Below, in pieces: positions 1 to 64,000 of a DNA stretch of 64,000 nt; position 1 is the first letter of the stretch, and each line of letters starts with the position of its first letter. Made by a program: the position numbers and the translations under genes. A model generated the notes under the pieces. It worked only from the letters and a program-made list of their open reading frames with translations. It was not told the origin of the DNA and ran no database searches. The stretch covers positions 1 through 64,000 of the forward strand of contig PCAK01000028.1 of the NCBI GenBank assembly GCA_002730525.1. The letters run 5' to 3'. Source of the stretch: Acidobacteriota bacterium. GTDB lineage: Bacteria; Acidobacteriota; Vicinamibacteria; Vicinamibacterales; UBA823.

Positions 1-896
1 CCCTCGAGCGCCTCGAGCAGCGGTTGGGCGTCGCCGTAGGAAATCGGCAGGACCGGAATCTGGAGAATCGTCGTCGCGTCGACGCGGTCGAGCTTTCGGG
101 CGCCGGCTTCACTCCCCCACCCCGGCGTCAGCGGATCGCCGGGATAGACCGGCATGTCCATGACGCTGCCGCGCTGGGCGCCGAACGCCGGACGGTAGGG
201 GCCGTCCGGGTAGACCTCGCCCTGGAAGTAGCCGTCCTCCCGCGGATCGGAATAGATGATGCAGCCGACCGCGCCGTGCTCCCAGGCCAGCTTCGGCTTG
301 ATGCCGCGCCAGCTCCGGCCGTAGCGCGCGATGACGATCTTCCCCTCGACGTCGATCCCCAGTTCCTCGAGCCGATCGTAGTCTTCGGGGATGCCGTAGT
401 TGACGTAGACCAGCTCCGCCGTGACGTCGCCGTCGGCCGAGTAGGCGTTATAGCTCGGCAGCCCGCCGGCGTCGCCCGAGTCCTTGTCCTCGGGGAGCGT
501 CGGCTCTGCGAGGCTGAGGCTCCGCCGTGTCGGCGCGACCAGCTCGACGACCCGCTCGGTCGGCATCGGCATCAGCGCCTCGTGCTCCTCGATCCGCACC
601 TCGAGGCCCCAGCTGCTGAGTTGCTCCACCATGTACTGTGCGACCCGGCGGCTGCCGGGCGAGCCGGCGTGGTGCGGCTCCTCGGTGATCTCACGCATGT
701 ACTCGCGCAGCCGCGCCGGGTCGGGCACCGCGCGGAACGTCTCCTCGCGCGCGCGCTGTGCCGACACGTCGTCGGGATGGAAGCCCCTGATCGCAGGCGA
801 GTCCTGATCTTCTTGCGACCTGACCGGCGCGATCGCCAGCGCAACGGCGACGAGGCAGGTCAGCAGGAACGTTCGGCGAAGATTCGTGTTCAGCAT
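1..896 (-). CDS. M28-family metallopeptidase (PSMA/folate-hydrolase-like), 3' end outside window
   Basis: The N-terminal ~298 residues of a zinc aminopeptidase-type protein that continues past the left edge. Reading from the ATG at 896 gives an export signal (MLNTNLRRTFLLTCLVAVAL, then a small-residue stretch ending VRSQ). A segment typical of glutamate carboxypeptidase-like M28 enzymes follows (REYMREITEEPHHAGSPGSR, about residues 54-73). After that comes a protease-associated (PA) domain with VYVNYGIPEDYDRLEELGID and GKIVIARYGRSWRGIK. The metal ligands and catalytic Glu lie beyond the window, so activity cannot be judged. It probably trims peptides outside the cytoplasm. A GAGGA lies about 7 bases before the start. 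The next gene on this strand ends 11 bases upstream, so co-transcription is possible. Confidence 0.85.
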   Translation of the reverse strand, partial: MLNTNLRRTFLLTCLVAVALAIAPVRSQEDQDSPAIRGFHPDDVSAQRAREETFRAVPDPARLREYMREITEEPHHAGSPGSRRVAQYMVEQLSSWGLEVRIEEHEALMPMPTERVVELVAPTRRSLSLAEPTLPEDKDSGDAGGLPSYNAYSADGDVTAELVYVNYGIPEDYDRLEELGIDVEGKIVIARYGRSWRGIKPKLAWEHGAVGCIIYSDPREDGYFQGEVYPDGPYRPAFGAQRGSVMDMPVYPGDPLTPGWGSEAGARKLDRVDATTILQIPVLPISYGDAQPLLEALE

Positions 897-907
897 CGGT
901 TTCGTCC

Positions 908-1888
908 TCAGACATGCCCGAGAACCGGACGTGGCCGGTACGGCGCTTCCAGCTTCGCGCACTCGTGATCGTCCAGCTCGATCTCCAGCGCCGTCACGGC
1001 CTGGTCGAGCTGGGCTAGCTTCGACGCGCCGACGATCGGCGCCGTCACGCCCGGCTGCCGCAGCAGCCAGGCCATCGCGACCTGGGCCGGTGCCACGCCG
1101 CGCGCCTTCGCGACCTCGACGACGCCGTCGACAATCGCGAAGTCCTGGTCGTCGTAGTACATCTCCTGCGCGAAGTCATCGCTCTTCGCGCGTTTGGTCT
1201 CGCCGCCGTCGTCGCGGCGGCGGTTGCCGGCCAGGAAACCGCGCGCCAGCGGGCTCCACGGGATGACGCCGATCCCTTCCGCGCGGCAAAGCGGCATCAT
1301 CTCCCGCTCTTCCTCGCGGTAGACGAGGTTGTAGTGGTTCTGCATCGTGACGAAGCGGGCCCAGCCATGCCGCTCCGAAAGATGGAGGGCCTTCGCGAAC
1401 TGCCAGGCGTACATGCTCGACGCGCCGATGTAGCGGGCCTTGCCGGCGCGCACGATGTCGTTCAGCGCGCAGAGTGTTTCCTCGATCGGCGTGTCCGGAT
1501 CCCAGCGGTGGATCTGATAGAGGTCGACGTGGTCGACGCCGAGCCGCCTGAGCGACCCATCGATCGCGTCGAAGAGATGCTTCCTGGACAGGCCTCGGTC
1601 GTTCGGCCCATCACCGATCGGGTAGTAGGCCTTGGTCGCGATGACGACGTCGTCGCGTTTCGCGAGCGCCTTCAGCGCCCGGCCGGTGATCTCCTCGGTC
1701 ACGCCGAGCGAGTACATGTCGGCCGTGTCGAAGAAATTGATCCCGTGTTCGAGCGCCCGCGCGAAGAACGGCTGGGCGTCGGCCTCGGGCAGGACCCAGT
1801 CGCGCCAGCCGGGATCGCCGTAGGTCATCGTCCCGAAGCAGATCCTGGAGACCTTCAGGCCGGTCGAGCCGAGATTCACGTAGTCCAT
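908..1888 (-). CDS. Aldo/keto reductase
   Basis: A 326-residue NADPH-dependent aldo/keto reductase with the YajO/Tas-like TIM-barrel layout. The catalytic tetrad is visible: Asp54 and Tyr59 in NFFDTADMYSLG, Lys86 in VVIATKAYYP and His127 in DLYQIHRWD. The cofactor end is marked by GVTAPIVGASKLAQL. The frame stays open upstream, but the residues there look nothing like the family, and ATG 1888 begins the usual MDYVNLGSTGLKVSRICFGT. A TAGTCT hexamer sits 10 bases before this ATG with no Shine-Dalgarno sequence. It is divergent from the glyoxalase-like gene at 2022. The substrate cannot be told from sequence. Confidence 0.93.
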   Translation of the reverse strand: MDYVNLGSTGLKVSRICFGTMTYGDPGWRDWVLPEADAQPFFARALEHGINFFDTADMYSLGVTEEITGRALKALAKRDDVVIATKAYYPIGDGPNDRGLSRKHLFDAIDGSLRRLGVDHVDLYQIHRWDPDTPIEETLCALNDIVRAGKARYIGASSMYAWQFAKALHLSERHGWARFVTMQNHYNLVYREEEREMMPLCRAEGIGVIPWSPLARGFLAGNRRRDDGGETKRAKSDDFAQEMYYDDQDFAIVDGVVEVAKARGVAPAQVAMAWLLRQPGVTAPIVGASKLAQLDQAVTALEIELDDHECAKLEAPYRPRPVLGHV

Positions 1889-1898
1889 GAGACTCAAC

Positions 1899-1904
1899 AG
1901 ACTA
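1899..1904 (-). promoter_or_regulatory. -10-like hexamer, probable leaderless start of the aldo/keto reductase
   Basis: TAGTCT on the minus strand, 10 bases before ATG 1888. No Shine-Dalgarno sequence is visible. This is one of a recurring set in the window. Confidence 0.4.
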
Positions 1905-2005
1905 TCAAAAGGGTCTGAACCCGGGAACTCACGTATGCTGGAAGCTCGGAGCCGGAGCAAGAGGCCCAGCTGGCGTTGGCGATTCTGGAGATAACGGCAA
2001 ACTGG

Positions 2006-2011
2006 TAAGCT
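2006..2011 (+). promoter_or_regulatory. -10-like hexamer, probable leaderless start of the VOC protein
   Basis: TAAGCT ends 10 bases before ATG 2022. No clear -35 or ribosome binding site is seen. Confidence 0.38.
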
Positions 2012-2021
2012 CGGGGGTGCC

Positions 2022-2834
2022 ATGGGTGCGCCCCCGAGCATCCGTCTCGACCACCTCGTCATCCTGGTCCGTGATCTGCCGACGGCGGTCACCGACTACC
2101 GGCGGCTCGGCTTCACGGTGACGCCGGGTGGCCGGCACGCCGACGGCGCGACCCACAACGCGCAGGTCGTCTTCGACGACGACACCTACTTCGAACTCGT
2201 GGCGTTCACCGACCGGTGGACCCTGACGAAACTACGCCTGCTCCGGCGCTTCCATCTACTCGACGGCGTCGTGCCGCCGGATCCATCGTTTGGCTCACGC
2301 GTCCGGCGGCGGGGCGCGGTTGGCGACGGCCTGATCGACTACGCGCTGGTACCCGACGACGCCGAGCAGCGGATCCGGGCGGCACGCGGTCGCGGCCTCC
2401 TCATCGACGGCCCACTCTCGGGCAGCCGTGTCCGGCCGGACGGTCAGAAAGTCGCCTGGCAGTTCGGCTTTCCGCACGATCCCAACCTGCCGTTCTTCTG
2501 TGCCGACAAGACGCCGCGCGCCCTCCGGGTGCCGGAGGGTGACGTCCGCCGCCACCGCAACGGCGCGGTCGGCATCGCCCGCCTCACGGTCTACGTTCGC
2601 GATCTGGGCTGGGCGGCCGAAGGGTACGGGCAGTTGCTGGGACTAGAACCGCGCACCGACAGCGCCGGAGAGGCCCGTTTCCGTGTGGGCACCGACATCA
2701 TCGTTCGGGCGCACGGTGGCACGACGAAACCGGCCAAGGTGACGCTGAGAACTTCACAGGCGGGACACGTCGGCACGCTCGACCGTCGGCTCACCGAGGG
2801 CGTGGATATCGAACTGGTTGCCGCCGAAGCCTGA
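2022..2834 (+). CDS. Glyoxalase/VOC-superfamily protein (glyoxalase-like domain)
   Basis: A 270-residue protein made of two VOC-type halves. The first begins IRLDHLVILVRDLPTAVTDY and FTVTPGGRHADGATHNAQV, with a metal-position Glu in TYFELVAFTD. The second begins RLTVYVRDLGWAAEGYGQLL. This matches the glyoxalase-like domain family (PF13468 type), usually about 220-290 residues. Members bind a metal and act on varied small molecules, so the substrate is unknown. It is divergent from the aldo/keto reductase and converges on the acyl-CoA ligase, whose stop lies 15 bases away. Confidence 0.85.
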   Translation: MGAPPSIRLDHLVILVRDLPTAVTDYRRLGFTVTPGGRHADGATHNAQVVFDDDTYFELVAFTDRWTLTKLRLLRRFHLLDGVVPPDPSFGSRVRRRGAVGDGLIDYALVPDDAEQRIRAARGRGLLIDGPLSGSRVRPDGQKVAWQFGFPHDPNLPFFCADKTPRALRVPEGDVRRHRNGAVGIARLTVYVRDLGWAAEGYGQLLGLEPRTDSAGEARFRVGTDIIVRAHGGTTKPAKVTLRTSQAGHVGTLDRRLTEGVDIELVAAEA

Positions 2835-2848
2835 ACCAGGCGCAGGAA

Positions 2849-4498
2849 TCAGTCGCTGGCGCCCGCCAACTCCTGCTCGTGCAGTTCGCGCAGCTTGAAC
2901 TTCTGCACCTTGCCTGACGCGGTCATCGGGTAGTCATCGACAATCCGGATCACGCGGGGCAGCTTGAAGCTCGCCAGCGTGCCGCGGCAGAACTCGGTCA
3001 ACGCCTTCCCACCGATCGTCGCGCCGGGATGCAGCCGGACGGCGGCCGCGACCCGCTCGCCCCAGCGCTCGTCGCTCACGCCGTAGGCATACGCGTCCGA
3101 GACGTCGGGATGCCCGCGCAGGCAAACCTCGATCTCGCTCGGGTCGATGTTCTCGCCGCCGCTGATGATCAGATCCTTGATCCGCCCGGACACGCGGACG
3201 TAGCCGTCGGCATCGATCTCGGCCTGGTCGCCGGTACTCAGCCAGCCGTCGGCATCGAGCGCCGCGGCCGTCGCCTCGGGCTTGTCGTAGTAGCCCTTCA
3301 TCACGTGGTACCCGCGCGTCTGCAGCTCGCCCCGGGTGCCAGTCGGCACCGACTCTCGGGTCGCCGGATCCACGATGCGCACGTCGACGTCGGGCAGCGC
3401 GCGTCCGACGGTCTGGGTCCGATGTGCGATCGAGTCGTCGCGCGCGGTAATCGTGATCCCGGGGGACGCCTCGGTCAGCCCGTAGGCGATCGTCATCTCC
3501 GGAAGGTGCATCTCGTCGATCACGCGGCGCATGAGCGGCGCCGGGCACGGTGCCCCCGCCATGATGCCGGTGCGCAGCGACGATACGTCGTGGCGGGAGA
3601 AGTCCGGCACCTCGAGCATCGCGCGGAACATCGTCGGCACGCCGTGGACCACCGTGCAGCGTTCCCGGCCGATCGTCTTCAGCACGGCTTCGGCCTCGAA
3701 CCGCTCCACCGGACAGAGGCACCCGCCGTGCGTGAACATGCCCAGGACGCCAATGACGCAGCCGAAGCAGTGGAACAGCGGGATGCACAGCGCCAGTCGG
3801 TCGGCCGGCGTCAGCGCCATCGCGTGCCCCAGCGCGTGGCCGTTGTTGACGATGTTCCGGCTCGAGAGCATCACGCCCTTCGGAAAGCCGGTCGTCCCGG
3901 ACGTGTACTGCATGTTGATGACGTCGTCGACCGCGACGGCCGCCGAGCGAGCCTCGAGCGCCGTGTCGGTCACGGTGTCGGCCAGCGCCCTGAGCCGCGC
4001 GTAGGGCACGAGTGCCGGATCGTCGGCGGCGTCCCCGATGCCGATCGCTCGCGTCACGTCGATTCCCGAGGCCCCAGCAGCAGGCCCGCCCGGAAGCACA
4101 CCCACCGCGCGTAGCTCGACGAGATAGTCGACCTTCTTCAGCCCGCGGATCGTGACGACAGTTCTCGCGCGGCACTGGCGCAGCAGATAGTCCAGCTCCT
4201 TGGCCCGGAACGACGTGTTGACGGTGACCAGGACGGCGCCGATCTTGGCCAGCGCGAACTGCAGGACGACCCACTCCGGCACGTTGGTCGCCCAGAGCGC
4301 GACGCGTTCCCCTGGCTCGACACCGACGGCCATCAGGCCGCGGGCGACGAGGCGGGCTTCTTGCTCCAGTTCGGCGAAGGAGTAGCGGACCGAGGGATAG
4401 ACGAGCGCCTCGCGGTCGGGCAGCACCCGGGCCAGATGAGTCAGCAGTGCACCTACCGGCAGGTCGCGAACGGGGTGGAACGGGTCGGTCTGGGCCAA
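2849..4498 (-). CDS. AMP-binding acyl-CoA synthetase (FadD-like)
   Basis: A 549-residue adenylate-forming ligase that would activate a carboxylic acid, probably a fatty acid, to its CoA thioester through an acyl-AMP. The phosphate loop [11 protein letters not shown] is at residues 198-208. The A5-type motif [11 protein letters not shown], the hinge region [20 protein letters not shown] and the C-terminal catalytic-lysine motif [14 protein letters not shown] are all present. The length is normal. The start appears to be a TTG (4498), with TAGGAT 9 bases upstream and no Shine-Dalgarno sequence. It is divergent from the D-aminoacylase gene. The chain-length preference is unknown. Confidence 0.93.
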
Positions 4499-4507
4499 GG
4501 TTGAGCT

Positions 4508-4513
4508 ATCCTA
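4508..4513 (-). promoter_or_regulatory. -10-like hexamer before the acyl-CoA ligase
   Basis: TAGGAT on the minus strand, 9 bases before the TTG start at 4498. The divergent gap is only 56 bases, so promoters for both neighbours must overlap here. Confidence 0.38.
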
Positions 4514-4554
4514 CCGGTTCGACTCGACACCAGCCAGTCACTCCGGAGGAACCC

Positions 4555-6306
4555 ATGCGCCAGGCAATTCCCGTCTTCCTCGGCCTCGCCGGCATTGCCA
4601 TCATGATCTCGGCGTGCGGGGCACCGCCCGACTACGACGTGATCATCCGCGGGGGGAGCGTCTTGGACGGCACCGGCGCCCCGGCCCTCGTCACCGACGT
4701 CGGCATCCGTGGCGATGCGATCGCCACCGTCGGCGATCTCTCCGCCTCGACTGCGGCCGAGACGATCGACGCGGCGGGGCTGACGGTCACGCCGGGCTTC
4801 ATCGACATGCACAGTCACTCGGATTTCACGCTGCTGGTCGACCCGCGCGCGCTGTCGAAGGTCATGCAAGGCGTGACGACCGAGTTGCTGGGTGAATCCA
4901 ATTCCGCGGCGCCCGCGCTGGGGCCGGCAAGGCCGGAACTGGCCCGGACGCTGGACGGCCTCGAACTCGCGCTCGACTGGGCGACCTTGGGCGAGTACTT
5001 CGCGAGAGTGGAACGTACCCCGCCGAGCGTGAACATCCTCTCCACGGTGGCCTCCGGTCAGATCCGCGCGGCGGTCGTCGGCTACGACAACCGACCGGCC
5101 ACGACCGACGAGCTGGAGCGGATGACCGCGCTCGTCGACGAGGCAATGCGCGACGGCGCGGCCGGCCTGTCGTCGGGGCTGATCTACCCGCCGAACAGCT
5201 ACGCGCCGACCGAGGAACTGGTCGCCCTCGCCCGGGCAGCCGCGCGGCACGACGGCATCTATGTCTCGCACATTCGGAACGAGAGCGACGGCCTGCTCGA
5301 TGCGCTGAACGAAGCGATCCGGATCGGCCGCGAGGCCGACATCCAGGTCGAGGTGCTCCACTTCAAGCGATCGGGTGCACGGCCAGTGCCCAGCGGCACG
5401 GACGTGACGATCCAGGATGCCGCCCTCCTCATCGAAGAGGCGCAGGCAGCGGGAATCGAGATCTACGCCAATCTCTATCCCTACGCGGCCAGCCAGACGA
5501 CGCTCAACATCCGGCTGCCCGACTGGACCCTGGAAGGCGGGCGCGAGCAACTGGTGGTGCGACTGCGCGATCCCGAGACGCGCGAGCGGATCCGGCGCGA
5601 GGTGGCCGACCTCCTGGTCGGTGACCGCGGCGGCGCGACTCCGGCGACGGTCATGGTCGGCCGCACGCCGTACGAGCCACACCGCCAGTACCAGGGGATG
5701 CGGCTGGCGGCGATCGCCGAGGCGATGGGCGTCGAGCCGGCCGATGCGCTACTGGAGATCATCGACCGCGCCGACGGTACCGCGGGCGGCATCTTCTTCG
5801 GGATGCGCGAGGAGGATGTCGCGTTCGCCATGGCGCTGCCCTGGACGACGATCGGCAGCGACGGCACGGCGCTCGCGCCCGATGGCATCCTCGGGCGGAC
5901 CCACCCGCACCCGCGCTCCTACGGAACGTTCGCGCGCGTCCTGGGGCACTACGCCCGTGACGAGGGCGTCCTGACGCTACCCGACGCCGTGCGGAAGATC
6001 ACAAGCCTGCCGGCCTCCCGGCTGGGGCTCGACGACCGAGGCACCCTCGACGCCGGTCAGCGCGCCGACATCGTCGTCTTCGACGCCGCGACGGTCACCG
6101 ACACCGCAACCTTCGGCGATCCTCAGCAGTTGGCGACGGGGGTACGCTGGGTGATCGTGAACGGCGAGGTCGTCGTCGCAGATGGCACCCACACCGGCGC
6201 GACGCCCGGGCGCGTCCTGCGCCACGCCGCCGCCGGTGCCGCGACTGACGACGTTCAGGCGCTCCGATCACTTTTTCCTTCCCGAACGAGGCCTTCCAGC
6301 GGATGA
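4555..6306 (+). CDS. N-acyl-D-amino-acid deacylase (D-aminoacylase), lipoprotein
   Basis: A 583-residue amidohydrolase that would remove the acyl group from N-acyl-D-amino acids. Evidence includes the N-terminal beta-sandwich segment YDVIIRGGSVLDGTGAP, the metal motif FIDMHSHSDFTLL (HxH), GVTTELLGES, VSHIRNES, and the C-terminal metal Asp region TTIGSDGTALAPDG with RTHPHPRSYGTF. A lipobox (ISAC, Cys21) indicates a lipoprotein anchored outside the cytoplasm. Start ATG 4555 is set by GGAGGA 6 bases upstream and by the signal peptide; the longer open frame adds nothing family-like. Its stop overlaps the next ATG by 4 bases. With the D-aminopeptidase at 30603 it suggests use of D-amino-acid material such as peptidoglycan fragments. 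Confidence 0.93.
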   Translation: MRQAIPVFLGLAGIAIMISACGAPPDYDVIIRGGSVLDGTGAPALVTDVGIRGDAIATVGDLSASTAAETIDAAGLTVTPGFIDMHSHSDFTLLVDPRALSKVMQGVTTELLGESNSAAPALGPARPELARTLDGLELALDWATLGEYFARVERTPPSVNILSTVASGQIRAAVVGYDNRPATTDELERMTALVDEAMRDGAAGLSSGLIYPPNSYAPTEELVALARAAARHDGIYVSHIRNESDGLLDALNEAIRIGREADIQVEVLHFKRSGARPVPSGTDVTIQDAALLIEEAQAAGIEIYANLYPYAASQTTLNIRLPDWTLEGGREQLVVRLRDPETRERIRREVADLLVGDRGGATPATVMVGRTPYEPHRQYQGMRLAAIAEAMGVEPADALLEIIDRADGTAGGIFFGMREEDVAFAMALPWTTIGSDGTALAPDGILGRTHPHPRSYGTFARVLGHYARDEGVLTLPDAVRKITSLPASRLGLDDRGTLDAGQRADIVVFDAATVTDTATFGDPQQLATGVRWVIVNGEVVVADGTHTGATPGRVLRHAAAGAATDDVQALRSLFPSRTRPSSG

Positions 6307-7085
6307 CCCCGGCGCTCGAATTCCGCGGCGTTACCGTCATGCGCGACGGCCGGCCGATCCTCGACGGCATCGATTGGACGGTAGCGGCCGACGAGCGCTG
6401 GGTCGTCCTCGGACCGAACGGCGCGGGCAAGACGACCCTTTGCCAGGTCGCGTCGCTCTTCCAGCATCCGGCGCGAGGCACCGTTCACGTGCTCGGCGAA
6501 ACGCTGGGCCGAACCGAGGTCCGTGAGCTGCGGAAGCGGATCGGGTACGCGGGCGCCCGCCTGGCGCAGATGCTGCGGCCCGACCTGACCGTCACCGACG
6601 TCGTCGTCACCGCCAAGCACGCCGCGCTCGCCACCTGGTGGCACACCTACACCGAGGCCGACTACGCGAAGGCACGGACGCTGCTCGCGCGCTTCGGCTG
6701 CGAACATCTCACCGAACGCCATTTCGGAACGCTGGCCTCGGGTGAACGGAAGCGCGTCGAGATCGCCCGGGCACTGATGTCGGACCCCGATGTGCTGCTT
6801 CTCGACGAGCCGGCCGCGGGCCTCGATCTCGGTGGTCGGGAAACGCTGGTCGGCACGCTCTCCGCACTGGCCGGCGATCGCATGGCCCCGGCCACCATCC
6901 TGGTGACCCACCACGTCGACGAGATCCCGCCCGGCTTCACTCATCTGCTGCTGCTCGCCGAAGGCCGGCGCCTGGCCGCCGGACCGCTGGACAAGACGCT
7001 GAACGGCGAGACGCTCTCGCAGTGCTTTGGACTCGCGCTCTCCGTCGCCCGGCGCGGCGGCCGCTGGCAAGCCTGGGCCGAGTGA
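6303..7085 (+). CDS. ABC transporter ATP-binding protein (ModF/YlmA-like, stand-alone)
   Basis: A 260-residue ATPase with Walker A GPNGAGKTT (37-45), signature LASGE (144-148, instead of the common LSGGE), Walker B VLLLDEP (164-170) and a switch His in VTHHVDEIP. The VTHHVDEIPPG ending and the two Trp near the start (IDWTVAADERW) are typical of the molybdenum-ABC ModF/YlmA-type subfamily, which often lacks its own membrane subunit. No permease follows directly, and the next gene starts 32 bases later behind its own -10-like box. The 4-base overlap with the D-aminoacylase suggests co-expression with it. The role is unknown. Confidence 0.85.
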   Translation: MTPALEFRGVTVMRDGRPILDGIDWTVAADERWVVLGPNGAGKTTLCQVASLFQHPARGTVHVLGETLGRTEVRELRKRIGYAGARLAQMLRPDLTVTDVVVTAKHAALATWWHTYTEADYAKARTLLARFGCEHLTERHFGTLASGERKRVEIARALMSDPDVLLLDEPAAGLDLGGRETLVGTLSALAGDRMAPATILVTHHVDEIPPGFTHLLLLAEGRRLAAGPLDKTLNGETLSQCFGLALSVARRGGRWQAWAE

Positions 7086-7101
7086 ACGTTTCCGGACACG
7101 C

Positions 7102-7107
7102 TATAAT
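7102..7107 (+). promoter_or_regulatory. Consensus -10 box (TATAAT) of the AttEFGH-like operon
   Basis: A perfect TATAAT ends 10 bases before ATG 7118, with no Shine-Dalgarno sequence between. The -35 region is poor. Transcription would start at or beside the start codon. Confidence 0.45.
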
Positions 7108-7117
7108 TTTCAGACTC

Positions 7118-7990
7118 ATGCGGCGGCCCTTCGCGCTTCTCCTGACCGCCTTCATCGCTCTCGGCACGGCGGCGCTGGCCAGCTTCCAGCCCACAGCCGA
7201 GCCCACGTCGAGTGACGTCACCGATATCCTCGTCTCGCGACAACTGCTCGAGTCGCAGGATCTGGCGGTCGGCGATCTGATCGATCTGGCCGCCGATCCG
7301 ACGGGCGCACGCGCGCGCGCCTTCCGAATCGTCGGGAGCTACGAACCACTCCCCGATCCGGCACGGTTCACGCAGCAGCGACTCGAAGTGCGCCTGCACT
7401 TGCAGGACATGGTCGACATGCTGGCCGACCCCGCCGATCCCCAGTCCGGCGAATCGGTCAGCGCGATCAACGTCGCCCTCCACGACCCGGAGCGCGAGCG
7501 GGAGTTCCGACGCAGCGTGTTCGGGCAGGTCCCCGGCCTCAGCGTCTGGTCCACGCAGCGGGGCGACAGCGCGAATCCGTTCGTCGTCCTCGAGCAGTTT
7601 CACCTCGCCATCGCCATCGTGACGATTCTCGCGAGCACGGCGTTCCTGCTCGCGCTGATGGTGATGCGATCCGAGGAGCGGCGCGAGACCGCGGGCATCC
7701 TGCGGTTGATCGGACTCGGCAAGCGGCGCGTGCTGACCCAGGTGCTCATCGAGGGTGTGATCATCGCAACGGTCGGCGCCGCCTTCGGCATCGCGCTCGC
7801 ACTCGTGGCGCAGAGCGGGTTCAACCAGTTCTTCCAGTGGCGCTACGACACGGCACTGGTCTTCGTCCGCGTGTCACCGAAGGTCGCGGCGCAGTGCGTC
7901 GCGCTGGCGGTACCGCTCGGAGTCATCGCCAGCGTCGTCGCCTCCTGGACCTTGCTGAGACGCGAAGTGCTGGCCCTGCTGAGACGATGA
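7118..7990 (+). CDS. FtsX/MacB-type ABC permease, short (AttF-like position)
   Basis: A 290-residue inner-membrane protein with an N-terminal hydrophobic segment (RRPFALLLTAFIALGTAAL) and a short extracytoplasmic part (ILVSRQLLESQDLAVGDLID resembles the middle of a MacB periplasmic domain). A C-terminal FtsX domain follows with three membrane segments around LAIAIVTILASTAFLLALMV, VLIEGVIIATVGAAFGIAL and VALAVPLGVIASVVASW, plus the cytoplasmic motif TAGILRLIGLGKRRVL. It is shorter than the usual 380-400 residues because the first half of the periplasmic domain seems to be missing. Start 7118 follows the TATAAT box. The stop overlaps the next ATG (ATGA), so the two permeases probably form one membrane dimer. 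Confidence 0.85.
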   Translation: MRRPFALLLTAFIALGTAALASFQPTAEPTSSDVTDILVSRQLLESQDLAVGDLIDLAADPTGARARAFRIVGSYEPLPDPARFTQQRLEVRLHLQDMVDMLADPADPQSGESVSAINVALHDPEREREFRRSVFGQVPGLSVWSTQRGDSANPFVVLEQFHLAIAIVTILASTAFLLALMVMRSEERRETAGILRLIGLGKRRVLTQVLIEGVIIATVGAAFGIALALVAQSGFNQFFQWRYDTALVFVRVSPKVAAQCVALAVPLGVIASVVASWTLLRREVLALLRR

Positions 7991-9183
7991 ACTCCTTCTA
8001 CTTTGCCTGGCGCAGCCTGTTCCGCCAGCCGGTGCGCGCAGCGCTCGCCATCGCCGGCGTCGCCGCCATCGGTGCCTTGCTCTTCGACATGCTGCTGCTC
8101 TCGCAGGGCATGCTGATCTCGTTCCGGGATCTCCTCGACGACGTCGGCTTCGACATCCGGATCATGGCGACGGCGTCTACGCCGATCAGCGGCCCGCGCA
8201 TGGCCGACGCGGCGGCGACGGCGGCGGCGGTCGAGGCGCTGCCGGAGATCGACGCCGTCGTGCCGATGCGCATCGGCCAGGCACGAATCGTCGGGCCGGA
8301 CAGCGTCAATCTGACCTTGATCGGCTCGGTCACTAGCAGCCGCGATGCCTGGACCGTCGTCGAGGGCGTCGACCTCGACGCGATCGTGGGGAGCGACCAT
8401 CCGCCCCTCGTCATCAATCGCAACGTCGCCGAGGAACTGGCGCTGGTTCCGGGCGCTACCGTCACCGTCCGGAGCGAGTGCTCGGAGCGCTATTCGGTCT
8501 TGCCGACCGTCGATTTCGTCGTGTCGGGCATCGCGGAGTTTCCGTTCGACCCGGTGGACCAGATGACGGCCGCGGTCGCGATGCCCGACTTCGACCGTGC
8601 CTGCGGCAGCGTCATGGATGAAGCCGACGTCTTTCTCGTGGCGTCCCGCGCCGGCGAATATCCGGAAATGGCGGTGAAGGCGATCACGCGGCTGCGACCC
8701 GACTTGCACGCCTACTCGAACGCTCAGCTCGTCGATCGCTTCCAGCAGGTCGGCTTTTCGTACTTCCGACAGATCTCGACAGTGCTGGCCACGATCACGC
8801 TGTTCTTCGCGTTTCTCCTCATCTCCGCGCTCCTGACCGTGTCGGTCAACCAGCGCTTCGCCGAGATCGCCGCGCTGCGCGCACTCGGCTTCAGCCGGCG
8901 CCGGATCGCGACCGACCTGCTCTGGGAATCGATCCTGATGGTCGGCACGGGCGGCCTACTGGCCCTGCCGCTCGGCCTGGCGCTCGCAACCTGGCTGGAC
9001 CGGATCCTCAAGGCGATGCCCGGCCTCCCAGGCGATCTTCACTTCTTCGTGCTTCATCCTGCAGCCGTCGCCACGTACGTCGCGCTGCTGTCCACGGCGG
9101 GAGTCCTGGCGGCGGCGTATCCGGTGTTTCTCGCCTCCAGGCTGCCGATGGCCTCGACCTTGAGGAACGAGGTGGTGGGGTGA
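7987..9183 (+). CDS. FtsX/MacB-type ABC permease (AttG-like position)
   Basis: A 398-residue permease with a first membrane segment (AALAIAGVAAIGALLFDMLL), a full MacB-like periplasmic domain (about residues 45-270, with ASTPISGPRMAD and VIVGSD-type segments) and a C-terminal FtsX domain with three membrane helices. The coupling motif is EIAALRALGFSRRRIATDLL. Start ATG 7987 overlaps the previous stop by 4 bases, and the gene's own stop overlaps the GTG of the ATPase gene by 4. It is the full-length partner of the short permease upstream and should dock the LolD-like ATPase downstream. MacB-type systems move lipids, lipoproteins or small molecules from the periplasmic face of the membrane. Confidence 0.9.
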   Translation: MNSFYFAWRSLFRQPVRAALAIAGVAAIGALLFDMLLLSQGMLISFRDLLDDVGFDIRIMATASTPISGPRMADAAATAAAVEALPEIDAVVPMRIGQARIVGPDSVNLTLIGSVTSSRDAWTVVEGVDLDAIVGSDHPPLVINRNVAEELALVPGATVTVRSECSERYSVLPTVDFVVSGIAEFPFDPVDQMTAAVAMPDFDRACGSVMDEADVFLVASRAGEYPEMAVKAITRLRPDLHAYSNAQLVDRFQQVGFSYFRQISTVLATITLFFAFLLISALLTVSVNQRFAEIAALRALGFSRRRIATDLLWESILMVGTGGLLALPLGLALATWLDRILKAMPGLPGDLHFFVLHPAAVATYVALLSTAGVLAAAYPVFLASRLPMASTLRNEVVG

Positions 9184-9866
9184 GCGCGACCGTGATCGAG
9201 ACCACCGGCCTGACCAAGACCTTCCCGATGCCCGCCGGTCCGGTGACGGCGCTTCGAGACGTTTCGTTCTCGGTCGCGCCGGACGAGTACGTCGCCGTGA
9301 CCGGGCCGTCGGGGTGCGGCAAGTCGACCCTGCTGCACCTGCTCGGGTCGGTCGACACCGCGACGAGCGGAACCCTGCTGTTCGATGGCCGTGACATCAG
9401 CGCGCTGCCCGATGCCGAGCGGAGCCGGATCAGGCTGACGCAGATAGGGTTCGTCTTCCAGCGGTTCTATCTCCTGCCGATGCTCACCGCCTGGGAGAAC
9501 GTCGAGTTGCCGCAGGGCGAGGCCGGCGCCTCGAAGGCCGAACGCCGGGCGCGCACGGCGGAACTGCTCGACTACGTCGGCCTGTCGCAGCGCGCGCGGC
9601 ACCGCCCGTCACAGCTCTCCGGGGGCGAGATGCAGCGGGTGGCCATTGCCCGGGCGATCGCCAATCGCCCGCGCCTGCTGCTGGCCGACGAACCGACGGG
9701 TGAACTCGACCGGTCGACCGGAGAGCAGATCGCCGAACTGCTCGACCGAGTCCACGCCGATGGCAACGCGATCGTCGTCGTCACACACGATCCGGCGATC
9801 GCCGCCAGGGCGAAGCGTCGACTCGAGATGCGTGACGGCGAGATCGTCGCCGAGGCATCCGCATGA
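9180..9866 (+). CDS. LolD/MacB-type ABC ATPase (AttE-like position)
   Basis: A 228-residue ATPase with Walker A GPSGCGKST (42-50), Q-loop VFQRFYLLPMLTAWENVELP (typical of the LolD/MacB family), signature LSGGE (146-150), Walker B LLLADEPTGELD and switch His in VVTHDPAIA. The start is GTG 9180, overlapping the permease stop. The stop overlaps the ATG of the AttH-like gene by 4 bases. It should power the two FtsX-type permeases upstream. Confidence 0.93.
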   Translation: MSATVIETTGLTKTFPMPAGPVTALRDVSFSVAPDEYVAVTGPSGCGKSTLLHLLGSVDTATSGTLLFDGRDISALPDAERSRIRLTQIGFVFQRFYLLPMLTAWENVELPQGEAGASKAERRARTAELLDYVGLSQRARHRPSQLSGGEMQRVAIARAIANRPRLLLADEPTGELDRSTGEQIAELLDRVHADGNAIVVVTHDPAIAARAKRRLEMRDGEIVAEASA

Positions 9867-11272
9867 CGTTCCGGCTGGCGCTGCGCGCGTTGCTGTCACG
9901 GCCGGTCCGAAGCGCCGTGCTCGCCTGCGCCTTCGGACTGGGTGTCTCGGTCATGGCCAACCTGCTCGGTATCGGCGAGGTGATCCTCGAACAGGCGCGC
10001 GCACCGGCGCTGCGAGGCGGCGGCCATATCGGTATCGGCGGCGCGACCGGTCCGCTGCCCAGCGCGAAGTTCATCCTGTCCAACGTGCTGGGGTCCGAGC
10101 CCCTCGCCGCGGACGTGGCGGCGGCCTCGCCGTCGGTCGCGGGCATCCTCTACCTGGTCGGCCGCGGCGAACCGATCGCGATTGGCGCGCGGGGAGGCGT
10201 GCCGAGCCTCGAACGCGCCCTGGGCGACCCCGAGACGGCGGACGTGGCGGCCTGGGTGGACAACGCTGACGACGAGGCATGGCTCGACCCCGACCCCGGC
10301 GAGATGCTGCGGGGGATGGACCGGTTCCACCCGATCCCCGACCGACCGCATCGCGCCGACTCGTGGGCCGAGTGGCTGTACTTCAACGGTCAGCACGACG
10401 ACGCGCGCTTCTACCTGACGTTCCTTGTCGGACCGAGAGTTGACGGTGGGCGGCGGTCCGCAGGTGTCCGGTTGCAGCTCGACCGCAACGGACGGCTCTC
10501 GTCGTACTCGGCGTCCGCCGAGGTCGACGAAGCGGAGCTGCTGGCCTCGGCGCCCGACATGGCGATCGGCGCCAACCGTGTCCGCCTGGACGGCACGCAA
10601 TACCTGATCTCGCTCGACTTGCAGGGCCGAGCCGGGCCCGAGAGTCGCGGACGGGAGCGCCTCACCGGCGAGATCGTGCTCGAGGTCGAGCCCGGACGGT
10701 CCTTTCCCCCGATCTCGATCGACGGCGCGAACGGCTGGACCACAGGCTACGTCGTGCCGGTGCTTTCAGGCGTAGTGGCTGGGACCCTCGAGGTCGGCGG
10801 CGAGCGCGTCACCCTCGACGGCGGCCGCGGTTACCACGATCACAACTGGGGTTACTGGGAGGGTGTGAGCTGGCGGTGGGGCCAGGTACAGCACGAGGAC
10901 GTGTCGTTCGTCTACGGGCGCGTCTACCCACCCCCCGACGCCGCCGACCCCGAGCGGATGCCGGGTTTCCTCACGGCGCTCGGCCCCGATGGCCCGATCG
11001 GCTACGCGACGCGCGTGACGATCGAAGAAGAGGACGATCCCGACACGGGCCAGCCGCGGCGCATCGTCGTGCGCGGGCAGAGCCGCGAGATCCGTCTCGA
11101 AATGGAACTCGACGTCGAGGCGGCCGAGGTCACACAGATGGATCGGGGTTCGTTCGGACCCGACATGGACTTCTGGCAGCTGCGGGCCAGCTACCGAGTC
11201 ACGGGCTCGGTCGGCGGACGTGAGGTCGACTTCACGGCGCCTGGGGCGGCCGAGACGTTTCGTCAGCCGTGA
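9863..11272 (+). CDS. AttH-like protein (lipocalin-like carotenoid 1,2-hydratase family), N-terminal membrane anchor
   Basis: A 469-residue protein. The first 30 residues (RLALRALLSRPVRSAVLACAFGLGV) look like the first helix of an FtsX permease. Then comes a soluble region with the CrtC/AttH hallmark GRGYHDHNWGYWEGVSWRWG near residues 320-340, plus EWLYFNGQHDDARFYLTF, a usual early motif. The family includes hydroxyneurosporene synthase and the 'predicted secreted hydrolase' group; AttH proteins go with ABC systems in AttEFGH. It is the last gene of the ATGA-linked operon. The anchor would hold it on the outer face of the membrane by the permeases, where it may bind or hydrate a lipid-like cargo (inference). 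Confidence 0.85.
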   Translation: MTFRLALRALLSRPVRSAVLACAFGLGVSVMANLLGIGEVILEQARAPALRGGGHIGIGGATGPLPSAKFILSNVLGSEPLAADVAAASPSVAGILYLVGRGEPIAIGARGGVPSLERALGDPETADVAAWVDNADDEAWLDPDPGEMLRGMDRFHPIPDRPHRADSWAEWLYFNGQHDDARFYLTFLVGPRVDGGRRSAGVRLQLDRNGRLSSYSASAEVDEAELLASAPDMAIGANRVRLDGTQYLISLDLQGRAGPESRGRERLTGEIVLEVEPGRSFPPISIDGANGWTTGYVVPVLSGVVAGTLEVGGERVTLDGGRGYHDHNWGYWEGVSWRWGQVQHEDVSFVYGRVYPPPDAADPERMPGFLTALGPDGPIGYATRVTIEEEDDPDTGQPRRIVVRGQSREIRLEMELDVEAAEVTQMDRGSFGPDMDFWQLRASYRVTGSVGGREVDFTAPGAAETFRQP

Positions 11273-11287
11273 ACCCGGCCGCGCCGT

Positions 11288-11986
11288 TCAGGCAGGTCGC
11301 TCGGCCCTCTCGACCAGCAAGGTCACGATCTCATCGAACGACACCGACCCGCGTCCCTCGAGCGCCTGCGCCAGACACCCGGTCAGGTTGGCAACGGCGA
11401 AGCTGATTCCCTGCAGGTTACGTGACGGCGGCACGCCGGGAATCGGCCGGGGGAAGCCAGACGCCGCGAAGATGACCACGCCGTCACGGCGGCTGCAATG
11501 GTAGGTTTCACGCGGGCAGTCCCAGTCGACGGCGACCGGCACGACGCCGGGCAGGCTGCCCGGTAGCCACTGCGTTGCGCCGTCGGCGGCGGCGGCCACG
11601 ACGACCGCGCCGCGAGCCGCCGCGTCCCGCACCGCACCGCCCAGTGCCTCCGCGTGTGCCGCGTTCGCCGTACCGAGGCTCAGGTTGATCAGCTGCGCGC
11701 GCGCGCGTGCCGCCCACCCGATCGCCGCGACCAGCCCTTCCACGCTCGTCGACAGCTCTCGGTCGAAAACCTTCGCTGCGTAGATTTCGCTCCGGGGCGC
11801 CTTCTCGCGGATGACCGCGGTCACCGCGGTGCCGTGGCCGAGGCGGTCGATGAAACCAGGGTGCTCGGCGCCATCCGCCGCGACGCCGACCCCGCCGGCG
11901 ACGCCGGCGACGTGGGGGTGATCGGCATGCACGCCGCTGTCTACGACCGCCACGCGGACCGGCCCTACGTCAGCCTTGGCCATCAT
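11288..11986 (-). CDS. qhpE: Subtilisin-like protease QhpE, QHNDH gamma-subunit leader peptidase
   Basis: A compact 232-residue S8 protease with no signal peptide. The catalytic triad is visible: Asp16 in VAVVDSGVHADH, His51 in RLGHGTAV and Ser195 in LQGISFAVANLTG. In the known QHNDH pathway the cytosolic QhpE removes the leader of the cross-linked QhpC. The short length, lack of export signal and position after the exporter gene qhpF fit that role. The ATG overlaps the qhpF stop by 4 bases. It is the last gene of the locus and converges on the AttH-like gene with a 15-base gap. Confidence 0.88.
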   Translation of the reverse strand: MMAKADVGPVRVAVVDSGVHADHPHVAGVAGGVGVAADGAEHPGFIDRLGHGTAVTAVIREKAPRSEIYAAKVFDRELSTSVEGLVAAIGWAARARAQLINLSLGTANAAHAEALGGAVRDAAARGAVVVAAAADGATQWLPGSLPGVVPVAVDWDCPRETYHCSRRDGVVIFAASGFPRPIPGVPPSRNLQGISFAVANLTGCLAQALEGRGSVSFDEIVTLLVERAERPA

Positions 11987-13719
11987 GCGTCGGCGGGTGA
12001 CGCCCCCGTACCGAACACACGGGCAAAGGCGCCGTCGCCTGCCATCAGTTCGGCCGGCGAGCCCTCCTCGGCCAGCCGGGCCCCGTCGAGAACGATCACC
12101 CGATCGGCTTGCCGCACCATCTCCAGCCGGTGAGAGATGATGACCGTCGTCCGGCCGCGCATGAGCGCGCCGTACCCGGCGATCACCTGGCGCGCCGTCG
12201 AGGGGTCGAGCGCGGCGGTCGGCTCATCGAGGACGAGGACGGCCGGCTCGGCGAGAAACGCCCGAGCGATCGCGATCCGCTGCCGTTCACCGGCGGACAG
12301 CGCACGACCACGTTCGCCAACCTCGGTCTCCATCCCGTCTGGTAGCCCAGCCACGAACGCCTCCAGCCCGGCGGCGCCGAGGGCGGCGGCGACGCCGGCC
12401 TCGGTCGCTTCCGGACGCGCGTAGCGGAGGTTCTCGGCCAAGGTCGCGTGAAAGATGAACGGATCCTGATCGACGAGCGCCACCTGTCGGCGAACCTCCG
12501 CCAACGGCAGCGCCTTCAGATCCTCGCCGTCGAGCAGGACGCGGCCCGCATCGGGATCGATCAGGCGCATCAACAGGTCGGCGAGCGTCGACTTGCCGCT
12601 GCCGCTGGGTCCGACGACGGCGAGGACCTCGCCCGGGGCAACGTCCACCGACACATCGTCGAGGGCGGGCCCACCGCGGTTGAACGAGACGGTCACATGA
12701 TCGAGCGTGATTCGACCGCGCACCGGCGCCAGCGCTCCGCCTCCGGCGCGATCCTCGACCTCGACGTCGGCATCCAGCAACTCGTGCACACGCCCGAGCG
12801 AGACCTTGGCTGTGGCCAGGCTCGCATAGAGCCCCATCAGCGCCTGCAGCGGCGGCAAGACGCGCATCTGGTACGCCATGAACGCCACGAGCGTCCCCAT
12901 CGTGATCGTGCCGTCGATGACCCGGCTGCCGCCGTACAGGAAGACGACGGCCGTACTGCCCGACAAGATCAGCCCCGGCAAGCCGCCAGACAGGTAGGTG
13001 ACCCATTGCATCGACATCAGGGCCTCGACGAACGCGTCGTTGCGGCTGCGGAAGCGATCGGCCTCACGCGCCTGGGCGTTGGAGGTGACGACCAGCTTCA
13101 TCCCCTGGATCGTTTCGATCAGGAAGCTGCCGATGTCGGCGCTGCGGGCGCGGACCGCGCGGACCCGGCCCTCGAGCCGCCGCCGGTAGCGCACCAGCGC
13201 CCAGAGGCTCGGCGGCAGCAGGAGGGCGCTGACGAGAAAGAGCCGCAGGTCGAGCCAGATCAGCATGCCGAGTGAGCCGACCAGGAAGATCACGTTGCCC
13301 AGCGTCGCCAGCACGGCTTCCGACGCGACACGCTGGATCTCGCCGATGTCGTTGTTGATGCGCGAGACGATGTCACCCAACCGGGTCCGCGCGTAGAACC
13401 GGGGTGACAGCCGCTGCAGGTGCTGGTAGAGCGCTAGCCGCATGTCGAAGAGGATGGCAGCCGACACCCGTGTGTAGCGCAGACCGCTCACGACATTGAA
13501 GGCGAAACTCGCGAGGGTGATCAGGACGAACGTGAGGACGATCCGCCGCAGTGCGCCGGTGTCGCCGCCGAGCAGCGCGCCGTCGACGAGGGTGCGGGAC
13601 AGATAGGGTACGTAGAGCGCCAGTCCAGTGCTGGCCAGACTGAGCACCAACACCAGCAGCAGCCGGCGCCAGTACGGCGCCACGTACGCCAGCGCGCGGC
13701 GAAACTGGGGATCGAGCAC
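11983..13719 (-). CDS. qhpF: ABC exporter QhpF (MsbA-type, fused membrane and ATPase domains)
   Basis: A 578-residue half-transporter. The membrane domain has six predicted helices (roughly residues 18-300, including RLLLVLVLSLASTGLALYVP and RIVLTFVLITLASFAFNVV). The nucleotide-binding domain has Walker A GPSGSGKST (370-378), Q-loop VDQDPFIF, signature LSAGE near 475 and Walker B VLVLDEPTAALD, followed by an HRLEM switch. On its own it would be called a lipid or peptide exporter. Between qhpB and qhpE it matches QhpF, which moves the processed gamma subunit to the periplasm in QHNDH biogenesis. Confidence 0.88.
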   Translation of the reverse strand: MLDPQFRRALAYVAPYWRRLLLVLVLSLASTGLALYVPYLSRTLVDGALLGGDTGALRRIVLTFVLITLASFAFNVVSGLRYTRVSAAILFDMRLALYQHLQRLSPRFYARTRLGDIVSRINNDIGEIQRVASEAVLATLGNVIFLVGSLGMLIWLDLRLFLVSALLLPPSLWALVRYRRRLEGRVRAVRARSADIGSFLIETIQGMKLVVTSNAQAREADRFRSRNDAFVEALMSMQWVTYLSGGLPGLILSGSTAVVFLYGGSRVIDGTITMGTLVAFMAYQMRVLPPLQALMGLYASLATAKVSLGRVHELLDADVEVEDRAGGGALAPVRGRITLDHVTVSFNRGGPALDDVSVDVAPGEVLAVVGPSGSGKSTLADLLMRLIDPDAGRVLLDGEDLKALPLAEVRRQVALVDQDPFIFHATLAENLRYARPEATEAGVAAALGAAGLEAFVAGLPDGMETEVGERGRALSAGERQRIAIARAFLAEPAVLVLDEPTAALDPSTARQVIAGYGALMRGRTTVIISHRLEMVRQADRVIVLDGARLAEEGSPAELMAGDGAFARVFGTGASPADA

Positions 13720-13738
13720 GGGAGTCCGGCGTCAGGCG

Positions 13739-14842
13739 TCAGCCTGGCGGCATGACGATCAGGCCGGTCATTGTGGCGTCGGCTTCAAGTTCGAGCGTAC
13801 GCAGGTGCTGGAAGGTATCGGCCTCGTAGATGTCGATCGTCTGGCCGGCCCCATAGACATAGAGCAACTGGCCGTTCGTGCTCGGCTTGATCGACATCCG
13901 CGGACGGCCGTTGAAGCGCTGCCGATCGCCCAGCCGACGATTCGCCAGGTCGAACGACCAGAATTCGTAGTTGCCGATTTCCTGGACCAGGCCGTACGCC
14001 ATCGTCCCGTCCGCCGTCACACTGAAGCTGACGCCCGTGGCCGGCCCGAGGGTGTAGAAGTCCTCGACTTCCTTGGCATTGAGGTTGACCCGGGCAACAC
14101 CCATCTGACGGCCGTCCCGCACCGGCGACGCCACGGTGAACAGACTGGTATAGAAACCGAACTCCTCGGTCAGGCTGCCCGAGAATCCGAACCGCAGCGG
14201 CTCGAGGCCCGACTCGACCGGCTCCGACAGGTCCCAGCGGTCGGTCTCGGTGAACCCATCAGTCTCGTAGATCACGACCTCTCCGCCAAAGATGTAGAGC
14301 AGCGAGCCGTCGGGCGAGAACAGCATGTTCAGCCGAGGCCGCGCCTCTTCGTCGGGCCAGGGAATCGTTCGGATCTGCTGGTGCGTCGACAGGTCGTACT
14401 GGGCAAATTCGGGTTCGCCGATCTCGAATCGGTCGATGAGCTTTGTTCTGGACTGGGTGACGAACAGCGCGTACCGCTCCTCGGGGTCCACCGCGTAGCT
14501 CTCGATCCGCGTCCGCTCGTACCTGCCACTGAGCCTGAAGCTGTCGATCGTCGACCGACCCGCGATGTCGATGATCTCGAAAAACTCCGCCGTCACGTCG
14601 CTCATGTAGAGGTGCTTGCGGTCAGCGGAGAGCATTAGGTTCCCCGGGATGCCGGACGTTACCTGAATCTCGTCGACAACCTGCTCGGTCGCCTCGTCGA
14701 TGACGTAGATCTTGCCGGCATACCCCCCGATGTAGAGCGTGCCGTTGCCGCCTCTCAACTCAGCGCCGTCCTGCGCCTCGGCGAGTACACCGACTAACGC
14801 GAACGCCACGGCCAGGCAGACGATGCGAATCAGAAGTGCCAT
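13739..14842 (-). CDS. qhpB: Quinohemoprotein amine dehydrogenase beta subunit (seven-bladed propeller)
   Basis: A 367-residue secreted beta-propeller. The signal peptide is ALLIRIVCLAVAFALVGVLA ending AEAQ. YVTN-type blades follow: GTLYIGGYAGKIYVIDEATE, NLMLSADRKHLYMSDVTAEF, MLFSPDGSLLYIFGG and SIKPSTNGQLLYVYGAGQT. In QHNDH the beta subunit supports the active-site gamma subunit and the diheme alpha subunit. ATG 14842 is preceded by GAGGA and starts the signal peptide; the extra 24 residues of the longer frame are Arg/Ser-rich noise. It lies 22 bases after qhpC. A generic propeller call would be possible without this context. Confidence 0.9.
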   Translation of the reverse strand: MALLIRIVCLAVAFALVGVLAEAQDGAELRGGNGTLYIGGYAGKIYVIDEATEQVVDEIQVTSGIPGNLMLSADRKHLYMSDVTAEFFEIIDIAGRSTIDSFRLSGRYERTRIESYAVDPEERYALFVTQSRTKLIDRFEIGEPEFAQYDLSTHQQIRTIPWPDEEARPRLNMLFSPDGSLLYIFGGEVVIYETDGFTETDRWDLSEPVESGLEPLRFGFSGSLTEEFGFYTSLFTVASPVRDGRQMGVARVNLNAKEVEDFYTLGPATGVSFSVTADGTMAYGLVQEIGNYEFWSFDLANRRLGDRQRFNGRPRMSIKPSTNGQLLYVYGAGQTIDIYEADTFQHLRTLELEADATMTGLIVMPPG

Positions 14843-14864
14843 GGGGGTCCTCGACGCGTCCCGA

Positions 14865-15218
14865 TCACGGGAAGATGAGATCGATCTTCCGCCAGTCCTT
14901 CTGAGCCGACGCACAGGTGGCCGTCCAGTCCGGCGCGTGATTCAGCTGGTCCGGCACCTGGGCAGGCCAGAAACACCCCAGATGGCAGTCGAACAAATCG
15001 CGTTCGACCGGCGAGCAGAGCCCGGCGGTACCGCCCTCGACGTCGACTTCCCACCCCGGGAAGAAGACGAACGAGCATCCGAGCGGCACGTGGACGTCAG
15101 GTCTGAGCGGGGCCTGCTGCAGCGCCACGACCTCGCCGCTGGCCGCGGCCTCGGCTGCTGCTTCAATGTGCCGCTCGACCCGATCGGCCTTTTGATTAAC
15201 TGGCTTGAGATGCTTCAT
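14865..15218 (-). CDS. qhpC: Quinohemoprotein amine dehydrogenase gamma subunit precursor (CTQ-bearing)
   Basis: A 117-residue precursor that becomes the small catalytic subunit carrying cysteine tryptophylquinone. By alignment from memory with the Paracoccus/Pseudomonas protein, all cross-link partners are present: Cys48-Glu57, Cys68-Asp74 and Cys82-Asp90 for the thioethers, and Cys78 with Trp84 for CTQ. The blocks PGWEVD, GLCSP, DLFDC and CFWPAQVPD are strongly conserved. The first ~41 residues (helical, Ala/Glu-rich) form the leader recognised by QhpD and cut by QhpE. They look longer than the 28 residues I recall for Paracoccus. Oddities: Phe53 where the described proteins have Asp12, and an extra Cys102. 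The gene overlaps the end of qhpD by 23 bases. Confidence 0.93.
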   Translation of the reverse strand: MKHLKPVNQKADRVERHIEAAAEAAASGEVVALQQAPLRPDVHVPLGCSFVFFPGWEVDVEGGTAGLCSPVERDLFDCHLGCFWPAQVPDQLNHAPDWTATCASAQKDWRKIDLIFP

Positions 15219-16665
15219 CGGTCACTCGTCCTTCGAAACGCGCGAGATATGCCGGGTTGCGCTCGGCCAGCTCGCCGTAGATACGGAGACAGACATCGGT
15301 CCACTCGCGGATCCAGTCGCAGTAGTGCAGGTTCGGGGCTTCGGTCGTGCCGTAACGCGTCTGCGCCTCGTGGTAGCAGCCGCCGGCGCACAGCGGCCTC
15401 GCCCAGCACGTCCGGCAGTCGGTCTTGTTCTCGATGTGATGGCGGTCGAGGAATTCGGCCTGACGCTCGCGATCGATTCCGTCGGTCACCGAGCCCATCG
15501 AGTGATCCTCGGACCCGGCAAACCGGTGGCACAACGCCACCTGGCCATCGGTCGCAACGCCCATCAGCCCGAGTCCCGCGCCGCACCCGTAGGCCTTGCT
15601 CACACCCTTGTGAATCTCCTCGAGCGTGTCCTTCACGTTCGCAAACGCATGGTGGCGATTCTCGACGGCATGGTCGCGGAACTCCTCGGCCAGGTCGCGG
15701 AACTGCCCGAGCATCGTGTCGAACCCGCCATCCTCGATGGCGTACTGCCGGTCGGGCGACGTCGTGACCGGCGCGAAGCCGACTTCCCGGAAGCCGACCT
15801 CTTCGGTGAGATGCCGGAACATCCGGTGTACGTCCAGCGTCTTCGACGTCAAGGTGACCCGAGCTCCGATCGGCTTCGTGCGGTGTCGCCGCAGCAACTC
15901 CTTGATCTTCGGCATCGCGACATCGTAGCTGCCGGCGCCGCTGTGGAAGACGCGGAACGTGTCCTGCATCTCCTGGGGTCCATCGATCGAGATGGTGACC
16001 GCGACGTCGTTCTCGACCAGGAAATCGATGGCATCCGGCTTGAGCAAGGTGCCGTTGGTCGTCAGGTTGAACTCGACCCGCTTGCCCAACTCGATCGCGC
16101 GCTGTCGCGCGTAGGGAATCGCCACCTTGAGGACCGGCAGGTTCAGCAACGTCTCGCCGCCGAACAACGTCATGTGGACGACCTTGTTCGGACCCGCCTC
16201 GCGGAACATGAAGTCGACACTCTGCTTCGCGGTCAGGGCCGACATGAACTTCGGCTGCGCGCCGTTGGCCGTGTCGACGATCTTGTCTTCACCGTACTCG
16301 TAGCAGTACGCGCACGCCAGGTTGCACTGATTGGTGACGTTCATCACCATCGTCGTGAGCGGGAACGGTTCGAGCGGAATGACTTTCGGTATCTCCGGCG
16401 ACGCCTGGTCCACCGGTGCCACGGCCTGGACGCGCACCAGCTCGTCGAGGCCCTCATCCAGCGCCGCGGCCGGCCAGCGCGGCTCGAGCGCGGTCATGAC
16501 GTCGTCACGCGAACGCGGTTCGGGCTCCAGCAGATCGAGGATCGCGCGGCTGGGGTCGTCGAGCGCAAAGATCGCGGCGTTCTGCAGGTACAGGAACGCC
16601 TTGCCGGCCGCTTCGAACCGGTGCAGGTGTCGCGTCCTGAAACACGGCGCTGTCTCGGCTTCCAC
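15196..16665 (-). CDS. qhpD: Radical SAM/SPASM thioether cross-linking enzyme QhpD
   Basis: A 489-residue radical SAM protein. Cys114, Cys118 and Cys121 (CNLACAYC) bind the SAM [4Fe-4S] cluster. A SPASM region follows (CGAGLGLMGVATDGQVALC, then CRTCWARPLCAGGC) for the auxiliary clusters. An N-terminal ~100-residue domain probably binds the QhpC leader. In the known pathway QhpD makes the Cys-Asp and Cys-Glu thioether bonds in QhpC. The start is GTG 16665, which shares one base with the qhpA stop (TAGTG). It overlaps qhpC by 23 bases, so enzyme and substrate are translationally linked. Confidence 0.94.
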   Translation of the reverse strand: MEAETAPCFRTRHLHRFEAAGKAFLYLQNAAIFALDDPSRAILDLLEPEPRSRDDVMTALEPRWPAAALDEGLDELVRVQAVAPVDQASPEIPKVIPLEPFPLTTMVMNVTNQCNLACAYCYEYGEDKIVDTANGAQPKFMSALTAKQSVDFMFREAGPNKVVHMTLFGGETLLNLPVLKVAIPYARQRAIELGKRVEFNLTTNGTLLKPDAIDFLVENDVAVTISIDGPQEMQDTFRVFHSGAGSYDVAMPKIKELLRRHRTKPIGARVTLTSKTLDVHRMFRHLTEEVGFREVGFAPVTTSPDRQYAIEDGGFDTMLGQFRDLAEEFRDHAVENRHHAFANVKDTLEEIHKGVSKAYGCGAGLGLMGVATDGQVALCHRFAGSEDHSMGSVTDGIDRERQAEFLDRHHIENKTDCRTCWARPLCAGGCYHEAQTRYGTTEAPNLHYCDWIREWTDVCLRIYGELAERNPAYLARFEGRVTDEASQAS

Positions 16666-18368
16666 TACCGCCCCATCTCCCAGGAATCGAATCGCATGTA
16701 GAGCGGGACGGTCACGATCAGCAGCGCGCGCGCACGGAGCTCCGTGTCGCTGCCCTCGGGCATGAACGCCGCCACGACCCAGACGTCGCCGATGTTGTTT
16801 CGGTTGCCGTCTCGCTCGGGGTTCGGACCGTCGACAGCCGGCGTGAACATCCCGGCCTGGTCGATTCCGCCGACGAACCGAAGGTCCTCATCGCCGTAGG
16901 TGGCGGAGTACTCCTCGAGGCTCCACGTCGGCTCGACCAGGCCAAGGTTCAGATCGTCGGCGGTGCCCGACTCGCCATCGGGTCCGTCGTGCCACGCCAC
17001 CGTGTCGAAGTACTCGTACTGCTTCGGGATGACGACGCCCCCCACGCGTGCCATTCCGCGAGGCGGATCGACCGTGATCCGATCGACCTGGTCGTACACG
17101 ACCAGCGCGCCGGCTCCCAGCGCTCTGCCGATGCGAACATCACGGGCGCCGACGATCGCGCCGTCGGCCACGGTAACCCTGACCGTCGCGGTGCCCGGCG
17201 TAACGCTCACTACCTCGGACACATCGACACCGGCGCCCAGGTCGACGTCGGCCGCCGACAGCATCTCGGGCAGGTTCGCGCCGTGGATCCGGATCTCCTG
17301 CTCACGACCCGACGTCCTCACACCGCGCGGCTGAACGCCCGTGATGACCGGCACGTCATCGACACGCGTGAGCGTGACATCGAGGCCGATCTCGTCGAAC
17401 GCGCCGCGATACCACCGGCCGGAAATCTCGCGCCAGTCGCGATCGACGAACATTACCTGGCGCCAAGCGGCGTCCTCAGCTGCGGCGTCCGACGAGCCCC
17501 TCCACTGGAAGCCGGTATAGACAATCGCACGGCCGGTGTGGGCCACCGTCGCGCCCTCGCGCGGATATTCGAGGGTCGTCTCGGTCGTGAACTCGCTGTC
17601 GCTACCTGGAACGGCGGTCACCGTCATCTGCCCAAAGACCGGACCGCGGCCCGGCTGGCGCCCCGACACGGCCCACGACCCGGCGAGCTGGGGCGAGCGC
17701 ACGTTGGCCGCCCACGCGGACCACGCCGACGTATGGAGCGGGAAGACCTCGCTCAGATGATCGATCGCGCGGTTCATCGGGTGCCGGCGCCTGGGCGTCT
17801 CACCCTCCGCGGGCGGCTCGCGCCCAACCATCCCGTTCTCGAGAAACCCTTGGCGATCGGAGAACGGGTAGTAGCCGCGGTGCATCGCCACAACCAGCTC
17901 CCACTCCTCCTGGGTGCGGCGCTGGTTGAGAATCCGCCCCATCGAATGGCAGGCACTGCACGTCGCTTCCGTGTCGCGATCGGCTTCGTACTCGAACTCG
18001 ATCAGCCGCCGCTCGACTTCGAATGCACCGGCCCGCGCTTCCTCGGGTGCGAGCCCGAGATCGTTCGAGAGGTACCGCACGATGTCTCGCGCCTCGTCAG
18101 GATCGATCACCATGTCGTTCAAGGTGACCATCCGCCGGATCGTCTGTTGCCACCCTTCGGGCGTCGTTCGTCGGTAGGAAATTCGGGAGAGAATCTGCGG
18201 GTCGTCTGTGGCGTGGCAGACGCCGCACGCTTCGACCACCACCGGACTCTCGATCGGGATCCCGGCTGGCGCCTCGTCGGTCTGCGCGGCCACCGTGAGC
18301 GGCATCCACGCCGCGAACAAGACCAGGACGGCTCTCGTGGCTATCGTCATCGGCTTCGGTATCTGCAT
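16665..18368 (-). CDS. qhpA: Quinohemoprotein amine dehydrogenase alpha subunit (diheme cytochrome c)
   Basis: A 567-residue exported protein. The signal peptide is TRAVLVLFAAWMPLTVAAQ. Two heme c sites follow, CGVCH (48-52) and CSACH (137-141), then the long beta-rich C-terminal domains with GVQPRGVRTSGREQEIRIHG and PPRGMARVGGVVIPKQYEYF, as in QHNDH alpha subunits. It passes electrons from CTQ to soluble periplasmic carriers. ATG 18368 or 18350 both give the signal peptide; upstream codons are not family-like. It lies 117 bases after qhpG and directly abuts qhpD. Confidence 0.92.
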   Translation of the reverse strand: MQIPKPMTIATRAVLVLFAAWMPLTVAAQTDEAPAGIPIESPVVVEACGVCHATDDPQILSRISYRRTTPEGWQQTIRRMVTLNDMVIDPDEARDIVRYLSNDLGLAPEEARAGAFEVERRLIEFEYEADRDTEATCSACHSMGRILNQRRTQEEWELVVAMHRGYYPFSDRQGFLENGMVGREPPAEGETPRRRHPMNRAIDHLSEVFPLHTSAWSAWAANVRSPQLAGSWAVSGRQPGRGPVFGQMTVTAVPGSDSEFTTETTLEYPREGATVAHTGRAIVYTGFQWRGSSDAAAEDAAWRQVMFVDRDWREISGRWYRGAFDEIGLDVTLTRVDDVPVITGVQPRGVRTSGREQEIRIHGANLPEMLSAADVDLGAGVDVSEVVSVTPGTATVRVTVADGAIVGARDVRIGRALGAGALVVYDQVDRITVDPPRGMARVGGVVIPKQYEYFDTVAWHDGPDGESGTADDLNLGLVEPTWSLEEYSATYGDEDLRFVGGIDQAGMFTPAVDGPNPERDGNRNNIGDVWVVAAFMPEGSDTELRARALLIVTVPLYMRFDSWEMGR

Positions 18369-18485
18369 CGGCAGTCGGCGTTGGGATCGGTCCACGACCG
18401 GCCGAAAACCCCCGTGGAAAGCCTCTTTGTAACACAGGCTCAGGGCCCGCGCAATTTGGGTGGAACGCCCTCTGACGGCCGCCAC

Positions 18486-20003
18486 TCAGCGATTCTTCAG
18501 GGCACCGGCGGCCAGCAACAGCGACAGCGCGCCCAGAAAGTCGGGAAGGCCGACCTCCGGGTGCCGGTCGTTGTAGACCTCGAACAGATCGGGCACCTGA
18601 TCGCAGTCGCCCGCCATCCCCACGAGCGCCGGCAGATCGACACCCCGGACGAACCTGACCGCGGTGGGCGGAATGGCGGGGGTCTCGAGGCGCAGGCGCG
18701 CCTCCAGCACGACCTCGCGTCCGGCGATGCCCGGCTGGCGTTCGATGCGCAGACGATCCCCCGGCACGAAGTCGATCCCGGACCGCTGCTTGAGATCGCC
18801 GAAGGCGGCCCGCACCGTCGGGTCGCCGCGCAGCGTCTCGACGTCGATCGCCGCGGGCGGTTGCATGCCGAGACCGGCCAGATCGTCTCCGACGGTGGAC
18901 CGCCCCGCCCAGAATGGATGGTCATGAGCGGTCGCCGCATCACCGAAGTAGTCGGCCGCCTGACGGGCGAAGCTCGTGACGACCTCGGCCTCACGTGCCG
19001 CGTAGAATCCGCGAGCCGGCTCGGCCATCTCCGGTCGGGTGAGGCAGGTGTTGGCGACGATGGATGCCATCCAGGCCGACGCAATCGCCTTCTTCACGCC
19101 GAAGGACGAGAGCGGGTCGATGAACGAGGCGGCATCGCCCACCAGCAGGCACGCGGGCGCCGAATAGCGTTCGGCCGCATAGACCGACGCGTCACAGGCC
19201 CACGGCTCGATTGCCAGGGTGGCGCCCTCGGTCAGGCCGGCGAGTCGCTGCGTCTTGGCGAGTTCGACGCGGTAGGTATCCGCGAGATTGCCGCCACGCT
19301 CCAGATCGGTCGCGCGCGGGTCGACCATGACGGTCAGGTAGCGTCGCGACGCGCTGACCGGCACCGACCAGGCCCAGCCGTCCCGATACGCTTCGACGAG
19401 CGTATGGCTCGGTTCGGAAAGAGGCCAGCCCGACGCGCGGTCCCAGATCGCGACGATCGCCAGCGTTGCCGGGCCGTCGCCATATCGACGGAAGCCGTGC
19501 CGCGCGACGACGCCGGCTCGGCCGGAACAATCGAGCACGATCTGCGCGTCGACGCGAGTGTCACCGCCGCCGTCGGCCACACCCACGACGGCGCGACCCT
19601 CAGCGAACTCGACACGCTTGACCATCCGTTCGCTGATGCGGGCGCCTGCCGCCTCGGCCTGCGACCTCAGCAGTCGATCGAAACGACGCCGCTCCACCTG
19701 GTGGCCGAACGCGCCCTCGGCGAACCTCTCCGACCGGGACTCGCCGTCGCCCCACCAGACGGTGTTCCCCGTCGACCGGTAGAACCCCGCGGCGTCGACT
19801 GCCTCGAGCACCCCGACAGCGCGGAAGAGCTTCCGGCAGCTAGGTGGAATCGACTCGGCGAGGGTTGGAGCGTCCGACTCGGGCTTCGTGAAGACGAGGA
19901 CCGCGTGTCCCCAGGCGGCCAGTAGGTGCGCGGCCACCGCTCCGGCCGGGCCGCCGCCGACGATGACGACGTCCGAACTGGCGGGCAACTGCCGGGATAC
20001 CAT
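18486..20003 (-). CDS. qhpG: FAD-dependent tryptophan hydroxylase QhpG of CTQ biogenesis
   Basis: A 505-residue flavoprotein of the tryptophan-halogenase/PHBH-like class. The FAD fold GGGPAGAVAAHLLAAWGH lies near the N-terminus, with a middle motif LDCSGRAGVVARHG and the second FAD motif LLVGDAASFIDPLSSFGVKKA. In QHNDH biogenesis QhpG adds oxygen to the CTQ-precursor Trp of the cross-linked gamma subunit. It is the first gene of the cluster, behind a TATAAT box. ATG 20003 matches the family start; the open frame further upstream is antisense to the divergent phosphoesterase gene. Confidence 0.9.
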   Translation of the reverse strand: MVSRQLPASSDVVIVGGGPAGAVAAHLLAAWGHAVLVFTKPESDAPTLAESIPPSCRKLFRAVGVLEAVDAAGFYRSTGNTVWWGDGESRSERFAEGAFGHQVERRRFDRLLRSQAEAAGARISERMVKRVEFAEGRAVVGVADGGGDTRVDAQIVLDCSGRAGVVARHGFRRYGDGPATLAIVAIWDRASGWPLSEPSHTLVEAYRDGWAWSVPVSASRRYLTVMVDPRATDLERGGNLADTYRVELAKTQRLAGLTEGATLAIEPWACDASVYAAERYSAPACLLVGDAASFIDPLSSFGVKKAIASAWMASIVANTCLTRPEMAEPARGFYAAREAEVVTSFARQAADYFGDAATAHDHPFWAGRSTVGDDLAGLGMQPPAAIDVETLRGDPTVRAAFGDLKQRSGIDFVPGDRLRIERQPGIAGREVVLEARLRLETPAIPPTAVRFVRGVDLPALVGMAGDCDQVPDLFEVYNDRHPEVGLPDFLGALSLLLAAGALKNR

Positions 20004-20067
20004 GGTGAGAACCAGCGGATCCGGCACAGCGGGTCGACAGCGTGCCGGAGAGACGACTGGCCGGGAA

Positions 20068-20073
20068 ATTATA
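20068..20073 (-). promoter_or_regulatory. -10 box of the qhp operon
   Basis: A perfect TATAAT on the minus strand, about 65 bases before ATG 20003. The -35 region is poor, which would fit activator dependence. No AraC-type QhpR gene is in the window. Confidence 0.42.
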
Positions 20074-20126
20074 CGCTGGCCACCGACGAGGCCCGGGCCG
20101 GTCGAGTGACAGCCCCCGAAGGATCG

Positions 20127-20636
20127 ATGACAATTGGGCCGACGATGCAGATCGCCATCATTTCGGACATCCACGATCGGCGCGATCACCTGGCCACCGT
20201 GCTCGACCAGGTGTCCGGCGCCGATCTGCTCATCTGCTGCGGCGATCTCTGCTCGCCGTTCATCGTCGTGCAGCTCGGTGAGGGATTCCACCGGCCGATC
20301 CACGTCGTCTTCGGCAACAACGACGGCGATCTCTTCCGCATTTCCCAGCAGGCCAGCCGATTCTCGCATCTGACCCTGCACGGCGAATTCGCGGAACTCA
20401 CGTGCGACGGCAAGCGGATCGCCGTCAATCACTTTCCGGAGATCGCCCGCGCCCTGGCAGCCTCCGATCGCTACGACCTGGTCTGCTACGGGCACGACCA
20501 TCAGCATGCGATCACCGCGGACGGTGAGACCGTCATCGTGAACCCCGGCGAGGTCTACGGCGGCTTAAGCGGCACCGCGAGCTACGCCGTGTACGACACC
20601 GCGACGGGCGTGGCCGAGCGACGCGCTCTCGACTGA
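20127..20636 (+). CDS. Metallophosphoesterase (YfcE/MJ0936 family)
   Basis: A 169-residue calcineurin-like phosphoesterase. The metal-site motifs appear in order: ISDIHDR (Asp14, His16), CGDLC, FGNNDGD and CYGHDHQH, ending in VNPGEVYGGLSG typical of YfcE-type phosphodiesterases. The substrate is unknown. ATG 20127 has AAGGA 5 bases upstream; ATG 20145 is an alternative. It is divergent from qhpG with a 123-base gap. Confidence 0.9.
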   Translation: MTIGPTMQIAIISDIHDRRDHLATVLDQVSGADLLICCGDLCSPFIVVQLGEGFHRPIHVVFGNNDGDLFRISQQASRFSHLTLHGEFAELTCDGKRIAVNHFPEIARALAASDRYDLVCYGHDHQHAITADGETVIVNPGEVYGGLSGTASYAVYDTATGVAERRALD

Positions 20637-20666
20637 CCGCCGGCCAGTGGGCCGGTTGAATCGTGG

Positions 20667-20672
20667 TAGGCT
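20667..20672 (+). promoter_or_regulatory. -10-like hexamer before the exported FAH-family gene
   Basis: TAGGCT ends 8 bases before ATG 20681 with no Shine-Dalgarno sequence. Confidence 0.38.
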
Positions 20673-20680
20673 CGATTTTC

Positions 20681-21520
20681 ATGACCATTCCGCGCATCGT
20701 CGCATCGGCCGTGGTGGCTGCCATGCTCGCAGCCACACCCCTGGCGGCGCAGGACGTCACGAAGTACGTGCGCTACGCCTACGCGGGCGCCGAATCCTAC
20801 GGCATCCTGGAGGGCGACCAGATCCACGCGCTACGGGGCGATCTCTTCGACTCGCCCACCCGCACCGGCCGCACGATCGCGCTGGCCGACGCCACGCTGC
20901 TCATTCCGGTGACGCCGTCGAAGATCATCGCCGTCGGCTTCAACTACCGGAGCCATCTCGGTGACCGCGAGCCCGACCCGTACCCCGGGCTCTTCATCAA
21001 GTACCCGACGTCGCTGATCGCGACCGGCGAATCGATCGTCTTCCCGCCGGGCGCCGGCAACGTACACTACGAGGGCGAGATGGTCCTCGTCATCGGGCGG
21101 CGCGCGCGGCATGTGTCGCGTGAGGACGCGCTCGACCACGTCTTCGGCGTAACCGCCGGCAATGACGTCAGCGAACGCGACTGGCAGGCTGGAGATCTCC
21201 AGTGGTTCCGCGCCAAAGCGTCCGACACGTTCGGACCGCTGGGCCCCGCGATCGTCACGGGCCTGGACCCCGACGACCTGCTGCTCCAGACCCGCCTGAA
21301 CGGCGAGGTGCGCCAGTCGCAGCGCACGAGCGACCTCTTCTTCGGCTCGGCCGAGATCATCAGCTACGTCAGTCAGTTCGTGACGCTTGAGCCCGGTGAT
21401 GTCATCTATACGGGCACGCCCGGGGAGACTCACGCGATGCACCCCGGCGACGTCGTCGAGATCGAACTGGAGGGCGTCGGCATCCTCCGCAACACCGTCG
21501 CGGGCGCTGACAACCGGTAG
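20681..21520 (+). CDS. Fumarylacetoacetate hydrolase-family protein with a signal peptide
   Basis: A 279-residue protein with an FAH catalytic domain. Evidence: IIAVGFNYRSHLGD, the metal-ligand segment VHYEGEMVLVIGRRAR (two Glu), TAGNDVSERDWQ, FGPLGPAIVTGLDPDDL and the C-terminal FVTLEPGDVIYTGTPGETH. The family cleaves C-C bonds or hydrates/isomerises dioxo acids in the cytoplasm. Here the first ~24 residues (PRIVASAVVAAMLAATPLAA, then Q) form a clear export signal. Start ATG 20681 is set by that signal and by the TAGGCT box. The substrate is unknown. Confidence 0.88.
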   Translation: MTIPRIVASAVVAAMLAATPLAAQDVTKYVRYAYAGAESYGILEGDQIHALRGDLFDSPTRTGRTIALADATLLIPVTPSKIIAVGFNYRSHLGDREPDPYPGLFIKYPTSLIATGESIVFPPGAGNVHYEGEMVLVIGRRARHVSREDALDHVFGVTAGNDVSERDWQAGDLQWFRAKASDTFGPLGPAIVTGLDPDDLLLQTRLNGEVRQSQRTSDLFFGSAEIISYVSQFVTLEPGDVIYTGTPGETHAMHPGDVVEIELEGVGILRNTVAGADNR

Positions 21521-21547
21521 CGCTGGTTCAGCAGACGCACTCGACGT

Positions 21548-22876
21548 ATGCCCCCTGACGCCACGAGCGGATCAACGGCGGACACTGACAGCTTGCTGCG
21601 GCCGGTCGCCGTGCGCGGCGAGCGGGTCTACGTCATCGACGAAGAGGGAAACCGCTACCTCGACGCCGCCGGCAGCGGCGGCGTCGTCACGATCGGCCAT
21701 GGTGTTCGCAGCGTGGCCGACGCAGTGGCGCCGCGCTGCGCGAGCTGCCGTTCGTCCACGGCGGTGTCTTCGACACGCCGCAGAGCTTCGAGCTAGCGGC
21801 GATGCTGAGCGGCAGCTTCCCCGGCCCGGAACAGGACGCCGATGTGATCTTCACGTCGGGCGGCTCGGAGGCGACAGAGGTGGCCATCGCCACCGCGCGC
21901 CGCTACTGGGCAGCAAAGGGTGAGCCGGCTCGACACACCGTGCTGGGCCGGTGGCACGGCTACCACGGCGGCACGGCCGCGGCGCAGACGCTGTCGGGCA
22001 ACCGGGCCCCCAGACAGGCCTATGCGGTGACCGAGGTGCCGCTCGCGGCGCCATGCTACTGCTACCGCTGCCCGTTCGACGTCGAGTTTCCGTTCTGCGA
22101 GGTCGCCTGCGCGCACGATCTGGAGGAGACGATCCGTCGCGCCGGGCCGGAGACCGTGGCCGCATTCATCTGCGAGCCAATTGTGGGCGAGACGAGCGGC
22201 GCGGTTCCGCCGCCGACCTACCTCAAGACGATTCGCGACATCTGCGACGCACACGGCATCCTGTTCATTGCCGACGAGACACTGACCGGCGGCGGACGGA
22301 CCGGTCAGTTCTTCGCCATCGAGCATTGGGACGTCGCGCCGGACATGTTGATCGTCGGCGGCGGCCTGGCGAGTGGCTACGCGCCGCTTGGCGCACTCCT
22401 GGTAAGCGAAAAGATCTCGGAGGAAGCCGACGGGGCCGACCAGCCGCCAGAGCCGACGTTCACCTATCAGGCGCATCCGCCCTCGGTGGCCGCCGGCCTC
22501 GCCGTCCAGCAGTATCTGGATACGGCACGAGCTAATCGCCCGCGCGCGCGAGCGTGGCGAGTATCTGACCGACCACCTGGCGCCGCTCAACCGGATCGCC
22601 CGCGTGGGTGAGATTCGCGGTCAGGGCCTCCTCAGGACGATCGAACTGGTCGCCGACAAGAGCGCCCGCACGCCGATCCCGCCCGAATCGCTCTTCGTCG
22701 AGCGCGTGTTCGAGAAACTCCGGCACAACGGGGTGCTCGTGCACGCCGTGCGCGGCACGGTCGACGGCACGGTGGGCGAGCATCTGATGCTGGCGCCGCC
22801 GTTCGTCATCACCGAGGCCGAGATCGACCGGATCGTGCAGGCGCTGGAAGACGCCCTGCGCAGCACCAGCATGTAG
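21548..22876 (+). pseudogene. Class III (PLP) aminotransferase, frameshifted and missing the catalytic Lys
   Basis: The full length (~443 codons) can only be read by joining three frames. Frame one (21548 to ~21730) holds YVIDEEGNRYLDAAGSGGV. One base is missing near 21728-21733; the next frame gives ALRELPFVHGGVFDTPQSFE through FIADETLTGGGRTGQFFAIE. One base is extra near 22525, after which the first frame returns (HELIARARERGEYLTDHLAP to the stop). At the PLP lysine, usually GKGL before GYAPLGA, this copy has GGGL (codon 22360-22362 is GGC). Two indels plus loss of the essential Lys argue for a dead gene rather than sequencing error alone. Confidence 0.82.
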
Positions 22877-22885
22877 CCCGGCCGG

Positions 22886-23242
22886 CTACTTGCTGTCGGC
22901 GTCCAGGTACTGACTCTTCCCTTCCTCCCAGTCGTTCCGCCGCTTGGTGAAGAAGTCCCAGACGATACAGTCCTCCATCACCCAGGCTTCGTGTTCGGCG
23001 TTGGCCGGGATGACGAGGATCTCGCCCGTCTGCAGTAGCACCTCCTGCCCGTCGATCTTGAGGCGGAGCGCACCGTCTATAACGCACGTAAACTGCTCGG
23101 CTGCATGGCTGTGCTTTCCTATGTGCGTGCCGCCCGCCAAGGTCAGCCGAGCGAACGTCCCGTTGTCACCCCACACCACGCACCGCTCGACGTTGTTGGT
23201 GATCCGCTCGACCGGAATGTCTTCCCACGTCACGCCCTTCAT
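22886..23242 (-). CDS. Cupin-domain protein
   Basis: A 118-residue single-domain cupin. Motif 1 is GTHIGKHSHAAEQFTCVIDG (two His and a Glu as metal ligands). Motif 2 is GEILVIPANAEHEAWV (His). Small cupins of this kind bind a metal and act as isomerases, dioxygenases or sensors. The ending DWEEGKSQYL is also found in small stand-alone cupins. A GAGAGAGGA stretch precedes ATG 23242. It converges on the dead aminotransferase gene. The function is not assignable. Confidence 0.85.
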   Translation of the reverse strand: MKGVTWEDIPVERITNNVERCVVWGDNGTFARLTLAGGTHIGKHSHAAEQFTCVIDGALRLKIDGQEVLLQTGEILVIPANAEHEAWVMEDCIVWDFFTKRRNDWEEGKSQYLDADSK

Positions 23243-23344
23243 GATCGATTCCTCTCTCGTGTCGATACCGCCGCCATCCGACCACCTGGACTACAATTCC
23301 GAGTGACCGGTCTCGGACCTTAGCATTGACCAGGGAGGCATCCA

Positions 23345-24730
23345 ATGCTCCGCAGAATCACGCTCGCTGCCCTAGCGTTCGCCACAGCCTCGCTGGCCGC
23401 GGCGCCAGCCGTCGAGGAGTCGCGCACGATGCAGTCGGCTGGCGACGGCCGCTTCACGATGGCCCTCACCGGCGACTCCATCATCACCCGACGGCTGTCG
23501 GTCTATCAAGAGCCCGAGTTCCTGGAGATGATCGGACTGCTGCGTCGAGCCGACGTCGCATTCACGAACCTGGAGATGCTCTTCCACGACTACGAGCCCT
23601 ACCCGATGCACCAGAGCGGGGGGACCTACATGCGCGCAGCGCCCGCACTGGTTGACGAGTTGACGTGGGCCGGCTTCGACATGGTCGCCCGCGCGAACAA
23701 CCACACCGGGGACTACGGCACCCTGGGCATGGATCTGACGACCCGCTACGTGGACGCGGCCGGGCTGACCCAGGCCGGCGTCGGCCACAGCCTGGCGGAG
23801 GCTCGGGAGGCCAAGTTCCTGGAAACCGCCGAGGCCCGCGTGGCCCTCATCTCGGTGGCGTCGACCTTCCCCGACCACTCGCGGGCTGGCCGGACGCGCG
23901 GCGACGTGCCGGCCCGGCCGGGCCTGAACCCGCTGCGCTTCGACACGAGCTATGTCGTGACGCGCGATCAACTCGAATCTCTGCGCAGCACGATGCGAGA
24001 TCTCGGCTTCAGCGTGCCCGACGACGAGGACCAGCTGACCTTCCGCGGCAATCGTTTCGTCCTGGGCGACGCGCCGGCGGTGCGAACCGAGCCCAACAGC
24101 GATGACGTGCGCGAGATCGCTGCCGTCGTGGCCAACGCCAGCCGGCAGGCCGACTACACCATCGTGACCATTCACGCCCACGAGGGTGACGGCGACCGGT
24201 TCGTCCCCGCGCAGTTCCTCGTGGTCTTCGCGCACGCGATGATCGACGCGGGCGCCGACATTTTCGTCGGCCATGGACCACACGTCGTTCGAGGCATCGA
24301 GTTCAGAGACGGCAAGCCGATCCTCTACAGCCTGGCGAACTTCCTCTTCCAGAACGAAACCCTGCTCAGGCTGCCTAGCGAGAACTACGAGCCATACGAT
24401 CTCGACGGCGATGCGCACGTCGCCGACTTCAATGACCGGCGTTACGACAACGACACACGCGGCTTCCCCGCGCAGCGTGAAATCTGGGAGTCGGTGGTGG
24501 CCGTCGCCGAATGGGACGGCCCGCACCTGGCGGACCTGCGCCTGCACCCGATCACGCTCGGGTTCGGCGAGTCGCGGGTGGTGCGCGGCCGACCGATGTT
24601 CGCTGATGCCGAGCTGGGCGCCAAGATCATCGGCGACGTGAACCGGCTGTCGGCGCCGTTCGGCACCACGGTCGTCTTCGAGGACGGCGTGGGCCGGGTA
24701 CAGCTGCCGGCCTCGACGAGCCAGCCGTAA
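23345..24730 (+). CDS. CapA-family (poly-gamma-glutamate capsule type) metallophosphatase-like protein, exported
   Basis: A 461-residue protein with a signal peptide (RRITLAALAFATASLAAAPA). CapA/PGA_cap motifs appear in order: ALTGDSIITRRL, DVAFTNLEMLF, MVARANNHTGDYG, TIVTIHAHEGD and FVGHGPHVVRGIE, then PILYSLANFLFQNE. The fold resembles metallophosphatases. Named members help make poly-gamma-glutamate, but many, including this one, stand alone without capB or capC. ATG 23345 follows GGGAGG 7 bases upstream. A TACAAT at 23292-23297 is a possible -10 box. Confidence 0.9.
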   Translation: MLRRITLAALAFATASLAAAPAVEESRTMQSAGDGRFTMALTGDSIITRRLSVYQEPEFLEMIGLLRRADVAFTNLEMLFHDYEPYPMHQSGGTYMRAAPALVDELTWAGFDMVARANNHTGDYGTLGMDLTTRYVDAAGLTQAGVGHSLAEAREAKFLETAEARVALISVASTFPDHSRAGRTRGDVPARPGLNPLRFDTSYVVTRDQLESLRSTMRDLGFSVPDDEDQLTFRGNRFVLGDAPAVRTEPNSDDVREIAAVVANASRQADYTIVTIHAHEGDGDRFVPAQFLVVFAHAMIDAGADIFVGHGPHVVRGIEFRDGKPILYSLANFLFQNETLLRLPSENYEPYDLDGDAHVADFNDRRYDNDTRGFPAQREIWESVVAVAEWDGPHLADLRLHPITLGFGESRVVRGRPMFADAELGAKIIGDVNRLSAPFGTTVVFEDGVGRVQLPASTSQP

Positions 24731-24753
24731 CGTCGCAGCTCCCCGCGGCGGTA

Positions 24754-24759
24754 TATAGT
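24754..24759 (+). promoter_or_regulatory. -10-like box before the DUF5752/TreT pair
   Basis: TATAGT in a short AT-rich patch (GTATATAGTA), about 60 bases before ATG 24819. The -35 region is weak. Confidence 0.3.
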
Positions 24760-24818
24760 AGGGGCGCCAGCGACGCGGACGGATCGGCCTCGCAGCCGAC
24801 GAGGTACCGTGGGAGCCG

Positions 24819-25475
24819 ATGCCGAGCCAGAAGAGCTTTACCTTCCATACCGAGCTTCGCCTGGTGGCGCTGACCGGCGTCAAGGCTCTCGGTGTCTCGG
24901 ATCTCCGCTCGGCCTTGCAGAAGCTCCCCGGGTCGTCGGTCTTCTACCACACGCATCAGGAATACCTGGCGCACAACTTCGAGAAGCCGATCTACTACAA
25001 CGACTTCGCGGTCTGGGTGCACGAGGCGCTGCGCGAGGAGGCGCTCGCCGAGAAGCTCGCCGCCATCGACCTGCTGGGATTCACCAGCATCCGGGAGCTG
25101 CGTGCCGCGCTCGTCTCGACGATCGACGACTATCTCCCGGCGATGCGGCGGCCGGGGTTCGAGTGCCACCCGGACGACGCCTTCCATTTCTGCAAGTCGA
25201 AGAGCTTCATCCTGCCGACGGGCGTCGTGGCCTGCGACGTGCCAGAGTTCTTCACCAAGCTGCCGCACGTCAGCATTGCGTCGCTGTATTTCCACTTTTT
25301 CGAAGCCCGACTTCGGCTCCGGTGGCGAACCAATGATTTCTCCCGGTGGATCAAGGATCGCGGACGCCCCGACCTCGCCGACGCCATCGATCGACTCGAC
25401 CCCTATGTCCGCACGCTGGACGAGCTGAGAGACGCCATTGTCGCGCTCGCGGACACGCCGGAGCCGCAAGCGTGA
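24819..25475 (+). CDS. DUF5752 family protein
   Basis: A 218-residue soluble protein recognised as DUF5752 by FHTELRLVALTGVKALGVSD, SSVFYHTHQEYLAHNF, NDFAVWVHEAL and FHFCKSKSFILPTG. No catalytic motif is evident. Members are usually encoded next to trehalose synthase/glycosyltransferase genes, as here. Its TGA overlaps the GTG of the next gene by 4 bases, so the two products probably work together. Confidence 0.85.
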   Translation: MPSQKSFTFHTELRLVALTGVKALGVSDLRSALQKLPGSSVFYHTHQEYLAHNFEKPIYYNDFAVWVHEALREEALAEKLAAIDLLGFTSIRELRAALVSTIDDYLPAMRRPGFECHPDDAFHFCKSKSFILPTGVVACDVPEFFTKLPHVSIASLYFHFFEARLRLRWRTNDFSRWIKDRGRPDLADAIDRLDPYVRTLDELRDAIVALADTPEPQA

Positions 25476-26707
25476 GTGCCAGCCTCGCAGACTACCGGGC
25501 GATCGTCGGCCCGGAGATCATCGACGAACTGAAGGTCGCGGCCGACCAGATCAAGCATCGGCGGCTCCAGCACATCAACTCGACGCTGGTTGGGGGCGGT
25601 GTGGCCGAACTGCTCGATCGGATGGTGCCGCTCTTCCGCGAACTCGGCGTCGAGACGAGCTGGGACGTCATCAAGGGCGAGGCGACGTTCTTCGAGGTCA
25701 CCAAGGCCTTCCACAACGCGCTGCACGGCGGCACGGAAACAATCACCGAGGCGATGCTCGAGACCTACCGCGAGACGACCGCCCAGAATCTCCAGTCGGT
25801 CGCGATCACGGGCGACGTGGTCGTCGTGCACGATCCCCAGCCCGCGGGCCTCATCGAGCAGCGGGGCGACGACCGGCGCTGGATATGGCGTTGCCATATC
25901 GACGTGTCGACGCCCGATCCGAAGGTGTGGGGGTTCCTGAAGTCGTACGTCGACCGCTACGACAGCTCCGTCTTCTCGATGCCCGAGTTCTCGCAGCAGC
26001 TGCAGATCCCGCAGTTCATGATCACACCGTCGATCGACCCGCTGAGCGACAAGAACCGGGAGCTGCCGCAGGAGACGATCGAGCGGACGCTCGAACAGTA
26101 CGGGCTGGACCCGGAGCGGCCGATTCTGACGCAGATTTCTCGGTTCGACCGGCTCAAGGATCCTGTCGGCGTGATCAAGGCCTACCGGCTGGTCAAGCGG
26201 CGGCACGACTGCCAGCTGGTCCTGGCGGGAGGGGCCGCCGACGACGATCCCGAGGGCGCGGAGGTATTGAAGGAGGTCAACGAGGCTGCCGACGGCGACG
26301 CCGATATCCATGTCGTCGCACTGCCGCCTCACAGCGATATCGAGATCAACGCGCTGGTCCGCGGGTCGACGATCGTGCTGCAGAAGTCGATCAAGGAAGG
26401 CTTCGGCCTGACCGTGACCGAGGCGCTGTGGAAGCGCAAAGCCGTCATCGCCGGCGCCGTCGGAGGGATCAAGCTACAGATCCTCAACGGCATCACCGGC
26501 TTCCTCGTGCACTCGTCCGAGGGTGCGGCGAACCGGGCGATCGAGCTGCTTGGCGACCCCGAGCTACGTCAGCGGCTCGGGACGAACGGTTACCTGCACG
26601 CCAAGGAGAACTTCCTCACGACCCGCCACATTCGCGACTACCTGCTGATGATCCTGGCGCTCGAGGAGCCGTCCAAGGATATGCGCTACCTCGTCGGCCT
26701 GCCCTGA
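25472..26707 (+). CDS. treT: Trehalose glycosyltransferring synthase (TreT-like), GT4 family
   Basis: A 411-residue GT4 glycosyltransferase. The N-terminal part RLQHINSTLVGGGVAELLDR and VIKGEATFFEVTKAFHNALH are TreT-like. WRCHIDVSTPDPKVWGFLK, the donor-side PILTQISRFDRLKDPVGVI and KEGFGLTVTEALWK (the EX7E-type motif) complete the fold. TreT joins NDP-glucose and glucose to make trehalose, a compatible solute. The start is GTG 25472, overlapping the DUF5752 stop; an earlier ATG in frame gives Arg/His-rich noise. The donor specificity is inferred from family only. Confidence 0.88.
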   Translation: MSASLADYRAIVGPEIIDELKVAADQIKHRRLQHINSTLVGGGVAELLDRMVPLFRELGVETSWDVIKGEATFFEVTKAFHNALHGGTETITEAMLETYRETTAQNLQSVAITGDVVVVHDPQPAGLIEQRGDDRRWIWRCHIDVSTPDPKVWGFLKSYVDRYDSSVFSMPEFSQQLQIPQFMITPSIDPLSDKNRELPQETIERTLEQYGLDPERPILTQISRFDRLKDPVGVIKAYRLVKRRHDCQLVLAGGAADDDPEGAEVLKEVNEAADGDADIHVVALPPHSDIEINALVRGSTIVLQKSIKEGFGLTVTEALWKRKAVIAGAVGGIKLQILNGITGFLVHSSEGAANRAIELLGDPELRQRLGTNGYLHAKENFLTTRHIRDYLLMILALEEPSKDMRYLVGLP

Positions 26708-26726
26708 CCGACCGCCGGGATCGGCG

Positions 26727-27638
26727 CTATTCCGACAGTTCACCGTGCGCGTCGGCGAGCACCGACGCCAGGCTCAGGCGCGGGACCACGACCCCGTGGT
26801 CGTCGAAGCCCGGCAGGGTTTCGATCGACGTGATCTCCTCGACCGACTGCCCCGCCGCGATGCAGGCCTGGACATGCTCGAGAACGGCCGTGAAGTAGTC
26901 ACGCTGGTGGAGCAGGTCGGCGCTCTCGCCGACGACGCCGAATTCCGCCTTCCCGTGCCCGAAGACGAAGGTCGCGTCGGCGGTGTGCGTGTCGGCCACC
27001 TGCTCGAGGGTCGTGATCCAGTTCGCGATTGACGCGCCACTGGGGCGGTCGATGCGGGGATGGACCCGATTGAACATCAGATCGCCCATATGCACGACGT
27101 TGGCATTCTCGAAGTGCACGACGATGTCGCCGCCGGTGTGACCCGGCCCGTAGTGGCGCGCCGAGACGATCTCGGTACCCAGGTGTATCCGCCAGCTCTC
27201 GACGAACGTCACGTTCGCGTAAGCCTGATCGGCCTCGGTCCCGGCACCCGCGGCTGCGCGCCGCTGCAGCTCCGGCACCAGGGAGTGCGCGACGATATGC
27301 TTCACGACACCCTGGAACACCTGGTTGCCCCCGGTGTGGTCGCCGTGATGGTGGGTATTGATCAGGATGTCGATCCCCCGCTCCGATCGTTCCTGCAGTC
27401 CGTCGACGCAGATCTGCGCGGTATTGGCGAACTGGCTGTCGACCGCCACCGTGCCGCCCTCGGAGACCAGCCAGCCGATCGTGCCGCCACTGCCGTTGAA
27501 GATGCCGACGCCAGCGCGCAGTTCCTCGAAACTCGTTTCCGGATCCTGGCCGAAGGCGGGAAGACCGCGCATGGCCCCCGCCGCAACGGCGAACGACGAG
27601 GTAGTAATGAACTGGCGGCGATTCAACCTCAGGGTCAC
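26727..27638 (-). CDS. MBL-fold metallo-hydrolase with Tat signal
   Basis: A 303-residue metallo-beta-lactamase fold protein. The Tat motif NRRQFIT (Arg7-Arg8) is followed by a hydrophobic stretch ending GLPAFG. The zinc motif is THHHGDHTGG (His96-x-His98-x-Asp100-His101), with a second ligand region YGPGHTGGDIVVHF and MGDLMFN. It is a subclass B-like periplasmic hydrolase or cyclase-type enzyme; the substrate is unknown. The start is GTG 27638 with AAAGGAG 6 bases upstream. Converges on treT. Confidence 0.9.
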   Translation of the reverse strand: MTLRLNRRQFITTSSFAVAAGAMRGLPAFGQDPETSFEELRAGVGIFNGSGGTIGWLVSEGGTVAVDSQFANTAQICVDGLQERSERGIDILINTHHHGDHTGGNQVFQGVVKHIVAHSLVPELQRRAAAGAGTEADQAYANVTFVESWRIHLGTEIVSARHYGPGHTGGDIVVHFENANVVHMGDLMFNRVHPRIDRPSGASIANWITTLEQVADTHTADATFVFGHGKAEFGVVGESADLLHQRDYFTAVLEHVQACIAAGQSVEEITSIETLPGFDDHGVVVPRLSLASVLADAHGELSE

Positions 27639-27732
27639 GGTCTACTCCTTTGCAAGACTCCACTCGCCACGCTCGTGGCGACGAGCGCCAATCTTCTCAC
27701 GACTCCCTCACCGCGTCATCGCACGGGCGCAT

Positions 27733-28722
27733 TCAAACGGTCGGCTGCGAGAGCAGCACGATCTTCCCGATGTGCGCGCCGGCCTCAAGCATCGTGTGAG
27801 CTTCGGCCGCGGCGCGCAGCGGGAACGTCGCGTGTATGACGGGCCGGGCCCGGCCCTGCTCGAGGATCGGCCAGACCTTGCGATGCAGTGCCTGGGCGAT
27901 GGCGGCCTTCTCTTCGACCGGACGCGGCCGCAACGTCGAACCGGTCAGCACGAGCCGCTTCTGCATGATCGGGATCCAGTTGATCGTCGCCTTCGGCCCA
28001 GCCAGAATCGCGATCTGCACGAGGCGGCCGTCTGGCGCCAGCGCCTTTATGTTGCGCGGCGTGTAGTCGCCTCCGACCATGTCGAGCACAACGTCGACGC
28101 CAGCGCCGCCGGTGGCGTCGGCAACGACCTCTACGAAGTCTTCCTCGCGATAATTGATGGCACGCTCGGCGCCGAGCCGTTCACACGCAGCGCACTTGTC
28201 CGGCGTGCCGGCGGTGGCGAAGACGTGGGCGCCGAAGGCCGAGGCCAGCTGGATCGCGGTCGTCCCGATGCCGCTCGAACCGCCGTGCACCAGGAGCCGC
28301 TCTCCTTCGGACAGGCGGCCCCGCTCGAAGACATTGGTCCAGACCGTGAAGTAGGTTTCGGGCAGCGCCGCCGCCGACATGGCGTCGACGCCGGACGGAA
28401 TCGGGAGGGTCACGGCGGCGGGAGCGACACAGTACTCGGCATAGCCGCCGCCAGGTACCAGCGCACAGACCGCATCACCGATCCGCCATCGGTCGACATC
28501 GGCGCCGCACGCGGCGACGGTCCCGGCCACCTCGAGCCCGGGAAGATCGGAGGCTCCCGGCGGCGGAGGGTACTTCCCCTGGCGCTGCATGACGTCGGGG
28601 CGGTTCACGCCCGCCGCCGCCACGGCGATCAGCACCTCGCCACGGCCCGGCGCCGGCTTCGGTCGGTCGACCGGTGTGAGGACTTCCGGGCCACCCGGTG
28701 TGGAGATCTCGACGGCGAGCAT
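27733..28722 (-). CDS. NAD(P)H:quinone oxidoreductase, zeta-crystallin type (medium-chain dehydrogenase family)
   Basis: A 329-residue MDR protein without the structural zinc lobe. Evidence: PGRGEVLIAVAAAGVNRPDV, LPGLEVAGTVAACG, nucleotide-binding segment GERLLVHGGSSGIGTTAIQL, and LGAERAINYREEDF. The enzyme would reduce quinones or enones with NADPH. ATG 28722 is preceded by TATAGT at 9 bases and no Shine-Dalgarno sequence. Confidence 0.92.
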   Translation of the reverse strand: MLAVEISTPGGPEVLTPVDRPKPAPGRGEVLIAVAAAGVNRPDVMQRQGKYPPPPGASDLPGLEVAGTVAACGADVDRWRIGDAVCALVPGGGYAEYCVAPAAVTLPIPSGVDAMSAAALPETYFTVWTNVFERGRLSEGERLLVHGGSSGIGTTAIQLASAFGAHVFATAGTPDKCAACERLGAERAINYREEDFVEVVADATGGAGVDVVLDMVGGDYTPRNIKALAPDGRLVQIAILAGPKATINWIPIMQKRLVLTGSTLRPRPVEEKAAIAQALHRKVWPILEQGRARPVIHATFPLRAAAEAHTMLEAGAHIGKIVLLSQPTV

Positions 28723-28731
28723 AGAGATCCC

Positions 28732-28737
28732 ACTATA
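28732..28737 (-). promoter_or_regulatory. -10-like hexamer before the quinone oxidoreductase
   Basis: TATAGT on the minus strand, 9 bases before ATG 28722. Confidence 0.42.
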
Positions 28738-28793
28738 GCTGAGGGAGGGGCGGCCCGTGGGCCGAGGCGTTCTCCATTAGGACTTCGCCTGGC

Positions 28794-28868
28794 GGCTCGT
28801 CCCGGCAGGACTGAAGTCCTGCCCTACGCATTTCTTGGGCTCGTCCTGGCAGCCCTAAAGGGACTGCC
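28794..28868. repeat. Two-unit hairpin repeat (CTGAAG/CTAAAG type)
   Basis: Two tandem units about 44 bases apart begin GGCTCGTCCCGGCAG (28794) and GGCTCGTCCTGGCAG (28838). Unit 1 is a perfect 9-bp hairpin: GGCAGGACT at 28804-28812, loop GA, then AGTCCTGCC. Unit 2 has GGCAGCCCT, loop AA, AGGG, one bulged A and CTGCC (28848-28868). Both are followed by CTAC. The second unit runs up to the stop codon of the decayed permease gene. Related arrays lie at 54270 and 62960. Confidence 0.75.
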
Positions 28869-30361
28869 CTACTCCATTCTTAATGCGGTCATCGGGTCGA
28901 CGCGGGTGGCGCGGCGGGCCGGCACGAGGACGGCCACCAGCGCCACGACGATCAGCACGATGGGAATGGCGACGTAGGTCACCAGGTCGGTCGAGATCAC
29001 GCCGAACAGCATCGTCGACAGCAAACGGCTCAGGCCGAACGCGCCCACCAGCCCGACCGCGGCGCCCGCGAGCGTCAGCGCGAGGCCCTGGCCCAGGATC
29101 AACCCCAGCACGTCGCGGCGCCGCGCGCCGAGAGCCATGCGGATCCCGATCTCCTGACGCCGCTCGGCAACCGAGTACGCCATGACCCCGTAGATGCCGA
29201 TCGCCGCCATCAGCAGCGCCACGACCGCGAAGCCGGCCAGCAGCCCCATCGAGAACCGTCTAACCCCAAGCGAGGTCGCGACCCGCTGGTCCATCGTCTG
29301 GATGTTGAACAGCGGCAGACCTGGATCCTCGGCCTGCACCGCGCCACGAACGGTGGTGAAGGTCGTCTCGGGGTCCACCGACGTCCGGAGCGCAACGAAC
29401 ATCGCGCCGACCGGCGTCTGGGCCGCCGCGGCATCGGGCGCAATCGGCACGTCCTCGATGGCAAACGACCCGTTCCCTCCGACGCCGCTCATCGGTAGTG
29501 ACGAGATGGCACCAGCCGCCTCGACGCCGGGCAGGGCACGCCCGCGCTCGAGGGTCCGCCGGTAGAACGTCGCCCACGCTCCGGCGTCGGGATAGGTCGT
29601 GGCCGGCAGGGCCAGGCGGAAGGTCAGCGTCTGCTGCGGCGTGAACCCCGGGTCGACGTCGAGCACGCGCTGGAACGAACGAATGAGCAAACCCGCCCCG
29701 ACCAGGAGCACCAGGGCCAGCGCGATCTCGGCGATGACCAGCGCGCGGCGCGTCATCTGCCGGCCGCGCGTCGAACCACGCCCGCCATCCTTCAGCGCAT
29801 CATACAAGTCGGCCCGCGACACCTGGATCGACGGCACGACGCCGAACACCAGGCCGGTGAGCAGCGACGCGCCCAGCGTGAAAGCGAGTACCGTGGCATC
29901 GATCTCGATCGCGCCGAACTGCGCCAGGCTCTGTGGAGCCACGACCGGCAGCAGCTCGACACTCCACACCGCCACCAGGAGCCCAACCCACCGCCGTCGA
30001 CGCTCAGCGCGACGCTCTCGGTGAGCAGTTGACGAACGATCCGGCCGCGGCCGGTGAGGTTGACGCCGCGGAAGGCGACGGCGGCCATCGACTCGAACGC
30101 CCGGTTCTGCTCGGCATAGTCGAGGTAGCCCGGCACCGACACGGACGCTTGAAAGCCGTTCATGATCGGGTACACGTGTGACAGCGTCACCAGCCGGTCC
30201 GGAGCGGCGAACGGGAGCGGTGTCAGCAGCACCTGATTGACGCCGCTGAAGATCGCTGTGCTGGCGCCGATCCCGAGGGCGAGCGTGACGACGGCGATGA
30301 TGGCCGGTGCCTTGCGGAAGCTCCGCAAGGCGTAGCGGAGGTCGTGGACAAAGTCTCGCAT
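28869..30361 (-). pseudogene. ADOP/MacB-type duplicated permease, lacking both periplasmic domains and frameshifted
   Basis: Intact ADOP permeases have about 800 residues, but only ~497 codons remain. The N-terminus is typical (RDFVHDLRYALRSFRKAP, then TLALGIGASTAIF). At about 30043 NLTGRG runs directly into RIVRQLLTESVALS, which normally lies far downstream, so the first periplasmic domain and FtsX helix are gone. One base is missing at about 29982; the next frame continues LLVAVWSVELLPVVAPQ. In the second half AAAAQTPVGA joins VALRTSVDPETTF, so the second periplasmic domain is also deleted. The final FtsX part (EIGIRMALGARRRDVL) is intact. It cannot work as a transporter permease. Confidence 0.82.
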
Positions 30362-30602
30362 GATCTCGATCTACTCCGGCGGCGCCACCAGGTATGGGGA
30401 TAAGCTTGACGAGTTCGGACGCCGGTCGGTGATAAGGAAACGTCGTGCCAGGCTCGACCTGGCCCCTAACTCACACGACCACAAGGAGATGCCGCCGCAT
30501 CGTCGTGGGACTCGCCCCGAACGGTGTTCGACGCTGGGCGAGCGGGTCCCAGAAGCGAACAGTGACGCTGGACAACGCGGCAGGACGGGAGGAGCAGTGG
30601 AC

Positions 30603-31544
30603 ATGCAGGTTGGGACGAAATTGACGCGGATGGCGTTCGTGCTCAGAGTGCTGATGCTCGGGACGTCGTGGGGGGTGGCACTCGCGGTGCCCGCGAACGC
30701 GCAGCAAGACGGCCTCAAGATCTACATCTCGGCCGACATGGAAGGCGTCACCGGCGCCGTGACGGGCGACCAGCTCAGCCCGGATGGCTTCGAGTACCAG
30801 CGCTTCCGACAGTTCCTCACGGACGAGGTCAACGCCGCCATCGCAGGCGCGCGCGAGGCCGGTGCCACGGAGATTCTCGTCAGCGACTCGCATGGCAACG
30901 GCGAGAACCTGCTGATCGAGCAACTGCCCGAGGATGTGCAGGTCGTCCGCTCCTGGCCGCGGCCGCTGGGCATGATGGAGGGCATCGACGCGACGTTCGA
31001 CGGCGTCATCTTCATCGGCTACCACTCGAGCACGACCAACCCCGACGGCATCCGTGCGCACACGACGTCGAGCGCTCGACTCTCCGCCGTGCGTCTCAAC
31101 GGTGTGGAGATGACCGAAGGCGCGTTCAGCGCCGCCATCGCCGGCCATTTCGGCGTGCCGGTGATCATGATCTCCGGCGACGATGCCGCGGTCACCGAGG
31201 TGCAGGCGGTCGTGGGCGACATCGAAGGCGCGATCGTCAAGTGGGCCTACAGCTTCCACTCCGCGCGGACGCTGCACCCCGCGGCCGGCCAGGCCCTGAT
31301 CCGCGAGCGGGTCCGGCTGGCGGTCAACCGAATCGCGGACGGCGGCTTCACGCCCTACACGCCGGACGCACCGCTGCGCTTCGACGTGACGTTCAAGAAC
31401 TACCGGCCGACACAGCTCCTCGCATACCTGCCCCAGATCGAGCGGATCGATTCGCACACCGTGCGATACGTCGGCGACGACATGGTCGACATCTCGACGT
31501 TCTACACGTTCATGATGAGCTACGATTCGAACCTGCAGCCCTGA
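30603..31544 (+). CDS. M55-family D-aminopeptidase (DppA-like), exported
   Basis: A 313-residue DppA-type zinc peptidase. It has a signal peptide (RMAFVLRVLMLGTSWGVALA ending ANAQ), the metal motif ISADMEGVTG (Asp45, Glu47), SDSHGNGENLL, IGYHSS and MTEGAFSAAIAGHFGVPVI. The family releases D-amino acids from D-Ala-containing peptides. Export suggests scavenging of cell-wall peptides, fitting the lipoprotein D-aminoacylase at 4555. ATG 30603 has GGAGGAG about 10 bases upstream. The 240 bases before it, back to the decayed permease start, hold no gene I can recognise. Confidence 0.9.
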   Translation: MQVGTKLTRMAFVLRVLMLGTSWGVALAVPANAQQDGLKIYISADMEGVTGAVTGDQLSPDGFEYQRFRQFLTDEVNAAIAGAREAGATEILVSDSHGNGENLLIEQLPEDVQVVRSWPRPLGMMEGIDATFDGVIFIGYHSSTTNPDGIRAHTTSSARLSAVRLNGVEMTEGAFSAAIAGHFGVPVIMISGDDAAVTEVQAVVGDIEGAIVKWAYSFHSARTLHPAAGQALIRERVRLAVNRIADGGFTPYTPDAPLRFDVTFKNYRPTQLLAYLPQIERIDSHTVRYVGDDMVDISTFYTFMMSYDSNLQP

Positions 31545-31548
31545 CGAC

Positions 31549-32066
31549 ATGACGACTGACGACGCCGCGACCGTGGACCTCGAGCCGTTGCAGCCGGCGG
31601 ACTGGGGATCGGTCGCCGCGATCTACCGAGAGGGCATCGAGACCCGCAACGCGACGTTCGAAACCGACGTGCCCTCCTGGGAAGCGTGGAGTGCCGCCCA
31701 CCTCGCGAGTTGTCGAATCGTGGCCCGCGCCCCCGGTGCCCGGGCATCCTGGGCTGGGGTGCGCTGAGCCCGGTATCCGGCCGATGCGTCTACGCTGGTG
31801 TTGCCGAGGTCAGCCTGTACGTCGCGGCGGCCGCCTGGGGCCGCGGCGTCGGCCGGCAGCTCCTGTAGGCGCTGGTGGCGGCATCCGAACGTGAGGGCAT
31901 CTGGTCACTCCACGCCGGCATCTTTCCGGAGAACACGGCGAGCATCGCGCTCCATGCGTCCTGTGGATTCCACCACGTTGGCGTGCGCGAGCGGGTCGGC
32001 GAGATGGACGGGCAGTGGCGGGACATCGTGCTGCTCGAGCGGCGGAGCGACGTGGTCGGCGTCTAG
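31549..32066 (+). pseudogene. GNAT acetyltransferase (PAT/bar-like), frameshift plus amber stop
   Basis: The pieces read as a phosphinothricin-acetyltransferase-like protein. VDLEPLQPADWGSVAAIYRE is in the first frame. One base is missing near 31735-31740. The second frame has ILGWGALSPVSGRCVYAGVA and SLYVAAAAWGRGVGRQLL, ending at TAG 31866-31868 where homologs keep reading. The same frame continues ALVAASEREGIWSLHAGIFP and NTASIALHASCGFHHVGVRE to the stop at 32066. The acetyl-CoA site (GRGVG) sits just before the amber codon. Two lesions make it inactive unless both are sequencing errors. Confidence 0.8.
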
Positions 32067-33091
32067 AAACCGACGCCCTTGGCCGTCAGGCGGATGCGCA
32101 GGAGGTACATATCGGCCGTGATGTACAGGGTGGAGCCGTCGTCGCCGAACGCGCAGTTCGACGTGCTCTGTGTCGTCACAATCGAACCCATATGCTCCCC
32201 ATCCGGGCTGACGATCAGCACGCCGTTCTGGGGCCCCGCGATGTAGAGGTTGCCCTGCTGGTCGACGGCCATGCCGTCGCCCCAGGACTCGTAGAAGACC
32301 CGGCCGCCTCCCAGGCTGCCGTCGGGCGCGACCTCGTAGGCCATGACGACCGGCTGATTCCGGCCGTCGGAGCTGGCGACGTAGAGAATCGACTCGTCCG
32401 GCGAGAACGCGATGCCGTTCGGTCGCGACAGGTCGTCGACCAGCAGCGACACCTCGCCGTTCGGCGTGAGCCGGTAGACACCCTGAAGGTCTAACTCCTT
32501 CGCCGGATCGTCCATACCCCGCTCGAGGCCGTAGGGCGGATCGGTGAAGTAGAAGTCGCCGTTGCTGCGCTGGACGACGTCATTCGGTGAGTTGAAGCGC
32601 ATCCCCTCGAAGTCACCGACCAAAGTCGCGAAGGTGGCCTCGGGCGCCTCCCACGGCGCGTCGAGCCGCGCCAGGCGCCGATCGCCGTGCTGCGCCAGGA
32701 CGAGCCGGCCGCCGCGGTCGAGTGTCAAGCCGTTCGACCCGCTCTCCCCGCCACGCGCCACCGCACCCGTATAGCCCGACGGCTGCAACCAGATCGATGC
32801 CGCCTCGCCATCGCGCCAGAGGTAGACGGCATTGTTCGGAATGTCGGAATAGAGCACGCCGCCGAGCGCCGGCACCCAGACCGGTCCCTCCGTCCACTCG
32901 TGGCCCTCGGCCAGGATCTCGGGCACGGCATCCAGTGGCACGAGCGCATCGAGGCGCGGATCGACCCGCTCGACGCCGCCGATCGGCGCGGGCCGAGAAG
33001 CGTTCGCCTGGTCGACGATCTCGGCTCCGCGGGCGAACGACCCTGCCAGGACGCAGGCACACGCGACGATCGATATGGGGAACGTATTCAT
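32063..33091 (-). CDS. SMP-30/gluconolactonase-like exported propeller hydrolase
   Basis: A 342-residue six-bladed propeller of the SMP-30/gluconolaconase/LRE family. The signal peptide is ISIVACACVLAGSFARGAE. Typical blades are HEWTEGPVWVPALGGVLYSD (metal Glu), NGLTLDRGGRLVLAQHGDRR, FNSPNDVVQRSNGDFYFTDP and SRPNGIAFSPDESILYVASS, with the second metal Asp region WGDGMAVDQQGNLYIAG. It would hydrolyse a sugar lactone in the periplasm. ATG 33091 follows GAGGAGG. It converges on the GNAT remnant with a 4-base overlap. Confidence 0.92.
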   Translation of the reverse strand: MNTFPISIVACACVLAGSFARGAEIVDQANASRPAPIGGVERVDPRLDALVPLDAVPEILAEGHEWTEGPVWVPALGGVLYSDIPNNAVYLWRDGEAASIWLQPSGYTGAVARGGESGSNGLTLDRGGRLVLAQHGDRRLARLDAPWEAPEATFATLVGDFEGMRFNSPNDVVQRSNGDFYFTDPPYGLERGMDDPAKELDLQGVYRLTPNGEVSLLVDDLSRPNGIAFSPDESILYVASSDGRNQPVVMAYEVAPDGSLGGGRVFYESWGDGMAVDQQGNLYIAGPQNGVLIVSPDGEHMGSIVTTQSTSNCAFGDDGSTLYITADMYLLRIRLTAKGVGF

Positions 33092-33113
33092 CCAGCCTCC
33101 TCGGCGCAGCGCA

Positions 33114-34262
33114 CTACCGTGCGATCTGCACGCCTAGAATCTCGACCCGCTGCAGCGGCGTTTCGCCCTCGAGCGGAAGCGACTCGATGGCATCCACGTT
33201 CTCCATGCCGTCGACGACGCGGGCAAAGACCGTGTACTCGCCGTCGAGCGTGCTCACGGTATCGGTGCAGATGAAGAACGAGGTGTCGGCGCTGGCCGGG
33301 TCGTCGCCCCGCGCCATCGAGACGGTGCCACGAACATGCGGCGTCGCCGAGAACTCGGGTTCGAGGGTCGTGACCAGCCGCCGTTGGCGCTCATCGAGCG
33401 GCCGGTTGCGGCTGCCAAGCCACCCCGATTGAATCAGCATGCCATCGACGACGCGATGGAACGACATGCCGTCGAAGACGCCGACCGACGCGAGGCGGAG
33501 AAAGTTGCGGACGTGTTCCGGCGCGATCTCTGGCATGAACTCGAGCGTGATCGCACCAGAGGTGGTGCCGAGAATCACCCGATAGGCGGCGAGTTCCTCC
33601 GGGCTGTCCTCAGAGAAGGGCGCAGGTTGCTCGGCCGGACGGTCGCGGATGGTCACCGACCTGATCGAGATCCGCTCGATCGCCTTGCCCGACTCGTCGG
33701 TCTCGGCCTCCGAGATCTCGGTGACGAGGTTCATCCCCTCGGTGACCCGGCCGAAGACGGTGTAGCTGTCGTCGAGCGCCGGCTGGTCGACGATACTGAT
33801 GAAGAACTGCGAGCCGGCGCTGTCGGGATCGCCGGGAATCTGCGCGGCCGACACCGCGCCGCGAGTGTGCGGCTCATCACTCAACTCGGCGGCTAGGACG
33901 CCGAGGCCGCCCTGACCGTAGAGTTCGGGCTTCTCGAGGTCCTTCGTCATCGGATCGCCGCCCTGGACGATGCCGTGCCGGACCATCCGATGGAAGATCG
34001 TGCCGTCGTACACACCCTCCTCAGCCGACTTGATGAAGTAGCCAACATGGTTGGGCGCGGCCTCGGGCAGCAGGTCGATGATGAACGGGCCACGGTCCGT
34101 CTGGACGACGGCTTCCTTGGCGGCCATCTCCTCGACCGCCAACGACGTCTCGAACATCGCGGCGGCCTTCGACGGGTCCTGGGCGCCGGCCGAACCGACG
34201 ACCAGGACCAGCGTCACCGCCGCGACGACGGCCAGCCCTCTAGCGTTCAGCCCGGATGTCAT
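33114..34262 (-). CDS. Exported peptidyl-prolyl isomerase with two cyclophilin domains
   Basis: A 382-residue protein with a signal peptide (NARGLAVVAAVTLVLVVGSA ending GAQ) and two cyclophilin domains. Domain 1 has YDGTIFHRMVRHGIVQGGDP and GDPDSAGSQFFIS. Domain 2 has FDGMSFHRVVDGMLIQSGWL and DDPASADTSFFI. The catalytic FHR arginine is kept in both; domain 2 has QSG instead of QGG. It would speed proline isomerisation during folding of secreted proteins. ATG 34262 or 34268 both lie inside the end of the preceding gene (23-29 base overlap), so translation is coupled. Confidence 0.9.
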   Translation of the reverse strand: MTSGLNARGLAVVAAVTLVLVVGSAGAQDPSKAAAMFETSLAVEEMAAKEAVVQTDRGPFIIDLLPEAAPNHVGYFIKSAEEGVYDGTIFHRMVRHGIVQGGDPMTKDLEKPELYGQGGLGVLAAELSDEPHTRGAVSAAQIPGDPDSAGSQFFISIVDQPALDDSYTVFGRVTEGMNLVTEISEAETDESGKAIERISIRSVTIRDRPAEQPAPFSEDSPEELAAYRVILGTTSGAITLEFMPEIAPEHVRNFLRLASVGVFDGMSFHRVVDGMLIQSGWLGSRNRPLDERQRRLVTTLEPEFSATPHVRGTVSMARGDDPASADTSFFICTDTVSTLDGEYTVFARVVDGMENVDAIESLPLEGETPLQRVEILGVQIAR

Positions 34263-35487
34263 AGGCATAGATCGTATCGTGGTGACGCAGGATGAGCCGG
34301 CCGGCCGAAATGATCGGATGGCTCCAGGCCATCGAAGACCCGCTGTCGATCCGAAACCGTCCGACTTCGAGGTAGTCGTCGGCGGTCGCCTCCGCGAGGC
34401 CGACAATGCCGCGCTCGCTGAAGAGGTAGAGGCGGTTGTCCGCGTAGATCAGCGACCCTTTCCCGACGCTCCGGTCGCGCCAGGCGACCTTCCCGTCGCT
34501 CAACCGCAGTGCCGTCAGAATCGCGCTGTTGAACCCGTAGACGTGGTCGCCGACCAGGACCGAGCTGCTGTGGTGGTTCCTCATGCTCGTGCTGAAGTAG
34601 ATCTCGCGCGCATCGGCGCCGGCCTCTCCAATATCGAGCAGCGCAGCGCCGCGCCCGTAGTTCGACGACAAGAAGACCTGCGTGCCGCGGACTATCGGGG
34701 TCGCGATGTTCGCGGTCCGGTTCGCAACGGCAGGGTAGCTCCAGACGAGCTGGCCGTCCTCGACGACGAGACCCAGCGCGCGCTGGGCCGTGAAGAAGAC
34801 GGCGGTCTCGATCCCGCGAATCCGCTGCGTGACGGCCGACGCATAGGCGGCGCCGTCGCCTTGGCTCCGCCAGAGCAGCGACCCGTCGTGGCGATTGAGC
34901 GCCACGATCGCCCCGTCACGCGCGCCGACGTTGACCAGCAGGCGATCGCCGACGATCAGCGGCGACTCGCTCAGGCCCCAGTGGGGACGGTCGCCATCGA
35001 AGCGCTCCAGCAGGTTCTGCGTCCAGACGATGCGGCCGGTCGCCGCCTCTAGGCAGGTCAGATCGCCGCGTGCCCCGTAGACGTACAGATGATCTCCGAC
35101 GACGGTCGGCGTACTGCGCGGCCCGTCGCCCATCTCGTTGTCAAAGCGGCGTCCGTGCGCCGTCGACCAGAGCGGTTCGCCGGTCGAGGCATCGTAGGCG
35201 AGGACGAACTCGCTGCCGCCGCGCGAGCCCAGCGTGTACAGCCGGCCCTCGGACGCCGAGAACGAGGAGAACCCGATGCCGGCGCCGCTGGCGGTCCAGA
35301 CCAGCGGCGGGCCGCCTTCGGGCCAGGACTGCAGTAACCCACGCTCGAGTGAATGCCCATCGCGATTCGCGCCTCGCCACTGATGCCAGCCCGGCGCTTG
35401 CGCCGGAAGGCCCACCTGCAAGGCCGCGGCACCGAACGCGGTGACGGCGACGACGGAAGCGAGGAAACGGACAGAGGCGAATCGCAT
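34240..35487 (-). CDS. PQQ-type beta-propeller protein, exported
   Basis: A 415-residue protein with a signal peptide (RFLASVVAVTAFGAAALQVG) and PQQ-like blades: WHQWRGANRDGHS, VLAYDASTGEPLWSTAHG, LTCLEAATGRIVWTQNLL, IVALNRHDGSLLWRSQG and LTALRLSDGKVAWRDRSVG. The WRGxxRDG start is typical of planctomycete/acidobacterial PQQ-binding-like repeat proteins. No dehydrogenase active site is seen, so it is probably a scaffold, perhaps BamB-like. ATG 35487 is chosen for the signal peptide; 35502 is possible. TAAGAT lies 13 bases before it. Confidence 0.88.
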   Translation of the reverse strand: MRFASVRFLASVVAVTAFGAAALQVGLPAQAPGWHQWRGANRDGHSLERGLLQSWPEGGPPLVWTASGAGIGFSSFSASEGRLYTLGSRGGSEFVLAYDASTGEPLWSTAHGRRFDNEMGDGPRSTPTVVGDHLYVYGARGDLTCLEAATGRIVWTQNLLERFDGDRPHWGLSESPLIVGDRLLVNVGARDGAIVALNRHDGSLLWRSQGDGAAYASAVTQRIRGIETAVFFTAQRALGLVVEDGQLVWSYPAVANRTANIATPIVRGTQVFLSSNYGRGAALLDIGEAGADAREIYFSTSMRNHHSSSVLVGDHVYGFNSAILTALRLSDGKVAWRDRSVGKGSLIYADNRLYLFSERGIVGLAEATADDYLEVGRFRIDSGSSMAWSHPIISAGRLILRHHDTIYAYDIRAER

Positions 35488-35569
35488 CGGTCTTTGAACC
35501 ATCTTACCTTGCGACCCTCACCGCGGCGCGCTCCCGCGAGGTGAAGGCTGATGATGCGCGCGTGTTAGC

Positions 35570-36394
35570 ATGGAACTCGTGGCCTTGCTGGATGAAGATC
35601 CGTGCGTCACACCCGACGACGAGAGCGAATCGTCAGGCTCCGGTGGCCGCGCTGTCGCCATCGCTCTGGCGCTGATCGTGGTGGCGGCAGGAGCCTACTT
35701 CTTCCTCTGGTCGTCGCCCGAACCCGAACCTGTCGCGACCGAGCGAGCGGCGCCGCCACCGCCAGCGCCCGAGGCGGAGCCCGAGCCGGAGCCCGAACCA
35801 GCCGGGCCGGCGCCCCGGCCCGAGCCAGCACCTGAGCCCGAAGCCGAACCCGAGCCGCCACCCCCGCCGACGAACGTCCTGCGGGTCACCAGCGACGTGG
35901 ACGGCGCACAGGTCTTCCTCGATCGACAGTTCCTCGGCAACACACCGCTCGACATGACCGGCCTCGAGCCTGGCCGGCACCAGGTGAACGTGGCCGCGAC
36001 CGGCTACGAAGGCATCGTGCAGACGGTCGAGATCGCCCCCGATCACCCGGTCGAGTTGAACGTCGAGTTTCGGGTGGTCCGACTCGACGAGGCGATCGAT
36101 GTCGTCCACAAGCACCGTTTCGGGTCGTGCGAGGGCCGACTGGTCGCGAACCTGCAAGGCTTCCACTACCAGACCGATCACGATGATGCCTTTTCAGTGA
36201 CACTCGACCAGGTCGATGCGTTCGAGATCGACTATCTCGACCAGACGCTGTCGCTGGAGATCCGCGGCGGGCGTACCTACAACTTCACCGACGAGCAGGA
36301 GACGGCCGACCCCCTGTTCGTCTTCCACCGCGACGTCGAGAAGGCGCGGACGCGTCTAGCCGCCGGTGATCGCCCGGCCACCGGCGGATCCTAG
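35570..36394 (+). CDS. PEGA-domain membrane protein with Pro/Glu linker
   Basis: A 274-residue bitopic protein with a 26-residue acidic N-tail and one membrane helix (AVAIALALIVVAAGAYFFLW). A ~50-residue Pro/Glu/Ala linker (codons at about 35725-35870) follows. Next is a PEGA domain (LRVTSDVDGAQVFLDRQFLG, LEPGRHQVNVAATGYEG). The last ~90 residues (FGSCEGRLVANLQGFHYQTD) form an unrecognised domain, possibly a short PH-like fold. The linker could span peptidoglycan. PEGA domains bind cell-surface partners; the role here is unknown. Confidence 0.82.
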   Translation: MELVALLDEDPCVTPDDESESSGSGGRAVAIALALIVVAAGAYFFLWSSPEPEPVATERAAPPPPAPEAEPEPEPEPAGPAPRPEPAPEPEAEPEPPPPPTNVLRVTSDVDGAQVFLDRQFLGNTPLDMTGLEPGRHQVNVAATGYEGIVQTVEIAPDHPVELNVEFRVVRLDEAIDVVHKHRFGSCEGRLVANLQGFHYQTDHDDAFSVTLDQVDAFEIDYLDQTLSLEIRGGRTYNFTDEQETADPLFVFHRDVEKARTRLAAGDRPATGGS

Positions 36395-36408
36395 CCCGAG
36401 CGCCCGGC

Positions 36409-36972
36409 ATGCCGACGCGCTGCGCCTGGGCCGGCAGCGACCCGCTGTACGTCAGGTATCACGACACCGAGTGGGGCGTCCCGCAGCACCAGGACCGGAA
36501 GCTGTTCGAGATGCTCGTGCTCGAGGGCGCCCAGGCAGGCCTGAGCTGGATCACCATCCTGCGAAAGCGAGCCGCCTACCGGAAGGCCTTCGATCGCTTC
36601 GACCCGCGCAAGGTCGCGCGCTACTCGGCTCCCGACCGGCGCCGCCTGCTCGCCGATGCCGGCATCGTGAGGAACCGCCTCAAGATCGACGCGGCCATCG
36701 GTAATGCGAAGGCGTTCCTCGAGATTCAGCAGGAATTCGGCCGGTTCGACACCTACATCTGGAAGTTCACCAACGGCCGCCCTATCCAGAACCGGTGGCG
36801 CAGGATGCGGGAGGTGCCGGCGAATACCGTCGCCAGCGACGCGATGAGCCAGGACCTCAAGCGGAGGGGGTTCAAGTTCGTCGGCTCGACGATCTGCTAC
36901 GCCTTCATGCAGGCAACCGGGATGGTCAATGACCATCTGACCGGATGTTTCCGGTATCGCGAGGTGCGATAG
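36409..36972 (+). CDS. tag: DNA-3-methyladenine glycosylase I
   Basis: A 187-residue Tag enzyme that removes 3-methyladenine from alkylated DNA. Evidence: MPTRCAWAGSDPLYVRYHDT, EWGVP, EMLVLEGAQAGLSWITIL, and the ending FKFVGSTICYAFMQATGMVN with DHLTGCF. The zinc ligands (N-terminal Cys and His, C-terminal His and Cys) are visible. Length is normal. It converges on the SpoU methyltransferase gene with a 47-base overlap of coding ends. Confidence 0.95.
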   Translation: MPTRCAWAGSDPLYVRYHDTEWGVPQHQDRKLFEMLVLEGAQAGLSWITILRKRAAYRKAFDRFDPRKVARYSAPDRRRLLADAGIVRNRLKIDAAIGNAKAFLEIQQEFGRFDTYIWKFTNGRPIQNRWRRMREVPANTVASDAMSQDLKRRGFKFVGSTICYAFMQATGMVNDHLTGCFRYREVR

Positions 36973-37810
36973 GTGTTCGCATCTCGGCGATGCGCTGCAG
37001 GACGATGCCGGCGGCGGTCGCCACGTTGATCGAGTCGACGCCGGCCGCCAGCGGAACCCGCACCGCGACATCGGCTGCCTGACGCGCCGCCTCGCTCAGG
37101 CCGTCGCCCTCGGCGCCGAGGAGCAACACGAGCCGCTTCGGTGGTGTCGACGCGACGAAACGCCCGAGCGCCAGCGCGGCCGGATCGGGCGTGAGCGCCA
37201 CGAGCGTGAAGCCGCGCGCGGTCAGTTCGGCCAGGTCGCCGGGCCACGCCGACAGCGTCGTGAACGGCAGGCGCAGGCTGGTGCCGATCGACGTCCGGAT
37301 CGCCTTGCGATAGAGCGGGTCGCAGCATCCCGGACTGAGCAGTACGGCCGCGGCGTCGAATGCCGCGGCATTCCGGAAGATCGCGCCGACGTTGTCAGGG
37401 TTGCCGACGTTGTCGAGCAGCACGAGGACGACCGGGCCCTCCCCTACGCCTGACAGCACCTCCGCCATGGGGATCGGCGGCGGACGTTCCCCCAGCGCCA
37501 AGCACCCGCGATGGAAGTGAAAGCCGGCGATCGCATCGAGGCACGCCTGCGCGGCCACGTAGACCGGTATGTCCCGTCGACCCGCATCCAGCACGTCACC
37601 CAGGGCACGGTAGGCCGACTCGGTGGCGAGGACCGACCTCGCAGAAAACCGTGAGTCGGTCAGCAGCGTGCGCACCATCCGCCGCCCCTCGGCGACGAAG
37701 AGGCCGCGCTGACGGATCAGCTCGGGGTCGGGAACGTTGCGATAGTCTGCGACACGTGGATCGTCAGGGTCCCCGATCTGGACGCGGTGGGCGTGGCCGG
37801 CCGGGCTCAC
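36926..37810 (-). CDS. SpoU/TrmH-family RNA 2'-O-methyltransferase
   Basis: A 294-residue SPOUT methyltransferase. The N-terminal substrate-binding part has ELIRQRGLFVAEGRRMVRTL. The knotted catalytic domain has VLLDNVGNPDNVGAIFRNAA, LLLGAEGDGLS and VRVPLAAGVDSINVATAAGI, the three SpoU motifs. It would methylate a ribose in rRNA or tRNA; the target cannot be fixed. ATG 37810 overlaps the stop of the upstream gene by 4 bases. Its last 47 bases overlap tag on the other strand. Confidence 0.93.
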   Translation of the reverse strand: MSPAGHAHRVQIGDPDDPRVADYRNVPDPELIRQRGLFVAEGRRMVRTLLTDSRFSARSVLATESAYRALGDVLDAGRRDIPVYVAAQACLDAIAGFHFHRGCLALGERPPPIPMAEVLSGVGEGPVVLVLLDNVGNPDNVGAIFRNAAAFDAAAVLLSPGCCDPLYRKAIRTSIGTSLRLPFTTLSAWPGDLAELTARGFTLVALTPDPAALALGRFVASTPPKRLVLLLGAEGDGLSEAARQAADVAVRVPLAAGVDSINVATAAGIVLQRIAEMRTPIAPRDTGNIRSDGH

Positions 37811-38409
37811 TGCTGGACGACGGCGCGCTTGCTCCGGTGGCGGTCGAGCACCGCGCGACCGAGCCGCTTGCTCAGATAGACCTTCGACTCGCGGTTGTCC
37901 TTGCTATTGACCTCGTACTTGATCACGTCGAACTCGAGGTTGTCGAGGACACCGCGCATGGCGTAGAACTTGTTCTTGGTCTTGACGACGATCTCGTCGA
38001 AGCCGTTGTCGAGTGCCCAGGCCTCCTGCTCCTCACTGAGCGCGCGAAAGTGCCCCTGGCCACGCCAGTCCCGCCGCGTCGCGCCGATCCAGCTGTAGAG
38101 AATCTTGCGGTCGCGAAACCTGACGCAGTCGTTGAGTCGCGCGACCAGATCCGCGAGCTTCGGCTCGTCCTCCTCGGCACGTACCTCGTGGGCGACCTTG
38201 TACGAGACCGGCACCACGGTGCTCGGGTCGGTGGGCAGCGGCGCTTCGGCCATGAGGATCTGATGATCCCGACCGTCCAGGCGCCCGATGACTTCGGCCG
38301 ACGTCTTCCGCCGGGGGAACTCGCCGAAGTACTCCTCGATGTACTGAATCTCCAGCGCGCCCTGCTGTAGCCCGTACTGCCGGATGTTGTACTCGACCGA
38401 TTCGGTCAT
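37807..38409 (-). CDS. GNAT-like acetyltransferase of unknown substrate
   Basis: A 200-residue protein with an acetyl-CoA-binding-like segment RRDWRGQGHFRALSEEQEAW, then a GNAT-like end (GFDEIVVKTKNKFYAMRGVL, NLEFDVIKYE). The beta-strand before it, ILYSWIGATRRDW, also fits. The first 60 residues (IRQYGLQQGALEIQYIEEYF) are not familiar. ATG 38409 follows TAACAT at 6 bases. Co-transcribed with the SpoU methyltransferase through a 4-base overlap, so it may modify a translation component (inference). Confidence 0.65.
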   Translation of the reverse strand: MTESVEYNIRQYGLQQGALEIQYIEEYFGEFPRRKTSAEVIGRLDGRDHQILMAEAPLPTDPSTVVPVSYKVAHEVRAEEDEPKLADLVARLNDCVRFRDRKILYSWIGATRRDWRGQGHFRALSEEQEAWALDNGFDEIVVKTKNKFYAMRGVLDNLEFDVIKYEVNSKDNRESKVYLSKRLGRAVLDRHRSKRAVVQQ

Positions 38410-38415
38410 CGTCTG

Positions 38416-38421
38416 ATGTTA
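38416..38421 (-). promoter_or_regulatory. -10-like hexamer before the GNAT-like/SpoU pair
   Basis: TAACAT on the minus strand, 6 bases before ATG 38409, without a Shine-Dalgarno sequence. Confidence 0.33.
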
Positions 38422-38440
38422 ACCCCAGAACCCGCCCGGA

Positions 38441-42169
<3,729 letters not shown>

Positions 42170-42188
42170 CGTTCGTTCCCGTGAACCT

Positions 42189-43184
42189 CTATGCGGCGGG
42201 CGTGGCCTTGCGCCGCCGCGCCGGCCTGCGGGCCGCCTGTGCCGGCGCCCGCACGCCGCTGGCGAGCAGCACCGTGAACGGATCGCCCGACAGGTGTGCG
42301 CCCACTTGCACCGTCACACCCGTCAGGCCGCTGCCGCGCATCAACTCGGCCAGCTTCGCGTCAGTGAACCCGAGCCAGCGGTCGCCCAGCCGTTCCTGCA
42401 CCCACTGCTGGTCGTGGGCGCGGAGATCGACGACGAGCACCCGCCCCGACGGGCGAACGATGCGGGCGGCCTCGGCGACCGCACGGCCTGGATCGTCGGC
42501 ATGGTGCAGCGCCTGCGACAAGATGGCCGCATCCACCGCGCTATCCGTCAGCGGCAACTGATCGAGCTCGCCCCGCTTCCAGCTGACGTTGGTCACTCGC
42601 CGCCGGCGCGCCAGTGCGCGAGCGCGCTGGAGGACACGGTCCGAGCGGTCCACCGCCACGACCCGCCGCGCCCAGCGAGCCACTTCGAGGGTGAGGAACC
42701 CTTCCCCGCACCCCAGGTCGGCGACCTCCAGCGGTGGCAGCAGCGATCCGAGGGCGCGAGCCCAGGCGGCCCAGCTGCGACCGGGCACGAACTGCCGGCC
42801 CTCACTGGCGTCGGCGCTGCCGTGCCCCTCGATCGTCTCCCGCCGGATCCGCACCACCTCACGCAGCTGCGCGTCATCCGCACGGGCCGGCCCGCTCGTC
42901 GCGACCTCGGCGAACTGGCTCCTGAGCAGCGACCAGAGCGAGGCCAGCGAACCGCCCGCCTCGAGGTCGGGCGAGAGGCGGTAGTAGGCGTAGCCCCCGT
43001 CGCGCGACTCGGTGACCAGACCGGCCTCCTTCAGAAGGCCCAGATGCCTCGAGACTCCGGACTGGGCGATTCCGAGAATCTCGGTCAGTTCCGTCACATT
43101 GAGCCGCTCGACCGCGAGCAGGCGCAGCAGGCGCAGCCGCGCGTCGTCGCCGAGCAGGCGATACAGCGAACTGAGATGCTTCAA
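42189..43184 (-). CDS. ArsR-type regulator fused to a SAM-dependent methyltransferase domain (SahR-like)
   Basis: About 331 residues. The N-terminal winged helix has [40 protein letters not shown] and [10 protein letters not shown]. The C-terminal Rossmann methyltransferase has [28 protein letters not shown] and [20 protein letters not shown]. Such fusions just before metH resemble SahR, which senses S-adenosylhomocysteine through the methyltransferase domain; this role is inferred. Cys metal-site motifs of arsenic sensors are absent. The start is uncertain: TTG 43184 gives the family-like [11 protein letters not shown], while GTG 43226 would place the palindromic operator inside the gene and add an odd IYIYLYRF stretch. 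Confidence 0.85.
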
Positions 43185-43187
43185 AAC

Positions 43188-43211
43188 ATCTATGAATCTA
43201 TATAAATAGAT
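43188..43211 (-). promoter_or_regulatory. Probable operator of the metH operon (palindrome ATCTAT-4-ATAGAT)
   Basis: A perfect 6+6 palindrome with a 4-base centre spans 43196-43211 (ATCTATATAAATAGAT on the plus strand). A further ATCTAT copy lies at 43188-43193. The site is the only strongly AT-rich patch in this region and sits just before the TTG start of the ArsR-like gene, where bound repressor would cover the promoter. Confidence 0.6.
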
Positions 43212-43467
43212 ATATATTTGCAACACTGGACGGACCGATCGGCCTTGCGCTCGAAGGGGCGCAGCTCGTCGGCCGCCTGGCGTACGGCGACGCCCCGCGC
43301 GCCGAGCGACGAGTGGCTCCGCTTCGGCGTCGGCGCGCTCCAGGCGCCGGGTGGTGGATCTACCTGGCCAGGTCGGCGAGGGTCAGAGAGATCTACGAGG
43401 GTTGAGCGATGCGTTCTCGCTCACGACATGGTGTCATCAGCCGCCTCGCGGGCTCCGCCTGGGCACC

Positions 43468-43719
43468 CTAGTGAGTCGCGTCGGCGGATGGACCGACCAG
43501 CCACTCGACGATCTGCTCACGGGTCCAGCGGTGATCATCGTTCAGGTGCACGATGATGACGCCGAGGGCCAGCTTCTTCCGGCAGCCGGCGTGCGGGCAT
43601 CGACGCACGGTTCCCTCGAGGCACTCGAACAATCGATCGAGCTGCTGCGGTCGACCCTTGCCCGGGTCAGCCGGCAGCAGGTACATCTCCCGCTCACCGC
43701 GATCCTGAGATCCGACCAT
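43468..43719 (-). CDS. Small conserved protein with Cys pair and HLNDDH motif
   Basis: An 83-residue protein. Cysteines in RRCPHAGCRKKLALG and histidines in VIIVHLNDDHRWTREQIVEW look like a zinc-binding cluster, and the HLND-HxWTRExI pattern recurs in small conserved bacterial and phage proteins. ATG 43719 is preceded by AAGGAGG at a normal distance, which supports real translation. The 240 bases between this gene and the metH-operon operator have no recognisable gene. Function unknown. Confidence 0.7.
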   Translation of the reverse strand: MVGSQDRGEREMYLLPADPGKGRPQQLDRLFECLEGTVRRCPHAGCRKKLALGVIIVHLNDDHRWTREQIVEWLVGPSADATH

Positions 43720-43820
43720 GGGTCGCCTCCTTCGCGTCGACCGCCAGTCTACCCCAAAGCGGGAGGCCGAGTGGACGCAGGGCGTGGGAGCGCGGACGTG
43801 AAGCGGGACGCGCGGAGGTG

Positions 43821-44351
43821 CTACCGACTGGCGTCGGCGATGCGCTGCTTGAGGATCTCGTCGATCAGGAACAGATCGGTCAGCAGCGTCCGGACGTGAA
43901 TCGAGGCGTTCAGGTTGTCAACGAGCTGCGAACTGATCGCCGACTGCGCGAGAGCCAGGCGCAGCGCCGACTGGGCGTCACCCGCATCGCGTTCCAGCAT
44001 CTGGATGAATGCCTCGTAGATATCGGCCGAGTCGACCTTCCGTCGTAGGCCGCCCCAAGGGCGCACGAGCGCCCTGACCCACCGAAGTATTCGCCGAAGG
44101 CCTGCTCGCCGCGGCGGCGCATCCCTTGACGCATCGCCTCGGCCAACGGCGTCGACGACGAGCGCTCGAAAGATGCCGGCAAGGCCCGTGAGGGCGGTGT
44201 CGGCACGCGTCAGATACTCGCGCACCTGGCCGCCGGTCTGCGAGCCGGGAGCACCCGAGACCCCCTGCGCGGCATACGCCAGCATGAACTCGTAGCTTTC
44301 CTCGATGGCGTTGCACCGATCGTGCAACTGCTCCTGCGCCGTCTTCGACAA
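43821..44351 (-). CDS. Conserved hypothetical protein downstream of cytochrome b
   Basis: A 176-residue helical protein with a TTG start 24 bases after the cytochrome b gene. The beginning (CNAIEESYEFMLAYAAQGV) and end (SAISSQLVDNLNASIHVRTL, LTDLFLIDEILKQRI) look like well-conserved helices. The middle (DASRDAPPRRAGLRRILRWV) is Arg/Pro-rich, and a neighbouring frame there reads MRQGMRRRGEQAFGEYF, so a local pair of compensating indels is possible. No catalytic motif is seen. Context suggests a role with the membrane redox genes upstream. Confidence 0.6.
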   Translation of the reverse strand: MSKTAQEQLHDRCNAIEESYEFMLAYAAQGVSGAPGSQTGGQVREYLTRADTALTGLAGIFRALVVDAVGRGDASRDAPPRRAGLRRILRWVRALVRPWGGLRRKVDSADIYEAFIQMLERDAGDAQSALRLALAQSAISSQLVDNLNASIHVRTLLTDLFLIDEILKQRIADASR

Positions 44352-44375
44352 AGCAGATCTCGGAATCGAATCGGT

Positions 44376-45206
44376 CTAGCGCTGGCCCGAGCTTCCTTCG
44401 GACCTAGCGGCCCACTGCTCGGGATCGTGATGCTCGACATAGTGACGGCGATCGATCCAGCCCAGAATCATCGACCAGGTAATCCACCGTTTCTCGGGGC
44501 GGATGCCGAAGTAGACGTGGGCGATCACGAGCGTCACGAGCGAGACAGCCGACAAACCGTGAACGACGTAGATCATCCCCCACGTCGGGTCGGTGAAGAT
44601 GTAGGGATCACGGGCCCACAGCGGCGTGTCGATGCGGAACATCATGAGAATGCCGGTCACGATCACGAGTCCGCCGGTCAGCGTGATCACGTGGTGATAG
44701 AGGCGATTCTCGAGCGGATACTTGCCGTGCTTCCGGGGCGCCGGGGCGTCCTGCCCGACGCTCCTTTTGAAGCGGCTGGTCGCGTCGCTGATGTCCTTTG
44801 GCCCGACCAGCATGGCCGAAAGGCCGAGCCAGAACGTCGCATGGATCGTGTGGTAGACGACCGACAGCGTCAGCACGACGCCGGCAACCCAGTGGATCGT
44901 GACCCACGGGAACTGGATGCCGATCACCGGCAGGAAGCCGGTCAACAGCAACGCCAGCATCGAGGCCGCCATGACCCAGTGAAACACCCGCGACGCCAGG
45001 GAGTGCCGCGCGACCTTCTCGGGCACGCCGGCCAGCGCCGCCTCATCGATCGGCTGGGCTTCCTCCTTCACGAAGAACGCCAGCCAGACGGCATGGGCCC
45101 CAACGAACAGGATCCCGAGCGCCGACGCGACGTATAGCAGGTCCCACGAGATTCGGATCAGGACCTCCTGGCCCCACGGGTCGGTCCCCCACGTCAGGAA
45201 GTTCAT
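44376..45206 (-). CDS. Di-heme cytochrome b (cytochrome b561/Ni-hydrogenase type)
   Basis: A 276-residue membrane protein with about five helices. It has His-containing helices ASRVFHWVMAASMLALLLTG, VTIHWVAGVVLTLSVVYHTI, LYHHVITLTGGLVIVTGILM and MIYVVHGLSAVSLVTLVIAH, giving paired heme b ligands. Such subunits pass electrons between a periplasmic enzyme and the quinone pool. It starts directly at the stop of the FAD-subunit gene (adjacent codons), so it probably serves that oxidoreductase. Confidence 0.88.
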   Translation of the reverse strand: MNFLTWGTDPWGQEVLIRISWDLLYVASALGILFVGAHAVWLAFFVKEEAQPIDEAALAGVPEKVARHSLASRVFHWVMAASMLALLLTGFLPVIGIQFPWVTIHWVAGVVLTLSVVYHTIHATFWLGLSAMLVGPKDISDATSRFKRSVGQDAPAPRKHGKYPLENRLYHHVITLTGGLVIVTGILMMFRIDTPLWARDPYIFTDPTWGMIYVVHGLSAVSLVTLVIAHVYFGIRPEKRWITWSMILGWIDRRHYVEHHDPEQWAARSEGSSGQR

Positions 45207-46205
45207 CTACGCCTCCGCGCGAATCGAGCGCTTCACCAGATTCCGCATCAGGGGAATCTTGTAGCCGTTGTGCCGCAGCGCGCGCGCGCCGCGAACCGCG
45301 AGTTCGCCGGCCCGCTCGGCCGTGGCCTCGTCCCGTGACCCACCACGCAGCGCGCCTTCCACCGCAGTCAGCCGCATCGGATACGGGGCCACACCGTTGA
45401 CCACGACCCGGGCATCCTCGATCGTGCTGCCGCTCACGCGAAGTGCCGTCGCCACATTCACCAGCGGGAAGTCCCACACCTGGCGGTCGCGCACTTTCTC
45501 GAAGTAGAACGTCGCGCCGGCCCAGGTCGAGGGAATCCTAACGGCCGCGAGCAGGTCGCCCGGCTCCAGGACAGTCATCCGCGTGATGTCGATGCTCGGG
45601 CCGATGAAGTAGTCGGCCGCGTCCATGACTCGCTCGCCGCCCGCGGTCTGCACTACCATCTGCGCGTCGAGCGCGATGAGCGCCGGCGCCGTGTCGGACG
45701 GGTTGACGGCGACGCAGCGGTCGGCCCCGAAAATGGCGTGCTCGCGATTCATCGACGTCGGCGTGTCGGCGTAACAGATGTTGCCGCCGGCCCGATAGCA
45801 GGTCCAGCCGTCGCGGTAGTACCAGCACCGCGTGTCCTGGCTGTTGTTGCCGCCGATCGTCCCCTGATTCCTAATCTGCGGTGACGCGACCAGTTCGGCC
45901 GCCTGCTGCAGCAGGCCGTAGCGCTCCCGAATGTCCGGGTGGCGCACGATGTCGGTCAGCGGCGTCATCGCACCAATCTCGAGACCGTCGGCTGTAGATT
46001 CGATCCCCTTGAGCGCGTCGATGCCGCCGAGATCGACGACAACCGAGGGCCGCTTCACGCGGTCCTTGAACCAGTCGAAGGAGTCGAGGCCGCCGGCCAT
46101 CACCCAGGCCTGCTCGCCATGCTCTCGGAGCAGCGCCGCAGCGTCTTCCACGTTGGCCGGCTGGAACAGTTCGAACGCGGACATCATGTCGCGAATCACG
46201 GCCAT
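45207..46205 (-). CDS. FAD-binding subunit of a molybdenum hydroxylase (PaoB-like, Cys-rich insert)
   Basis: A 332-residue CoxM/PaoB-type subunit. FAD motifs are AWVMAGGLDSFD and the segment IRNQGTIGGNNSQDTRCWYY. Four cysteines, Cys127, Cys136, Cys144 and Cys164, surround the second motif, an arrangement like the extra [4Fe-4S] site in PaoB and 4-hydroxybenzoyl-CoA reductase beta subunits (inference). It would carry electrons from the 2Fe-2S subunit. A strong GGAGGAGG precedes ATG 46205; ATG 46184 is an alternative. The partner large subunit is absent nearby. Confidence 0.88.
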   Translation of the reverse strand: MAVIRDMMSAFELFQPANVEDAAALLREHGEQAWVMAGGLDSFDWFKDRVKRPSVVVDLGGIDALKGIESTADGLEIGAMTPLTDIVRHPDIRERYGLLQQAAELVASPQIRNQGTIGGNNSQDTRCWYYRDGWTCYRAGGNICYADTPTSMNREHAIFGADRCVAVNPSDTAPALIALDAQMVVQTAGGERVMDAADYFIGPSIDITRMTVLEPGDLLAAVRIPSTWAGATFYFEKVRDRQVWDFPLVNVATALRVSGSTIEDARVVVNGVAPYPMRLTAVEGALRGGSRDEATAERAGELAVRGARALRHNGYKIPLMRNLVKRSIRAEA

Positions 46206-46416
46206 GATGATTACCTCCTCCTAAGATGCGCGAACCGCGAAGGCCTGATCGGCCGGCGGCCATGACGCATGCGCACTCGATTGCGAATCAGAGCGTCGAA
46301 GTTCGTCGTGACCTTCCGTACCCACCGCGAGCCACCAGCCAGACTCCATGGTCAGGCCTGACCCGAAGGTCGCGCGCGTAGGTTCAACGTCGGTCATTGT
46401 CACGCCTGTCAGTTGG
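46206..46416. other. Gap where a molybdenum-binding large subunit gene would be expected
   Basis: These 211 bases lie between the 2Fe-2S and FAD subunit genes. A 60-codon frame (46403 to 46221, minus, MTMTDVEPTRATFGSGL at its start) begins 13 bases after the 2Fe-2S stop and ends at the ribosome binding site of the FAD gene. It shows no motif of a large subunit but is placed as if it were the two ends of a deleted gene. This reading is speculative. Confidence 0.3.
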
Positions 46417-47049
46417 TCACGCCTGCCGCATGTTCTCGGCGGCCTGCTCCATCGTATTCAGGATCTTGTTGTAGTCCGCACAGCGGCAGAGGTTGCCCGA
46501 CAGCCCGTGCGCCAGGTCGGCGCGCGACGGATTCGGGTTGTCCTGCAGGTATCCCACCGCGGCCATCACGTAGCCGGACATGCAGAACGCGCACTGGAAG
46601 CCCTGCTCGTTGACGATGGCCTGCTGCACCGGGTGCAGGGTTCCGTCCTCGGCCGCGAGCCCCTCGATCGTCCTGACCGAACGGCCTCGCACGCTGTGCG
46701 TCAGGATCGAGCACGAGTAGTGCGGGACCTCGTCGATGAGGACGGTGCAGGCGCCGCACTCGGACCGGTCGCAGCCGATCTTCGTGCCGGTCAACCCCAG
46801 CTTGTAGCGCAGCGTCGTCGCCAGCGTTTCCTGGCGCATGACGTCGACGCGGCGCTGCTGCCCGTTCACGGTTATCGTGATGAGCCGCTCGACGGCGCCC
46901 GGCGACGTCGGCTGGGCGAAGATGGAGCCCGCGCCCCGGAACATGTAGTTCGCCGATCCCACCGCGGCGCCCGCCGCGATGACACCCTTGATGAAGTTTC
47001 GACGGGAAACTCCAGGATCAGCCGCTTCAGTGATCTCGATGTCAGCCAT
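46417..47049 (-). CDS. 2Fe-2S subunit of a molybdenum hydroxylase with Tat signal (PaoA-like)
   Basis: A 210-residue protein. A Tat signal (SRRNFIKG, then GVIAAGAAVGSANYMF) comes first. The plant-type 2Fe-2S domain has CDRSECGACTVLID and the C-terminal 2Fe-2S domain has CAFCMSGYVMAA and NLCRCADYNKI, eight cysteines in all. E. coli PaoA is also a Tat-exported iron-sulfur subunit, so a periplasmic oxidoreductase is likely. ATG 47049 follows AAGGTGA; the in-frame TTG at 47070 is less likely. Confidence 0.9.
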   Translation of the reverse strand: MADIEITEAADPGVSRRNFIKGVIAAGAAVGSANYMFRGAGSIFAQPTSPGAVERLITITVNGQQRRVDVMRQETLATTLRYKLGLTGTKIGCDRSECGACTVLIDEVPHYSCSILTHSVRGRSVRTIEGLAAEDGTLHPVQQAIVNEQGFQCAFCMSGYVMAAVGYLQDNPNPSRADLAHGLSGNLCRCADYNKILNTMEQAAENMRQA

Positions 47050-47171
47050 GGATTCGATCACCTTTCTCAACGTTCACGCCGAAAAACCCAAACTCCGTTC
47101 GGCCGGAGCCAGCCAGGACCCCGCCGTCGAGCCTCGAACAGACGACCCCTGTAGCCAGCGATGCGCCCCGG

Positions 47172-47199
47172 ATCATACTACGCTCGGGAGCCGTGAAAA
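47172..47199 (-). promoter_or_regulatory. Possible promoter of the PaoA/PaoB-like operon
   Basis: On the minus strand TTTTCA (47199-47194), a 16-base spacer and TATGAT (47177-47172), about 120 bases before ATG 47049. Confidence 0.33.
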
Positions 47200-47309
47200 A
47201 CCCAATATTCCAGTCCCAGGCGGCCTCCCGCAGGTCCCGGGCACGACCCGACCGACGGCGGTAGCGTCGTGGACGAAAACCTGGTGTTTCTCCGTGTTTT
47301 CGCCTGATT

Positions 47310-49439
47310 CTACAGGCCGAGGGCGCTGGCCAGGAACGTCCACTGGTCAGCCAGCGCCTCGATCCGCATCCAGATCGGCGTCCCGGCGCCGTGGCCCGCG
47401 CGGGTCTCCACCCTGACCAGCACCGGATTCGCACAGCCCTGGGCGTACTGGAGCGCCGCGCCGAACTTGAAGCTGTGCCACGGCACGACTCGATCGTCGT
47501 GGTCGGCCGTCGTGACCAGCGTCGGCGGGTAACACACCCCCTCCGCGAGGTTGTGGTACGGCGAATAGTCCAGTTGGGCCTCGAACTCGTCGGGGTCTTC
47601 ACTCAGACCGTAGTCGGTCGACCAGTTCCGCGCGTTGGCGCTGGGCGTATGGTACCGCAGCATGTCCATCACGCCGACGGCCGGCAGCGCCGCGCCGAAC
47701 AGCTCGGGCCGCTGGGTCATGACAGCGCCGACGAGTAGCCCACCGTTGCTGCCGCCCTGAATCGCCAGCCTCGGCGTCGAGGTGTAGCCCTCGGCGATCA
47801 GCCACTCGGCCGCTGCGATAAAGTCGTCGAAGACGTTCTGCTTCTCGAGCCTCGTCCCGGCCAGATGCCACGCCTCGCCGTACTCCCCGCCGCCGCGCAA
47901 GTTGGGGATCGCGAGCACCCCGCCCATCTCCAGCCAGACCAGCCGGGCGACGTTGAACGACGGCGTCATCGAGATGTTGAACCCACCGTAACCGTACAGC
48001 AGCGTCGGGTGGCTCTCATCCAACTCGATCCCTCTGGGCGCCGTCACGAACATCGGAATCTCGGTGCCGTCCTTCGAGGCGTAGAACACCTGGGTCGTCT
48101 CGAACGCCTCGAGATCGACGCCGACAACGGGCTGCCGGAACAGGCTCGATTCGCCGGTCTCGACGTCGTATCTGTAGACCGTCGCGGGCGTCGTGAAGCC
48201 GGTGAACGAGTAGAAGGTCTCCGGGTCGTCCGGCTCGCCGCCGAAACCGCCGGCACTGCCGATGCCCGGTAGCGCGACGTCCCGCACCAGCGCACCGTCC
48301 TCGTCGTGTACGGCGACGCGCGCGTGCGCGTCGTGCAGGTACCGGGCGACGAAGTATCCACCGATGTGGCTGACACCCTGCAGCGTGTCGTCCGATTCAG
48401 GAATGACCTCCGTCCAGTTCTGGGGAGCCGGCCTCCCGACATCGACACCGATCAGCCGTCCCCGCGGCGCGCCATTGGTCGTCCGGAAGTGCAGGACATC
48501 GCCCAGGCTGCCGACGAACGTGTACATCGCGTCCCACTCGTCGAGCAGCGGCGTGAGTTCGGCGTCCGGATCGTCGAACCGGCGGAAGGCGATCGCGTTC
48601 ACCAGATTGCCTTCACTGATCCGCACAACGAGGAACCGGCCATCGTCGGTCACCGTGGCGTAGGGGTTTTGTCGCGTCTCACCCGGCACCCGGTAGACCA
48701 GCGTGTCCGCCGCCTGCGGCGTGCCGACCGCGTGACGGTAGATCGCCACCGTGGCGCCGCCGTCGCCTTCGCCGTCGGCCCCTTCCGGATACCGGCTGTA
48801 GTAGAAACTCTCACCGTCCGGCGCCCACGAAGGCGAGTTGAACTTGATGAACCGCAGCTCGTCGTCCAGGTCCTCCGCGGTCTCGACGTCGCGTACCTTC
48901 CAGGTTCGCCAGTCGGAGCCACCGTCAGACGTCGCGTAGGCGATAAGACGCCCGTCCGGACTAACCGACGTTCCGCCGAGCGACACCGTGCCGTCATCCC
49001 GGAACGTGTTCGGATCGACGAGGACGCGCGGCGCGTCATCACCGTCGAGCGACGTCGCCGTATAGAGGATGTCGTGGTTTTGCAGCCCGTCGTTCCGCTC
49101 GAAGAAATATCGCCCACCCCGCTTGACGGGCGGATCGACGCGCTCGTAGTTCCACAGTTCGGTCAGCCGTTCCACGATCCCCTCGCGGCTGACGTTCGCC
49201 GCGAGATAGGGCCGCGACAGCGCGTTCTGCGCCTCGACCCAGGCCGCCGTCTCCTCGGCATCGAGCGCCTCGAGCCAGCGATACGGATCGGCGACCTCGA
49301 CGCCGTGGTACTCGTCGACGTGCGTGCCGCGCGGCGACTCGGGATAGGCCAGGCCTGCCGGTTCGGACGAACAGCCGCTCGATCCGAGCAGGAACAGACT
49401 GACGACACAGGCGCCAACGACGCTTCGCAGCTTCAGCAT
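47310..49439 (-). CDS. Prolyl oligopeptidase family serine peptidase, lipoprotein
   Basis: A 709-residue S9A peptidase that cuts peptides after proline. A lipoprotein signal (LLGSSGC, Cys23) comes first. The early POP motif DPYRWLEALDAEETAAWVEA is followed by the propeller domain (about 75-420). The catalytic domain has LLYGYGGFNISMTPSF, GGGEYGEAWH, nucleophile GGSNGGLL (Ser near 563), acid in TTADHDDRVVPWHSFK and His in RAGHGAG. Length is normal. ATG 49439 follows AGGAGAG. It is probably exposed on the periplasmic or outer surface. Confidence 0.95.
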   Translation of the reverse strand: MLKLRSVVGACVVSLFLLGSSGCSSEPAGLAYPESPRGTHVDEYHGVEVADPYRWLEALDAEETAAWVEAQNALSRPYLAANVSREGIVERLTELWNYERVDPPVKRGGRYFFERNDGLQNHDILYTATSLDGDDAPRVLVDPNTFRDDGTVSLGGTSVSPDGRLIAYATSDGGSDWRTWKVRDVETAEDLDDELRFIKFNSPSWAPDGESFYYSRYPEGADGEGDGGATVAIYRHAVGTPQAADTLVYRVPGETRQNPYATVTDDGRFLVVRISEGNLVNAIAFRRFDDPDAELTPLLDEWDAMYTFVGSLGDVLHFRTTNGAPRGRLIGVDVGRPAPQNWTEVIPESDDTLQGVSHIGGYFVARYLHDAHARVAVHDEDGALVRDVALPGIGSAGGFGGEPDDPETFYSFTGFTTPATVYRYDVETGESSLFRQPVVGVDLEAFETTQVFYASKDGTEIPMFVTAPRGIELDESHPTLLYGYGGFNISMTPSFNVARLVWLEMGGVLAIPNLRGGGEYGEAWHLAGTRLEKQNVFDDFIAAAEWLIAEGYTSTPRLAIQGGSNGGLLVGAVMTQRPELFGAALPAVGVMDMLRYHTPSANARNWSTDYGLSEDPDEFEAQLDYSPYHNLAEGVCYPPTLVTTADHDDRVVPWHSFKFGAALQYAQGCANPVLVRVETRAGHGAGTPIWMRIEALADQWTFLASALGL

Positions 49440-49457
49440 GGCTCTCTCCTATGGGCC

Positions 49458-51665
49458 CTAGCGCGCGATGAGGTAGTCGAGCTTGACGACGAGCTGGCGA
49501 TTGCGGAGGAAGATGTCGCGTCCGAAGGTGTCGCGCGCTTCGTCGTAGGTGATGTAGAAGTCGCTGCCAAGCGTGTACCGCATGTTGAACCGGACGCTGG
49601 TGTTCACCTGGTTCGTCGACGAGTTGTACTGGATGAGGCTCCGGATCGTCGTGCTGGGCGACAGCGCGTAGTCGATTCGCAGGATGCCGAGGTTGACCTC
49701 GAACGCGCCGTAGGGAAGATCGACGTCGTTCCGGATGTAGCGGGCCTCGACCGCGAACCGACTGTTGGGGCGCAGCCCCAACGTGACGTTGTAGTCGGTG
49801 CGTGTGCCGCCGAAGAACGTCTGGGGCACGTAGCGCAGCATGTAGTAGAAGCGCTTCGACGGGTTGCTGTTGAACATGAACTGGGGCTCACCCCATTCGT
49901 AGGTGCCCGGCGGAATGATGACGCCGGGTGCAATCCGGAACGGGAGATCGAGCACCTCGAGGCGGTCGTTGTAGACCAGGTTGATGAACGAACCGTCCTC
50001 CATCTGGAAGCCGACCATGTAGTGGTGCCGGCGGGTCACGAGCCGATTGTTCTGGTCGGTCGTGTACAGCAGATTGTACATCGGCATCAGTGTCCGGATG
50101 TTCAGGCGCTTCGGACGTGGCGTCGGCGCGAAGTGGAGCTGCGTCGATCGGACGCCGCGCCGCGGCACGAAGCCGACTTCCGCGTTGAAGTTGTCCTGAA
50201 TGTCGGTGTACTCGGCCCACAGGTTCCAGGCCGGCGACAACCAGCCGACCCGGCCGTAGTAGCCCATATCGCCGGTCGTGATGTTCGGACTCGACGTCTT
50301 CGCCATGAACGAGTTGACCGAGAGGTTGCCGAACGACAGCGCCGTGTCGACGGCCATCGTCCGGTTGAAGCTCGAACCGTCGGCCGACTGCTTGTTGATG
50401 AACATCCCGCCGATCTTCGACTTCGCAAGAACATCGCGGCTGTAGCGCGAGACCAGGAAGTTCTCGCCCGACTCGCCGAACGCGTCGTCGGTCTGGATGT
50501 CCATCACCGCGATGTTGTTCCGCCCGGCCTTGCCGGTCAGCCGGCCGCCGGCGATGATCGGCACCGGTTGGCCGTCGTCCGATAGCCCGATCCGGCGGCT
50601 GAAGAAAAGGTCGGCGGTCTTGACGCGCGGCGTCAGCGCACCGACGGTGAACAAGCCGGCGTTCTCGAGGAAGAAGTCGCGCTTCTCGGGAAAGAACAGG
50701 CTGAAGCGGGTCAGGTTCACCTGCTGCTCGTCGACCTCGACCTGCGCGAAGTCGGTGTTGACCGTGACGTCGAGGTTCAGCCCCGAGGTCACGCCGTAGG
50801 TCATGTCGAGGCCGACGTCGCCGAAGCCGGTGCCGTCCATCTCGCCGGCCACCCGCTCGCCCTCCGCGCCCGCGACAACGAACGGCTTGATCCGCAGGTC
50901 GACGCCCTGGCTGAGCGACTCCAGCCCATCGAGCGAGCCGGCGAGGCTGACGCGCGTCAGGCTGTACGCTTTCGGAATTGGGGCCCAGAAGACCGACTCG
51001 TTCTTCCGGCGGATCAGGCGGCTGAAGTTGATGCCCCAGCTCTGAGTTTCACCGGGAATGAAGCGGAGCGTCCGCATCGGGATGGCGATCTCGGCAACCC
51101 AGCCATCCTCGGTCCGCCGCGACCGGACGTTCCAGACGCCGTCCCAGTCGATGTTGATGTTCGAGTTGGGCCCGAACCCGGAGCCCTCGCCCTCCTCGAA
51201 GACCTGCTGCTCGAGCTTCGCGCCCAGCGGGTTCGTCGCGAACATGTAGCCCGAGCGCGAGTCGTTGAACGTGTCGATGATGAATTGGAAGTTGTCCTCG
51301 TTGAGCATCTGCTGCGAATCGCGCCGCATCTCGGTCGCAATGATGCCGTTGGGATCAGAATCGAACGCGCGGACGCCAATGTAGAGGTTGCTCGAATCGT
51401 AGAGTATCCGCACCTCGGTCCGCTCGGTCGCCGCCTCGCCCTCGAGGGGCTCTTGCTGCGTGAACTGCTCGACCACGGGCGCGTCCTGCCAAACCGCCTC
51501 GTCCAGCCGACCGTCGATCGTCGGCGCCTCGTCGATCCGCAGGGCATCGACCCGGTGCGTGTCGCGGCTCGACGCCGACTGGGCGGCGCCCAGGACCGTG
51601 GCGGTCGCCAGCCAGACCGTGGCCAAGGAGAGCGCGCACCAATGACGGACAGAGATTCCTTGCAT
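49458..51665 (-). CDS. DUF5916 protein with N-terminal CBM9-like domain (outer-membrane barrel type)
   Basis: A 735-residue exported protein. The signal peptide is WCALSLATVWLATATVLGAA. The CBM9-like domain begins IDEAPTIDGRLDEAVWQDAP and includes ILYDSSNLYIGVRAFDSD. The DUF5916 region has NVTVNTDFAQVEVDE-type and FFPEKRDFFLENAGLF motifs, followed by many alternating beta strands and a C-terminal YLIAR, as in outer-membrane barrels. Members are common in Acidobacteriota and Bacteroidota and have no firm function. ATG 51665 is set by the signal peptide. Confidence 0.9.
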   Translation of the reverse strand: MQGISVRHWCALSLATVWLATATVLGAAQSASSRDTHRVDALRIDEAPTIDGRLDEAVWQDAPVVEQFTQQEPLEGEAATERTEVRILYDSSNLYIGVRAFDSDPNGIIATEMRRDSQQMLNEDNFQFIIDTFNDSRSGYMFATNPLGAKLEQQVFEEGEGSGFGPNSNINIDWDGVWNVRSRRTEDGWVAEIAIPMRTLRFIPGETQSWGINFSRLIRRKNESVFWAPIPKAYSLTRVSLAGSLDGLESLSQGVDLRIKPFVVAGAEGERVAGEMDGTGFGDVGLDMTYGVTSGLNLDVTVNTDFAQVEVDEQQVNLTRFSLFFPEKRDFFLENAGLFTVGALTPRVKTADLFFSRRIGLSDDGQPVPIIAGGRLTGKAGRNNIAVMDIQTDDAFGESGENFLVSRYSRDVLAKSKIGGMFINKQSADGSSFNRTMAVDTALSFGNLSVNSFMAKTSSPNITTGDMGYYGRVGWLSPAWNLWAEYTDIQDNFNAEVGFVPRRGVRSTQLHFAPTPRPKRLNIRTLMPMYNLLYTTDQNNRLVTRRHHYMVGFQMEDGSFINLVYNDRLEVLDLPFRIAPGVIIPPGTYEWGEPQFMFNSNPSKRFYYMLRYVPQTFFGGTRTDYNVTLGLRPNSRFAVEARYIRNDVDLPYGAFEVNLGILRIDYALSPSTTIRSLIQYNSSTNQVNTSVRFNMRYTLGSDFYITYDEARDTFGRDIFLRNRQLVVKLDYLIAR

Positions 51666-51696
51666 CCTCAACTGAATAGGATAACGCAGCGCGCGG

Positions 51697-54261
51697 TCAG
51701 GACTGAAACGGGCTTGTAAAGTCGGCAGCGGCGTCGAACAACCGGATACGCCGGAACAGCAGGTCGAGCAGGTAGAACGCCAGCGCCAGCGCGGCGAGAT
51801 ACGGCCAGAGGGCCACGGGCCGAACGGTTCGTGCACCGTCGTCATCAACGATCGTCTCGACCGACGGCGCGAAGACGCCACCCGTGTCGGCGGCCACGGA
51901 TTGCAGCAACTCGACGTCGACCGGGCGGAATCGATACTCGTCGGGATACGACGCCAGCAGCGACCGGCCGGCCTCGGCGCCGTCGGGCAACTCCACCGAG
52001 AACGCCTGGTCGCGCGCGGCGTCGATCGCCACGCTGGCGACGTACGAGCCCGGCCCGACGCGTTCGGTCTCGACCGCGGCGTCTCCGCCGTCGCCATCAG
52101 TCCAGCGGATCGTCGGCGGTGCCTCCGCCGGCCCCGCGGCCGGCGGCAGATCGACGGTGATCCGGGCCATGTCACCCTCGCGCCGCACCGACAGCGCGCG
52201 GGCGCGGTCGTCGGGGCCACGCATTGTCTCGCGCACCAGCTGCGTCCAGAACTTCCCGTATCCCGGCCACCGCAGCCATTCGGTCGCCCAGCGGTTCTTG
52301 ACGTCCGACGTGAACGCGACCGCGCGGCCGAGCCCGAACTGCCACCGCGCGAGAATCGGGTCGTCCTCGCCGGAAATGAGCAGTGCCTCGGAGGTGTCCT
52401 TGAGCTGCGTGCTGACATACCCGAGGAGCGGCGGGGAGGAAGCGAAGTCGATCCCCTTGAACATCTCGACCTGCTTCCGCACGATCGGGCTGAACGGCTC
52501 CTCGACGAGCGTGGGCTGGGCCGCGCGCCGCGTCTCCTTCGCGAAGATCTGCGGCACCTCCTGCGCGTCCTCGACGACGTAGCCCCGGCCCTTCCCCCAG
52601 TCGGCGATATTCGCGAGCAGCTCGCGATCGGCCTCCTGTCCCATGGCCACCGTGGAGACCGTCATGCCGGCCTCGGCCATCTTCGTGACGAGTCCCTCGT
52701 AGTCGTCCGGGTAGGTCCGGCCGTCCGACAGGAGGATGACGTGCTTCAGGCGGCCTTCGACCGGTTCGAGGCCGAGAAACGCTTCTTCCAGTGCCGGGTA
52801 CACGTTGGTGTGCCCGCTCGGCATGATCGTGCTGATCTTGTTCTTGATCCACTCGCGATTCGACGCGCGCTGGAGCAGTACCGGCCAGTCGAGACTGTTG
52901 TTGAACGCGACAACCCCGATCTGATGATGGTCGGCTAGCACGTCGACCGCCGCCTTCGACGCCTCCTTCGACAATTCGATCTTCTCGCCGACCATGCTCC
53001 ACGACTTGTCGAGCACGATGATGAGCGCGAACTCCTCGGGCCGCTCCTTCACCGTAAACGTGATCGGCAGCAGCGCCTCGAGCGCGCTGTCGGCGTAGCC
53101 TTCCTCGCCGTACATCGCATCGCCGCCCGCCATGACAAAGCCGCCACCCTGCTCGCTCACGTAAGTGGCCAGCGCCTCCATCTGGTCGGCCGAAAGCGCG
53201 TCGGCTGGCACATCGCTGAGCACGACCGCCGCGTAGGGCGCCAGCGCGTCGGCACCGCCCGGCAGCGACGCCGGCGTCATTGTCTCGACGCTCAGCCCAC
53301 CCGCCTCCAACGCGTCGGTCAGGAACTGCCGGCTCTCGACGTGGCCCTCGACGTAGAGCACCTGGGGGCGCTCGACGACGTCGACTGATCGGCGAACCCG
53401 GTTGTTCTGCGGCAGCGCATCGCCGGCGACGCGGAGGCGGACGACCAGCTCGGCGGTGGCGATCTCGTCGAGGCTGGCCTCGAGCGTCACTTCCTGCGGT
53501 CCGGCGCCGAGTTGAATCGACCGCGCGTCGAGGACTGACTCGCCGAGCAGGAGGTCGACGATCGCGGGCGCCTCGGCCTGGCCGTGGACGCGGACGGTGA
53601 CGGAGAACGGTTCGTCGACGGTCGCCACCTCCGGCATCCGGACGTTGTCGACCCAGGCGTCGCCCAGGTCGCGCGGGTCGAGCGGCATCGTGTAGACGGC
53701 GATCCCCTGGCGCTGGAGCGCGCCGAGGGCCTCGGTCAGCCTCCCGTCGGTCTCGTGACCGTCGGTCATCAGGACGAGGCGCTTCAGATGATTCGGCGCG
53801 AACGCCCGCGCCGCTTCGCGGACCGCCAGTTCGAGATTGGTCCGCCACGCCGCATCGGTAGCCGGCGGCAGCGGTGCGTCGATCCGGTCGCCGATCGCCT
53901 CGACGGCTTCCAGATCGTCCAGCGCAGTCGTCGTGCCGGCGAACGTCATCGCTCGCCAGTGATCGGGGCGGCCCTCGCGCGTCGCGGCGGCGATCCACTG
54001 CGACGCCGTCGCGGCCGAGGCAGGCGAGACGCTGGCCGACTGATCGAGCAGGTAGACGACCGACAACCAGCGCCCGGCGCGCTCCCAGGTCGGCTGCATC
54101 AGCGCGAAGGTCAGCAGCAGGAGGACGAGCGAGCGGGCGACCGCCTGCAGTGCGCGCTGGCGCGTCGAGAACCCGGTGAACGAGTGGTGCTGGATCCACC
54201 AGACCAGCGGCACCAGGGCCACCAGGACGATCGGCCAGTACTGCGCGACGGAAATGTTCAT
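51697..54261 (-). CDS. Large membrane protein with two VWA domains (BatA/BatB-like, GATase1-like module)
   Basis: An 854-residue protein. Two membrane helices open it (YWPIVLVALVPLVWWIQ, ARSLVLLLLTFALMQPTW). A first VWA-like region has VVYLLDQSASVSPAS. A glutamine-amidotransferase-like part follows (LYVEGHVESRQFLTDALE to YVSEQGGGFVMAGGDAMYG). A second VWA has an intact MIDAS start (IIVLDKSWSMVG) and VILLSDGRTYPDD. The C-terminal helix is LWPYLAALALAFYLLDLLF. It is the last gene of the MoxR operon and probably a membrane partner whose state MoxR changes. A hairpin array separates it from the previous gene. Confidence 0.88.
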   Translation of the reverse strand: MNISVAQYWPIVLVALVPLVWWIQHHSFTGFSTRQRALQAVARSLVLLLLTFALMQPTWERAGRWLSVVYLLDQSASVSPASAATASQWIAAATREGRPDHWRAMTFAGTTTALDDLEAVEAIGDRIDAPLPPATDAAWRTNLELAVREAARAFAPNHLKRLVLMTDGHETDGRLTEALGALQRQGIAVYTMPLDPRDLGDAWVDNVRMPEVATVDEPFSVTVRVHGQAEAPAIVDLLLGESVLDARSIQLGAGPQEVTLEASLDEIATAELVVRLRVAGDALPQNNRVRRSVDVVERPQVLYVEGHVESRQFLTDALEAGGLSVETMTPASLPGGADALAPYAAVVLSDVPADALSADQMEALATYVSEQGGGFVMAGGDAMYGEEGYADSALEALLPITFTVKERPEEFALIIVLDKSWSMVGEKIELSKEASKAAVDVLADHHQIGVVAFNNSLDWPVLLQRASNREWIKNKISTIMPSGHTNVYPALEEAFLGLEPVEGRLKHVILLSDGRTYPDDYEGLVTKMAEAGMTVSTVAMGQEADRELLANIADWGKGRGYVVEDAQEVPQIFAKETRRAAQPTLVEEPFSPIVRKQVEMFKGIDFASSPPLLGYVSTQLKDTSEALLISGEDDPILARWQFGLGRAVAFTSDVKNRWATEWLRWPGYGKFWTQLVRETMRGPDDRARALSVRREGDMARITVDLPPAAGPAEAPPTIRWTDGDGGDAAVETERVGPGSYVASVAIDAARDQAFSVELPDGAEAGRSLLASYPDEYRFRPVDVELLQSVAADTGGVFAPSVETIVDDDGARTVRPVALWPYLAALALAFYLLDLLFRRIRLFDAAADFTSPFQS

Positions 54262-54269
54262 CCCTTACA

Positions 54270-54385
54270 TGGGGCGCCTTGCGCCCCAAACCCCACGCGG
54301 CCCCTTGCGTGGGCGGCACCGCTCACTGCGGGATGCGGGCGATCCTCCGGATCGCCCCTTCGCGGGGCTGAAGCCCCGCGCCACC
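54270..54385. repeat. Four-hairpin intergenic array
   Basis: Four consecutive hairpins lie between two operon genes: TGGGGCGC-CTT-GCGCCCCA (54270-54288), CCCACGC with GCGTGGG (54292-54313, 8-base loop), GGGCGATCC-TCC-GGATCGCCC (54337-54357) and CGCGGGGCT-GA-AGCCCCGCG (54361-54380), ending GCGCCACC. The order and last hairpin match the element at 62960. Confidence 0.78.
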
Positions 54386-54431
54386 GGCTCAGGCTAATCC
54401 TAACTCTTGCTTCCTGCCTCATAGCTCCCAT

Positions 54432-56225
54432 TCACACCGTGATCCGGCGGTGGTAGGTCCACCACTCGAGCGCGGCGAGAGCCAGCGCCAGAGCCAGCAG
54501 ATAGGTCCAGAGCTCGCTCGACAGCCAGCGCCCGGGCGGGAGCTCGACCCTGTCGCGACCGGTCAGCGTCACGCCGTTGACGTCCGAGAGACCGGCCGGC
54601 AGGTTCACCGCTACGTAGGCGCGTGCCGCGCCCGACGACGCCACGTAGAGGCCCGGCGTTGGCGCCTCGAAGAGCGTGGCGCCGAGTCGCGATCGAGCGG
54701 GCACGTCAGCGCCATCGATCGTCGCCACCGTCGCGTCGGCCAGCGCCACTTCGACGGTGCCCACCGACCGGCGGAGCGGCCGCGCATTGCCCGCGAACCA
54801 GGTGAGCACGTTCTGCATGAACATCGGGAAGCTGGGACGCATCGCAAAATCGGAGTCGTCAAGCGCGAAATTCACCGAGACCCACCGCGGCGTCGCCGAC
54901 CGAGCCACGACAAGCGGCGTCTGGCCCGCGGCCGCCACGACCCGGGTCGCAGCATCGGTCGCAAACTCGAGGTGCCGCGCGCCGACGATCTGCACGTCGA
55001 GCATCGACACGAACTCCAGAATCGGGTGGGTCTCATCCCAGTCCGTGACGCCCGTTTCCGACGCCCGCAACGGCGCCGTCGCGTCCGAGCCGGCCAGCCA
55101 TGCCCGGCCCGGCGGCCGGAACAGCAGCACGGGCTGGCTGGGCTGAACGAGCGGCGCGAACTCGTCGAAGACGTAGAGGTCGACCACCTCGTCGCCGGGG
55201 TAGAGATCCGGAGTCATCACCGTGAGATCAACCCGCGCGTCGAGCGCCAGCAGCGTTTCGAGGAAGTCGTTGCCACTGGTGATCAGCGCGACGCTGAGGC
55301 CACGGGGCGGTGGCAGATAGTCGACCGCTTCGTCATCGACGGCGAGCGCATCGCCGTCGGCGGCTACCCGCGCGAGGATGGCGCCGCTCGGACTGCCTTC
55401 GATCGCGATCGTGCGGGCCACGACATCACGCCCGGCGACCGTGACCACCTCGGCCAGGCGCGCGTCGGGATCACCCCCGGCATCCATCTCGATGGCGATC
55501 TCGACCTCCTTCGCGTCGGGCGAATGATTCGCAACGACCAGCCGAATCTCTGAACCACCCCCATCGCCGCCCGCGACCACCTCGAGGTCGGCAATCGCGA
55601 CGTTGTCAGCCGGCTCGAAGACCGACAGCACCCGGGCCGCCCGCGGCAACGCGAGTCTGGCGATCCCGTCGGATACGACGATCACCTCGCGGTCGGTCAG
55701 ATCCAGCTGTGGAAACGTCGGGCGAGCGGCCGTGGGCGTCATCCGGTCGAGCGCGGCGTCGAGCTGCGACCGATCGGCGGTCATGGCCGTCGCCACGCGG
55801 CCGCTGGTGTCGGCGACCTGGAATCGATCGGCGCCACCGGCGTCGCCGATGAGACGCAGCGCGGCCTCGCGTGCGTGGTCCCACCGCGTCTGGCCGTCGG
55901 CCGTGGCCGCCGCCATCGTGATCGACGTGTCGACGACGATCACGACCTCCCGCGGCTCGCCGGTGATCGCGCCCGCTTCCGGGCGGCCGAGGGCCAGCGC
56001 GATGAGCAGGGCGATCGTGATGGCGAGCAAGAGCGACAGTAGCCGCCGCAGGCGTTCGAGCAGTGACCGGTGCTGATTGTCGACGAGCACCCGCTCCCAG
56101 AGCAGCAACGACGCCACCGCCACGCGCGGGTACCGCAGCTTGAGGAAGAAGAGCGCGATCACCGCCACGAGGGTGAGCCCGCACAGCCAGGCGACCTGCG
56201 TCGCGGTCAGCGCCAGAAACGTCAC
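54432..56225 (-). CDS. BatA-domain membrane protein with VWA domain
   Basis: A 597-residue protein. The N-terminal BatA domain has two helices (AWLCGLTLVAVIALFFLKLR, LSLLLAITIALLIALALGRP) around VAVASLLLWERVL. The VWA domain opens VVIVVDTSITMAAATADG, a DxSxT variant of the metal site. A long beta-rich periplasmic part and a C-terminal helix (SSELWTYLLALALALAALEW) follow. It overlaps the DUF58 gene by 4 bases and belongs to the MoxR set. BatA-type proteins are linked to envelope stress or aerotolerance; the exact role is unknown. Confidence 0.88.
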   Translation of the reverse strand: MTFLALTATQVAWLCGLTLVAVIALFFLKLRYPRVAVASLLLWERVLVDNQHRSLLERLRRLLSLLLAITIALLIALALGRPEAGAITGEPREVVIVVDTSITMAAATADGQTRWDHAREAALRLIGDAGGADRFQVADTSGRVATAMTADRSQLDAALDRMTPTAARPTFPQLDLTDREVIVVSDGIARLALPRAARVLSVFEPADNVAIADLEVVAGGDGGGSEIRLVVANHSPDAKEVEIAIEMDAGGDPDARLAEVVTVAGRDVVARTIAIEGSPSGAILARVAADGDALAVDDEAVDYLPPPRGLSVALITSGNDFLETLLALDARVDLTVMTPDLYPGDEVVDLYVFDEFAPLVQPSQPVLLFRPPGRAWLAGSDATAPLRASETGVTDWDETHPILEFVSMLDVQIVGARHLEFATDAATRVVAAAGQTPLVVARSATPRWVSVNFALDDSDFAMRPSFPMFMQNVLTWFAGNARPLRRSVGTVEVALADATVATIDGADVPARSRLGATLFEAPTPGLYVASSGAARAYVAVNLPAGLSDVNGVTLTGRDRVELPPGRWLSSELWTYLLALALALAALEWWTYHRRITV

Positions 56226-57109
56226 GTCAGGAACCTGTTCTGACGGAACACCTGGAGGATCACGTCCTCGAACGGCACCTCGGTCTGCGTGCGCACGTAG
56301 CCCAGTTGATACCGGGCGCAGAAGCGTTCCAGCTCTTCACAGAACTCGGCGTACACCTTCTTGTACGCCCCCAGCAGCGACGGCGTGGCGGCGATGTCGT
56401 GCGTCGACCCGGTCTCGGCGTCGACCAGCTGCAGATCGCCCCGCAGTTTGGGATCGGCGTCGGCCTGGCTGACGACGTGGACCGCGAAGATGTCGTGGTG
56501 CGAGAACCTGAGCATGTTGAGGCCATCCTCGAAGCCGTGCGGATCGAGGAAGTCCGACACGACCACGGCGATACCGCGCGGCCGCTTGCTGCGGCAGAAC
56601 TTCTCGAACGAGTCCTTCGCGTTCGTCATGCCGCCCGACGCCAGCTGGCCCAGGAACTTGAACACCTTGAAGATCTGCCCCTTGCCGCGCTGCGACGCCA
56701 GTTCGCGCCCCAGGTGATCGGTGTAGGGCGTCAGCGTCACACGGTCGAGGTGCGCGAGCCCGACGTAGCAGAGCGCCGCGGCCACCTGGCACGCGTAGGT
56801 CAGCTTCGTGGGATGGCCGTCGGACATCGAGCGGCTGCAGTCGACGAAGAGATAGATCGGCAGGTCCTCTTCCTCTTCGAAGAGCCGGAGCAGCAGCTTT
56901 TCGAGACGCTGGTAGGCACGCCAGTCGACCCGGCGGAAGTCGTCGCCGGCCGCGTAGGCACGGTGGTCGGCGAACTCCAGCCCAGACCCCCGCTTCCGCG
57001 CGCGGCGCTCGGCCCGGTACTGGCCGGCGAAGGCGCGCTTCGACACGATGTGGAGGTACTCGAGCTTCTTGAGGAACTCGCCGTCGAAGAGTGTCTCTTC
57101 GGTGACCAT
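56222..57109 (-). CDS. DUF58 domain protein (VWA-like, MoxR partner)
   Basis: A 295-residue soluble protein. The DUF58 hallmark AGDDFRRVDWRAYQRLEKLL lies at about residues 54-73. A VWA-like fold follows, with YLFVDCSRSMSDGHPTKLTY and VVVSDFLDPHGFE. DUF58 proteins are almost always encoded beside MoxR ATPases and are thought to be their adaptors or substrates. It starts 64 bases after moxR and overlaps the BatA-type gene by 4 bases. Confidence 0.92.
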   Translation of the reverse strand: MVTEETLFDGEFLKKLEYLHIVSKRAFAGQYRAERRARKRGSGLEFADHRAYAAGDDFRRVDWRAYQRLEKLLLRLFEEEEDLPIYLFVDCSRSMSDGHPTKLTYACQVAAALCYVGLAHLDRVTLTPYTDHLGRELASQRGKGQIFKVFKFLGQLASGGMTNAKDSFEKFCRSKRPRGIAVVVSDFLDPHGFEDGLNMLRFSHHDIFAVHVVSQADADPKLRGDLQLVDAETGSTHDIAATPSLLGAYKKVYAEFCEELERFCARYQLGYVRTQTEVPFEDVILQVFRQNRFLT

Positions 57110-57173
57110 CGCGAACTCTCGGTGGGTGCCGGCTGGGCGGCCGCGGGCGAACCCGCCACGGCCGACCGCCGCG

Positions 57174-58169
57174 TCACTCGGTCGGTTCCGGCGTGTTGGT
57201 GAGCACGTCCTGGAGGATCGTGTCGGGATCGACCTGCTCGGCCTCGCCTTCGAAATTCAAGAGGACGCGATGCCGGAGCGCCGGCAACAGCATCGCCCGG
57301 ATGTCCTCGCACGACACGTGGACCCGGTTCTCCAGCAGCGCCCGGATCTTGCCACCAACCACCAGCGCCTGCGCACCCCGCGGGCTGGCGCCGTAGCGGA
57401 CGTACTGGTTGACGATCGGCTGCGCGTAGGGCGATTCGGGATGCGTCGCCAGGGTCAGGCGTATTGCGTACTCCTGGATCGGCCGGGCGATCGGGACTTC
57501 CCGCGCCGTCCGGCGCATCTCCATGAGCTGATCCCCGGTGAGCACCCGCTCGACCCCGGGTTCGTCGAGCTGCGTCGTCCGGTCGAGAATCTCGTGCAGG
57601 CTCTCCATGTCGGGATAGCCGACCTTCAGCTTCAAGAAGAAGCGATCGAGCTGCGCCTCGGGCAGCGGATAGGTCCCTTCCATCTCCAGCGGATTCTGCG
57701 TCGCGAGCACGAAGAAGGGCAGTTCGAGCTTGTAGGTCCGCTTCCCGACCGACACGCTCTTCTCCTGCATCGCCTCGAGCAGGGCCGACTGGGTCTTGGG
57801 CGTTGCGCGATTGATCTCGTCGGCCAGGACGATGTTGGCGAAGATCGGCCCCTGCTGGAACTCGAGGAACTTCTCGCCCTTCGCGCCTTCCTGGATGACG
57901 TTGGTGCCGATGATGTCGGCCGGCATCAGATCGGGCGTGAACTGCACCCGCGCGAACTTCAGGTGCAGCACGTCACTCAACGTGTGCACGAGCTTCGTCT
58001 TACCGAGCCCGGGAATCCCTTCCAGCAAGACGTGGCCGTTCGCGAGCAGGCTGGTGAGGATGCCCCGGACGATCTCCTCATAGCCGACGATGCGCTTGCC
58101 GATTTCGCTGGAGACGAGCGTGAAGTTACGCTGGAACTGTTCGATTTGCTGGTCGATTTCAGTGATCAT
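57174..58169 (-). CDS. MoxR-family AAA+ ATPase
   Basis: A 331-residue AAA+ protein. Walker A is GIPGLGKTK (51-59), Walker B is NIVLADEINRATPKTQSALL, sensor 1 is FFVLATQNPLEMEGTYPLPE, and the C-terminal lid has ASPRGAQALVVGGKIRAL. MoxR proteins act as chaperone-like assembly factors with VWA proteins. ATG 58169 overlaps the end of the preceding coiled-coil gene by 11 bases; the longer frame upstream is Ser/Arg-rich noise. Confidence 0.95.
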   Translation of the reverse strand: MITEIDQQIEQFQRNFTLVSSEIGKRIVGYEEIVRGILTSLLANGHVLLEGIPGLGKTKLVHTLSDVLHLKFARVQFTPDLMPADIIGTNVIQEGAKGEKFLEFQQGPIFANIVLADEINRATPKTQSALLEAMQEKSVSVGKRTYKLELPFFVLATQNPLEMEGTYPLPEAQLDRFFLKLKVGYPDMESLHEILDRTTQLDEPGVERVLTGDQLMEMRRTAREVPIARPIQEYAIRLTLATHPESPYAQPIVNQYVRYGASPRGAQALVVGGKIRALLENRVHVSCEDIRAMLLPALRHRVLLNFEGEAEQVDPDTILQDVLTNTPEPTE

Positions 58170-59730
58170 GCTGTCCGCGTGGCCCGACGGCCTGAAAATA
58201 GCGCTTGACGAGGTCTCGGTATGACAACGGGATTGTATCCGGATCGAGCGCGTCGGCTTCACCGTAGGTGAGATCCGGCTCGACCTGTTCGTAGGCGATC
58301 TTGGATTCCTCAACCTGACTCGGCTGATCGAGCAACTGCTCGCCCGGCTCCTCCTGGGGCGGTTCCGACAGCTCCATCAGCTCGGGCTGTAGCTCGACCT
58401 CGAGGCCGGTCGGCGTGCCGTACTCGATCTCGTCGCCCGCGCCAGGCGCCGAGAGATCGCCCTGGCCCTGTTCGGCCGACTGCGACCCGGCCTCACCGGC
58501 TTCCATCGACATCGCGTCCTGATTCATCGGTCCCGGCTGCGGCATGCCAGCGGCCGACTGGTCGCCCGACGCCGTTTCCTCGGCCGCCTGCAGCTGCTCC
58601 GGATCGTCGCTGAGCGCCTGCTGGAGCTGTTCGAGTCCCTGGGCCGCGGCCTGGCGCATCTCCTCGCCCTGCTGCTCCTGGGCGAGTTGCTCCAGCTGCT
58701 GCGCCAGCTCTTCCATCGCCTGCCGCGCTTCGGTCTCGTCGCCCTCGGCGAGCTGCTGGGCAGCATCGGCCAGCTGTTCGGCCAGGTCCTCCATCGAGCC
58801 CTCGGCCTGCTCGGCCATCTGCTCGAGAGCGGCCTGGAGCTGCTCGCGCTCCGCGTCGGTCATCGTCTCAGCCAGCTCGCGCAGCTGCTCGGCGGCGCGT
58901 GCCAGATCGCTTTCCGACAGCGCCTGCGCCAGCTCGTCGTTCGCCGACGCCAGTGTCTCCGCCATGCTCGTCAGCAGCTCGTCCAGCTCGGCCGGGTCGA
59001 GTTGGCCGTCGAGCAACGATTGCAGCTTCTCGAGCTCGGTCCGCGCCTGCTCCTCGGTGAGCTGCCCGCGCTGCAACTGGGCCAGCGCCTCGCGCATCTC
59101 GGGCGAGAGTTCGGTGCCCTGCGCAAGCGCGGCGTTGTCCAGCATCCGCTCGATCTCGGACAGCAGCATCTGATCGGCATCGGTGAACGCCGCGACCGGC
59201 GGCCGCGCCTCGAGCCATCCGCGCGTCCACGACAACGGCAGCAGATTGAGCGTCAGCAGCAATGCCATCAGCCCCGCCGCCGTTCGCGCACGCCGCGGCA
59301 TCGACCAGGCGTACAAGCGCTCGACATCGAGTTCGCGTGCGGTCCCGGCGGCGCGGTGCTGCTGCACTGCGACCCAGTCGTCCGATCGGCCCTCCTGGTG
59401 AAACCAGTAGGCTGTCGTCAGCTCATCGTGCAGATCCGCCTTGCGATCCACGGCACCCGCGGTGCCGAGCAGGGTCTCCTTGTGTGAGAGGACCGAGTAG
59501 GCGTGGGCCGCCAACCCGAGCAACCAGAGCCCGACGACCACCGCAACCACTGCCCCGCGCATCGGCACGAACCGGTACAGCACGCTCAACGAGATCGGCA
59601 GGATCAGCGACAGCGTGAACCCGTGGAGCAGTTCACGTGTCACCCGGACAAAGCGCCGCCGCCGAGCCACCTTGACCAGCGTCTGGACGATACGCTCCCG
59701 ATCGGTCGACGGGGAGGAACTGTCGGGCAT
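58159..59730 (-). CDS. Membrane-anchored Gln/Glu-rich coiled-coil protein of the MoxR operon
   Basis: A 523-residue protein. Three hydrophobic segments (GFTLSLILPISLSVLYRFVP, RGAVVAVVVGLWLLGLAAHA, AAGLMALLLTLNLLPLSW) are followed by a ~230-residue Gln/Glu/Ala/Leu-rich coiled-coil region (about 185-415), then an acidic tail. It resembles DUF4175-type proteins found before MoxR in this operon. ATG 59730 has TAGAGT 7 bases upstream and no Shine-Dalgarno sequence. First gene of the operon. Confidence 0.8.
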   Translation of the reverse strand: MPDSSSPSTDRERIVQTLVKVARRRRFVRVTRELLHGFTLSLILPISLSVLYRFVPMRGAVVAVVVGLWLLGLAAHAYSVLSHKETLLGTAGAVDRKADLHDELTTAYWFHQEGRSDDWVAVQQHRAAGTARELDVERLYAWSMPRRARTAAGLMALLLTLNLLPLSWTRGWLEARPPVAAFTDADQMLLSEIERMLDNAALAQGTELSPEMREALAQLQRGQLTEEQARTELEKLQSLLDGQLDPAELDELLTSMAETLASANDELAQALSESDLARAAEQLRELAETMTDAEREQLQAALEQMAEQAEGSMEDLAEQLADAAQQLAEGDETEARQAMEELAQQLEQLAQEQQGEEMRQAAAQGLEQLQQALSDDPEQLQAAEETASGDQSAAGMPQPGPMNQDAMSMEAGEAGSQSAEQGQGDLSAPGAGDEIEYGTPTGLEVELQPELMELSEPPQEEPGEQLLDQPSQVEESKIAYEQVEPDLTYGEADALDPDTIPLSYRDLVKRYFQAVGPRGQHDH

Positions 59731-59737
59731 GAAGTCG

Positions 59738-59743
59738 ACTCTA
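59738..59743 (-). promoter_or_regulatory. -10-like hexamer of the MoxR operon
   Basis: TAGAGT on the minus strand, 7 bases before ATG 59730. Confidence 0.42.
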
Positions 59744-59751
59744 CGATACCA

Positions 59752-60153
59752 CTACGGGAGATAGGCGATGGCGTCGATCTCGACCTTCAAGCCGGCTGCC
59801 GGGAGCGCCGCGACCTGAACGGTCGTGCGGGCCGGCCGGTGGCCGTCGAACATCCGCTCGTAGACGGCGTTCATCTGCGAGAACTCCCCGATGTCGGTCA
59901 GGTAGACGCCACACCTGAGGACGTGGCCGAGGCTCGACCCCGCCGATTCTAGGATCGCCTGTACGTTCCTCAGCACCTGTTCGGTCTGCTCCGCCACATC
60001 GTCCGACACCATCTCGCCGGTGGTCGGGTCGGCCGCGCCCTGCCCCGAGACGAACACTAGCCGCTCGAAGCCGACGCCAGGCGAGTACGGGCCCGACGGT
60101 GCGGGCAGTCCCGCTTCGGTGATGAATCTGGGCATCGATGAGTCTTCTGGCAT
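59752..60153 (-). CDS. RidA/YjgF-family enamine/imine deaminase
   Basis: A 133-residue RidA-type protein. Evidence: PAPSGPYSPGVGFERLVFVS (substrate loop), GQGAADPTTGEMVSDDVAEQ, QVLRNVQAILESAGSSLGHV, the active-site Arg region LRCGVYLTDIGEF and the C-terminal signature RTTVQVAALPAAGLKVEID. RidA hydrolyses reactive enamines from PLP enzymes. ATG 60153 follows AAGGAGG. Confidence 0.94.
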   Translation of the reverse strand: MPEDSSMPRFITEAGLPAPSGPYSPGVGFERLVFVSGQGAADPTTGEMVSDDVAEQTEQVLRNVQAILESAGSSLGHVLRCGVYLTDIGEFSQMNAVYERMFDGHRPARTTVQVAALPAAGLKVEIDAIAYLP

Positions 60154-60166
60154 CCGTGGTCCCTCC

Positions 60167-60916
60167 TTATTTAGTAGGTGCGTCGATCGGAAACTCCCGC
60201 ATCGGTCGCTCGGACAACGCGGGGCCCCAGGCCTGCCGGAAGGCCTCGACCGACAGCAGCCGGTCAACGTCAGGCTTGTCGAACCAGTAGCGATCCACCG
60301 CGAGGTGCTGGGTCCGGTGCGCGGCCAGCGCGGCGCGCTTCTGCTCACGCCAGGCGCTGACGTCGATCACGAAGTCGATGCCGGGCTGGTCGGCAAGATC
60401 CGCTCGCCGCCCGAACTCCCAGGGCGGCAACGACGGCGTCCAGAGCAACCGGGTGACCTGGTGCGGTGCCGCGTCGGTCCGCAGGCGAGGATCGGCGGCG
60501 GCCTGGATCGCGTCGGACGTGAATCGGCTGATCGCCTTGTGATCAGGATGACCGGTCAGGCCGTTGGGATCGAACGTCACGACGATGTGCGGCCGATGCC
60601 GCCGAAGCAGATCGACCAGTTCGGCGCGGATCTTCCCGGGCTCGGCGTCGGCCAGCTGCCTGTCCTCGTAGTCGAGCAGGTAGAGCCGCTGGATGCCGAG
60701 AATGTCCACCGCGGCGCGCAGCTCGCGCTCGCGCGTCGCCGAGATCTCCTCGGGTGCGCAGACGGGCGGGTCGCCGCACTTGCCGGCCTGCCCGCGGGTC
60801 GCGGTCACCAGCGTCAACTCGACACCGGCGTCGGCGGACATGCGGGTGACGCCGGCGCCGGTGAAGCTCTCATCGTCCGGGTGGGCGAAGCTAAAGAGGA
60901 CCCGCCGATCGCTCAT
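60167..60916 (-). CDS. PIG-L/LmbE-family deacetylase
   Basis: A 249-residue zinc deacetylase. The metal motif is FAHPDDESFTGAG (AHPDDE at 11-16), with VTATRGQAGKCGDPPVCAPE and the third ligand in GLTGHPDHKAIS. Members remove N-acetyl groups from sugars (MshB, BshB, Dpi-linked GlcNAc). The substrate is unknown here. The ATG overlaps the stop of the methyltransferase gene by 4 bases, and RidA follows 13 bases later. Confidence 0.92.
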   Translation of the reverse strand: MSDRRVLFSFAHPDDESFTGAGVTRMSADAGVELTLVTATRGQAGKCGDPPVCAPEEISATRERELRAAVDILGIQRLYLLDYEDRQLADAEPGKIRAELVDLLRRHRPHIVVTFDPNGLTGHPDHKAISRFTSDAIQAAADPRLRTDAAPHQVTRLLWTPSLPPWEFGRRADLADQPGIDFVIDVSAWREQKRAALAAHRTQHLAVDRYWFDKPDVDRLLSVEAFRQAWGPALSERPMREFPIDAPTK

Positions 60917-61563
60917 GCCGACTCGGCCGTCGGTTTTCGAGCGGCCACCGCGGAGACCATCTGACCGTCACGCTCGCCTTCGTCGGCACGCACGACGGTG
61001 AGCGGCGCGACGAGCTGCTGCAGTTCGCCGGGTTCGAGTAGGAAGGCCGGATTCTTCGGATGGCCGCGCTCGGCCTTCGCCGTCGTGAAGGTCTCGTACA
61101 GCAGGATACCGCCGGGCCTAAGCACGCGGCGGAGCGCCGGAAACAGCGGACGGTGCAAGTAGCGCGTGACGACGACCAGGTCGCAGACGGCATCGCCCAG
61201 GTCGACGTTGCCGGCTTCCAGATCGAGAACGTCAAGGGCAAGTGTGGAGGCGAGGTCGAGGCGCTGGGCGACACCACGCAGTTCCTCGACGGCGGCTGCG
61301 TCGCGGTCGACCGCGCGCACCTGCCAACCGGCCGCCGCCAGCAACAGCGCGTGCCGACCGCGACCACACGCCACGTCGAGCGCCTGTCCGCCGTCGAGCA
61401 AGTCGGCGTTCTCGAGCAGCCATCGCGACGGTCCGGCGACCCCGTCGGGTGTCCGGACGTCGAGCAACCGGACCGTACCGTCGGCGATGAGCCGTTCGGC
61501 TTTCGTGGCATCGACCTGGCGCGGACCGGGCGTGGTGGCGGTCAAACTCCGAGCATATCCCAC
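60913..61563 (-). CDS. SAM-dependent methyltransferase (TehB-like)
   Basis: A 216-residue class I methyltransferase. The SAM motif is ALDVACGRGRHALLLAAAGW, followed by VRAVDRDAAAVEEL, DLVVVTRYLHRPLFPALRRV and LRPGGILLYETFT, a pattern of the TehB/UbiE-like group. Residues 20-50 (ADGTVRLLDVRTPDGVAG) are unusual for a plain methyltransferase. The start is GTG 61563, and it leads the PIG-L and RidA genes. Confidence 0.88.
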   Translation of the reverse strand: MGYARSLTATTPGPRQVDATKAERLIADGTVRLLDVRTPDGVAGPSRWLLENADLLDGGQALDVACGRGRHALLLAAAGWQVRAVDRDAAAVEELRGVAQRLDLASTLALDVLDLEAGNVDLGDAVCDLVVVTRYLHRPLFPALRRVLRPGGILLYETFTTAKAERGHPKNPAFLLEPGELQQLVAPLTVVRADEGERDGQMVSAVAARKPTAESA

Positions 61564-61665
61564 GCGGCCGGGCGGCCGGGCCTGAACAGCGACGTCACCT
61601 CGAGGGGACTACCGACCGGCGCCTGGCTGGGGTTTCAGGCGATTGCACGTGGGCACAGTGCTTGC

Positions 61666-61671
61666 TACTCT
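61666..61671 (+). promoter_or_regulatory. -10-like hexamer before the acidobacterial VWA gene
   Basis: TACTCT ends 7 bases before ATG 61679. TTGCAC lies 17 bases further upstream (61643-61648), a fair -35 partner. Confidence 0.45.
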
Positions 61672-61678
61672 CGTTCCC

Positions 61679-62608
61679 ATGCGCAAGAGGATCCTCCTCG
61701 CCGCCGGCATGGCTGCCCTCGCCGGGTTGGCGCTGTCGGCCATCTCGGTCACGAAGGCCCAGCAGCAGGTCCCGATGTTCAGCTCGGGCACCAACATCGT
61801 GCCCCTGTATGTCACGGTCACCGACGGGAACGACCGGCTGGTCGCCAACCTGAGGCAGGAGGACTTCGCGATCTTCGACGACGAGGTGCCACAGGAGATC
61901 GTCGTCTTCCGGAACGATGTCCAGCCGATCTCGGTGGTTGTTATGCTCGACACGTCCGCCAGCATGACCGCCAAGCTGAACTTGCTCATGGCCGGCGCCG
62001 AGCAGTTCCTGATCAGGTTGCTGCCGGGCGACCAGGGCCGGGTCGGCGCGTTCAACGACAAGATCGAATTGAGTCCGGAGTTCACCGGCGACCGCGACCG
62101 ACTGGTCGCCGAGCTGGGTGAGCTGGACTTCGGCAATCCGACGCGGCTCTACGACGCGATCGACGCGAGCCTCGACGCGTTGGCGGGCATCGAGGGCCGG
62201 CGCGTCGTGCTCGTCTTCACCGACGGCGACGACACCGGTAGCGATGCGGACGACGACGACGTGCTGGATCGCGCGATAGCGGAAGAAGTGATGATCTACG
62301 CGATCGGCCTCAGGGCCGAGTTCTTCAACGGCGCGCGGATGGTAACGAGCCGGCCGGACCGCGGCCTCCGGAAGTTCGCGCAGGAGACCGGCGGCGGCTA
62401 TTTCGAGCTGAGCCGGGACGACGAGCTGGGGTCGACCTTCACCCGCGTCGCACAGGAGCTGCACAGCCAGTACGTCATCGGCTTCACGCCGGCCGCACTC
62501 GACGGCGAACTCCACGCACTCGACGTGCAGCTTGGGAGGCCTGGCATGACGGCGCGGGCGCGCCGCAGCTACATCGCCGACGCCGAGAGCCTGTCGGGAT
62601 CGCCATAG
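61679..62608 (+). CDS. Exported VWA protein, 'VWFA-related Acidobacterial domain' type
   Basis: A 309-residue protein. The signal peptide is RKRILLAAGMAALAGLALSA. A short beta domain follows (VPLYVTVTDGNDRLVANLRQ, EDFAIFDDEVPQEI), characteristic of this acidobacterial family. The VWA domain has a complete DxSxS metal site (Asp91, Ser93, Ser95 in MLDTSASM) and VVLVFTDGDDT. Its genes occur in many paralogs in Acidobacteriota; function unknown. Good lineage evidence. Confidence 0.92.
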   Translation: MRKRILLAAGMAALAGLALSAISVTKAQQQVPMFSSGTNIVPLYVTVTDGNDRLVANLRQEDFAIFDDEVPQEIVVFRNDVQPISVVVMLDTSASMTAKLNLLMAGAEQFLIRLLPGDQGRVGAFNDKIELSPEFTGDRDRLVAELGELDFGNPTRLYDAIDASLDALAGIEGRRVVLVFTDGDDTGSDADDDDVLDRAIAEEVMIYAIGLRAEFFNGARMVTSRPDRGLRKFAQETGGGYFELSRDDELGSTFTRVAQELHSQYVIGFTPAALDGELHALDVQLGRPGMTARARRSYIADAESLSGSP

Positions 62609-62818
62609 CCCACGGGGCGTTTCGTGCACTACTGCGCTGTGCCACCGGTGCGCGGCGCGCCGAGCTCAGACAGTCCTCGCACGCCGCCGGCAGAATCAGC
62701 TGAGAACAGATAGGCGGCGTGCAGGCCGCCGACGCGCTGCGGAACTCGCCGGCGACCGCATCCCCGGCGTCACAGCGGCGCCAGCGTCCCGCACCATCTC
62801 CCCGACAACTTTCCGACG

Positions 62819-62859
62819 CTTGGCTCCGTCTCATAGAGAGAGACAACAAAGGAGCCAAG
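62819..62859 (+). promoter_or_regulatory. RNA hairpin sequestering the ribosome binding site of a small gene
   Basis: CTTGGCTCC (62819-62827) pairs perfectly with GGAGCCAAG (62851-62859), which contains the Shine-Dalgarno GGAG and ends at the ATG. Inside, GTCTC (62828-62832) pairs with GAGAC (62840-62844). The result is a 14-bp two-part helix with a 6-base A-rich bulge. The start codon follows at once. Confidence 0.6.
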
Positions 62860-62958
62860 ATGTTGAAAGATTTCTCATTCTCGAGCAGCGCCGACCGCGT
62901 GGTCTTCGTGCTGCTGGCCGCGTCGCGGGTCTCGGGGATCGCTGTCGTCCTTATGTAG
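62860..62958 (+). CDS. 32-residue single-helix membrane peptide
   Basis: The short frame reads LKDFSFSSSADRVVFVLLAA then SRVSGIAVVLM. It is a small protein with an 11-residue N-tail and one hydrophobic helix. AAAGGAG lies 6 bases before ATG 62860, a strong site in this GC-rich context, and it is partly buried in a hairpin. The frame is open further upstream but without a start signal. It ends just before a hairpin array. Function unknown; possibilities include a regulatory peptide or toxin-like membrane protein (inference). Confidence 0.5.
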   Translation: MLKDFSFSSSADRVVFVLLAASRVSGIAVVLM

Positions 62959-62959
62959 A

Positions 62960-63029
62960 TGGGGCGCCAAGCCCCGCAGGTACGCGACCCTGCGGGTCGC
63001 GCATCTCGGGACTGAAGTCCCGCGCCACC
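62960..63029. repeat. Three-hairpin intergenic array
   Basis: GGGGC-GCCAA-GCCCC (62961-62975), CGCGACCC-TGC-GGGTCGCG (62983-63001) and CGGGACT-GA-AGTCCCG (63007-63022), ending GCGCCACC. The order and the last hairpin match the array at 54270, with changed but still paired stems. Confidence 0.75.
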
Positions 63030-63033
63030 TCGA

Positions 63034-63288
63034 CTATCCGCCGGAGATGGCAGGAACCACTTCAACCACATCGCCGTCGGCGAGCGCACGCTCGCCAGCG
63101 CGGTGCAACACCATCTCGTCGTTCACGGCGAAGTTCAGCATCGAATCGTCCCACTGCGCGCGGAACCCGGGCAGGCGTCGATCGAGCACCTCGACCAGAT
63201 CGGCGATCGTGGCGACCGAATCGGTGACGGTGAGGGTGTCGGGGCCGTCGCCGCGAAGGGTCGTCGGCAGGCGCACGGTCACGGCCAT
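63034..63288 (-). CDS. MoaD/ThiS-family sulfur-carrier protein
   Basis: An 84-residue ubiquitin-like protein ending in the Gly-Gly tail needed for thiocarboxylate formation (VVEVVPAISGG). Other family segments are MAVTVRLPTTLRGDG and LNFAVNDEMVLHRAGERALA. It lies just after the aldehyde ferredoxin oxidoreductase gene on the same strand, and such MoaD-like proteins are common partners of tungsten enzymes. ATG 63288 is set by the family start. Confidence 0.9.
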   Translation of the reverse strand: MAVTVRLPTTLRGDGPDTLTVTDSVATIADLVEVLDRRLPGFRAQWDDSMLNFAVNDEMVLHRAGERALADGDVVEVVPAISGG

Positions 63289-63311
63289 GGAGACTCGCAG
63301 CCGGTCGAACC

Positions 63312-64000
63312 TCAGGCGGGTGCCAGAACCGACTCGAGTTCGCGCCGCCACGCGGCGGCCGGCACGCCTTCGTCGTTCAACCCCGAGATCTCGTAGAAGC
63401 GCGACAGCATCGAGTCGAACTCGCCACGGTCAATCCGCTCGCCCTTGTACGCCCCGACCTCGATCTCCTCGTCGAACCATCGCTCCGGTAGCGTGTCGTC
63501 GCTGCGCCGCACGCCGAGTCGCTGATTGATCAAGCGCTCGACCCCCATGATGTTGAGGCCGATCCGATCGAGCGCCGTCGCGTCGAGCGCCAGGCCGGTG
63601 ACGTTGGCGATCTGGTCCGAGAACTGCTCGAGGCCGGGCAACGACGGGCTGTTGAAGAGCTTGGTCGTGAACCGGCACATGCCGACAGCGTCGCCGACCC
63701 CGTAGACGTTCTCGCAGGCACGAACTGCCCGCTCCTTGGTCTCGTAGACATTCGGCTTCGCCGCGACCGGCGCACCGTAGAGTTTCGCCTTGAAGTCGGG
63801 GTCGTCGTTGACCCGCGCGTTGATCTCCAGCGTGACCCGGTTCCTCAGATGATCCATCCCGCGGGTCGCCACGGCCAGCCCAAGCGCGAACGCCTTGAGG
63901 ATCCGCGCGTCGTGCGGATCGGACTGCATCAGGCCCTTCACGGCCATCCGGTACTTCAGCGCCTCGGCCGGATAGTGTCCCCGCTCGACCGCGCGCGTGC
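63312..64000 (-). CDS. Aldehyde ferredoxin oxidoreductase, C-terminal part (N-terminus outside window)
   Basis: The last ~229 residues of a tungsten-containing AOR-family enzyme, still open at the right edge. Evidence: EALKYRMAVKGLMQSDPHDA, LGLAVATRGMDHLRNRVTLE, CENVYGVGDAVGMCRFTTKL, and the ending WFDEEIEVGAYKGERIDRGE with FYEISGLNDEGVP, typical of AOR domain 3. The enzyme oxidises aldehydes to acids with a tungstopterin and ferredoxin. The MoaD-like gene 23 bases downstream fits pterin cofactor supply. The N-terminal pterin- and iron-sulfur-binding parts cannot be seen. Confidence 0.9.
   Translation of the reverse strand, partial: TRAVERGHYPAEALKYRMAVKGLMQSDPHDARILKAFALGLAVATRGMDHLRNRVTLEINARVNDDPDFKAKLYGAPVAAKPNVYETKERAVRACENVYGVGDAVGMCRFTTKLFNSPSLPGLEQFSDQIANVTGLALDATALDRIGLNIMGVERLINQRLGVRRSDDTLPERWFDEEIEVGAYKGERIDRGEFDSMLSRFYEISGLNDEGVPAAAWRRELESVLAPA

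Follow-up and report, generated by a model that had tools for sequence, protein, structure and literature searches.

Is the gamma subunit of quinohemoprotein amine dehydrogenase encoded in this MAG-type genome of the Acidobacteriota a variant of the proteins already described, or does it represent a second kind of QhpC? The question is raised by a phenylalanine in place of a described aspartate, by an additional cysteine and by an extended N-terminal part. The identity of the gene is itself ordinary: by sequence family, qhpC encodes a predicted CTQ-bearing gamma subunit. Within the window (the whole stretch of 64,000 nucleotides that was analysed), the reading frame is intact (117 aa, 14865-15218, minus strand), and its product passes both PF08992 (108.7 bits; cut-off 25) and the QhpC equivalog model NF037958 (123.1 bits; cut-off 50). 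No other gene of its genome matches PF08992, and the sole phmmer matches obtained with QhpC as the query were the solved gamma subunits 1jju_C and 1jmx_G. Membership is also given by the operon: qhpA, qhpB, qhpD, qhpE, qhpF and qhpG all lie alongside on one strand, in a complete set ordered G, A, D, C, B, F, E that runs on the minus strand from 20003 down to 11288, with qhpC overlapping the end of qhpD:

18486..20003, minus strand: qhpG, flavin-dependent peptidyl-Trp dihydroxylase (NF049967, 256 bits; cut-off 240)
16665..18368, minus strand: qhpA, diheme alpha subunit (TIGR03908, 472 bits; cut-off 274; four Pfam QhpA domains)
15196..16665, minus strand: qhpD, radical SAM/SPASM thioether-forming maturase (TIGR03906, 528.6 bits; cut-off 453)
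14865..15218, minus strand: qhpC, gamma-subunit precursor of 117 aa (PF08992, 1.4e-31; NF037958, 123.1 bits)
13739..14842, minus strand: qhpB, divergent beta-propeller subunit (TIGR03907, 3e-13, 49.6 bits against a cut-off of 223)
11983..13719, minus strand: qhpF, ABC exporter (ABC_membrane and ABC_tran; operon position)
11288..11986, minus strand: qhpE, subtilisin-like leader protease (NF049966, 163.8 bits; cut-off 165; Peptidase_S8)

QhpD is intact, with ten of the ten conserved cysteines present, and the start of qhpA was set at the ATG that precedes the signal peptide. The reading frame listed for qhpG (18486-20507) is too long, since the family match sets in only at residue 180 and the protein probably starts near residue 169; a real extra N-terminal domain is absent from QhpG. 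Because QhpB and QhpE fall below the curated cut-offs, automatic annotation may leave both without names.

The mature part of QhpC is about 47% identical to that of QhpC from Paracoccus denitrificans (1JJU/1PBY) and Pseudomonas putida (1JMX/1JMZ). In mature numbering (window residue number minus 41), the thioether pairs C7/E16, C27/D33 and C41/D49 and the CTQ pair C37/W43 are all in register, so that the equation of Cys48/Glu57, Cys68/Asp74, Cys82/Asp90 and Cys78/Trp84 with the four described cross-links, made in the initial annotation, is confirmed by the alignment; the eight residues are invariant in 91 of 91 aligned sequences. Also common to these proteins are the start of the leader (MKHL..NxKA), the (E/D)VVA motif and the set of operon genes. 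The protein described here differs in having Phe for Asp12, in the extra Cys61 and Asp72, in the loss of Asp39, in the replacement of Trp42 by Phe, and in a predicted mature N-terminus that is about 9 residues longer. Both substitutions singled out at the outset are where they were said to be: in a gap-free alignment Phe53 falls on Asp12 of 1jju_C and 1jmx_G, while Cys102 is an extra cysteine opposite Ala61 in both chains.

15060..15062, minus strand: codon of Phe53 (mature position 12; Asp in the solved gamma subunits), placed by alignment

How far these differences extend was surveyed in QhpC sequences drawn from the window's relatives and phylum, species genomes, plasmids and Pseudomonadota samples, with a search pattern that ignored positions 12, 61 and 72. 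We aligned 102 distinct mature sequences, 17 of the Paracoccus/Pseudomonas type (group 1) and 85 from Acidobacteriota, Gemmatimonadota and sphingomonads (group 2), proportions that are biased to group 2 and that sample group 1 thinly, the genome scan having covered the 80 best of 555 relatives. In group 1, Asp12, Asp39 and Trp42 are each found in 17 of 17 sequences, position 61 is Ala (16) or Val (1) and never Cys, and position 72 is Gln (8), Gly (6), Asp (2) or Glu (1). Group 2 has Ser (54), Ala (9), Phe (8), Asp (5), Thr (3), Gln (2), Leu (2), Tyr (1) or Met (1) at position 12, mostly Leu, Val, Ile or Met at position 39, and Phe (66), Tyr (14), Trp (4) or Gly (1) at position 42. Cys61 and Asp72 are present in all of group 2, in a sampling that could have missed a group-2 sequence lacking Cys61 or a group-1 sequence bearing it:

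14913..14915, minus strand: codon of Cys102 (mature position 61), the lineage-invariant extra cysteine (85/85 in group 2, 0/17 in group 1)
14880..14882, minus strand: codon of Asp113 (mature position 72), possible acceptor for a fifth cross-link (85/85 in group 2, 2/17 in group 1)

Cys61 is encoded by both cysteine codons (TGC in 69 sequences, TGT in 16). In the QhpD tree, built from 99 rows, it corresponds to one change, the split between the groups being supported at 100; on the same tree Asp72 changes three times, Asp12 twice and Trp42 once. The possibility, raised with the first reading of the locus, that Cys102 is random variation among close relatives is thus answered by its presence in 85 of 85 sequences and its single change on the tree. 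Judged from these columns, QhpC almost certainly belongs to a second lineage in which Cys61 and Asp72 are invariant. The lineage is apparently undescribed, its novelty not being certain: a lineage-wide extra Cys with a matched Asp was not described in the literature searched, most subscription papers lying outside its scope, nor did that literature yield experimental data on group 2, and we found no structural or biochemical work on QHNDH outside the Paracoccus/Pseudomonas lineage in the literature within reach. A Novosphingobium plasmid carries a group-2 QhpC, and in Novosphingobium a methylamine dehydrogenase heavy-chain-like gene (L095:4218-5525, minus strand) adjoins the qhp operon. The QhpB of group 2 is strongly diverged from described QhpB.

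Four loci of one Acidobacteriota genus (L144-L147, the same as L021/L038/L142/L143) are mosaics in which Cys61 and Asp72 occur with Asp12 and Trp42 retained; it follows that Cys61/Asp72 and the loss of Asp12 have separate histories. At one of these loci an aldehyde dehydrogenase and an AMP-binding enzyme flank the qhp operon (L144:8448-10001, L144:11963-13621); an aldehyde dehydrogenase beside the operon is also found in Paracoccus and Leisingera.

The N-terminal extension had been ascribed to a long leader of about 41 residues, and most of that claim does not stand, because the cleavage site was misplaced. The mature chains 1jju_C and 1jmx_G start at precursor residue 29, just after (E/D)VVA. 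In the QhpC described here the cleavage motif, (D/E)VVA followed by L/M, reads GEVVA followed by LQQ and aligns with the known mature starts, which predicts, by homology of the motif, a leader of 32 residues against 28, the remainder of the supposed leader belonging to the mature N-terminus:

15123..15218, minus strand: predicted leader, residues 1-32 (MKHLKPVNQKADRVERHIEAAAEAAASGEVVA), whose cleavage motif corresponds by homology to the point where mature 1jju_C/1jmx_G begin

The predicted mature chain has 15 residues before Cys7, 9 more than the 6 of the solved chains, and the extra length would sit chiefly in the mature N-terminus rather than in the leader. Across group 1 the leader has 28 residues (25 in one sequence) and the N-terminal segment 6-7; the ranges predicted for group 2 are 20-42 and 6-22.

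What Cys61 does is the central question. A further cross-link, suggested in the initial annotation, is a reasonable hypothesis, given an invariant Cys61, a co-invariant Asp72 and no partner cysteine in QhpA or QhpB; from these patterns we infer both the thioether and its partner. An extra conserved cysteine with a conserved acid C-terminal to it is what we found (Cys61 and Asp72, each in 85 of 85 sequences), and Cys61 is never replaced by Ser. In the table of alignment columns, Asp72 is the sole acid that is invariant in group 2 yet rare in group 1, and since both residues are kept in the mosaics, the pair is more than a component of the core package of group-2 residues. The known links made by QhpD join a Cys to a later acid (7-16, 27-33 and 41-49, with spacings of 9, 6 and 8; PMC8172795), a direction with which Cys61, preceding Asp72, agrees. 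Moreover, a single peptide receives six Cys-Asp links from PapB, a relative of QhpD (PMC8172795), and an additional link by QhpD would thus be chemically ordinary. The six S-Cbeta thioethers of the ranthipeptide freyrasin (PapA/PapB) also make more than three Cys-Asp links per chain feasible; the likeness lies in the chemistry, PapA being a small secreted peptide whereas QhpC is a cofactor-bearing enzyme subunit. Cys61-Asp72 (Cys102-Asp113) is the likeliest additional QhpD-made thioether, an assignment that we make tentatively and at less than an even chance.

Several observations bear on how far this assignment can be pressed. The spacing of 11 between Cys61 and Asp72 is beyond the known 6-9, and two group-1 sequences have Asp72 but lack Cys61. 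Fisher's test of the association between the two residues returns 4e-16, which is not a valid probability, as Cys61 is one change on the QhpD tree and its association with Asp72 therefore counts as one event. If residues 57-73 formed one continuous helix, the side chains of Cys61 and Asp72 would lie about 16 Å apart and could not be linked. The AlphaFold2 models of the full precursor (76 rows; pLDDT 60, pTM 0.28, no PDB match) and of a group-1 mature chain (37 rows; pLDDT 52, pTM 0.35) are too poor for geometry; one such low-confidence model (pTM 0.28 and 0.35 for the two) has helices at 98-105 and 109-114.

The main rival to the Cys61-Asp72 thioether is a free, buried structural thiol that packs the C-terminal segment of the gamma subunit (WTxKCAxAQKDWRKID), Asp72 being kept independently of it, in a salt bridge or as a helix cap. 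The whole segment differs between the groups (Lys60, Ala62, Ala64, Lys66 and Asp72), so that Cys61 may be one packing change among others; group 1 has a small residue there (Ala in 16 sequences, Val in one), and the low-confidence model places Cys61 in a helix. However, in 85 sequences from three phyla Cys61 is never exchanged for Ser, Ala or Val, an invariance that is unusual for a residue with a packing role in a protein of the periplasm, and we regard the buried thiol as possible but doubtful. Another acid could also serve as the partner of Cys61, most plausibly Asp67, which is invariant in group 2 and whose spacing of 6 equals that of Cys27-Asp33 (PMC8172795); but Asp67 is nearly invariant in group 1 as well (15/17), where there is no Cys61 and it must have another role, which makes this an unlikely partner. 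Asp36, gained in 72 of 74 sequences, was rejected as a partner, being absent from mosaics that have Cys61.

A conserved cysteine without an internal disulfide partner, in a periplasmic complex, could alternatively form a disulfide that joins two alpha-beta-gamma complexes or ties the subunit to some other periplasmic protein. Mature QhpB has no cysteine in the window and mature QhpA has just the four of its CxxCH heme motifs; within group 2, QhpB lacks cysteine in 56 of 78 sequences, and QhpA has the heme cysteines alone in 69 of 74. There being no general partner cysteine in either subunit, a disulfide within the complex is not the general answer, and the intersubunit disulfide sought in QhpA and QhpB is not supported. 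Two cysteines do occur in 13 of 78 group-2 QhpB, but this is a minority, the positions are common to 12 and 10 sequences and the likely pairing is between the two; in most complexes a candidate partner is missing, and a disulfide of Cys61 appears very improbable. QhpD (15196-16665) has an extra cysteine of its own at residue 459, ten residues past the last SPASM Cys, in 78 of 83 group-2 rows; the position is Gly in 16 of 16 group-1 sequences, and the Cys is absent from the mosaics L144-L147. Possible roles are those of a cluster ligand or of a residue related to the substrate; it was rejected as the Cys61 counterpart, the mosaics carrying Cys61 without it. Taken as a whole, the cross-link included, the locus is best explained by a CTQ-bearing gamma subunit of a second lineage in which Cys61 is functional and forms an extra QhpD-made thioether, a reading that we hold with some reserve, as falling just below an even chance.

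Position 12 leads to a different conclusion. Asp12, placed close to CTQ in the initial annotation, is present in 17 of 17 group-1 sequences and mostly missing in group 2, and its replacement by Phe had been thought to alter the substrate pocket or a proton path. This idea is weakened by the free variation of the position: nine residue types in group 2 indicate relaxed constraint, and Asp33 (Asp74 here), which has been suggested as a catalytic residue, does not vary. A lost maturation contact with QhpG accounts for the absence of Asp12 at least as well, and a changed pocket or proton path now seems unlikely. Nor does Phe at position 12 mark a deep clade, since it is found in the clade of the window's own family (with L039-L042) and separately at L048, L052 and L092; from its distribution, Phe12 is a local variant at a relaxed position. 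In the same family, the locus L008 (G002 contig 112) has two qhpC genes about 1.5 kb apart, one with Phe12 and the other with Ser12.

The surface acids Asp12 and Asp39 of QhpC are listed among the residues assumed to meet Arg47, Arg70, Arg307 and Arg314 of QhpG (PMC7876137). We mapped these arginines through 7ctq_A (they are R47, R70, R307 and R314 once 2 is subtracted from the chain numbering). QhpG of the window scores above the NF049967 cut-off (256 bits) and shares the GGGPAG motif with P. putida QhpG (7CTQ), whose proposed docking patch includes Arg47 and Arg70. Both arginines are present in 10 of 10 group-1 sequences, whereas group 2 has Ser (44) and Asn (41) in their place; Arg307 is mostly kept. 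Six Arg positions of QhpG are invariant in group 1, and three are lost in group 2. The combined loss of Asp12/Asp39 and Arg47/Arg70 fits a changed QhpC-QhpG docking surface, with which it is consistent rather than proof of it, the loss of charges being a single clade-level contrast in QhpG at low identity between the groups. That the lineage has both four QhpD-made thioethers plus CTQ (a total of five cross-links within some 80 residues) and, with the Asp12/Asp39-Arg47/Arg70 charges lost, a different QhpC-QhpG docking is possible, though as a combination we put it well under an even chance. Operons of Bryobacter and sphingomonads that were suspected of lacking QhpG are explained by strongly diverged QhpG-like reading frames adjoining qhp. 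In this branch no QhpG scores above the cut-off, and the neighbouring frame (L163:11178-12215, L095:11439-12557, L105:11285-12337) aligns with the QhpG profile from about 154 to 370 of 423, in the C-terminal part; at L163 the GxGxxG FAD motif seems degenerate, and the product may be a strongly altered QhpG.

In the maturation pathway that we propose, QhpD would place Cys-Asp/Glu thioethers onto the leader-bearing QhpC precursor, as in the described enzyme, QhpG would dihydroxylate Trp84, QhpE would cleave the leader after Ala32 and QhpF would export QhpC. Asp33 (Asp74 here) is retained as the presumed active-site residue, and Asp12 would be dispensable in the second lineage, Phe being one of nine residues there. 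Cys61 (Cys102) would give one more QhpD-made thioether, with Asp72 (Asp113) as the best candidate acceptor, for a total of four thioethers plus CTQ.

With its invariant extra cysteine, the second lineage offers a direct test of the number of thioethers that QhpD makes per chain and of the rules that govern their spacing. Likewise, the groups divide cleanly at Asp12 and Asp39 and QhpG changes to match, which provides a natural test of the published model of QhpC-QhpG docking.
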